NCBI GenBank assembly: GCA_017614715.1 | Contig: JAGABI010000007.1 | Location: 1 to 34,321, forward strand | DNA: 34,321 nt | Source: Bacteroidales bacterium | Lineage (GTDB): Bacteria > Bacteroidota > Bacteroidia > Bacteroidales > UBA932 | Direction of reading: 5' to 3' | Part shown: piece by piece, positions 1-34,321 of the stretch | How the letters are laid out: every line of letters begins with the position of its first letter | How positions within the stretch are numbered: the first letter of the stretch is position 1 | Notes under the pieces: model-generated | The model's database searches: none | What the model was told of the DNA's origin: nothing | Seen by the model: only the letters and a program-made list of their open reading frames with translations | Position numbers and translations under genes: made by a program

Positions 1-1769
1 AGAAGATGAAGGCGCTCGCATCCAAGGGCGAATTCAAGCACGAACTCGGCGACCTGACAATAGATATCGCCATCGGCGAAGCCAAGCTTCCCGGCGAGAA
101 GGAGGGCGAAGAGAAAACTGTAAAGACAATCTCCGTAACCGATCATGGTATCGGTATGACAGGGGAGGAGGTTGATAAATACATCAACCAGATAGCGTTC
201 AGCTCGGCCGGCGAATTCCTGGAGAAATATAAAGACCAGAACATCATCGGTCACTTTGGCCTCGGATTCTATTCCTCTTTCATGGTTTCACAGAAGGTGG
301 AGATAGATACCCTCTCATATAAGACAAACGCCAAAGCAGTGAAATGGAGCTGCAACTGCGACCCACAATACTCGATGGAGCATAGCGACCGCAAAGAGAG
401 GGGCACAACCGTAACCCTGTTCCTTGACAGCGAAAGCGAAGGCTTTGCCGACCGTTACAAACTTGAGAGCCTGCTCAAGAAATACTGCAAGTTTATGCCG
501 GTAAGCATCCGCTTTGGCAAAGAGCAGGAGTGGAAAGACGGCAAGTATGTAGATGGCAAAAAGGACAACATAATCAACAATTGCGACCCTATCTGGACCA
601 AAAAGCCGTCCGACCTCAAGGATGAAGACTACGACAAGTTCTATAAAGAACTCTATCCGATGCAGGATGACCCGTTGTTCCACATCCATCTGAACGTGGA
701 TTATCCGTTCAACCTGACCGGTATCCTTTACTTCCCCAAGATCAAAGACCGCCTGGATCTCTCCCGCAACAAGGTTCAGCTCTACTGCAACCAGATGTTC
801 GTCACCGATTCCGTAGAGAACATAGTTCCGGAATTCATGACCGTGCTCCACGGCGTGATAGACTCTCCCGACATCCCGCTGAACGTCTCCCGCAGCTACC
901 TGCAGAACGATGACAACGTGAAGAAGATCAGCCACTACATCACCCGCAAGGTCGCCGACAAACTGGACGAGATCTCCAAGAACAACGCTGCCGAATTTGA
1001 GAAGAAGTGGGACGACCTCAAGATATTCATAGAATACGGTATGCTTACCGACGCAAAATTCTGCGAGAAGGCGATGGAGTTTGCCCTGTTCAAGAATACC
1101 GACGGCAAATACTTCAAGATGGAGGATTACCGCAAGGCTATCGAGGCCAACCAGACCAACAAAGACGAGAAGGTGGTTTACCTCTACACCAACGACCCCG
1201 TGGCCCAGTACACCCAGATTGAGGCGGCCAAAAACAAAGGGTACGACGTGCTTGTGATGGACTGCCAGCTGGATGCACACTACGTCGGCCTTCTGGAGCA
1301 GCGCATACACGACAGCGTGTTCACCAGGGTGGATGCAGACATTATTGACAAACTCATCGTTAAAGAAGACATCAAGGCCGTCAAGCTCTCCGAAGACGAG
1401 AAAAAGAAGATGCAGGAGGAGTTTGAGAAGATTCTCCCCAAGGAAAACAAGTATGATGTTACACTTGAGAATCTGGGCGAGGAGGCCGATGCCATCTCCA
1501 TCAACCAGAACGAGTTTATGCGCCGCTACCGCGACATGGCGGCTGTTGGCGGCGGCATGAACATATACGGCGATATGCCGGCATATTACAATGTCACCGT
1601 GAATGCCGACAGTCCGCTTGTAAAGAAGGTTCAGGAGGCAGAAGGCGGTCTGACCGCAGAGAACCAGCTGCTCCGCCAGCTGTGTGACCTTGCACTCCTT
1701 TCTGCCGGCCTGCTCAAAGGCAAACCCCTTGCCGACTTCATCCGCCGCAGCGCAGAGTTACTCAAATAA
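1..1769 (+). CDS. htpG: Molecular chaperone HtpG (Hsp90), 5' end missing
   Basis: Bacterial Hsp90, a cytosolic ATP-dependent homodimeric chaperone that remodels client proteins. The reading frame is already open at the window edge, and the first in-frame ATG (position 6) lies inside the conserved N-terminal region, just after where family members have the DATQKLK-type helix, so roughly 40-50 residues are missing. Visible GHKL ATPase motifs are VTDHGIGMT (the DxGxG nucleotide loop), the lid region, IIGHFGLGFYSSFMV and the GTTVTLFL strand. The middle domain follows with RNKVQLYCNQMFV and the SPDIPLNVSRSYLQ catalytic-loop region, and the dimerisation domain ends at LLK. The middle-to-C-terminal part is complete and I see no frameshift. 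The family assignment is secure. The next gene starts 42 bases downstream behind its own promoter-like element. Confidence 0.97.
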   Translation, partial: KMKALASKGEFKHELGDLTIDIAIGEAKLPGEKEGEEKTVKTISVTDHGIGMTGEEVDKYINQIAFSSAGEFLEKYKDQNIIGHFGLGFYSSFMVSQKVEIDTLSYKTNAKAVKWSCNCDPQYSMEHSDRKERGTTVTLFLDSESEGFADRYKLESLLKKYCKFMPVSIRFGKEQEWKDGKYVDGKKDNIINNCDPIWTKKPSDLKDEDYDKFYKELYPMQDDPLFHIHLNVDYPFNLTGILYFPKIKDRLDLSRNKVQLYCNQMFVTDSVENIVPEFMTVLHGVIDSPDIPLNVSRSYLQNDDNVKKISHYITRKVADKLDEISKNNAAEFEKKWDDLKIFIEYGMLTDAKFCEKAMEFALFKNTDGKYFKMEDYRKAIEANQTNKDEKVVYLYTNDPVAQYTQIEAAKNKGYDVLVMDCQLDAHYVGLLEQRIHDSVFTRVDADIIDKLIVKEDIKAVKLSEDEKKKMQEEFEKILPKENKYDVTLENLGEEADAISINQNEFMRRYRDMAAVGGGMNIYGDMPAYYNVTVNADSPLVKKVQEAEGGLTAENQLLRQLCDLALLSAGLLKGKPLADFIRRSAELLK

Positions 1770-1779
1770 TTTATTTTGT

Positions 1780-1787
1780 TATATTTG
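1780..1787 (+). promoter_or_regulatory. Candidate -7 promoter element for the GNAT gene
   Basis: TATATTTG matches the Bacteroidota -7 consensus TAnnTTTG exactly and lies 24 bases before the ATG at 1812. No convincing -33 TTTG is at normal spacing. The element falls inside the reading frame if translation began at 1776, so it argues for the 1812 start. Confidence 0.5.
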
Positions 1788-1811
1788 CGTGATATAACAA
1801 GATATACAGAT

Positions 1812-2942
1812 ATGAGCGTAACGATAATACCGGTAGAGACCAGGCGTCAGATGAACCAGTTCATCAATTTCACGCTTGATCTCTATCGTAGTTGTCCCTA
1901 TTATGTTCCTGAGCTGGCACTAGACACAAAAGCGACCCTGAATCCCAAAAAGAACCCCGCTTTTGAATTCAGCCAGGCGCAACCTATGCTGGCAATCCGC
2001 GAAGGCAAGGTTGTCGGCAGGGTGGTGGCCCTGATAAACAACCATGTGAACGAGACCTGGAACCACAAGATTGTCCGTTTCGGCTGGATAGACTTCATAG
2101 AGGACTACGAGGTGTGCAAGGCTCTGCTGGATGCAGTGTGCAAATGGGGGAAGGAGCGCGGCATGAACATGCTGGAAGGGCCAATGGGTTTCACAGACTT
2201 TGACCGCGAGGGTGCCCTTACATGGGGTTTTGACCGCATCGCGACCATGTCCACAATATACAATTATCCGTATTACATAGATTACTACGAACGGTACGGC
2301 CTTGGTTTGGGAGCCGACTGGATAGAGCATCTGATCACCATCCCGGAAGAAATTCCGGAGCGTTACGCAAAGATGTGCGACCTTGTAAGGGAGCGCTACA
2401 ACCTGCGGGTCGTTTATGCAAAGAATTCGTCAGAACTGAAAAAGGTACATGCAAAGCCCATATTCAAGCTTCTAAACCAATGCTACGCAGAGTTGTATGG
2501 CTTCTCACAACTCAACGACAAACAGATTGACAAGTATATAGAAGACTACATTACGTTTGCCGACGTGGAGATTATCCCGCTCATCTATAACGAGCAGGAC
2601 GAACTGGTCGCCTGCGGTATAATGATACCATCCCTGGCAAAGGCACTTGTACGCTGTCGCGGCAAATTGTTCCCGTTCGGCTGGTGGCAACTTATCAAGA
2701 GATTGTACATCAAGAACGACGATACCGTAGAATTCTTGCTGGTAGGTATCCGTCCCGACTATCAGGGCAAAGGGCTCAACTCGCTGCTGGTGTCATCGAT
2801 ACATCCAGTTCTCAAGCGCAAGGGTTATGTCCAGGCAGAGACAAACTGCAACCTTGTGGACAACACCAAGATTATAAACTTCTGGAGCCACATGCCGCAT
2901 ATCGACCATAAGAAACGCCGCGCATTTATAAAGGACATCTAA
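1812..2942 (+). CDS. GNAT-family N-acetyltransferase (large Bacteroidales type)
   Basis: A 376-residue cytosolic protein with a C-terminal GNAT acyl-CoA-binding signature, [16 protein letters not shown], matching motif A (Q/R-x-x-G-x-G/A), at about residues 311-326. The N-terminal half, with PYYVPEL and the segment [13 protein letters not shown], resembles the long uncharacterised acetyltransferase-like proteins common in Bacteroidales; the substrate is unknown. An upstream in-frame ATG at 1776 exists, but the stretch from it crosses a promoter-like element, and [13 protein letters not shown] at 1812 is the more natural start. It is followed after 4 bases by the J-domain gene and then pncB, so the three are probably co-transcribed. 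The acetyltransferase fold is well supported; a role in NAD or chaperone metabolism would be inferred only from neighbours. Confidence 0.85.
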
Positions 2943-2946
2943 TTTA

Positions 2947-3732
2947 ATGAGCAAGAAGTGGTTATTTGGATTCCTGGGTTGGGCTTTCTTTGGCCCGATA
3001 GGGGCGCTTGTGGGCTTCCTCGCAGGAACGGCTCTTGATTCAATCGGTTCATCCGGCCAGAGTGAGATTGGCGACGGGAGCAATCCGTGGGGCAGGGCAA
3101 CCTCTTCCGGTGGATATTCCACCCGCAACACATCTTCCCAGCAGTATCGCAACGAGCAGCGGAACAGTTTTATGATGAGCCTGCTAGTGCTCGCTACCGC
3201 CGTAATAAAGGCAGACGGGAAGCTGAGCAACGCAGAGCTTCAGAACGTAAAGAGTTTTATCAGGACCAATTTTGGCGACCAGGCCGCCAACGAGGCAGAG
3301 GGGATAGTCCGCCAGTTGATGGCCAAGGATATAAACATCTATGAGGTCGGTGCTCAGATCCGCACCTATATGAACTATTCGCAGCGTCTGCAGCTTTTCC
3401 AGTATCTGGTGCAGCTGGCGCAGTGCGACGGCATGGTGCAGGCAGAACTGGATGTGCTGGACTCTATTGCAAGCGCCATCAGCCTGAGTAATACCGACCG
3501 TGACTCCCTGCTTAACATGTACCGCCAGCAGGCCGATTCTGCATACAAGGTGCTTGGCATCGAGCCCGGCGCCACCGACGATGAAGTCCGCAAGGCATAC
3601 AAGCGCATGGCACTCAAATATCATCCTGACAAAGTCGCAACCCTGGGAGAGGATGTCCAGAAGGCTGCTGAAGAGAAATTCAAGAAAGTTCAGCAGGCCT
3701 ACGAACAGATCAAGAAGGAACGGGGCATGTAA
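2947..3732 (+). CDS. DjlA-like membrane-anchored TerB/J-domain co-chaperone
   Basis: A 261-residue protein with three parts. Residues 4-35 form a glycine-rich hydrophobic membrane anchor ([23 protein letters not shown]), followed by a Ser/Gly linker. Residues about 75-190 are an all-helical TerB-like domain, seen from [18 protein letters not shown] and the second acidic repeat [16 protein letters not shown]. Residues about 198-261 are a J domain with [19 protein letters not shown] and the essential HPD tripeptide at 226-228. This order (anchor, TerB, C-terminal J domain) is that of DjlA, which stimulates DnaK at the inner membrane. The start 4 bases after the GNAT stop gives the anchor at the very N terminus as expected. 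The DnaK link comes from family knowledge, not from this locus. Confidence 0.9.
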
Positions 3733-3750
3733 TTTCTAATATATCAGACA

Positions 3751-4944
3751 ATGAAACAGCTGATTACCCATTTTACCGACAACGACCTCTATACTTTCAC
3801 CTGCCAGTATTATGTGCTGCGCCAGTATCCCCGTGCAGAGGTTGAATACTCTTTCATTGACCGCAACAATACCGTCTATCCAAAAGGGTTCGACGCGCTG
3901 CTGCAGGAGCAGGTAGATTACATGGCCAACGTCGTGATTACCGACGAGGAAATTGAGTATATGAAGGTGAAATGCTACTGGCTGCCACTCTGGTTTTTCA
4001 CATATCTTCGCGGCTACCGCTTCAAACCCCGCGAGGTTAATATCAGTCAGGACGGGGAGGGCCACCTCCACATTACCGTAAGCGGAAAATGGTTCTCTAC
4101 CATAATGTGGGAGATGCCCCTGCTCAGCTGCATTTCAGAACTGATGCACACCCTTGACGGTGACATCGACCGCTACGATGCTCAACTGGAGCAGAAGCGC
4201 GCCCGGGAGAAATCGGAACAGATATTCGGCGCCGGGCTGGTGCTTGGCGACATGGGGACCCGCCGCCGCCTGAGTTTTGACCACCAGGAGATGGTGGTGC
4301 GCACTATGGCGGAGGTGTACAGCAGCAAAAAGTGGCCCGGCAAATTCACAGGCACCTCCAACGTCTGGCTGGCGATGAAATACAACCTCCCGTGCCTGGG
4401 GACAATGTCACACCAGCTTATCTCCTTTGAAGAGAACGTGAGCGGCGTGTTTGAGTGCAACTTCAACGTAATGAAGAAGTTCAGCGACGTGTTTGACGGC
4501 GACAACGGCATCTACCTCTACGACTGCTTTGGCGACAAGGTCTTCTTTGGCAACCTCTCCAAACGGATGGCCATGATGTACAAGGGTCTGCGTGTTGACA
4601 GCGGCAACGAGGAGGAGCAGACGGAGATGATAATAGAGAAATACAAGCAGCTCGGCATTGACCCCGCCAGCAAACAGGTGGTTTACAGTAACGGACTCAA
4701 CATAGACCGCGCTATCGAGATTCACAAATATGTGAACGGCAGGGTGATGGACTCATACGGCGTAGGTACTTTCCTTACATGCGACGTTACCGGCTGCCAG
4801 CCTTCTAACATCGTTATAAAACTCACCCGCGGCCGCATCACAGAACTGCGCGAATGGCACGACTGCATCAAGCTCTCCTGCGACAAAGGCAAGACGCTTG
4901 GCAATCCTGAAAAGTGCAGGTTTATTCTGAGCCAGATAGGTTAA
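3751..4944 (+). CDS. pncB: Nicotinate phosphoribosyltransferase
   Basis: A 397-residue cytosolic enzyme of NAD salvage that makes nicotinate mononucleotide from nicotinate and PRPP with ATP-driven phosphorylation of an active-site histidine. The N terminus ITHFTDNDLYTFTCQYYVLRQYP is the typical PncB opening. The segment GTSNVWLAMKYNLPCLGTMSHQ carries the conserved His (residue 221) that is phosphorylated in the family, and the C-terminal half has the phosphoribosyl-binding region with SNGLNIDRAIEIHKYVNGRV and the YGVGTFLTCDVTG segment. Length is normal for PncB. It lies 18 bases after the DjlA-like gene, probably in the same transcript, and converges on metY with 9 bases between stops. No terminator hairpin is obvious there. 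Confidence 0.95.
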   Translation: MKQLITHFTDNDLYTFTCQYYVLRQYPRAEVEYSFIDRNNTVYPKGFDALLQEQVDYMANVVITDEEIEYMKVKCYWLPLWFFTYLRGYRFKPREVNISQDGEGHLHITVSGKWFSTIMWEMPLLSCISELMHTLDGDIDRYDAQLEQKRAREKSEQIFGAGLVLGDMGTRRRLSFDHQEMVVRTMAEVYSSKKWPGKFTGTSNVWLAMKYNLPCLGTMSHQLISFEENVSGVFECNFNVMKKFSDVFDGDNGIYLYDCFGDKVFFGNLSKRMAMMYKGLRVDSGNEEEQTEMIIEKYKQLGIDPASKQVVYSNGLNIDRAIEIHKYVNGRVMDSYGVGTFLTCDVTGCQPSNIVIKLTRGRITELREWHDCIKLSCDKGKTLGNPEKCRFILSQIG

Positions 4945-4953
4945 ACGGCTCCC

Positions 4954-6246
4954 TTATCTTATAGCGGCGAAGGCCTGCTCCATGTCGGCAATAAGGTCGT
5001 CGGTGTCCTCCAGGCCCACTGAGAAGCGAATCAGATCGGGCTGCACACCGGCCGCAATCAGCTGTTCATCTGTAAGCTGGCGGTGGGTATGGCTTGCCGG
5101 GTGAAGTACGCAACTTGCGGCATCGGCCACATGGGTGACTATATTGATGAGCTTGAGGTTATCCATGAACTTGATGCTGCGCTCGCGGCCGCCCTTGATG
5201 CCGAAGCACATAACGCCAGATGAGCGGCCGTCGGTAAACTGCTTCTGCGCCAGCTCGTGATATTTGTCGCCAGGCAGGCCGGGGTACTTGATCCAGGCTA
5301 CCTCTTTGTTCTCTGAGAGATATTCCGCCATCTTCTGGGCATTAGCACAGTGGCGCTCTACGCGAACCTGTAGCGACTCCAGGCCGACGTTGAGCAGATA
5401 TGCGTTAAAGGGAGAAGCGATGCTGCCGAGGTCGCGCATAAGCTGCACGGTGGCCTTGGTTATAAAGGCGTTCTTGCCAAAACTCCGGGCGTATGCCAAC
5501 CCGTGGTATGAAGGGTCGGGCTCAGTCATGCAGGGGAACTTGTCCGCATGGGCGCTCCAGTCAAAGTTGCCGCTGTCCACAATGGCTCCGCCAACAGAGG
5601 TCGAGTGGCCGTCCATATATTTGGTGGTGGCGTGGGTCACTATATCGGCACCCCATTCAAAAGGGCGGCAGTTGATGGGGGTGGGGAAGGTGTTGTCCAC
5701 AATGAGGGGGACGCCGTGGCTGTGGGCTATGCGGGCAAACTTCTCTATGTCGAGGACGTTCACAGCCGGGTTTGTGAGGGTCTCGCCAAACAGCAGTTTG
5801 GTATTCGGCCTGAAAGCGGCGCAGATCTCCTCTTCAGATGCGTCTGCATCCACAAACGTGCACTCAATGCCCATCTTCTTGAGAGTGATGGCAAACAGGT
5901 TGAAAGTGCCTCCATAGATGGTGCTGGCGCTCACAAAATGGTCGCCGGCATCGCACAGGTTAAGCACCGCAAACAGCGATGCGGCCTGGCCGGAGGAGGT
6001 CAGCATGGCAGATGTGCCCCCTTCAAGGGCGGCTATCTTGGCAGCGACAAAATCGTTGGTGGGATTCTGGAGGCGTGTATAGAAGTAACCAGCAGCCTTG
6101 AGGTCAAAAAGGTCGGCCATCTGCTCGCTGGTTTCATATTTGAACGTGGTTGTCTGATAAATGGGGACCTGACGCGGCTCGCCCTTTTTCGGATCCCAGC
6201 CAGCCTTGATACACAGGGTTGCGGGATTGAGTTTCTTCTCTTTCAT
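4954..6246 (-). CDS. metY: O-acetylhomoserine sulfhydrylase (MetY)
   Basis: A 430-residue PLP enzyme of the Cys/Met metabolism family that makes homocysteine (or methionine analogues) from O-acetylhomoserine and sulfide. Visible features are the entry VPIYQTTTF, the substrate and cofactor segment YTRLQNPTNDFVAAKIAALEGG, SSGQAA, the PLP-pyridine aspartate in LIVDNTF (D184), and the Schiff-base lysine in THATTKYMDGHS (K209). The C-terminal ADAASCVLHPASHTHRQLTDEQL with RFSVGLED is typical of the MetY subgroup rather than the shorter MetB/MetC enzymes. The ATG directly follows the stop of the MscS gene with no spacer, so it is probably translated from the same mRNA. The exact sulfur donor cannot be read from sequence. 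Confidence 0.93.
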   Translation of the reverse strand: MKEKKLNPATLCIKAGWDPKKGEPRQVPIYQTTTFKYETSEQMADLFDLKAAGYFYTRLQNPTNDFVAAKIAALEGGTSAMLTSSGQAASLFAVLNLCDAGDHFVSASTIYGGTFNLFAITLKKMGIECTFVDADASEEEICAAFRPNTKLLFGETLTNPAVNVLDIEKFARIAHSHGVPLIVDNTFPTPINCRPFEWGADIVTHATTKYMDGHSTSVGGAIVDSGNFDWSAHADKFPCMTEPDPSYHGLAYARSFGKNAFITKATVQLMRDLGSIASPFNAYLLNVGLESLQVRVERHCANAQKMAEYLSENKEVAWIKYPGLPGDKYHELAQKQFTDGRSSGVMCFGIKGGRERSIKFMDNLKLINIVTHVADAASCVLHPASHTHRQLTDEQLIAAGVQPDLIRFSVGLEDTDDLIADMEQAFAAIR

Positions 6247-8568
6247 CTATTTGTCCGTTATGATATGAATATCGCGCTGAGGGAAAGGTATCTCTATACC
6301 CTCGCGGTTGAATGCGTTGTAAATCTTTTCGCGGATGTCAGCCATGAGGGACATCTTCTCTTTGGGTGTGAGCCATACGCGCACCTCAAGGTCTACACTG
6401 CTGTCTGCAAAGTTGGAAAGCATAACCACTGGATCCCGATGGGCGAACTTCTTCTCATGCGGTTCAAGAGCCTTTAGGATAACCTCGCGGGCCTTGTCCA
6501 TGTCGGTGCCGTAGCTTACGCTTACGGGTATCTTGCACAGTTCGTAGCTGTGGCTCTTGGTGATGTTCTTGAAGTTCTTGGCAAACAGCTGGCTGTTCAG
6601 GAAGGACATCGTGCTGCCGTCCAGGGTATCTATGGTGGTGCTGCGGATGCCTACGTCCAGAATACGGCCACGGATTCCGTCACACTCTATGTAATCGTTG
6701 AGATGGACACGACCCATGAGCAGCGTTAGGCCGCAGAGAAGGTCGTTGATGGTGTCTTTGAGGGCGAAGCCGAGGCCGACGCCCAAACCACCCACGGCTG
6801 CGATGAGACCCTTGCTGTCTATGTTGAAGAGCTTGACGACCACCACCGCATACAGGAACCATATGAAGATGCTGCCCAAAGTAATATAGAGAGGAATTGC
6901 GCCAGTTGTGTAATTCTCTTTATAAATCTGCTGCAGGGCGGTCTTTATCATATGGATTGCCCAGATAATGGCGAATGCCAGAGCAATCAGGATAAGTATT
7001 TTGGAGAGGGTAACCGTTACGGTGCCGGTGATTGCGCTCAAAAGATTGGTGTGGAGTATGTTCTCTGCCCAGCTGCGCATACTGAACATCTGGGACGCCC
7101 ATCTGAAGCTGATTGCAAATGTCGCAACCGTAAATACAGGGAGGATGAGTTTTTCTACGGTGGGATTGAGCCATATCTCGCGTGCCCCGTGCTCCTTGGC
7201 GTGCTTGAGTTCGTCCCGTTTTACAACATAGGTCAGGCATGTTACGGCCTGCAGGCAGGTTAGCTGCACAATCCAGTATATCTCCAGCATCAGCGCCAGG
7301 AAGGTGAAGCCGAACCAGGCCAGAAGGCACATCGCGCCGGTAATTATGCAGGTGAGCCACATCATCACAGATGCAAAGCGCTCGCGCCAGCGGCCATGCC
7401 GCACCATTTCTGTCAGCTGCCAGATAAAGGATATCAGCAATACCGGCGGAATTGTCAGGTTGATTATGTTGTTGCTGGCCAGCGTCAGGCGCTCGAAGAT
7501 GAACACGACAGCTGTGAACAGCACCGGAATATAGCAGCGGAACACACCCATCGCTTCGTCGGCTTTGCAGCGCAGCGCCACACTCACCAGGAAGATATCG
7601 ATGATTATCATCATATAGAGGAACAGGTCCACCGAAGGCAGGATATTGAAGCCAGCCATAAACGTGTGGCAGACTATGTATGCCAGAAGCACGAATAGGG
7701 TGCAGGCTACAGCGGCGATGACAAAGCCCTTTTTGTCGATAATTCTGTTCTTGCGGAATCTCTTGGGCAGGAGAACCGTTATGGTCAGGATGGCAAGGAA
7801 GATCGATACCGCTGCAATCAAGCCCATGGTGAGCAGCATGATCCAGTTTTCGCGGCGGGTGGTCTTGTTGGTAGAAGCGCCGTCGCCGGCTTTGATATCT
7901 TCAATTACCGCCTTGATGCGCTTGCCAAAGTTTCCGAGCGTCTGGAAATACGATTCACCGCCCGACATGAAAACGTTGTGGCGGATGGTCTCAAAGCGGT
8001 TGGCGTTGTAATCTGCCATCTCGGCCATGCGGTTGGCGGCGGACTCGTAGAGTTCCTGGTTAGTCACTATCTGCTGCTGAAGCTCTGTGAGACGCTCTTT
8101 AATCTCGCCGCAAATCTCCACGCAGGCTTTGCGGGCCTCGTCGCCCTTGGTTGTGAGGGTGCGGGTGTCGATACGGCCCAGAAGGTCCTCCAGGCGGTTG
8201 TAGCGCTCTATCTCGGAGTCAAAGTTGCCTTTCCATTTCTCGAAGGGGTGCTGGTTCTTCTGAAAGGCGTCCATCAGGTCTTCCAGGTTCTGGCAGGCCT
8301 GGGAAAGCCCGAACAAGCGGTTCTCCTGCTGGGTATAGAGCACGATGGTGTACTCCTGGCATTCGTGCATGCACTTGTTCATCTGCGCCCAATAGTCGGC
8401 ACGCTGCTTCTCGTATTGTGAGATATTGTATTCGAGGTTGGTCCTGTAGGCCTGCAGATCGTCATGGAGCTCCTTCACGGTAAGGTCCATATTCTTCTCT
8501 TTGACGACCGCCTTGGCGGGGAGGGCGAGAGCTATCGCCACCAGAATAACCGAAACAATCCTTTTCAT
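6247..8568 (-). CDS. MscS-family mechanosensitive channel, large form
   Basis: A 773-residue protein. A signal peptide (MKRIVSVILVAIALALPAKA) leads into a periplasmic helical region of about 200 residues rich in Gln/Glu that looks like coiled coil. Many membrane segments follow from about residue 230, then the MscS pore and beta domain: the pore helix region with GLIAAVGGLGVGLGFALKDTINDLLCG, then VHLNDYIECDGIRGRILDVGIRSTTIDTLDGS, and a C-terminal alpha/beta domain ending RDIHIITDK. This is the large KefA/MscK-like architecture; the role is release of osmolytes on hypo-osmotic shock. The same frame stays open far upstream (to 9171), but that part is antisense to the GH3 gene and is not real. 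An ATG at 8574 is an alternative start. It abuts metY. Confidence 0.92.
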   Translation of the reverse strand: MKRIVSVILVAIALALPAKAVVKEKNMDLTVKELHDDLQAYRTNLEYNISQYEKQRADYWAQMNKCMHECQEYTIVLYTQQENRLFGLSQACQNLEDLMDAFQKNQHPFEKWKGNFDSEIERYNRLEDLLGRIDTRTLTTKGDEARKACVEICGEIKERLTELQQQIVTNQELYESAANRMAEMADYNANRFETIRHNVFMSGGESYFQTLGNFGKRIKAVIEDIKAGDGASTNKTTRRENWIMLLTMGLIAAVSIFLAILTITVLLPKRFRKNRIIDKKGFVIAAVACTLFVLLAYIVCHTFMAGFNILPSVDLFLYMMIIIDIFLVSVALRCKADEAMGVFRCYIPVLFTAVVFIFERLTLASNNIINLTIPPVLLISFIWQLTEMVRHGRWRERFASVMMWLTCIITGAMCLLAWFGFTFLALMLEIYWIVQLTCLQAVTCLTYVVKRDELKHAKEHGAREIWLNPTVEKLILPVFTVATFAISFRWASQMFSMRSWAENILHTNLLSAITGTVTVTLSKILILIALAFAIIWAIHMIKTALQQIYKENYTTGAIPLYITLGSIFIWFLYAVVVVKLFNIDSKGLIAAVGGLGVGLGFALKDTINDLLCGLTLLMGRVHLNDYIECDGIRGRILDVGIRSTTIDTLDGSTMSFLNSQLFAKNFKNITKSHSYELCKIPVSVSYGTDMDKAREVILKALEPHEKKFAHRDPVVMLSNFADSSVDLEVRVWLTPKEKMSLMADIREKIYNAFNREGIEIPFPQRDIHIITDK

Positions 8569-8593
8569 CGGCATAAATGCTTTGCTAAACATG

Positions 8594-8601
8594 CGAAGAT
8601 A
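8594..8601 (-). promoter_or_regulatory. Candidate -7 element for the MscS-metY operon
   Basis: On the minus strand the sequence reads TATCTTCG, a common variant of TAnnTTTG, 20-26 bases before the two possible MscS start codons. It lies back to back with the candidate promoter of the divergent GH3 gene. Confidence 0.4.
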
Positions 8602-8612
8602 ATAAAAATTGC

Positions 8613-8620
8613 TAATTTTG
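8613..8620 (+). promoter_or_regulatory. Candidate -7 element for the GH3 lipoprotein gene
   Basis: TAATTTTG matches TAnnTTTG exactly and is 18 bases before the ATG at 8639. It supports the start at 8639 rather than the upstream TTG at 8609, which would precede the promoter element. No good -33 box was found. Confidence 0.5.
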
Positions 8621-8638
8621 AGGGTTAAATCGACTCTT

Positions 8639-11029
8639 ATGAACATTCGCACCATACTGCTGACCTTGTCGGCGCTGACAATAATCCTGACTTCCTGCAA
8701 GAGCGCATCCAAGCTGACTCCGTCCAACATAGACGAGGTTGTAAAAGCCATGACGCTGGAAGAAAAGGCCGCCCTCGTGGTAAGTTTCTTCGATTTTATG
8801 GGAGAAGACAGCACGGTGGTGATTCGCACCTGCCCCATAGAGCGGCTTGGCATACCTTCTGTGACGCTGGCTGCCGCCGATACGATAATGCCTCTTGGGG
8901 AGCGCTTCCCTTCGCCCTTGATGATGGCCTCCAGCTGGGATACGGAATTGATAGAGGAGGCCGCAAAGATGCAGGCACACCAGGCGGTGGATGCAGGAGT
9001 GGACGTGCTTCTGGCCCCTTCTATGAGTCTGATGCGCAACATTCTGGCGGGCGATGCAAGCAGCGATTTTTCCGAAGATCCGCTGGTGATTGGCGAAGCC
9101 TCGGCAGCCGTAGTGAGAGGTATCAACCAGACAGGGGCTGTATCGGCGCTGAAATATCTGGCTGCAGCCAATCAGGCTTCCTATAGCGATAAATACGACG
9201 CCTGCGTCTCTCCCAGAGCCCTCCGGGAGATGTACCTGCGCGGGTTTGAGATTGCCCTGGCAGAGAGCAAACCGGCAGCTGTGATGGCCGCCGGGAACAA
9301 GATCAACGGCACATGGGCATCTGCAAACAAGGATCTGCTGCAGCGCCTGTTGCGGGATGAGTGGAAGTACGACGGCGTAGTGATAGGCGGTTTCTCTGCA
9401 GACACGGTAGCGGCAGGGAAGATTGCCGCCGGCTGCGACCTGCTGTCGCCTGCATTTTCTGCGCAAAGCGATTCAATAGCAGCCTTCGTGGCAGACGGCC
9501 GCCTGAGCGAAGAAGCATTGAACCGTGCCGTCAAAGGCGTCCTGAAGATGATAGTTTCCACTCCCGGTTTCCACAATGGAGAAGGCGGTGCTGAAGATCA
9601 TAATGAACCCGATTTTGCAGCAGTTGCACGGAATGCAGCCGCCGACGGCATCATCCTTCTGGAAAACCGCTATTCGGCGCTGCCGCTTACCGACTCCCTG
9701 ACCGGATTCGTGAGTGTGTTCGAAGCTGCCAACGATTCCCTGTACGCCATCAAGCCTGCTCTTGAAGCGGCTCTTACAGAAGCCGGCTGCCGCATTTGCA
9801 GCGATGCCGACAGCAGCGACGTGGCCATCGTGGTCATTACCCGACAGAGCGGTCACGGCGACCGGGCTATAGTCGATTTCCTGCTTACACCTGAAGAAGA
9901 ACAACTGATAAACAGCACTTGCGCCGAATATCACGCAGACGACAAATATGTAATAGTGGTGCTCAATATTGACGCAGTAATCGAGACCTCCAGCTGGAAG
10001 GATAAACCGGACGCTATACTGCTGGCCTTTGCGCCGGGTGGAGAAGGGGCACACGCCCTCTCTGACGTCATCACCGGGGCAGTGAATCCGTCGGGTAAAC
10101 TCACGGTGACATTCCCCGAGCACTATATGTTCTCTCCTTCGTCGCGCAACTTCCCTGCAAGGCCCGATACGGCACTGTTCGAAAGAATACGTGCCGCTGC
10201 CGGATCTTCCGATGCCGGAAAAGGATTCGGACCGGCACGTCCCGGAGCGACGAGGCCTGGCGGTATGATGGGAATGCGTGGCGAAAGGCCCCGCCCGGGC
10301 CAGGCATCCGACACTTCACAAGCGGACCGTATGCCGCGCCGTACACGTTCGGATTATATGGTGAAGGTCGATTCTACGGTAATAGCTTCGCGCGGCGAAC
10401 GCAACGTAGATTATACCCTGTACCAGGAGGGCATATTCCTGGGTTATCGGTATTATACATCTTTCGAACGCCCTGTATCTTATCCTTTCGGCCACGGCCT
10501 GAGTTACACCTCATTTGAATATGACGAGCCGGAGGTCATACTCCGCCGCAATTCTATGAAAGTATTCGTCAAGATTACCAACACTGGCAGCTATGCCGGC
10601 CGTGAGGTGGCGCAGCTCTATGCCGTCACCCCCGAGAGCAGCCTGGACAAACCGCTGCTTATCTTGGCCGGATTTGCCAAGACTCCGAGCCTGGAACCGG
10701 GAGAATCCTGCACGGTATCGTTCACGGTGCCTTTCAAGGCGCTCTCCTCATTCAACAGCGCATCTTCTGCCTGGACAATCGATGCCGGCGCCTATATTCT
10801 CAAGGTGGGCGCTTCCTGCACCGACATCAGAAGCGAGGTCGCCGCCGTAATCAACGAATCTAATTCCTGGCAGACCCTTGATCTTTTCCAGCAGCAGTAC
10901 CCCATCAACGAGATTCACCTTCGCAGATCCATCTTCCGCGAAAGGGTGCGCGGCGGCGGACCCGCTTTGATGGATTCCATTCCTGCCGCTGTCGAGCAGC
11001 CTTCAGCTGCCACCGACAGCATAAAATAG
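8639..11029 (+). CDS. GH3-family lipoprotein with both catalytic residues apparently replaced
   Basis: A 796-residue protein with a lipoprotein signal peptide (ILTSC lipobox near residue 20). It has the full layout of family 3 glycoside hydrolases: TIM-barrel domain (about 30-310, with NGTWAS and the DGVV strand), C-terminal alpha/beta sandwich (about 340-500, with VVVLNIDAVIETSSW and NPSGKLTVTFP) and a fibronectin III-like domain (about 590-720, after the FPFGHGLSYT-like segment YPFGHGLSYTSFEY). The nucleophile Asp of the usual V-M/V-S-D-W motif aligns with Gly251 (VVIGGF), the usual KH pair is KY (172-173), and the acid/base Glu of SGEG aligns with His406 (SGHGDR). Residues about 521-571 form a Gly/Pro/Arg/Met-rich insertion. 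The fold assignment is secure; hydrolase activity is doubtful. It could be a carbohydrate-binding or structural surface protein. Confidence 0.85.
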   Translation: MNIRTILLTLSALTIILTSCKSASKLTPSNIDEVVKAMTLEEKAALVVSFFDFMGEDSTVVIRTCPIERLGIPSVTLAAADTIMPLGERFPSPLMMASSWDTELIEEAAKMQAHQAVDAGVDVLLAPSMSLMRNILAGDASSDFSEDPLVIGEASAAVVRGINQTGAVSALKYLAAANQASYSDKYDACVSPRALREMYLRGFEIALAESKPAAVMAAGNKINGTWASANKDLLQRLLRDEWKYDGVVIGGFSADTVAAGKIAAGCDLLSPAFSAQSDSIAAFVADGRLSEEALNRAVKGVLKMIVSTPGFHNGEGGAEDHNEPDFAAVARNAAADGIILLENRYSALPLTDSLTGFVSVFEAANDSLYAIKPALEAALTEAGCRICSDADSSDVAIVVITRQSGHGDRAIVDFLLTPEEEQLINSTCAEYHADDKYVIVVLNIDAVIETSSWKDKPDAILLAFAPGGEGAHALSDVITGAVNPSGKLTVTFPEHYMFSPSSRNFPARPDTALFERIRAAAGSSDAGKGFGPARPGATRPGGMMGMRGERPRPGQASDTSQADRMPRRTRSDYMVKVDSTVIASRGERNVDYTLYQEGIFLGYRYYTSFERPVSYPFGHGLSYTSFEYDEPEVILRRNSMKVFVKITNTGSYAGREVAQLYAVTPESSLDKPLLILAGFAKTPSLEPGESCTVSFTVPFKALSSFNSASSAWTIDAGAYILKVGASCTDIRSEVAAVINESNSWQTLDLFQQQYPINEIHLRRSIFRERVRGGGPALMDSIPAAVEQPSAATDSIK

Positions 11030-11030
11030 T

Positions 11031-11053
11031 AACCGGATTATTTCCGTTTTTTA
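11031..11053 (+). terminator. Candidate intrinsic terminator after the GH3 gene
   Basis: Just after the GH3 stop codon, AACCGGA and TTCCGTT form a short hairpin with one bulge around TTAT, followed by a run of six T. The stem is short, so efficiency is uncertain, but the place between the GH3 stop and the riboswitch promoter fits. Confidence 0.45.
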
Positions 11054-11064
11054 GTAATAATTGC

Positions 11065-11072
11065 TACTTTCG
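11065..11072 (+). promoter_or_regulatory. Candidate -7 element driving the cobalamin riboswitch
   Basis: TACTTTCG is a near match to TAnnTTTG. Transcription would begin about 6 bases downstream, at the first strand of the riboswitch P1 helix, which is where a riboswitch promoter should put it. Confidence 0.5.
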
Positions 11073-11077
11073 CATCG

Positions 11078-11238
11078 CAAATGCAGACAAGGGAAGTCAT
11101 GTGAGAATCATGCGCAGTACCCGCTGCTGTAAGTTCCGGCCTATATACAGGTCACAACGTCAGGTATCCTAAGCCACTGGCCACAGGCCGGGAAGGCGCC
11201 GGACGTAAGCGAACAAGCCAGAAGACCTCCTGCAATTG
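11078..11238 (+). ncRNA. Cobalamin (adenosylcobalamin-type) riboswitch
   Basis: The leader contains the conserved core blocks of the cobalamin riboswitch in order: AAGGGAA with a following GTGAGAATC block (about 11089-11109), GCGCAGTACCCGCTGCTGTAA-like block (about 11111-11131), GCCACTGG then GGGAAGGC (about 11174-11198), and the B12 box AAGCCAGAAGACCTCCTGC (about 11215-11233). Its ends pair: 11078-11086 (CAAATGCAG) is complementary to 11230-11238 (CTGCAATTG) with one mismatch, forming P1. In known cases ligand binding lowers expression of uptake genes by blocking translation or ending transcription. The short T-rich stretch after P1 (from 11237) could serve either mode. It precedes the DUF4465-btuG-btuB operon. 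Confidence 0.95.
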
Positions 11239-11284
11239 TTTTTAAATGTTGTACGGGACACTTACATTTTTAAAAAATTATAAA

Positions 11285-12133
11285 ATGAAAAAATCATTCA
11301 GATTTCTTGCATTTGCTGCCGTTGCAGCAATTACTCTTTTCTCTTGCGAAAAGGATCCTGTGGCTGAGACCGCTACCGTAGATTTCGAAGGTGCATATTG
11401 GAATGCACTTATCGACAATCCCCAGTATGGTGGCCCCCTGACTTACGGCACATACGACGATGCAACCTGGACCTGGTCTGGTGCAGAAGGTTATACCTGG
11501 ACCGATGCCAACACTACTCTGGGTTTTGACGGTTTTCCCGATGCATGGGGTTCAAGAAGCTTCTCCAGCGGTGGTGAGGTCGTTTCCAACTACGTTGTGG
11601 CTGACTATAAAGACGCCGGCTACCTGCGTCAGCTTGAAGTTCCCGTCGCACCCCGTGGTGGCAGCAACTTCATTGTTCACTACGGCAGTGTAGATCCCAC
11701 CAGCACAAAGGTAGATGCCGCTCCCGCATATACCAGGATAAGGTTTGCCGATAACAGCGAGCGGATTATCAAAAGCATAGACGTTTGCCTTACCAACTAT
11801 GTGCTTAACTCTTGCGTATATGGTGACGGCTTTGGATTTGGCCCTATCACCGGCTCCACAGCACTCTCCATCAAAGCTGTCGGTTTTGACGCCAAAGGTG
11901 TTGCAACCAAGTCATCTACAGTTGTAATCATAGACGGTAATGACGCTGAGGCCTACAAGGCCGGCACAAAGAAGGTCGCTTGGCGTACCTGGGATCTGAG
12001 CGCACTTGGGGCTGTAAACGGTATTGTTTTCTGCGTCCTCGGCACCGAAGATTGCTATGGTGAATACGGCTTCAACGCTCCCGCATACTTTGCATACGAC
12101 AACATAGTTGTTGAAAAACCTCTTGCAGAATAA
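11285..12133 (+). CDS. DUF4465-family surface lipoprotein, first gene of the B12 operon
   Basis: A 282-residue protein with a lipoprotein signal peptide (MKKSFRFLAFAAVAAITLFSC). Directly after the cysteine the sequence is EKD, similar to the lysine-plus-acidic lipoprotein export signal that sends Bacteroidota lipoproteins to the cell surface. The mature part opens VDFEGAYWNA, has Trp/Tyr/Gly-rich beta strands, and closes with WRTWDLSALGAVNGIVF, the tail YGFNAPAYFAYDNIVV, all typical of DUF4465. DUF4465 proteins recur next to B12 uptake genes in Bacteroidota. Start: ATG at 11285, 46 bases after the riboswitch; an in-frame ATG-like codon at 11246 would put a poor leader before the signal peptide. 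Its place immediately after the riboswitch implies a role in B12 capture or handling; that role is inference. Whether it belongs to the reported B12-binding BtuH group I cannot tell. Confidence 0.85.
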   Translation: MKKSFRFLAFAAVAAITLFSCEKDPVAETATVDFEGAYWNALIDNPQYGGPLTYGTYDDATWTWSGAEGYTWTDANTTLGFDGFPDAWGSRSFSSGGEVVSNYVVADYKDAGYLRQLEVPVAPRGGSNFIVHYGSVDPTSTKVDAAPAYTRIRFADNSERIIKSIDVCLTNYVLNSCVYGDGFGFGPITGSTALSIKAVGFDAKGVATKSSTVVIIDGNDAEAYKAGTKKVAWRTWDLSALGAVNGIVFCVLGTEDCYGEYGFNAPAYFAYDNIVVEKPLAE

Positions 12134-12151
12134 GAATAATATCATACTCAA

Positions 12152-13069
12152 ATGCGCAGACTCTGCAACATAGCACTTACGGCGGCAATCATATTCATAT
12201 GCAACGGTTGCAACTATCACAAGGTAATAGAAGATCCCTCCCTGGGCAAGTATTACCGCGCCGCAACCGCTGCCAGCAGTCCGTTTGCAAGCATAGTCTG
12301 CGAATACACGCCGGCACCGGGTCAGTTTATCGGGGATCCGGCGATTTTTCCGACAGTTATAGCAACACAAGATGCCGCATGCGCCTGGGCCAAAGAGAGA
12401 CTTGACGCCAACAAGTTTGTCAGCCTGGGCGCTTTTGGCGGCTTCATTGTGGTCGGATTCGACCATAGCATAGTAAACCTTGGCGGTTACGATTTTGCAA
12501 TTTACGGTAATGCCTTCCATGGGAACAGCGAACCCGGCATAGTCTGGGTTGCTCAAGATGCCAACGGCAACGGAATAGCCGATGATACATGGTACGAGCT
12601 CCGCGGAAGCGACACGTTTTCTGAATTCACAATCCACAATTATAGTGTGACTTACTATAAACCGACGCTGCCCGGACAAGACGTTAAATGGATAGACAGC
12701 GAGGGGGAGGAGGGTACCATAGACTACTTGCCTGCATATCACCAGCAGGTGAGCTACTATCCGGAGTGGATTACATCGGACCAATATACCCTCACCGGTA
12801 CCCGCCTGAAGGCGTTCAATTACGACAGTTCCGGAAACGGCTCAATGTGGATCAACCCTGATTACGATTGGGGATATGCCGACAATGCAAACGGCAACCT
12901 TTTCAAAATCAGCGATGCGATTGATGCGGAAGGGAATGCTGTCGATCTCAATTTCATCGATTTTATCAAGGTCCAGACGGCCCTCAATGCCAAGAGTGGC
13001 TGGGTGGGCGAACTCTCTACCGAGGTACTGGGATTCGAAGACCGTTCCATGACCGTCACAGTCAGATAA
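12152..13069 (+). CDS. Surface lipoprotein of B12 loci (cell-surface/PKD-annotated family)
   Basis: A 305-residue protein with a lipoprotein signal peptide ending FICNGC (Cys20). The mature sequence has a run typical of proteins found next to BtuG/BtuB in Bacteroidales: YTPAPGQFIG, FGGFIVVGFDHSIVN, YDFAIYGNAF and EPGIVWVAQDANGNGIADDTWYEL, the last with an Asp/Asn-rich loop that could bind calcium. The C-terminal part has FIKVQTALNAKSGWVGELSTEVLGFED. It starts 18 bases after the DUF4465 gene and ends 3 bases before btuG, so it is in the riboswitch-controlled operon. Molecular function is not known to me; a surface accessory role in vitamin capture is inferred from position and export signal. 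It is a second candidate for a B12-binding protein of the BtuH kind. Confidence 0.8.
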   Translation: MRRLCNIALTAAIIFICNGCNYHKVIEDPSLGKYYRAATAASSPFASIVCEYTPAPGQFIGDPAIFPTVIATQDAACAWAKERLDANKFVSLGAFGGFIVVGFDHSIVNLGGYDFAIYGNAFHGNSEPGIVWVAQDANGNGIADDTWYELRGSDTFSEFTIHNYSVTYYKPTLPGQDVKWIDSEGEEGTIDYLPAYHQQVSYYPEWITSDQYTLTGTRLKAFNYDSSGNGSMWINPDYDWGYADNANGNLFKISDAIDAEGNAVDLNFIDFIKVQTALNAKSGWVGELSTEVLGFEDRSMTVTVR

Positions 13070-13072
13070 CCC

Positions 13073-14140
13073 TTGAAACTGATACGGTATATTCTACTGC
13101 TGCTCCCGCTGGCCACAGCCTGCATGAGCTATGGCCCGGGGGAAGAGGAGAGTTTCAGCATAGATCTCTCCAAAAGGGGGTTGTTTGTTATGTGCGAGGG
13201 AAATTATATGTACGGCAATGCATCCCTTTCATATTACGACCCTGATGAAAAGCAGGTTCAGAATGAAATATTTGCACGCAGCAATGCCTTCCCGATAGGG
13301 GATGTAGTGCAATCCATGGTGATGCACGACGGCCTGGGATGGGTGGTCGTGAACAATTCCGGGGTAATATTTGCCATAGATCCCGCCACATTCCGCGAAG
13401 TGCGGCGCATCACCGGTTTCACCAGTCCGCGATACATTCATTTTCTGGGAGAGCGCAAGGCTTATGTAACCCAGATATGGGATCCTCGCATCTATGTGGT
13501 GGATTCACAAACCTGCACAATCACAGATTACATTGATACCGGTATGGACTTCGAGACAGGTTCCACGGAGATGATGGTCCAGATCGGAAAATATGTCTAT
13601 GTCAACTGCTGGTCATACCAGAACCGCATCCTGATGATAGACACGGAGACAGATACTATAACAAAAGAACTGGTTGTCGGCATCCAGCCCTCTTCACTGG
13701 TGAAGGACTGTAACGATAAACTCTGGACAATTACTGACGGCGGCTACGAAGGGAGCCCTTATGGACATGAGAGGGCGACCCTGTCGCGGCTGGATGCCGA
13801 CGACTTTGTTATAGAACAGACTTTTCTTTTTGAGGCCGGCGACACCCCACGTGCACTTGCAACCAACGGCGACGGCACCGTCATATACTGGATTAACGGC
13901 GGCATTTACGCAATGAAGGCCTCGGACGAGGCTTTACCTGTCCAGCCGCTGATAAGCGCCAAAAACGAGCTTTTTTATTCGCTTACGGTGGATCCTGTAA
14001 ACGGTGACATATACGCAAGCGATGCTATAGACTATACTCAGAATGGTATCGTTAAACGGTACTCGCCGGAAGGCATCATGCTGGACACTTTTTCCGTAGG
14101 AATCAATCCCGGTAATTTTTGCTGGAGGGAGTCGATGTGA
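13073..14140 (+). CDS. btuG: BtuG-type vitamin B12-capturing surface lipoprotein
   Basis: A 355-residue lipoprotein with signal peptide ending LATAC (Cys17), followed by a predicted seven-bladed beta-propeller (YncE/DUF5074-like). Characteristic parts are GLFVMCEGNYMYGNASLSYYDP, GWVVVNNSGVIFAIDP, YVTQIWDPRIYVVD, YVNCWSYQNRILMIDTETD and the last blade DIYASDAIDYTQNGIVKRYSPEG. Known BtuG proteins bind corrinoids with extreme affinity at the cell surface and form a lid on BtuB. The start codon is TTG at 13073, the only one that yields a complete signal peptide, 3 bases after the previous stop and without a visible Shine-Dalgarno sequence, so translation may depend on the upstream gene. It overlaps btuB by 4 bases, which supports the BtuB-BtuG complex. 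Confidence 0.9.
   Translation: MKLIRYILLLLPLATACMSYGPGEEESFSIDLSKRGLFVMCEGNYMYGNASLSYYDPDEKQVQNEIFARSNAFPIGDVVQSMVMHDGLGWVVVNNSGVIFAIDPATFREVRRITGFTSPRYIHFLGERKAYVTQIWDPRIYVVDSQTCTITDYIDTGMDFETGSTEMMVQIGKYVYVNCWSYQNRILMIDTETDTITKELVVGIQPSSLVKDCNDKLWTITDGGYEGSPYGHERATLSRLDADDFVIEQTFLFEAGDTPRALATNGDGTVIYWINGGIYAMKASDEALPVQPLISAKNELFYSLTVDPVNGDIYASDAIDYTQNGIVKRYSPEGIMLDTFSVGINPGNFCWRESM
14124..14129 (+). promoter_or_regulatory. Ribosome binding site deciding the btuB start
   Basis: GGAGGG lies inside the 3' end of btuG, 7 bases before the GTG at 14137. Strong Shine-Dalgarno sequences are rare in this window, so this one favours the GTG over the in-frame TTG at 14119, which lies upstream of it. 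Confidence 0.6.
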
Positions 14141-16218
14141 GAACCATAATAAAAATCGTTTCTGTGTCCGCAACTCTGCTGGGGTTTTCAGCGGGAGTGC
14201 TCGCGCAGAACGAATGGTGGAACAACGACCCCTCTTACGTAACGCCGATAGAAGAATCTGCCGTAGTTGCAGAACGGCCGCTTGGAGAAATAGGTCAGCA
14301 GAAGACCTCTCTCGATTCTGCTGCGCTCTGCCTGACGGTATCCCAGTCAATGGCCGATGTGCTCACTTATAACAGCTCCATCTTTGTAAAGCAATACGGA
14401 CGCGGCAGCCTTGCCACGGTATCCTTCCGCGGCACCGCAGCTTCACACACACAGGTCACCTGGAACGGAATGAAAATCAATTCGCCGATGCTGGGCATGA
14501 CGGACTTCAGCCTGATACCCTCATATTTCACGGACCGGGCCACCTTGCTCCATGGCAGCTCCTCGCTGGCCGTTACGGGTGGCGGGCTGGGAGGAGCCAT
14601 CATGCTGGAGACAGCTCCGTCGCAGAAGCCGGGGTGGGATATAGACGCCGTCATAGGTGCCGGTTCGTACAGCACGTGGGACGGCTTCCTGAGAGTAAAC
14701 TATGGTGGCCATAAACTGAAAAGCTCAACAAGGGTGGCGGCAACCATAAGCAAAAACGATTTCACATACCGCAATTATAAAAAGAAAGAATATACCTACG
14801 ACAAGGCCGGTATCCCCAACGGCAGTTACTATCCAATTGACACCAACCGTTGCGGGAGCATCCGTGACCTCCATTTGATGCAGGATTTTTATTACACCGC
14901 CGATGGCGGAAACAAGCTGAGCCTTAATGTATGGCTGATGAGTTCACTGCGCGGAGTCCCTTTGCTGAGTGTAGATTACAGGAGCGGAGTGGGGTATATC
15001 AACCAGCAGAACGAGAACACATTACGCGCTGTTACCGGATGGGAAAAATCAGGTAATGATTATATTGTATCGGCAAAGGCCGGATGGCTGCATACCAGGC
15101 AGGGATACGACTTTGCCAGGGACAAAGGTAACGGAGAGATGGCCACTATGATTGCCAGCCGCAGCATTATCAATACTTTCCACGCCTTCACCCAGGGGAA
15201 GTGGTTCGCCGCAGAACGACTGATGCTCACAGCACAGGTGGCGGCATATCAGCATTTTGTGAAGAGCACCGACAGGAACGCCCTCTCTATGGTAAGCAGC
15301 ACTGCCATCACTCCGGAAAAGATAGCGATTGGCTACGACGAAGCCCGTTTTGAGAGCAGTGCATACTTGTCTGTCAAGTGGAACGCGACAAAAAATCTTG
15401 GTTTCTCTGCAGCCCTTCGCGAGGAATTATATGGAGACAAACTTTCACCAATAATTCCGGTAATTAATGCCGATTATCTTATTAACAAATATTTAACAGC
15501 AAAGATTTCTGCAAGTCGCAACTATCGTTACCCGACTCTGAACGACCTCTATTTTCTCCCCGGCGGCAACCCTGACCTGCTCCCCGAGAGCGGATACAGT
15601 TACGATGCCGGTATCGCTTTCTCCAGGTCAAAAGAGGGCAGATGGAAGTTCAATGCCTCCGCCACGTGGTTCGACTCATATATTGACAACTGGATTGTAT
15701 GGATCCCGACGTTCAAGGGTTACTGGACCCCCCGTAACGTCAAGAAAGTACACGCATACGGGGTGGAGACAAGGGCAGATGGAAAGTTGAATCTCGGGAG
15801 TGACTGGCAGGTGAGCGGCAGCGGCTGTTTTGCCTGGACCCCCTCCATAAACCATGGCGACCCTGCCGACTGGGCCGACGAAGCTATCGGAAAGCAACTG
15901 GTATATATCCCGCAATTCTCTGCATCATCAGTAATTGCACTTGCTTACCGGAATTGGCGCTTAAGCTATAAATGGTGCTGGTACAGCGAACGGTATACAA
16001 CCAGCGACAACGATATAACGACCCGCATCGGCAGAGTATTGCCTTACATCATGAACGACATTGTCCTCGAAAGGCGTTTTGCAGTCAAGTGGAGCAGTAT
16101 TTCCCTGAAACTTGCCGTAAACAACCTGTTCGACGAGGAGTACGAATCGGTATTGAACCATCCGATGCCTGGTCGCAATTTTGAATTTTTTATAGAAGTG
16201 ACGCCATCATTTAAATAG
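14137..16218 (+). CDS. btuB: BtuB-type TonB-dependent outer-membrane B12 transporter
   Basis: A 693-residue outer-membrane receptor. Signal peptide MRTIIKIVSVSATLLGFSAGVLAQ, then a TonB-box-like stretch (EESAVVAERP) and a plug domain (about 50-150) with VKQYGRGSLATVSFRGTAAS, VTWNGMKINSPMLGMTDFSLIP and GSSSLAVTGGGLGGAIML. The rest is a 22-strand barrel with YRYPTLNDLYFLPGGNPDLLPE and the C-terminal VNNLFDEEYESVLNHPMPGRNFEFFIEV. There is no N-terminal carboxypeptidase-like domain of the SusC kind. I chose the GTG at 14137 because it has a good Shine-Dalgarno sequence and overlaps the btuG stop (GTGA). Specificity for corrinoids follows from the riboswitch and the btuG neighbour rather than from motifs. 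Energy comes from TonB-ExbBD encoded elsewhere. Confidence 0.93.
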   Translation: MRTIIKIVSVSATLLGFSAGVLAQNEWWNNDPSYVTPIEESAVVAERPLGEIGQQKTSLDSAALCLTVSQSMADVLTYNSSIFVKQYGRGSLATVSFRGTAASHTQVTWNGMKINSPMLGMTDFSLIPSYFTDRATLLHGSSSLAVTGGGLGGAIMLETAPSQKPGWDIDAVIGAGSYSTWDGFLRVNYGGHKLKSSTRVAATISKNDFTYRNYKKKEYTYDKAGIPNGSYYPIDTNRCGSIRDLHLMQDFYYTADGGNKLSLNVWLMSSLRGVPLLSVDYRSGVGYINQQNENTLRAVTGWEKSGNDYIVSAKAGWLHTRQGYDFARDKGNGEMATMIASRSIINTFHAFTQGKWFAAERLMLTAQVAAYQHFVKSTDRNALSMVSSTAITPEKIAIGYDEARFESSAYLSVKWNATKNLGFSAALREELYGDKLSPIIPVINADYLINKYLTAKISASRNYRYPTLNDLYFLPGGNPDLLPESGYSYDAGIAFSRSKEGRWKFNASATWFDSYIDNWIVWIPTFKGYWTPRNVKKVHAYGVETRADGKLNLGSDWQVSGSGCFAWTPSINHGDPADWADEAIGKQLVYIPQFSASSVIALAYRNWRLSYKWCWYSERYTTSDNDITTRIGRVLPYIMNDIVLERRFAVKWSSISLKLAVNNLFDEEYESVLNHPMPGRNFEFFIEVTPSFK

Positions 16219-16225
16219 TGATTCA

Positions 16226-17389
16226 ATGAATTATAATAAACAATATTTCCTCAGCATAGCAGTACTAATCGCTTTGGCAACACCTATACTCATCGGCTGC
16301 AGGGGAAGCCACACCCGGCAAGGTGCGGAGGCCGGCACTGTAGATTCGCTGCTATATGCAGAAGGGCTGGAAATAGCTTATTTCAGCAATTTCACCCGGG
16401 TATCATTACGTGACCCCTGGGATACCGTAAAAACCCGTAAAACGTACATATTAGCCCCCAAAACCGACATCAAAGACAATCATTCCCTCCGGGACAGTCT
16501 TTCAAAGCTTGGAATACTGATAGGCACCCCTGTGGAGAGAGCCGTAATCTACACCTCAGTACATGTGGCGATGGCCGCTCAACTGGGCGTACTTGATCAG
16601 GTCTGCGGCGTATGCGAACCTCAATACATTACTTCAAATGAAGTGTTAGACCGTATTAATAATCACCTCATTGCGGATTTGGGCCAATCCACATCTCCAA
16701 ATGTAGAAAAGATAATTGACCTTGGTTGCGACGTGATAATTGCATCACCGTTTGAAAACAGCGGATACGGTGCTGCCGAAAAGCTTGGAATCCCTATTGT
16801 GGAGGCCGCCGATTATATGGAACACCATCCGCTCGGGCGCACAGAATGGGTGAAATTCTATGGACTGCTCTTTGGGTGCAAAGATATCGCCCAGGCACAG
16901 TTTGCCTCGACAATGGCTCGATATGATTCACTGAAAAATATTTGTTCTACAGTTAGTTATCGTCCCTCAGTTGTACTTGAACGTAAATGGGGACAGACGT
17001 GGGGGGTACCGGCTGCCAGGAGTTATATAGGCACTCTGCACCGTGACGCAGGTGCCGATTATGTTTTCAGCGATATCACCTCCTCCAGCAGTGTCCACAT
17101 GTCATTCGAGCAGGTTTTCGAAAGGGGATGCGATGCAGACTACTGGCTGTTCAAGTATAGCGGCGGCAAACCAATGACACTCGGTGACCTGAAACGCGAA
17201 TATCTCCCTTATTCACACTTCAAGGCATATAAAACTCAGTGTATCTATGCATGTAACACACTTGTAAGCAGTTATTACGACGATATTACGCTCCATCCGG
17301 ACCGTATTTTGGAAGATTTGATGCATATCTACCATCCTGAACTGAGTCCAGATTATCAGATGTGCTACTATTTCAGATTGTTGGAGTAG
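16226..17389 (+). CDS. btuF: BtuF-like ABC substrate-binding lipoprotein
   Basis: A 387-residue lipoprotein (signal peptide ending LIGC, Cys near residue 25) of the periplasmic binding protein family for B12 and siderophores (PF01497). Recognisable parts: RAVIYTSVHVAMAAQLGVLDQVCGVCEP, the helix and strand LIADLGQSTSPNVEKIIDLGCDVIIASP, GIPIVEAADYMEHHPLGRTEWVKFYG, and late WGVPAARSYIGTLHRDAGADYVF. It would receive the vitamin from BtuB in the periplasm and dock to the inner-membrane permease. Start 7 bases after the btuB stop, so it is the last gene of the riboswitch operon. Proteins of this family with heme or iron-chelate ligands exist, so specificity is from context. It ends 1 base before the end of the convergent permease gene. 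Confidence 0.87.
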   Translation: MNYNKQYFLSIAVLIALATPILIGCRGSHTRQGAEAGTVDSLLYAEGLEIAYFSNFTRVSLRDPWDTVKTRKTYILAPKTDIKDNHSLRDSLSKLGILIGTPVERAVIYTSVHVAMAAQLGVLDQVCGVCEPQYITSNEVLDRINNHLIADLGQSTSPNVEKIIDLGCDVIIASPFENSGYGAAEKLGIPIVEAADYMEHHPLGRTEWVKFYGLLFGCKDIAQAQFASTMARYDSLKNICSTVSYRPSVVLERKWGQTWGVPAARSYIGTLHRDAGADYVFSDITSSSSVHMSFEQVFERGCDADYWLFKYSGGKPMTLGDLKREYLPYSHFKAYKTQCIYACNTLVSSYYDDITLHPDRILEDLMHIYHPELSPDYQMCYYFRLLE

Positions 17390-17390
17390 A

Positions 17391-18413
17391 TTAATTAAAG
17401 TAGTGCAGCCGCTTCCGGCTCATAATCACATAGATTATAACAGGCGCCCCCACAATAGAGGTAATAGCATTCAGGGGCAGCGAACCACCAGCAGAACTTA
17501 TATTTGCCAACAGATTACATAATAGGGCAATAACGCTGCCGACCAGAATCGTTACTGGAAGCAGATGACGATGGTCGCTTCTGTTCAGTAACAAGCGGGC
17601 TATATGCGGCACGGCCAATCCGATAAAGGAGATTGGTCCGCAGAATGCAGTAACTGTAGCCGTAAGGAGACTGGTCACAAGCAGTATTGCCAATCGGGAC
17701 TGCTTAACATTTATCCCGAGGTTAGCGGCGTATGAATCTCCTAATAACAGAGCATTAAGAGGCTTTACCAAAAGCAATGCTCCAATAAGGCCAAAGGCGC
17801 AGAATGATACAAACCACGGCAGTTTGTCCATAGAGACGCTGCCAAAATCGCCCATTCCCCACATTACATACTGGTGCACTTTGTCTGCGGAGGCATTGAA
17901 ATTGAGAATCGATATCAAAGACGATGCGACATAGCCCACCATGATACCAATTATCAGAAGCATTACGTTGTTCCGAACCTTACGGGAGAACCATATTATT
18001 ATGGCAAGTACGACGGCGGCTCCAAAAAATGCTGCGAATATGATAGTTATGTAATTGGTGGTGGAGATATACAGCATAGCCAGGGCAACGCCCAGGTTTG
18101 CACCGTCGCTGATACCGAGTATGGAGGGGCCGGCAAGGGGGTTGGAAAACAGGGTCTGGAGCTGAAGCCCGCTCACCGCAAGGGCCGCACCGCCCAGTAG
18201 GGCCGTGACTGCTTGGGGAAGACGGGAGCCGAGCACTATCTGATTCCAGCTCTGCTGAGTTGACAACTTGCCAAACAGTATATGCAGTGCATCAGTCAGT
18301 GGAATCTTCACAGGGCCTGCCACTATGTTGGCCAAGAACAAAAACACAAGAGTTACACCCGTTGCAATATAGGGTATTATATATTTCCTGCTGCCGGTCT
18401 TGCTTCTCTTCAT
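17391..18413 (-). CDS. btuC: BtuC/FecCD-family ABC transporter permease
   Basis: A 340-residue inner-membrane protein of the FecCD family with about nine to ten hydrophobic segments. Diagnostic parts are GSRLPQAVTALLGGAALAVSGLQLQTLFSNPLAGPSILGISDGANLG, GPISFIGLAVPHIARLL and SLPLNAITSIVGAPVIIYVI near the C terminus. It would form the membrane channel of a B12 or iron-chelate importer, working with an ATPase not found in this window. Given the neighbouring btuF, cobalamin is the likely substrate. It is on the opposite strand to the riboswitch operon, 16 bases downstream of an LPG-synthase-like gene, and no riboswitch lies upstream of that gene, so its control differs. An iron-siderophore permease is the main alternative. 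Confidence 0.85.
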   Translation of the reverse strand: MKRSKTGSRKYIIPYIATGVTLVFLFLANIVAGPVKIPLTDALHILFGKLSTQQSWNQIVLGSRLPQAVTALLGGAALAVSGLQLQTLFSNPLAGPSILGISDGANLGVALAMLYISTTNYITIIFAAFFGAAVVLAIIIWFSRKVRNNVMLLIIGIMVGYVASSLISILNFNASADKVHQYVMWGMGDFGSVSMDKLPWFVSFCAFGLIGALLLVKPLNALLLGDSYAANLGINVKQSRLAILLVTSLLTATVTAFCGPISFIGLAVPHIARLLLNRSDHRHLLPVTILVGSVIALLCNLLANISSAGGSLPLNAITSIVGAPVIIYVIMSRKRLHYFN

Positions 18414-18429
18414 TTTTGTAAATCCTGCC

Positions 18430-19413
18430 CTATGGATTGTTTACACTGTTAGATTGTGTGCCCATGTCACGCATCCAGTGTAAGTATGCAACAAGGCCTA
18501 TAACTATTACTATAACAGCGTGAATCTCATGATTGAGTGTCGCATACAATATGCCGGTATCCCAGTTGTAGCCATACACGCCAACTGCAGATGCAACAAG
18601 ATAATGGTACGCCCCGACACTCCCCGGTACCGGTACTATGGAAGCAACGTTTCCCACCATGGAGAAGAACAGGGCATCAATCATATCAAGCCCGTCCAAA
18701 GCAGGCATAGCCTTGATAACGCAGAAGCACATCAACACATACAATGTCCATATCAACACGGTAGTAAGTGCGATGAGCAGTTTGTTCCTGCTCTTGCGGA
18801 ACACAGTGAGTCCGGCCCATATCCTGGAGAGTGATTCAGCTATCTTGCGACAAATGACATATCTGTCGCGAAACCGGAAAATCGCATAAATGGCAACCGC
18901 CAGTATAATAATAGAAGATATAAGAACTACCCAGAAAATCCGGTTGGCAGAAAGCGGGTTAATTATGTTGTCCATGAAATAGCTGCCAAAGCGGTCCCAT
19001 CCCGTAAACAAGGAGATAATTGCCATGACAATCAGGGCAAAGAGGTCCCAGAGGCGTTCGCAAAACATCGTTCCGATGGATTTATCGTATTCAAGCTTCT
19101 TTGATGTTACATACCCGCAACGGAGAAACTCCCCGCTACTAGGTAACGCCACACTGGCAAGATTGCCAACGTTGATTGCATCCCACACCCGGATCGTCTT
19201 TATTTCGGGATCAAAGGGAATCAGCATCTCCTTCCACCTGACAGTACGCAGCAGTAGGGCGGTGGCTGAAATGATGCAGAAGACGACCACCCAGAACCAC
19301 CTCGTCTGTGCCAGGCCATCTACAAACGCACGCCATTCCACTTTACGGAAGGCAAAGTAGACCAGCACGGCAGCCAGCGCAAACAGCAAAACGTACTTGA
19401 GGATCTTTTTCAT
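18430..19413 (-). CDS. LPG-synthase transmembrane-domain protein (UPF0104/AglD2-like)
   Basis: A 327-residue integral membrane protein with about eight hydrophobic segments, matching the lysylphosphatidylglycerol synthase TM-region family (PF03706). Signature parts are RTVRWKEML, INVGNLASVALPSSGEFLRCGY, CERLWDLFALIVM and VPVPGSVGAYHYLVASAVGVYG. It lacks the soluble aminoacyl-transfer domain of MprF, so it is a stand-alone flippase-like domain; members may move lipids or lipid-linked substrates, but its substrate is unknown. Start ATG at 19413; the TTG at 19422 overlaps a promoter element. The predicted mRNA would begin almost at this ATG (short leader or leaderless). btuC-like permease follows after 16 bases in the same operon, an odd pairing with no clear functional logic. 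Confidence 0.87.
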   Translation of the reverse strand: MKKILKYVLLFALAAVLVYFAFRKVEWRAFVDGLAQTRWFWVVVFCIISATALLLRTVRWKEMLIPFDPEIKTIRVWDAINVGNLASVALPSSGEFLRCGYVTSKKLEYDKSIGTMFCERLWDLFALIVMAIISLFTGWDRFGSYFMDNIINPLSANRIFWVVLISSIIILAVAIYAIFRFRDRYVICRKIAESLSRIWAGLTVFRKSRNKLLIALTTVLIWTLYVLMCFCVIKAMPALDGLDMIDALFFSMVGNVASIVPVPGSVGAYHYLVASAVGVYGYNWDTGILYATLNHEIHAVIVIVIGLVAYLHWMRDMGTQSNSVNNP

Positions 19414-19419
19414 ACTTCG

Positions 19420-19427
19420 CAAAAGTA
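19420..19427 (-). promoter_or_regulatory. Candidate -7 element, LPG-synthase-like/permease operon
   Basis: The minus strand reads TACTTTTG, an exact TAnnTTTG, only 6 bases before the ATG at 19413. Transcription from it would start at or within a few bases of the start codon. Confidence 0.5.
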
Positions 19428-19438
19428 CTAATTATTTA

Positions 19439-19471
19439 CAAAAAGAGAGCGCCTCTCCTTGGAGGGGCGCT
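19439..19471 (-). terminator. Intrinsic terminator after the repeat-rich protein gene
   Basis: On the minus strand AGCGCCCCTCC, a four-base turn, and GGAGAGGCGCT form a strong GC-rich hairpin with one mismatch (plus-strand 19448-19471), followed by CTCTTTTTG. This is a classic rho-independent terminator in the right place after the stop at 19492. Confidence 0.8.
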
Positions 19472-19491
19472 GACTATATTGTGTTGACATC

Positions 19492-20397
19492 TTATCTGCT
19501 GCGACGGCCGGTGCTGCTTCCTGCTGTGTTGGAACTGCGACGGGCTGCGCTGCTTGTTGCATTGCTGGAGCTGCGACGCTCGGGAGCCACTGTGTGGGTG
19601 CTGCGGGTAGTATTGCCGTTGGTGGCTTTTGCAGTGCCATGGCTGCCGGTATTCCTGTTAGCAGGTTTAGTGGTTGCATTCACATTGCCGGAATTGTGGT
19701 TGCCGCTTGGCTTGTCGCCAACTTTGGGGGTTTTATTTACATTCCCGGGGTTGTGGTTGCCGGTGTTCTTGTTGCCAGGCTTGTTGGCTCCATTCACGTT
19801 GCCGGTATTGTGGTTGCCAGACGGTTTAGCAGGATTGTTGCCATGGTTGTGGTTGTCGGCTACATTGCCGTGGTGTCCATTGTTATGGTTGCCTTTCGGC
19901 TTGTCACCGATTTTGTGGGCGCCATCCCTGTGGCGTTTGTCGGCAAAGTGCATGTTGTTATGGGGCTTCTCGTGATACCGCCTTGTGCCCACTCTGTAGG
20001 ATGCATAAACCCTGGGAGGATTGGGACGGAAGAAACGGTCGCGTGCATAACGGTCATAGATTGTGAAATACAGCGCACTTTTGCGGATGACAACCGGTCT
20101 GTAGAAATACTCGGACTCGAGGAAAAGTTTATACTGCCAGCTGGTAAGTACATAGCCGAGTTCATTTGCACGGCGGTTCCAGTTGATTCCGAGGATGTCG
20201 GTAGTACCAATCAGGCCGTTGAAGTAGTCGAGATTGATTTCATAGACAGCGTCGTACTGGTAATCGGTAAGGTCCAGTTCATAGGCCATCTTATCGGTGA
20301 GGAAAAGCGCTTCGCTGCGTGCCCTTTCGTAGCTCATAGCGTTAGCGTTCACCACTGCTGCGATAACGATCGCGGTAACGAGTAACATCTTTTTCAT
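19492..20397 (-). CDS. Secreted protein with Spy-like LTxxQ motifs and Asn/Gly/His repeats
   Basis: A 301-residue exported protein, not assigned to a named family. Residues 1-20 are a Sec signal peptide ending ANA. Residues about 25-140 are a folded domain rich in Tyr and Asp with two LTxxQ motifs (LTDYQ at 43-47, LTSWQ at 85-89), the hallmark spacing seen in Spy/CpxP-type periplasmic proteins. Residues 167-261 are low-complexity repeats of the type KPSGNHNTGNVN, at least five imperfect copies. The final 40 residues are Ser/Arg/Asn-rich and basic. The repeat region should be disordered and could bind metal through histidines or interact with the cell wall, which is inference. The gene has its own strong terminator. 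An inverted repeat sits directly before its start codon. Confidence 0.75.
   Translation of the reverse strand: MKKMLLVTAIVIAAVVNANAMSYERARSEALFLTDKMAYELDLTDYQYDAVYEINLDYFNGLIGTTDILGINWNRRANELGYVLTSWQYKLFLESEYFYRPVVIRKSALYFTIYDRYARDRFFRPNPPRVYASYRVGTRRYHEKPHNNMHFADKRHRDGAHKIGDKPKGNHNNGHHGNVADNHNHGNNPAKPSGNHNTGNVNGANKPGNKNTGNHNPGNVNKTPKVGDKPSGNHNSGNVNATTKPANRNTGSHGTAKATNGNTTRSTHTVAPERRSSSNATSSAARRSSNTAGSSTGRRSR
19590..19900. repeat. Degenerate coding repeat for GNHNxGNVN units
   Basis: Short imperfect direct repeats built on CATTGCCGG-ATTGTGGTTGCC-like units (plus-strand view) with 36-75 base spacing encode the Asn/Gly/His-rich segment of the secreted protein. Unit length can change by slippage or recombination, so copy number may vary between strains. 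Confidence 0.7.
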
Positions 20398-20400
20398 GGC

Positions 20401-20437
20401 TATAAGTTTTAAAGGTTAGTATTCACCTTTACTTATA
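20401..20437. repeat. Inverted repeat directly upstream of the repeat-protein start
   Basis: TATAAGT-TTT-AAAGGT (20401-20416) and ACCTTTACTTATA (20425-20437) are perfect complements over 13 bases if the TTT is bulged, with an 8-base loop. On the minus strand it ends 3 bases before the ATG at 20397, so it could be an operator or an mRNA hairpin that hides the start. It has no T run and does not look like a terminator. Confidence 0.6.
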
Positions 20438-20474
20438 CCAAGATGCGTGCCAAACCGTTTCGGTGTGTTTCGAT

Positions 20475-21038
20475 TTACCGGCGGGTGAAGGTAACCGTCT
20501 CTGGTAATTCGCCCTTGGCCTGCTCCTTTTTAGAGGGTATATCTCTCAGTGTAAGAGACGATTCCGTAACCGAGACAATGGTGTAGGATTCTTTTTTCTT
20601 AAGCTCTGAGGTAAGCTCCTTTTTAAGCGGAGATACAATCATATTCTTAATCATACTCCCGCCAGGGACACCGTCAACTTTGGCGTCTATATCTACAGAT
20701 GGCTTCTTTTTGGGTTCGGGAGTCAAGGTAATGACGTCGCCGGAGCGGGAGAGGGCTCCGCTCATAGAGGCGGTCACCTCCACATATATATTGGCTTTGG
20801 TGTCATCCTCCCGGGAAGAGACATCCATAGTGACGATCGCCTTCAAGGTGGCAGTGTATCGGTCCCGGTCAAACACATATTGCACCGAGGCCTTCATATC
20901 GGTCTGCCCGTCGACCGTCCCTTCGCTTACGGTCTGCTTTTCACTTTTGTCAAGAAACCATGTACCGTCAATGTTGCTTTGCGCATAGGATGCAAAGCAG
21001 ACCAGCATAACAGCCAGCAAGAAAATAAAACGCTTCAT
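20475..21038 (-). CDS. Small secreted protein, lipocalin-like opening, function unknown
   Basis: A 187-residue protein with a Sec signal peptide (MKRFIFLLAVMLVCFASYAQ). The mature part begins SNIDGTWFLDKSEKQ, like the first strand of lipocalin-type or DUF4923-like extracytoplasmic beta-barrels in Bacteroidota, and continues with alternating strands (QYVFDRDRYTATLKAIVTMDV, IYVEVTASMSGALSRSGDVITLTPEP), a Lys-rich middle, then YTIVSVTESSLTLRDI. There is no lipobox cysteine, so it is probably periplasmic or secreted. I do not recognise a specific family and no catalytic motif is visible. Spacing of about 77 bases to the next gene suggests separate control. Confidence 0.75.
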   Translation of the reverse strand: MKRFIFLLAVMLVCFASYAQSNIDGTWFLDKSEKQTVSEGTVDGQTDMKASVQYVFDRDRYTATLKAIVTMDVSSREDDTKANIYVEVTASMSGALSRSGDVITLTPEPKKKPSVDIDAKVDGVPGGSMIKNMIVSPLKKELTSELKKKESYTIVSVTESSLTLRDIPSKKEQAKGELPETVTFTRR

Positions 21039-21048
21039 ATCACCTCTA

Positions 21049-21056
21049 CAAATTTA
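21049..21056 (-). promoter_or_regulatory. Candidate -7 element for the small secreted protein
   Basis: The minus strand reads TAAATTTG, an exact TAnnTTTG, 10 bases before the ATG at 21038. The mRNA leader would be very short. Confidence 0.45.
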
Positions 21057-21176
21057 TGCCGGCACCTTGCACGGCGGTTGTTTCCTGCTAAGTTATGCCA
21101 TCCGGATTAAATACGCAAAAGAAAGTCTGCGGATAATTTTTCAGCAGAATCTAAATCAATCACAGCCAGGGTGTAA

Positions 21177-21923
21177 TCATAAAAAAGCTTTTATGATAAA
21201 CCATATTACTGGAATCAGCAGTGACGGGAGCATATTCAAGGTCTTCTTGTCTGTGATTTTAAGCAGGGAAAGACCAGAAGATACAATCAAAAGCCCTCCG
21301 ACAATGAGCAGTTCGCTCATAAGCGCATCGCTGATTGCAGTGCTGGAGATCTTGGCGATGAGCCAGAAAAGACCCTGCCAGCAGAACAACACCGGCGCAG
21401 CGAGAATCATACCGATACCGTATGTGGATGCAAAGATGAAGGATGATACCAGATCCAGTGTGGCGTTTGTAAAGAGCAGGGTATGGTCACCCTTAAGGGC
21501 GCTCACAATAGGGCCGAGCATGGAGAGCGGGCCTATGCAGTACAGCAGGCAAGCCGTCGCCAGGCCGTCGGCCAGGCGGGAAGAGGGGCGGATGCGCGAG
21601 GTGCTCTCGGCAACTCCGTCGGAAGAAGCCTGGACATCTTTTCCCTTGCGATGCTGGATTTTGTCTACAAGACGGTGGAAGCGGCCATCTATATCTAGCC
21701 AGGTCCCTATCACGGAACCCAGGGCGATTGCAACCACAAACAGGACCGGAAATTCGCTCTTGGGAAGATTGGAAATAGTTGCGTTCAGTCCTATTGCAAG
21801 ACACGCCAGACCGAGGGAGCTATATACCGCTTCTTTATATTTTTCCTTTACCCCGCGATGAAGCAGGGACCCAAGTATGGCTCCGACAATGATAGTGCCG
21901 GTATTGACCAGGGTACCAATCAT
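21177..21923 (-). CDS. DUF554 family membrane protein
   Basis: A 248-residue inner-membrane protein with six to seven hydrophobic segments matching DUF554 (YdfK/YqgA type). Typical parts are MIGTLVNTGTIIVGAILGSLL at the N terminus, SLGLACLAIGL, VVAIALGSVIGTWLDIDG, CIGPLSMLGPIVSALKGDHTLLFTNATLDLVSS and FASTYGIGMILAAPVLFCWQG. Family members are predicted transporters without known substrate. The ATG at 21923 is preferred over an upstream one at 21962, which would add an unlikely charged leader. It lies 60 bases downstream of the tryptophanase-like gene and may share its transcript. Confidence 0.88.
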   Translation of the reverse strand: MIGTLVNTGTIIVGAILGSLLHRGVKEKYKEAVYSSLGLACLAIGLNATISNLPKSEFPVLFVVAIALGSVIGTWLDIDGRFHRLVDKIQHRKGKDVQASSDGVAESTSRIRPSSRLADGLATACLLYCIGPLSMLGPIVSALKGDHTLLFTNATLDLVSSFIFASTYGIGMILAAPVLFCWQGLFWLIAKISSTAISDALMSELLIVGGLLIVSSGLSLLKITDKKTLNMLPSLLIPVIWFIIKAFL

Positions 21924-21983
21924 ATCTATACTATAAAATGGGTGAGCCCTGTCCGGGCCCACCCAAAAAAGGTTTCAAAACTA

Positions 21984-23432
21984 TTAAAGGCTGTCGCCAA
22001 AATCTGCGCGGAACTTCTCCACGAGCTTCTGCTGCCAGTCGCCGATAGGCTCCAGACGACCAAAGAAGAAGCGGAGCACAGCGGGCTCTTCTACAAAGTG
22101 GAGACCGCCAATAAGCTTGCGGTTGTCCCATACCCACTTAACGCGGTCCGCAACATATTCTATCTGGGAGAGGGTGAATACACGGCGGGGAACAGCCAAG
22201 CGGAGCAACTCGAGGGCTGCATAGCGCTCGCTTCCGTCACGCTCACGCTGCTCACTGATGGTACCGCGTTCCATACCGCGGATACCGCCTGCAATGTACA
22301 TTGCAGCGCCAAGGGCACCTGCAGGATACTGACCGTGAGGCATATCGGGAAAGAATTCGCTTGCATTCAAGTGAACACCCAAACCGCCGGCAGGCCTTAC
22401 CACGGGCACTCCATATTCGTGCAACTCTTTAACCATATGTTCGATGAACATAGGTCCCTGGCTGATATACTCTTCGTCCAGAGTCTCGTAGAGACCGACT
22501 GCAATTGCCTCCATTGAACGTACCTCCATACCGCCATAGGTGAGGAAGCCTTCGTACAAAGGGACATACTCCTTCATGCGGAGCATGAGTTTCTCGTTGT
22601 TGGAGCAGATGCAACCGCCGCGTGCAAAGCCGAGCTTGCGTGCAGAGAAATAGACAATATCCATATCGGCGCAGAGCTCAAACATAATCTCCTTGATAGA
22701 TTTATCCTTGTAACCCTCTTCGCGGGTCTTGATAAAGTGGAGGTTATCCTGCAGCAGGGAGGCGTCCATGACACTTATGATGCCCTCTTCGCGGCATATC
22801 TTGGCAACCTCATGCATGTTGTGTGCAGATATCGGCTGACCTCCAATCAGGTTGGTACCTGTCTCGATGCGGAGCCACTGTATTTGATCGCGATGGTCCT
22901 TGATAAATCTCTTGAGACGGGGGATATCAAAGTCGCCCTTGAAGGGGTCCAGATTGTTTGCATCCAAACCTTTGGCTGCCACCAACTCTACCACATCGGC
23001 ACCGCAGCGGGTGATGTGAGCTTTTGTGGTGGTGAAGTGGAAGTTCATCGGCACCAGGTCGCCGGGGCGGCAGAATGCCTCTGCAAGGATGTTCTCGCAC
23101 GCACGGCCCTGATGGGCAGGGAGCATGTCATTGAGGCCCATGGTCTCCTTTATGGCCTTTTTGAGGCGGTAGTAGGTCTCGCTGCCGGCATAGGCATCGT
23201 CGGCCTGGAACATGGCTGCCTGCTGGTTGTCACTCATCGCATTCACACCGGAGTCGGTGAGCATGTCGATATAAATATCCTTGTTATGAAGCAGGAAGGT
23301 ATTGTTACCCGCTTCCTCCATCTTTTTCTGGCGTTCTTCAACTGGGAGAAGGAAAAGCTTCTGGACAATGCGCACTTTGTGCATCTCAAGGGGCACCTGG
23401 TGCTCCTCACGGTAGAATTTGACGTTTGACAT
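21984..23432 (-). CDS. Tryptophanase/tyrosine phenol-lyase-like PLP enzyme, divergent active site
   Basis: A 482-residue member of the beta-eliminating lyase family (PF01212) in the tryptophanase/tyrosine phenol-lyase branch. Conserved: IDMLTDSG, the AYAGSETYY segment, PAHQGR (105-110), N194 and GGQP, the PLP aspartate D223, the Schiff-base lysine K266 in YFSARKLGF, EGFLTYGGME and LLRLAVPRR. Different: the Arg of the DSAR motif (E. coli TnaA Arg226) is Leu226 in DASLLQDN, and the histidine of VLRHF (His463) is Phe455. Both matter for the cofactor or substrate in TnaA, so ordinary indole production is doubtful. A related beta-elimination or other PLP reaction is possible. It follows a threonine aldolase gene by 44 bases but has its own promoter-like element. 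Confidence 0.82.
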   Translation of the reverse strand: MSNVKFYREEHQVPLEMHKVRIVQKLFLLPVEERQKKMEEAGNNTFLLHNKDIYIDMLTDSGVNAMSDNQQAAMFQADDAYAGSETYYRLKKAIKETMGLNDMLPAHQGRACENILAEAFCRPGDLVPMNFHFTTTKAHITRCGADVVELVAAKGLDANNLDPFKGDFDIPRLKRFIKDHRDQIQWLRIETGTNLIGGQPISAHNMHEVAKICREEGIISVMDASLLQDNLHFIKTREEGYKDKSIKEIMFELCADMDIVYFSARKLGFARGGCICSNNEKLMLRMKEYVPLYEGFLTYGGMEVRSMEAIAVGLYETLDEEYISQGPMFIEHMVKELHEYGVPVVRPAGGLGVHLNASEFFPDMPHGQYPAGALGAAMYIAGGIRGMERGTISEQRERDGSERYAALELLRLAVPRRVFTLSQIEYVADRVKWVWDNRKLIGGLHFVEEPAVLRFFFGRLEPIGDWQQKLVEKFRADFGDSL

Positions 23433-23467
23433 TTTTTATAAGATTATTAATAATTGCGATTGATGCG

Positions 23468-23475
23468 CTAAAGTA
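23468..23475 (-). promoter_or_regulatory. Candidate -7 element for the tryptophanase-like gene
   Basis: The minus strand reads TACTTTAG, one base off TAnnTTTG, 35 bases before the ATG at 23432 and just beside the threonine aldolase stop codon. The same octamer precedes the CDF transporter gene. Confidence 0.4.
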
Positions 23476-23476
23476 G

Positions 23477-24511
23477 TTAAAAATTATTTAAAAGCGCTTT
23501 CAATTTTTCAATACTTTCTGCAGGCGTTGCCCAGCTGGTCACAAAGCGGACGGTAGAGCGATCCTTGCCGCGAGGGCCCCAATACTCAAATGTAACGTCC
23601 TTAGCCAGCCTATCTATCAAGTCATTAGGCAACTCGAAAAACTGTTGGTTGGTAGGGGAGTCTATGGCAGGTTTATATCCGCATGATTCAAAGGCTTCCC
23701 TTAACTCCATCGCCCGTGCAACACCATTGCGGCCACATTCCAAATAGAGACCGTCGGTGAACATGGTTTCAAACTGCAAGCCCAGCAACCTCCCTTTGGC
23801 CAGCAGGGCGCCGCTGCGCTTGATATAACTGAAAAAGTTAGGGACAAGGCTCTTGTTCTTGAGCACGACAGCCTCGCCAAACATGGTTCCGACCTTGGTG
23901 CCGCCTATATAGAACGCATCACAGCAGCGGAACAAATCTTTGATCGTCACATCGTTGCCTTTGGCCGCCAGGCCGTATCCTAAGCGGGCTCCATCTACAA
24001 ACAGTTTCAGGGAATAGCGCTTGCAGACGTTGGAGATTGCTTCCAGTTCTGCCTTTGAATATATGGTGCCGTATTCAGTAGGGAAGGCGATGTATACCAT
24101 AGCGGGTATGGACATGTGTTCCCACGTATCGTCTTTGAAAAAGTTCTCCAGGTACTGCTCAATCTGCGCCGCCGAGATCTTACCCTCCGTTGCAGGGAGT
24201 GTTATAACCTTGTGACCCGTCGCCTCAATCGCCCCGGCCTCATGCACATTTATATGGGCAGTATCAGCGGCAATGACGGCGTCGGAGCCGCGCAGCATGG
24301 CGCCTATCACCGTGGCGTTGCTCTGGGTCCCGCCGATAAGGAAGTGCACATCGGCAAAATGGCTTCCAACGGCATCCTGTATCAGCGCCACTGCTCGGCG
24401 GGTATAGGGATCCATTCCGTACCCGACGGTCTGCTCTAGATTGGTCTGCATCATGCGCTCCATAATCACGGGATGAGCGCCTTCCATGTAGTCTGAGTCA
24501 AATTGAAGCAT
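23477..24511 (-). CDS. ltaE: Low-specificity L-threonine aldolase
   Basis: A 344-residue PLP enzyme that splits threonine (and allo-threonine) into glycine and acetaldehyde. It opens MLQFDSDYMEGAHPVIMERM and carries GGTQSNATVIGAML, HINVHEAGAIEATGHKV (His stacking on PLP), the PLP aspartate in LFVDGARLGYGLAAKG (D173) and the Schiff-base lysine in FYIGGTKVGTMFGEA (K206). The family is the same PF01212 fold as the tryptophanase-like neighbour. Length is normal. It is transcribed toward the tryptophanase-like gene and is divergent from the GDPD gene at 24580, sharing a 68-base AT-rich spacer. Some enzymes of this group also act on beta-hydroxy amino acids other than threonine. Confidence 0.9.
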   Translation of the reverse strand: MLQFDSDYMEGAHPVIMERMMQTNLEQTVGYGMDPYTRRAVALIQDAVGSHFADVHFLIGGTQSNATVIGAMLRGSDAVIAADTAHINVHEAGAIEATGHKVITLPATEGKISAAQIEQYLENFFKDDTWEHMSIPAMVYIAFPTEYGTIYSKAELEAISNVCKRYSLKLFVDGARLGYGLAAKGNDVTIKDLFRCCDAFYIGGTKVGTMFGEAVVLKNKSLVPNFFSYIKRSGALLAKGRLLGLQFETMFTDGLYLECGRNGVARAMELREAFESCGYKPAIDSPTNQQFFELPNDLIDRLAKDVTFEYWGPRGKDRSTVRFVTSWATPAESIEKLKALLNNF

Positions 24512-24555
24512 GTGTTGAACAATTAAAAATCCAAGTCACTAATTTAATATTTTTT

Positions 24556-24563
24556 TAATTTTG
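24556..24563 (+). promoter_or_regulatory. Candidate -7 element for the GDPD pair
   Basis: TAATTTTG matches TAnnTTTG exactly, 16 bases before the ATG at 24580, within the AT-rich divergent spacer. Confidence 0.5.
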
Positions 24564-24579
24564 TGGAAATTATACCGCT

Positions 24580-25374
24580 ATGAAAAGAATCATCATTTTG
24601 TTTATGGCTTTAGCCGTAGTTGCCGCTTGCGGCCCCAAAGAACACAAGATTGCCATCGCAGCCCACCAGGGCTACTGGGATTGCGACGAGGCACAGCATA
24701 TCGGGAACTCCGTGGCCTCCCTTGCAAAGGCTCAGGAGGAGGGCTTCTGGGGCAGCGAGTTTGACGTCCACCTCACTGCTGACGACCAGTTGCTGGTATT
24801 CCATAACGAGGACATTTTTGGGATACATATACATCAGACCCCCCTGGACAGCCTCACCGCTATAACTTATCCTAACGGCGGACACCCGGCATCGCTGGAT
24901 GATTACCTTACACAGGCCGAGACTTGTTCCACCACCAAGCTTGTGTTTGAGCTCAAGCCTCACGAAGATCCCCAGCGGGAGCTCATCTTTGTTGACAAGG
25001 CCATCGAGGCGCTCAAAGCGCACAATCTTTATTCGCCCAAGCGGGTTATGTTCATATCGTTCAGCCTGAACATGTGCAAGCGCATCGCAGAGCTGTGTCC
25101 CGAGTTTGACAACCAGTATCTCGGATTTGATATTGACCCGGATGAATTGTTTGAGATGGGGATCAATGGCGTAGATTACCACTTCAGCGCGTTTTACCAG
25201 CACCCCGAGTGGATAGAGCACGCCCGCAACCATGGCATGAGCCTGAACATCTGGACTGTGGACAATCCTGAAGATATCCAGAAGGTGATTGACATGAATC
25301 CCGACTGCATTACCACCAACGTTCCGTTGCTGGTGCGCGAAATGCTGGGTGAACGTGAATTGAAACAGAAATAA
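24580..25374 (+). CDS. GDPD-family lipoprotein, copy 1, with altered catalytic motif
   Basis: A 264-residue lipoprotein (signal peptide ending VAAC, Cys17) of the glycerophosphodiester phosphodiesterase family, a TIM barrel. The family motif is HR(Xn)ExD(Xm)H. Here the first element is His29-Gln30 (HQG), the usual ENS-type ligand segment is GNS (42-44), while E60-x-D62 (GSEFDVHLT) and His75 (FHN) remain. C-terminal barrel strands DYHFSAFYQHPEWI and GMSLNIWTVDNPEDIQ are normal. The loss of the phosphate-binding Arg and of the Glu before Asn-Ser casts doubt on standard activity. It is the first of two tandem paralogues, 9 bases before copy 2, and clearly arose by duplication because their N-terminal regions are nearly the same. 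Confidence 0.87.
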   Translation: MKRIIILFMALAVVAACGPKEHKIAIAAHQGYWDCDEAQHIGNSVASLAKAQEEGFWGSEFDVHLTADDQLLVFHNEDIFGIHIHQTPLDSLTAITYPNGGHPASLDDYLTQAETCSTTKLVFELKPHEDPQRELIFVDKAIEALKAHNLYSPKRVMFISFSLNMCKRIAELCPEFDNQYLGFDIDPDELFEMGINGVDYHFSAFYQHPEWIEHARNHGMSLNIWTVDNPEDIQKVIDMNPDCITTNVPLLVREMLGERELKQK

Positions 25375-25383
25375 GTATATACC

Positions 25384-26187
25384 ATGAAAAAGACTCTATT
25401 TCTTTCTTTGATGGTTGCGGCCGCACTGTTTACCGGCTGCAAAGCTAAAGAGCATAAGATTGCCATCGCAGCCCACCGCGGTTTCTGGAACTGCGAAGAG
25501 GCCGGCTATATGGAGAATTCCATAGCTTCGCTGGCCCAGGCCCAGGCTAACGGTTTCTGGGGCAGTGAGTGTGACGTACACATCACCGGCGACGACAAGT
25601 TGCTTGTAAACCACAATGACGACCTTGGCGGTTTCAATATCCACGACACTCCGATTGACACTTTCCTGGTCATGGTGCATAAGAACGGAGAGCACCCGGC
25701 CACTGCAGAACAATATATCGAGCAGGCTTCCAAAGGCAAGACCATGCTGGTGTATGAAATCAAGCCCAATCCCTCCAAAGAGAAGGAGGATTTACTGGTG
25801 GACAAGACCATAGAGGCGCTCAAACAATACGATATGTTTGACCCCTCAAAGGTGATGTTCATCTCGTTCAGCATGAATATCTGCAAGCGGATCGCAGAGA
25901 AATGCCCCGGCTTCACCAATCAGTTCCTCCAGGGCGTCGGCGGCGATGATCTCGGACCCGACGAGGTGCTTGCCGAAGGCGTCAACGGTATCGACTACGA
26001 TTTTGACCTGTTTTACGAGCATCCCGAATGGGTTACACGTGCCCATGAACTGGGAATGAGCGTAAACGCATGGACCGTGAACGCGGCAGAAGACATCCAG
26101 AAGATGATTGACCTGGGCGTTGACTGCATCACCACCAACGACCCGCTGCTTGCCCGCGAACTTCTTGGCGACAAGGAGCTGAAATAG
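25384..26187 (+). CDS. GDPD-family lipoprotein, copy 2, canonical motif
   Basis: A 267-residue lipoprotein (signal peptide ending FTGC, Cys19) of the glycerophosphodiester phosphodiesterase family, which hydrolyses glycerophosphodiesters to glycerol 3-phosphate and an alcohol. The motif is intact: His31-Arg32 (AHRGFW), E44-N45-S46, E62-x-D64 (GSECDVHIT) and His77 (NHN). The barrel ends with DYDFDLFYEHPEWV and GMSVNAWTVNAAEDIQ and ITTNDPLL. It follows copy 1 by 9 bases, almost certainly in one transcript. Likely location is the periplasm or outer membrane, where it could scavenge phospholipid head groups. It converges on gntP with 4 bases between stops. Confidence 0.9.
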   Translation: MKKTLFLSLMVAAALFTGCKAKEHKIAIAAHRGFWNCEEAGYMENSIASLAQAQANGFWGSECDVHITGDDKLLVNHNDDLGGFNIHDTPIDTFLVMVHKNGEHPATAEQYIEQASKGKTMLVYEIKPNPSKEKEDLLVDKTIEALKQYDMFDPSKVMFISFSMNICKRIAEKCPGFTNQFLQGVGGDDLGPDEVLAEGVNGIDYDFDLFYEHPEWVTRAHELGMSVNAWTVNAAEDIQKMIDLGVDCITTNDPLLARELLGDKELK

Positions 26188-26191
26188 TTTG

Positions 26192-27442
26192 TCAGAAGAT
26201 ATGCTGGGCCAGAAAGCTCAGCAGGGCCAGAGACAGACCCACTAAAGATTCATAGGGAATCAGTTTCATCCGTTCCGCCACGCTCATACCGACACAGCCG
26301 CCGGTAGCGTTGAAGAACGATCCGTGAGGGAGATGGTCCAGCACGGTTGCGCCGGCGTTTACCATGGCTGCGGCAGCGACAGGCTGTACTCCCGTCCCCA
26401 GGATAGCATCTGAGAACGATGCAGAGGCGATGGTGGCACCTGCAGTGGTGGAGGCCGTGGCTGCGCACATCAATATACCGGCAATGGGGGCCAGCAGTTC
26501 TCCGCCGCCGCTCCATCCGCCTAATGTATCAACTATCACCGAGGTGATTGAGGAGGCTTTTATTATCCCGGCAATTGCGCCGGTTCCAACCAAAAGTACT
26601 GCAACAGATGACATCTTTTCCAGACCGCACTGAAGGCTTTTAAGGGTGAGATTCCACCTGCGGGTGGTAAGCAACCCGAACAGGCCGCCGGCTGGCAGGG
26701 CAACCATGGGATCTATGGTAATGCCGAAAAGTGGCCTGAGCGCGAGAAGAAGAACTGTAAGCAGAGGCCCTGCAATGCTACCCCAGAACGAGGGGAGGGG
26801 ATTGTCACCGGCATCCGACTCTGCCATATCAGATACCATGGCCTTTCCCTTAGGCATAAGTGGAATCACCAGCCATACAGTCACAGCCAACCCTATAATG
26901 GCCGGCAACAGGTTTGCCAGCATTACACTCTGCAAGGGGACTCCGAAGTTTTCCGCAGCGATAATCGTATTGGGGTTGGGGGAGATTATGTTACCGCACT
27001 TCCCGCCACCAATCATAGCTATCATCAGATTTGGCAGCGGGGCGCCCACGCGGCAGCCAATCATAATGGCAATCGGGGCAATCGTGATAACCGCCACATC
27101 AATAAAGACACCGGTTGCACAGAGCAGCATAGACGCCAGCGCCAGTGCCAGATACACCTGTCGCGCTCCGAGCCGCTTAACAATGGTTGCCGCTATAGAT
27201 TCTGCGGCACCGGTGACCACCAACATCCCGGAGAGGACCCCGGCGGCAAGGATACGCACAATGGCAGGAACGATATCCTTTACTCCGGAAATCATTTCGC
27301 TTACAGTGCGGACCATGCCCCATCCTGCAAGCAGGCCGCCGGCAAGCGCCCCCAGAAACAGGGCGAATACCGGCGGTATCTTGCGGATGATCAAGACAAT
27401 GGCCAGCGCCAGTCCAATTATGGCTGCGATTGCGCTGTTCAC
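26192..27442 (-). CDS. GntP-family gluconate/organic acid:H+ symporter
   Basis: A 416-residue inner-membrane protein with twelve or so hydrophobic segments of the GntP family. Diagnostic parts: LALAIVLIIRKIPPVFALFLGALAGG at the N terminus, VVTGAAESIAATIVKRLGARQ, FIDVAVITIAPIA, GGGKCGNIISPNPNTIIAAENFGVP, GTGAIAGIIKASSITSVIV, ASTTAGATIASASF and VLDHLPHGSFFNATGG. Family members import gluconate, fructuronate, idonate, D-glycerate or related acids; the substrate cannot be chosen from sequence. It is downstream of a small DUF937-like gene (3-base gap) and the CDF gene, so it may be the last gene of that run. Confidence 0.92.
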   Translation of the reverse strand: MNSAIAAIIGLALAIVLIIRKIPPVFALFLGALAGGLLAGWGMVRTVSEMISGVKDIVPAIVRILAAGVLSGMLVVTGAAESIAATIVKRLGARQVYLALALASMLLCATGVFIDVAVITIAPIAIMIGCRVGAPLPNLMIAMIGGGKCGNIISPNPNTIIAAENFGVPLQSVMLANLLPAIIGLAVTVWLVIPLMPKGKAMVSDMAESDAGDNPLPSFWGSIAGPLLTVLLLALRPLFGITIDPMVALPAGGLFGLLTTRRWNLTLKSLQCGLEKMSSVAVLLVGTGAIAGIIKASSITSVIVDTLGGWSGGGELLAPIAGILMCAATASTTAGATIASASFSDAILGTGVQPVAAAAMVNAGATVLDHLPHGSFFNATGGCVGMSVAERMKLIPYESLVGLSLALLSFLAQHIF

Positions 27443-27445
27443 TGC

Positions 27446-27898
27446 TTATTTTTTCAAAAAGCTCCCGAGAATACTGGTTGCTGCACCCAGCAGGCTGCTG
27501 CCCTTGCCACCCTTGAGGGTGATCAGAATGTCGTTCAAGTCCACATCGCCGTCACCATCCTGGTCTTTGATGATGTTGGAGAGGCCACCAAAAATCTGCG
27601 GAATCAAGCCGGAAAGGCTGCTGTTAAGCACGGAACCCAGGTTGAGCTTGCTGAGGATGTTGTTGGTAAACAATTTGCCGGCAAGCGCAGTAATAGGGCT
27701 TGAAGCCGCACTTGACTGACCCGTAAGCAAGCTCTTAATCTGGTCCAGACCGCCAGCTTTTGTAGCGGTTTGGGTGAGACTCCCAAGGATGGACTCTGAA
27801 AGACCGTTTAACACTGTGTTTTGTACGTTTGCAGGGATTTGAACATTGCCTGCTGCAGCCTTTACCTGCTGCAAAATGAGATCACTGATGTTTGCCAT
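27446..27898 (-). CDS. Small DUF937-like protein with an EF-hand-type calcium loop
   Basis: A 150-residue protein without signal peptide or membrane segment. Residues 1-110 are helical with repeated small hydrophobic motifs (VLNGLSESILGSL, PITALAGKLFTNNIL, LNSSLSGLIPQIFGGLSNIIK), in the style of DUF937/YidB-like proteins. Residues 112-123 are D-x-D-x-D-x-D-x-D-x-N-D, a textbook EF-hand loop with oxygen ligands at positions 1, 3, 5, 7, 9 and 12 and Val at position 8. A C-terminal helix LLGAATSILGSFLKK follows. I chose the ATG at 27898 because the longer frame crosses into the CDF coding end. It starts 7 bases after the CDF gene ends and lies 3 bases before gntP. Function unknown. Confidence 0.8.
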   Translation of the reverse strand: MANISDLILQQVKAAAGNVQIPANVQNTVLNGLSESILGSLTQTATKAGGLDQIKSLLTGQSSAASSPITALAGKLFTNNILSKLNLGSVLNSSLSGLIPQIFGGLSNIIKDQDGDGDVDLNDILITLKGGKGSSLLGAATSILGSFLKK

Positions 27899-27905
27899 AA
27901 TGTAA

Positions 27906-28814
27906 TTATTTAGTAGGTTGATTCTTGATTGGTTCCATATGAATATTGACAATTGAGTCTTTGCCGAACCGCTCCCTGATGCGTGTCTCTATCTCAGTTG
28001 CGCGGTGATGGGCATCTTCCAGCGGTATGTTGCCGTCCATCCTCACGTGGATATCTACCGCAACCCGGTTGTTAATTTTACGAGTGCGTAAATTGTGGGG
28101 CTCACTGACATCTGGGAAAGATGAAATAACATTCAATATTTCATTCTCTGCTTCGTCACTCAAGGAGTGCTCGGTAAGTTCGTCCACACTCTCCTTGAGC
28201 AGGTCCCAGGCCACTTTGAACAACATTGCCCCCACCACGATGGATGCCAGGGGGTCGAGAACGGTCCAGCGGTCACCAAAGGCAATCGCACCTCCAATAC
28301 CTATGGCCGCCCCGATAGAAGAGAGGGCGTCGCTGCGGTGATGCCAGGCATTAGCAATAACGGCTGCCGAGTCCAGATTCCTTCCTTGCGAAATAGTGTA
28401 CCTGTAAATCAGTTCTTTGACAACAATGGAAATAAGCGCCGCCCAGAGCGCCAGCTTGCCCGGGGCGGCAATGTCCTCCCCGGAGAGCCAGTGGGAAAAC
28501 TTTACTGCACCGGAGACTATAATGCCTATTGCCACCGCTGCCAGGCCAAGGCCAATCAGCAGGGTTGCCAGCGTCTCGTACTTGCCGTGGCCATAATCGT
28601 GTGAAGCGTCCTGCGGCTTGGAACTGATTTTGACAAAGACCAGAACGATTATGTCGGTGATAAAGTCAGACAAAGAGTGGAAAGCATCTGCAATCATAGC
28701 GGCGCTATGGCCCACAAACCCGGCGACAAACTTGAACACCATCAACAAGAAGTTCGCAGCGCTCCCCGCCAGGGTCACGCGGAATATCTTCTTTTCACGG
28801 GTGCCGTTCTCCAT
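27906..28814 (-). CDS. Cation diffusion facilitator, zinc-type
   Basis: A 302-residue inner-membrane metal exporter with six predicted membrane helices in residues about 10-210 and a C-terminal cytosolic ferredoxin-like domain (about 215-300) with VSEPHNLRTRKINNRVAVDIHVRMDGN and a His-containing strand IVNIHMEP. The two metal-site motifs are both HxxxD: H46-SLS-D50 in the second helix and H158-HRS-D162 in the fifth, the pattern associated with zinc rather than iron or manganese. KPQDASHDYGHGKYETLA is the usual loop. It would export Zn2+ (perhaps Cd2+) in exchange for protons. It is first in a run with the EF-hand protein and gntP, divergent from the phosphoesterase gene. Confidence 0.93.
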   Translation of the reverse strand: MENGTREKKIFRVTLAGSAANFLLMVFKFVAGFVGHSAAMIADAFHSLSDFITDIIVLVFVKISSKPQDASHDYGHGKYETLATLLIGLGLAAVAIGIIVSGAVKFSHWLSGEDIAAPGKLALWAALISIVVKELIYRYTISQGRNLDSAAVIANAWHHRSDALSSIGAAIGIGGAIAFGDRWTVLDPLASIVVGAMLFKVAWDLLKESVDELTEHSLSDEAENEILNVISSFPDVSEPHNLRTRKINNRVAVDIHVRMDGNIPLEDAHHRATEIETRIRERFGKDSIVNIHMEPIKNQPTK

Positions 28815-28836
28815 ATTACCTTTGCCTATTATTATG

Positions 28837-28844
28837 CTAAAGTA
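28837..28844 (-). promoter_or_regulatory. Candidate -7 element for the CDF operon
   Basis: The minus strand reads TACTTTAG, one base from TAnnTTTG, 22 bases before the ATG at 28814. Confidence 0.45.
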
Positions 28845-28857
28845 ACAATTTTTTGGT

Positions 28858-28865
28858 TAATTTAG
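28858..28865 (+). promoter_or_regulatory. Candidate -7 element for the phosphoesterase gene
   Basis: TAATTTAG is one base from TAnnTTTG, 18 bases before the ATG at 28884 and back to back with the divergent CDF promoter, separated by 13 bases. Confidence 0.4.
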
Positions 28866-28883
28866 CCGACAAATAAATGCGAA

Positions 28884-29939
28884 ATGATGAACGTTAAAAG
28901 AATTATGATTTCTGCGGCGATCCTGGTTGCCGCGACTTTTGCGGGCACGGCCCAGCCTGCGCACTGCAAGAAGAATTGTGAGGTAAGAATTGCAAAAGAA
29001 CTCAAATACAGGCCCGACGGGAAGTTCAAGATACTCCAGTTTGCCGACACACATTATATCAAAGGGGATTCCCGTGCGGAACGCGCTTTGAAAAACGTTA
29101 TCGAGATGCTGGACACAGAGAAGCCGGACTTTGTGATTTTCACCGGCGACGTTATCTTTTGCGATCCTGCCGAACCATCTGCCCGCGAGATACTCCAGCC
29201 GCTGGTGGAGCGGGGGATACCCTTTGCCGTGGCATTGGGCAACCACGACAGTGATTTTGATTTGTCCCGTTCAGATATTTTCAAAGTGTACCGCTCGGTA
29301 CAAGGCAATGTAAACACACCGGATGACCTGGGGCTTCATGGCTGTTCCAACGATATCCTGACCCTTTCCGATGACAACGGCGTGGACAGGATATTCTACC
29401 TGTTTGACAGCGGCAACCGCGACAATATCGATGGATATGGCAGCTGGGGATATGTCCATTCTGACCAGATTGAGTGGTACAAGAGGGCGAGCCGCTATTT
29501 CACAGAGAAAAACGGCGGCAAACCGGTCCCTTCCATAGTTTTCCAGCATATCCCGGTGCCTGAATATAACCAGGCAATGAGGGATAAAGGGGACAAGGCC
29601 CGCTTCATGAGGGGCAATCTTGGAGAAGAACCCTGCTCGCCAATTTTCAATTCAGGCCAGTATGTTGCTATGCGGGAGATGGGTGACGTACAGGCAATGG
29701 TCGCCGGACATGACCACAACAACGACTTTGTGCTTATGTGGCAGCACTTCTTCTTTATTTACGGCCGTTACAGCGGAGGCGACACTGTTTACAACGACCT
29801 TTATCCCAGCGGAGCCAGGGTATTCGAATTCACCGCCCATGACGATGGTTTCCGTACCTGGGTACGGGTTTCGGGCGGCGCAATAGAGCAGGAGATGTAT
29901 CTGTTCCCCGGAATGAAGAGCCTCTCAGACAAGCGGTAG
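28884..29939 (+). CDS. Exported calcineurin-like metallophosphoesterase
   Basis: A 351-residue protein with a Sec signal peptide (MMNVKRIMISAAILVAATFAGTAQ) and a metallophosphoesterase domain with all family motifs in order: DTH (FKILQFADTHY), GDV (FVIFTGDVIF), GNHD (VALGNHDSDF), a single H (IVFQHIPVPEY) and GHDHN (VAGHDHNNDF). These bind two metals. The arrangement, with the long insert between GNHD and the next H, resembles Dcr2-like or PhoD-related extracytoplasmic phosphoesterases of Bacteroidota. The substrate (phosphoester or phosphonucleotide) is unknown. A second ATG directly follows the first at 28887. It converges on the DASS gene. Confidence 0.9.
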   Translation: MMNVKRIMISAAILVAATFAGTAQPAHCKKNCEVRIAKELKYRPDGKFKILQFADTHYIKGDSRAERALKNVIEMLDTEKPDFVIFTGDVIFCDPAEPSAREILQPLVERGIPFAVALGNHDSDFDLSRSDIFKVYRSVQGNVNTPDDLGLHGCSNDILTLSDDNGVDRIFYLFDSGNRDNIDGYGSWGYVHSDQIEWYKRASRYFTEKNGGKPVPSIVFQHIPVPEYNQAMRDKGDKARFMRGNLGEEPCSPIFNSGQYVAMREMGDVQAMVAGHDHNNDFVLMWQHFFFIYGRYSGGDTVYNDLYPSGARVFEFTAHDDGFRTWVRVSGGAIEQEMYLFPGMKSLSDKR

Positions 29940-29965
29940 CAGTAACGCACCTCGCTGGAGGCTCT
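29917..29965. repeat. Long-loop inverted repeat between convergent genes
   Basis: AGAGCCTC (29917-29924) and GAGGCTCT (29958-29965) are perfect 8-base complements separated by 33 bases, covering the end of the phosphoesterase gene and the gap to the DASS gene. There is no T run, so a bidirectional terminator is only possible, not shown. Confidence 0.3.
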
Positions 29966-29973
29966 CATTGATA

Positions 29974-31422
29974 TCACGCAAACGGGAAGAACCTGGTAAG
30001 CCAGAAGAATCCCAGCACAGCTCCTACGACACCTACAATGATGCCGACTTTAGCCATCTCACTTGTCTTGACCAGGCCGGTGGAGGCAGCGATTGCGTTA
30101 GGCGGTGTGGAGATAGGGAAGACCATGGCAAGTGATGCACACATTGCAATCATAGTGATTAACGCCTGAGTTCCGCCCATTGCGGCAAAAGAGGCGTTGT
30201 TGGCTGCCGTGGGGCTGGACATACCTTTAGCCACCACAACCAGGATAGGTATAAGCAGGGCAGCGGTAGCAGAGTTGCTGATAAAGTTAGAGAGCAGGTA
30301 GCAAACCAGGCCGGCAAAGAAGAATATAGACAATACGCGCATCGAACCGAAGGGGATGGAATCAATCATTGTCTTGTCAAGGCCGGTTCCCTCCATAGCG
30401 GTTCCAAGTGCAAAACCTCCGGCCACCAACCATAGCACTGTCCAGTTTATCTCCTTTATATCGTCTTTAGTAAAGATTCCCGTTATCGTAAGCACCACCA
30501 GCGGAATCAGCGCCACTATGTTTGAATTGATGCCTGTCAGGCTCTCCGTAACCCACAGCAATATAGTACCGAAAAGGGTTATCCAAACCACATAGGTTCT
30601 CCAATCCACAGGGCGCGTATTATCAGGGATTTCCAGCACCAGCTTCTTGGCCTTGAAGGGGAAGAAGAACTGCAGCAGCACCCAGGTCACCAGAACCATA
30701 ATCAACACGTAAGGAATCATCCTGACCGACCACTGCATAAAGGTGACATCGTATCCCGCCTCTGAGATAAAGCGGACAGCTGTCGCATTGGGGGGAGTGC
30801 CGATCGGCGTGCCTATACCGCCAATGTTGGCGGCAATCGGGATAGCCAGGGCAAGTCCCACCTTGCCCTTGTCGTCGTTTGGCAGGGCAGAAAGCACCGG
30901 TGCCAGGAATGCGAGCATCATGGCAGCCGTGGCGGTGTTTGACATAAACATGGAGAATACTGATATTACCACCAGAAAGCCCAGCAGCACCATCCTGGGG
31001 TTAGTCCCGAAGGGCTTGAGCAGGGCGCGGGCCAAAGTGTGGTCCAGGCCATATTTTGCCACAACGATGGCCAGCACGAAACCGCCCAGGAAGAGCATAA
31101 TTATCGGGTCGGCGAACGACGCCATCAGCAACTTGTAATCTACCAGCGTACCGAACTTTGGATCGCACAAGAAACCGATACCCTTGTTTGAGACGGTCAG
31201 AAGGGATAACACTATCACCAGCAGCGACGTTATCCAGTTTGGGATAATTTCAAACATCCACATCAGCGCCGCAAAAACAAATATGGCAATCACACGCTGC
31301 TGGACAACAGTAAGCTCCTGAATCCCGAAAAACTCAGTCGGAACCAGCCAGAGGAACAGCGTAACCGCCAGTACTACAGGAAGCAGAATAAACAACCTGA
31401 CATTGAATCCATTCTTGCCCAT
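29974..31422 (-). CDS. DASS/SLC13-family sodium:dicarboxylate symporter
   Basis: A 482-residue inner-membrane transporter with about eleven to twelve hydrophobic segments, of the divalent anion:sodium symporter family. Both Ser-Asn-Thr type substrate motifs are present: MSNTATAAMM and ISNSATAALL. Others: the entry MWMFEIIPNWITSLLVIVL, GGIGTPIGTPPNA, WLVAGGFALGTAMEGTGLDK and MVFPISTPPNAIAAST. Substrates in the family are succinate, fumarate, malate, citrate or sulfate; the GTPPN loops suggest di- or tricarboxylates. Its ATG overlaps the stop of the small upstream lipoprotein by one base (TAATG), so translation is probably coupled. Confidence 0.92.
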   Translation of the reverse strand: MGKNGFNVRLFILLPVVLAVTLFLWLVPTEFFGIQELTVVQQRVIAIFVFAALMWMFEIIPNWITSLLVIVLSLLTVSNKGIGFLCDPKFGTLVDYKLLMASFADPIIMLFLGGFVLAIVVAKYGLDHTLARALLKPFGTNPRMVLLGFLVVISVFSMFMSNTATAAMMLAFLAPVLSALPNDDKGKVGLALAIPIAANIGGIGTPIGTPPNATAVRFISEAGYDVTFMQWSVRMIPYVLIMVLVTWVLLQFFFPFKAKKLVLEIPDNTRPVDWRTYVVWITLFGTILLWVTESLTGINSNIVALIPLVVLTITGIFTKDDIKEINWTVLWLVAGGFALGTAMEGTGLDKTMIDSIPFGSMRVLSIFFFAGLVCYLLSNFISNSATAALLIPILVVVAKGMSSPTAANNASFAAMGGTQALITMIAMCASLAMVFPISTPPNAIAASTGLVKTSEMAKVGIIVGVVGAVLGFFWLTRFFPFA

Positions 31423-31766
31423 TAGTAAACGTAGCTTTTAAGGGTTTTCTCAGGGGCGGAGCCTTTGCTTACCGTAAGAACGATGGTAAAATGAGACTTT
31501 TCGTCCGGCTTGGTTCTTTCATATACCTTGTCGCAAATACTGATAGCCTTTGAGTCATTACGCTTGTACATTCCGTTATTGTATGTGAGCCCGGCCTGCA
31601 ATTCAGAGGTCATCTGCGAGCAGATAATAGGGCAATTGAAACCGGAAAAGGTGCCGGAAGGGTTCACCGTATAAAAAACCCACTCATCAGACTCGGCCTT
31701 TTGACATGAAGAGAGAGCTCCTGCGCAGCAAAGCGCAATCGTCAGCATAATCAAGATCTTTTTCAT
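31422..31766 (-). CDS. Small lipoprotein coupled to the DASS transporter
   Basis: A 114-residue lipoprotein (MKKILIMLTIALCCAGALSSC, lipobox LSSC at about residue 21). The mature part EWVFYTVNPSGTFSGFNCPIIC, then KRNDSKAISICDKVYERTK, contains further cysteines that could form disulfides. I do not recognise a family. The ATG at 31766 gives the proper signal peptide; the reading frame is open upstream but would add an unlikely leader. The stop overlaps the DASS start by one base, so the two are co-translated and the lipoprotein may assist the transporter or capture its substrate; that is inference. Confidence 0.75.
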   Translation of the reverse strand: MKKILIMLTIALCCAGALSSCQKAESDEWVFYTVNPSGTFSGFNCPIICSQMTSELQAGLTYNNGMYKRNDSKAISICDKVYERTKPDEKSHFTIVLTVSKGSAPEKTLKSYVY

Positions 31767-31790
31767 AGCTATTCTGTTTGTTATGTAATA

Positions 31791-31798
31791 CAAAGCTA
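31791..31798 (-). promoter_or_regulatory. Candidate -7 element for the lipoprotein-DASS operon
   Basis: The minus strand reads TAGCTTTG, an exact TAnnTTTG, 24 bases before the ATG at 31766. A second exact match (TACTTTTG, plus-strand 31880-31887) lies about 115 bases before that ATG and could serve as a distal promoter with a long leader. Confidence 0.5.
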
Positions 31799-31844
31799 CA
31801 AAAAACATGAGACAAATTTATTCAGACCATGTTGTTCTTTAGGA

Positions 31845-31858
31845 CGACATTGATGTCG
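31845..31858. repeat. Short palindrome in the gap between the lipoprotein and EamA genes
   Basis: CGACAT and ATGTCG pair around a two-base centre. If the distal promoter at 31880-31887 is used this lies in the leader. It may be an operator half-site pair or mean nothing. The remainder of the 150-base gap holds no other feature I can support. Confidence 0.3.
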
Positions 31859-31916
31859 GCGTAATTTCTGGCCGGGAGGCAAAAGTAATGTCGATTGGCC
31901 GCCATCAGTAAGGCAT

Positions 31917-32858
31917 TTATGATCTTCCTGATTCCGCCGCCCGGCTTTTGCTAACCAGGATAACGCCGCCTACGATTGCGATAGCGGCAATGACCTTATG
32001 CCATGTCAGATGATCCAGGCCGGTCCAGATGCTCACTATGGTGGCAATAATGGGGGAGAGGTAATTGTACATACTCACCAGCGTCGGACGGATTCGCTTC
32101 TGCCCGTAAGGGATCAGATAATATGCGATGAAGGTGGCAAATACTATCAGATAGCCGATCTCCCACCGGACTGAGACGGGGATGGCCGCATAGTCCATGG
32201 TGAGCAGCCCTTTGGCAGAGAATGGAAGCGAAATGAGCAGCGAGAAGAGGAATACCCACTTCATAAAGGTGATCACGCTGTATTTGGACACAAGCGGGCG
32301 GAAGATGCCCAGATACATGGAGAAGGTGAGACTGTTCAAAAGCAGCATCACCAGACCCAGCGGGGTAGTGGCCGATGCGCCTCCTGCATGCACAGAATGG
32401 AAAATCAGGAAAAGCACGCCCGCCAATGCAATTGCAACGCCGCCCGCCTTTTTGCCGGTTATGGGCTCTCCGACAAAGAAATAGGCGGTAATCATGGTAA
32501 AGACCGGCCCCAGAGTTCCAAGTATAGCAGAATCTATGGCCGTAGCCATGGTAATACCTATCAGAAAAGTAACCTGTGTCAGGTAGAAACCCAGCAGTGA
32601 GGCCAGTGCAATGCGCCACATATCGCCCTTCTCAATCGGTTCCTTTGGCTGGAACAGCGAAATAATCCAGAAGATGGCCGATGCACCAATCGCACGAAAC
32701 GTAAACAGCACATGGGGCGCCACAGCCTGGGAGTTTGCAATATCCTTACAAAGCACCACATTCAATCCGAATATGGTGTACGCCGCCGCAATAGCCAGAT
32801 GTCCCTTAAGCTTTTCCATTAAGTTCTCGTACACGTTCTCCTTGGCGTTGCCTTCCAT
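31917..32858 (-). CDS. EamA/DMT-family transporter
   Basis: A 313-residue inner-membrane protein with ten predicted helices in two EamA repeats. First repeat: LAIAAAYTIFGLNVVLCKDI, VLFTFRAIGASAIFWIISLF, ALASLLGFYLTQVTFLIGITMATA, DSAILGTLGPVFTMITAYFFVGEPITGKKAGGVAIALAGVLFLI. Second repeat ends PTLVSMYNYLSPIIATIVSIWTGLDHLTWHKVIAAIAIVGGVILVSK. The family moves amino acids, nucleosides or other metabolites out of or into the cell; the substrate is unknown. The ATG at 32858 is used; an internal ATG at 32819 (MEKLKGHLAIA) is a plausible alternative start that drops a charged leader. Confidence 0.88.
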   Translation of the reverse strand: MEGNAKENVYENLMEKLKGHLAIAAAYTIFGLNVVLCKDIANSQAVAPHVLFTFRAIGASAIFWIISLFQPKEPIEKGDMWRIALASLLGFYLTQVTFLIGITMATAIDSAILGTLGPVFTMITAYFFVGEPITGKKAGGVAIALAGVLFLIFHSVHAGGASATTPLGLVMLLLNSLTFSMYLGIFRPLVSKYSVITFMKWVFLFSLLISLPFSAKGLLTMDYAAIPVSVRWEIGYLIVFATFIAYYLIPYGQKRIRPTLVSMYNYLSPIIATIVSIWTGLDHLTWHKVIAAIAIVGGVILVSKSRAAESGRS

Positions 32859-32910
32859 AAGGAGGCTGCCAATTTAGCAAAAAAGCAAAAACAGATAACT
32901 ATTATGCGAT

Positions 32911-32931
32911 CTCGTTGGTGAAAAGAACGAG
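32911..32931. repeat. Six-base inverted repeat in the gap before the LiaF-like gene
   Basis: CTCGTT and AACGAG frame a 9-base loop (GGTGAAAAG). The 165-base gap has no gene; this hairpin has no T run. It may be a regulatory site of either divergent gene. Confidence 0.3.
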
Positions 32932-33004
32932 GGTGTCACGATTGGAGCGAATGTCTCACAGTGGGCTGGCGCCGGATCTGACAACAGGGAAAGAATGTAA
33001 TTCG

Positions 33005-33012
33005 TATATTTG
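33005..33012 (+). promoter_or_regulatory. Candidate -7 element for the LiaF-like gene
   Basis: TATATTTG matches TAnnTTTG exactly, 11 bases before the ATG at 33024 and 20 before the second ATG at 33033. The second start (MKKTFK) may therefore be the used one. Confidence 0.5.
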
Positions 33013-33023
33013 TAAAAAATATA

Positions 33024-33719
33024 ATGAGTACCATGAAAAAAACGTTCAAAATCATTCTCGGCCTGGCACTGGTGGCCGCCGGCGTACTGTGGATACTGAG
33101 TATCCTGGGAGTTCTTTCATTTGAGTTTTCAACTCAAGGTTGGTGGGCTCTGTTTATCATAGTGCCCTGTATCATTGGCCTGTTTACGGATAAGGACAAA
33201 GTGGGCTCATGCATCGGTATCGGCTGGGGCGTGTTGCTCCTGCTGGCTGCCCGTGAGGTCATCTCCTGGAACATGATGTGGCAGATTGGCCTGGCGCTCA
33301 TGATTATCGGCCTGGGCATCCATCTGCTCTTTTTCAAGAAGTGGAATTGCAACGGCGTATATAAGCAGACGACTCTCTCACGCGACGGAAAGGATATTCG
33401 CCGGATCGAGTCTTCCTTTGGCAAACAGCGTCTGTCTTTTGCCGGAGAGAAGTTTGAGGGAGCCGATGTAGAGTCCTCCTTCGGTGCGCTCATTCTGGAT
33501 CTTCGCGGTGCCGTCCTGGAAGAAGATGCAAGCATTGACCTGGAGGCTTCCTTCGGCGCCGTAACCATCATCGTCCCGGAAGGGCTCTCCGTCAAAACCG
33601 CCCTCACCAGCGGCTTCGGCGGGGTATCAGACAATCGCCGCATTAAAGCCGATGGCGGCTCTCCTGTCCTCTATATTACCGGCAAGGTGGGCTTTGGAGG
33701 AGTGGAAATCAAGGATTAA
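33024..33719 (+). CDS. LiaF/YvqF-like membrane protein
   Basis: A 231-residue protein. The N-terminal half has three to four hydrophobic segments (IILGLALVAAGVLWILSILG, GWWALFIIVPCIIGLF, SCIGIGWGVLLLLAA, QIGLALMIIGLGIHLLFF) as in LiaI-LiaF-like domains. The C-terminal half is a soluble beta-solenoid-like part with repeats of S-S/A-F-G: ESSFGKQRLSF, ESSFGALILDL, EASFGAVTIIV, SGFGGVSD, VGFGGVEI. This matches the cell wall-active antibiotics response domain. In Gram-positives LiaF controls a sensor kinase; in Bacteroidota the role is unclear and no kinase gene lies beside it. The start is either 33024 or 33033. Confidence 0.85.
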   Translation: MSTMKKTFKIILGLALVAAGVLWILSILGVLSFEFSTQGWWALFIIVPCIIGLFTDKDKVGSCIGIGWGVLLLLAAREVISWNMMWQIGLALMIIGLGIHLLFFKKWNCNGVYKQTTLSRDGKDIRRIESSFGKQRLSFAGEKFEGADVESSFGALILDLRGAVLEEDASIDLEASFGAVTIIVPEGLSVKTALTSGFGGVSDNRRIKADGGSPVLYITGKVGFGGVEIKD

Positions 33720-33768
33720 AGATCAAAACGCGTAAGTAACGTTCGAAAAATCGGAATTTACTGTTATT

Positions 33769-34321
33769 ATGGAATACATCAAGGTGACGAAAGCGAATCT
33801 GGAAAAGGAGCATATCTGCTGCGCCATCTCCAACAACAACGACGCGCAGGTCGCTTCCAAGAAAGCGTGGCTTACAGAGCGTTTTGACGACGGACTCGTG
33901 TTCTTGAAGAGCGTGGAAAGAGGTAAGTGCTTCATTGAGTACATCCCTGCCGAGAATGCCTGGAATCCCATCCTGGCCGATGATTATATGTACATCGACT
34001 GCCTCTGGGTGTCAGGTTCGTTCAAGGGGCACGGGTATTCCAGTGATTTGCTGGACGCCTGCATTCAGGACAGCAAGGCCAAAGGAAAGAAAGGCCTGTG
34101 CATCCTGTCATCGGCAAAGAAGAAACCATTCCTGTCCGATCCTCAGTTCCTGAAGCACAAAGGCTTCTCCGTCTGTGACGAGGCCGATAACGGCATCCAG
34201 CTGTGGTATCTTCCTTTTGCCAAGGATGCCCAGGCGCCTAAGTTCAAGGAATGCGCCAGGCATCCGCATACCGGCGAGCCGGGATATGTGTTGTATTACA
34301 CCAGTCAGTGCCCATTCAACG
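33769..34321 (+). CDS. GNAT acetyltransferase with YoaP-type C terminus, cut by window end
   Basis: An open frame of at least 184 residues that runs off the window. The first 150 residues are a GNAT domain with YIDCLWVSGSFKGHGYSSDLL (motif A, with G-H-G-Y-S in the usual Q/R-x-x-G-x-G/A position) and KGLCILSSAKKKPFLSDPQFLKHKGF. The part after about residue 160 (AKFKEC- like, then GYVLYYTSQCPFN) begins a thioredoxin-like YoaP domain, which in complete proteins follows the acetyltransferase; the Cys in CPF is the usual first active cysteine. The ATG at 33769 begins MEYIKVTKANLEKEHICC as in relatives. Substrate unknown. It starts 49 bases after the LiaF-like gene. Confidence 0.83.
   Translation, partial: MEYIKVTKANLEKEHICCAISNNNDAQVASKKAWLTERFDDGLVFLKSVERGKCFIEYIPAENAWNPILADDYMYIDCLWVSGSFKGHGYSSDLLDACIQDSKAKGKKGLCILSSAKKKPFLSDPQFLKHKGFSVCDEADNGIQLWYLPFAKDAQAPKFKECARHPHTGEPGYVLYYTSQCPFN

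Follow-up and report, generated by a model that had tools for sequence, protein, structure and literature searches.

The window analysed here is a 34,321-nucleotide stretch of DNA from a Bacteroidales bacterium, taken from an assembly (G000) of 2.0 Mb in 69 contigs that is 92.9% complete; of the named records found, the nearest is a Bacteroidales MAG that came from sheep reticulum. Five plus-strand genes stand directly on the 3′ side of a cobalamin riboswitch, with intergenic gaps of 18, 3, −4, and 7 nt (for the starts chosen), and the RF00174 match together with the ORF and Pfam calls confirmed the riboswitch and five tightly packed genes described in the initial annotation. The first gene (btuJ-like, 11285–12133, +) encodes a DUF4465 lipoprotein of 282 residues with a lipobox at Cys21 (PF14717, E 1.2e-24), and the second (btuH-like, 12152–13069, +) encodes a stand-alone BtuH domain lipoprotein of 305 residues with a lipobox at Cys20 and no PKD stalk, identified by a phmmer match to 7biz. 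These are followed by btuG (13073–14140, +), which has a TTG start and encodes a beta-propeller surface lipoprotein (PF16819, E 6.7e-20), by btuB (about 14137–16218, +; we chose the start at 14137, and the ORF list gives 14119), which encodes a TonB-dependent transporter with plug and barrel (PF07715 and PF00593), and by a btuF-like gene (16226–17389, +) for a binding protein with a lipobox at Cys25, placed by eye (PF01497, E 2.6e-21). The Pfam names obtained for the five products were DUF4465, none, DUF5074/BtuG, TonB-dependent receptor, and periplasmic binding protein. A btuC-like permease gene (17391–18413, −; PF01032, E 5e-81) converges on the btuF-like gene at a distance of 1 nt. DUF4465, BtuH, BtuG, and FecCD (the btuC-like permease) each have a single match in the assembly.

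No btuL is present between btuH and btuG, which are just 3 nt apart, and neither btuD nor btuX was found among the window proteins searched. A repeat search of positions 10700–19500 gave nothing of note. An alternative ATG for the btuJ-like gene at 11246 is unlikely, as it falls within the riboswitch match, and a terminator-like hairpin with a U-rich tail in the btuJ signal-peptide coding region (11313–11330) was set aside because one such hairpin against 0.4 expected is not beyond chance.

The riboswitch match extends from 11044 to 11251 (+), with a score of 72 bits relative to the gathering score of 31.5 (E 4.5e-16). A Bacteroidetes-type −7-like promoter element, TACTTTCG, is located at 11065–11072 (+) and follows the pattern TAnnTT(T/C)G, the Bacteroidetes −7 consensus being TAnnTTTG. 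All 27 riboswitch regions inspected (22 BtuJ operons, the window included, and five symporter genes) have this pattern within 70 nt on the 5′ side of the aptamer core, compared to 1.9 expected from a Markov simulation; the T/C alternative was allowed only after the window had been inspected, and the strict TAnnTTTG is present in 24 of the 27. The distance from the element to the GGGAA core is 24–25 nt in the window and in the related loci L140–L146, L170, and L162, 52–53 nt in L147–L153 and L167, 43–44 nt at the five symporters, 36 nt in L155, 43 nt in L156, and 63 nt in L154; the core of L160 was not properly located.

The position of the −7-like element, combined with the usual spacing from such an element to the transcription start, places the expected start near 11075–11079, and the 5′ end given by Rfam (11044) therefore looks too far upstream. 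Transcription probably starts at about 11075–11079, close to the left boundary of 11078 originally drawn for the locus, and the aptamer as probably transcribed occupies 11075–11251 (+), as judged from the promoter element position, the P1 pairing, and the relatives. The P1 that we propose pairs 11077–11086 (GCAAATGCAG) with 11230–11239 (CTGCAATTGT), by eye and with one mismatch, and a compensatory change in it was seen between L141 (GCATAA/TTATGC) and L145 (GCATTA/TAATGC). The P1 of Rfam is disfavoured, because its 9-bp 5′ strand precedes the −7-like element and is not conserved in L140, a locus with a 91% identical BtuH. The window taken alone speaks against our reading, in that the upstream helix of Rfam has 9 bp (shuffled mean 5.8) whereas the new P1 has 5 bp in its uninterrupted part (shuffled mean 5.1), and so the new P1 draws its support from the promoter element and the relatives. 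If the −7-like element is the promoter, the 5′ strand of the Rfam P1 would be untranscribed and the aptamer would be compact and without P2; by eye, P2 appears to be absent from the riboswitch in this clade.

The product of the btuJ-like gene begins MKKSFRFL...LFSC-EKD, and the acidic C-E-K-D export signal noticed initially is thus correct. It scored 88.1 bits against PF14717 (DUF4465; cut-off 25 bits), and a single-sequence phmmer search matched BtuJ2 of Bacteroides thetaiotaomicron (9i2l) with an E value of 3.3e-5. A profile (A1) of 19 sequences, consisting of the window BtuJ and 18 relatives, matched six solved chains, four of which are named DUF4465, including 9i2l (6e-28), 9fct (5e-15), and 9hmu. 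Excerpts of the paper on these structures describe 9i2l, 9fct, and 9hmu as B12-bound BtuJ2, BtuJ1, and D5EK51, and report B12 binding for all eight DUF4465/BtuJ members studied (PMC13398666). In the window protein, the HI loop reads N264-A-P-A-Y268; Tyr268 does not vary among the 19 sequences, and the conserved Thr of this loop is replaced by Ala (NAPAY compared to NTPAY). The DE-loop Tyr corresponds to Y172, which at least 90% of these sequences share, and Y113, which aligns with the AB-loop Tyr, is Ser in the close relatives L140 and L141. The protein resembles the BtuJ/DUF4465 (IPR027828) jelly rolls 9fct, 9i2l, and 9hmu in its Pfam match, profile matches, and HI- and DE-loop tyrosines, but it belongs to a divergent branch: the DUF4465 scores in the genus are 65–97 bits (19 of 20 matches, the remaining one 140), whereas those outside the genus are 110–190 bits, with two exceptions at 55 and 27. 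As a predicted member of the augmented beta-jelly-roll family, the window BtuJ is expected to bind B12.

Scans of the second lipoprotein against Pfam and NCBIfam gave no family match, whereas phmmer matched it to BtuH2 (7biz, E 1e-82) and to the H domain of BtuG1 (8blw_B, E 8e-62), with residues 40–298 aligning to the BtuH domain of about 270 residues in 7biz. The suspicion in the initial annotation that one of the two lipoproteins is of the BtuH type was thus right, and it is the second one. Six polar and two van der Waals B12 contact residues of BtuH2 are named in the excerpted text of PMC8941943. Five of the six polar contacts are kept in the window protein (Gln333 as Q58, Asn399 as N120, His476 as H197, Trp511 as W233, and Trp577 as W284), the sixth, Tyr510, being M232; of the van der Waals residues, Phe401 is kept as F122 and Leu578 is V285. 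The lipobox (...NGC-NYHK, by eye) has no acidic residue right after the Cys. The Asp/Asn-rich loop that had been pointed out is present as QDANGNGIADD, and D136, N138, and D145 are invariant in 19 sequences. The window BtuH is also expected to bind B12, as judged from this alignment.

The search of both leading lipoproteins against known families that had been proposed at the outset therefore matched BtuJ (PF14717) and BtuH (7biz), and the idea that either represents a new family was rejected on the basis of the PF14717, 7biz, and solved BtuJ profile matches. By homology, both belong to B12-binder families characterised in 2022–2026, and their description as poorly described is outdated, since these families are treated in PMC8941943, PMC12751083, and PMC13398666.

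BtuG matched solved BtuG beta-propeller chains (8bmx_D, E 5e-137), and BtuB matched the solved BtuB of BtuBG complexes (8bmx_C, E 9e-224; 8p98_A, 3.5e-216), the 8bmx chains being those of the deposited BtuBG work according to excerpts of PMC10404256. The BtuB score against the equivalog TIGR01779 was 70.6 bits, below the curated cut-off of 599.7 bits, and the score against NCBIfam NF007926 was also far below the cut-off. For the BtuF-like protein, the family (PF01497) was assigned from sequence, and the putative B12 specificity from gene context.

The genomic context of the two binders was evaluated in 60 genomes, of which 27 had a BtuH match and 37 a DUF4465 match. At 27 BtuH loci that were fetched besides that of the window, there were BtuG or BtuB matches (tblastn, E 1e-4) in 25, a riboswitch in 24, and BtuJ in 21; the BtuH match of G013 lay outside the set of fetched loci. 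The exceptions were L157, with J and H only, and L159, with H alone near a contig end, and L166, on a short contig, has G and B without a riboswitch. The order riboswitch-J-H-G-B-F-C(−) is common to seven genomes of the genus, that of the window included. In the named genomes, all 18 loci had a riboswitch, BtuG, or BtuB match (L072, L074, L077, and L079 by the riboswitch alone, and L084 by weak TonB-receptor matches only), where riboswitches were sought with cmscan at 11 of the 18 loci and with a B12-box pattern at all 18, and L067 and L068 are probably the same genomes as G006 and G010. Homologues lying mostly outside B12 loci, the case that the initial annotation held against its own proposal, is not what was found, as 25 of the 27 BtuH loci hold BtuG or BtuB. 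The family matches and this linkage support by homology the proposal that the two lipoproteins may be extra surface B12 binders, with homologues that sit in B12 loci.

In the sister genomes L147–L153, both binders are longer than in the window, and in the longer forms that were scanned (L147 and L069) BtuJ carries a DUF4988 stalk and BtuH carries PKD_3 domains. In 20 of 21 loci, J and H belong to the same length class, short or long (some starts were adjusted by eye, and G028 and G002 were left out). This match in architecture was rejected as independent evidence, because a tree built from 19 BtuH domains requires just one change to the long form, and a single event could thus account for it.

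Taken together, the gene content and order, the families, the contact residues, and the linkage observed here make it very probable that the locus is a Bacteroidales B12 uptake operon of the operon-2 type (riboswitch, btuJ, btuH, btuG, btuB, and btuF), devoted to surface capture followed by import. By analogy with characterised homologues, from which B12 binding, surface location, and repression by B12 would follow, a low cellular cobamide level would permit expression of the operon through the riboswitch, and BtuJ (the DUF4465 jelly roll) and BtuH would catch B12 as surface lipoproteins. We infer that B12 might then be passed from BtuJ and BtuH to BtuG, the lid on BtuB, and that any role of vesicles would be of the same conjectural kind. 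BtuB would take B12 inward using TonB energy, and BtuF would take it for import by way of BtuC and an ATPase; no ATPase was found among the window genes searched.

The initial annotation had also suggested that the two lipoproteins load BtuG. Such loading has already been proposed, as a supply of BtuBG by lipoproteins of this kind in excerpts of PMC10404256 and as a relay from BtuJ on vesicles to BtuH and then to BtuBG in excerpts of PMC12751083; for the window, a relay is conjecture. The further argument of the initial annotation, that the genes nearest the riboswitch would be expressed at a high level, is unsupported: in B. thetaiotaomicron, BtuJ2 heads operon 2 as listed, but it ranks very low by iBAQ in the proteomics of PMC10404256 and was undetected in cells according to PMC12751083. 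Among the proteins of the three B. thetaiotaomicron loci, its paralogue BtuJ1 is probably the most abundant. In PMC12751083, a strain without operons 1 and 3 and without btuJ2, btuH2, and btuL outgrew the wild type at low B12, which means that these binders are not a simple advantage to individual cells.

An alternative, also suggested by the initial annotation, is that the two lipoproteins divide the substrates, one taking cobalamin and the other cobamides with other lower ligands or incomplete corrinoids, which would widen the range without any relay. Preferences could differ because the lower-ligand loop points outward in B12 bound to BtuJ and BtuG and inward in B12 bound to BtuH (PMC12751083, in excerpt), but BtuH2 has been argued to contact mainly parts that cobamides share (PMC8941943, in excerpt), and we consider this explanation unlikely. 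It is very improbable that both lipoproteins no longer bind B12 and have a different function, for example a structural one or one in the release of vesicles: BtuL and BtuK2 of B12 loci showed no binding (PMC12751083, in excerpt), and some contacts are changed here (HI-loop Thr to Ala, BtuH Tyr510 to Met), but most named contact residues are kept in both proteins, all eight DUF4465 members studied bound B12 (PMC13398666, in excerpt), and the H domain of BtuGH, with Thr at the Tyr510 position, binds alone (PMC12751083, in excerpt).

Besides the riboswitch of the operon, just one cobalamin riboswitch was detected in the assembly (G000:C40:54112-54328, −; 96.5 bits), and it ends 36 nt before a gene for a DASS-family symporter (TIGR00785; L004:12559-14076, −), behind which lies a Porin_O_P protein. 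When 25 riboswitches not associated with btuJ were followed (24 in the genus and one outside), five were found to precede a DASS symporter, in G000, G006, G007, G017, and G021, at a spacing of 36–37 nt; the symporters of these five genomes are 86–92% identical, with a porin behind each. In another genus, L185 has a 58% identical symporter that is also preceded by a riboswitch. Among 28 symporter matches, a riboswitch was located upstream in G000, G006, G017, and L185, and behind the gene in L181, which indicates that most relatives of the symporter are without a switch (cmscan was used at 20 of the 28 loci; for five more, L192, L194, and L199–L201, the call came only from a pattern search, and this search had overlooked L185). 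The solved relatives of the symporter include sodium-coupled citrate and dicarboxylate carriers, with phosphate carriers further down the list. A second DASS/CitMHS transporter in the window (29974–31422, −) is 50% identical to the riboswitch-controlled one and has no riboswitch nearby.

The pairing of riboswitch and symporter suggests, from gene arrangement, B12-responsive carboxylate transport. A methylmalonyl-CoA mutase is encoded in the genome. A search of G000 for MetH found none, and its lack is probably an assembly gap, because several relatives have frames of MetH length with a B12-binding domain (judged by length); the notion that the mutase is the only B12 client was dropped for the same reason. 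Propionate production by rumen Xylanibacter depends on cobalamin, according to excerpts of PMC11575231. A tentative scheme, possible but doubtful, is that the cobalamin riboswitches of this ruminant-gut lineage govern both B12 scavenging and a DASS dicarboxylate-type symporter with its porin: a shortage of B12 would stall the mutase and stop propionate formation, succinate would build up, and the derepressed symporter would let the carboxylate leave or be exchanged. If so, B12 sensing would be tied directly to carboxylate traffic and would switch not only vitamin uptake but also the fermentation product. Literature searches for cobalamin riboswitches linked to dicarboxylate or anion carriers gave nothing relevant among the papers listed, and we regard this arrangement as more novel than the B12 operon, which is of a type already described.

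The closest comparison for that operon is operon 2 of B. thetaiotaomicron, given as btuJ2-H2-L-G2-B2-F-C-D-X in the excerpts of PMC12751083. The two are alike in having a cobalamin riboswitch followed by J, H, G, B, and F in this order, with a BtuG and BtuB that match the solved BtuBG. The window differs in that it has no btuL, its BtuH is stalkless, and btuC is convergent on the opposite strand; counterparts of btuD and btuX were not seen among the window proteins searched. The window BtuH is stand-alone and without PKD domains like BtuH1 (BT_1488), whereas BtuH2 (BT_1956), as excerpted in PMC8941943, has PKD domains and a Tyr510 where the window protein has Met. The operon thus fits a well-characterised class, and it extends operon-2-type BtuJ-BtuH-BtuBG scavenging to a ruminant-gut genus of Bacteroidales; the form found there is compact, its binders lack stalks, and its riboswitch seems to lack P2.
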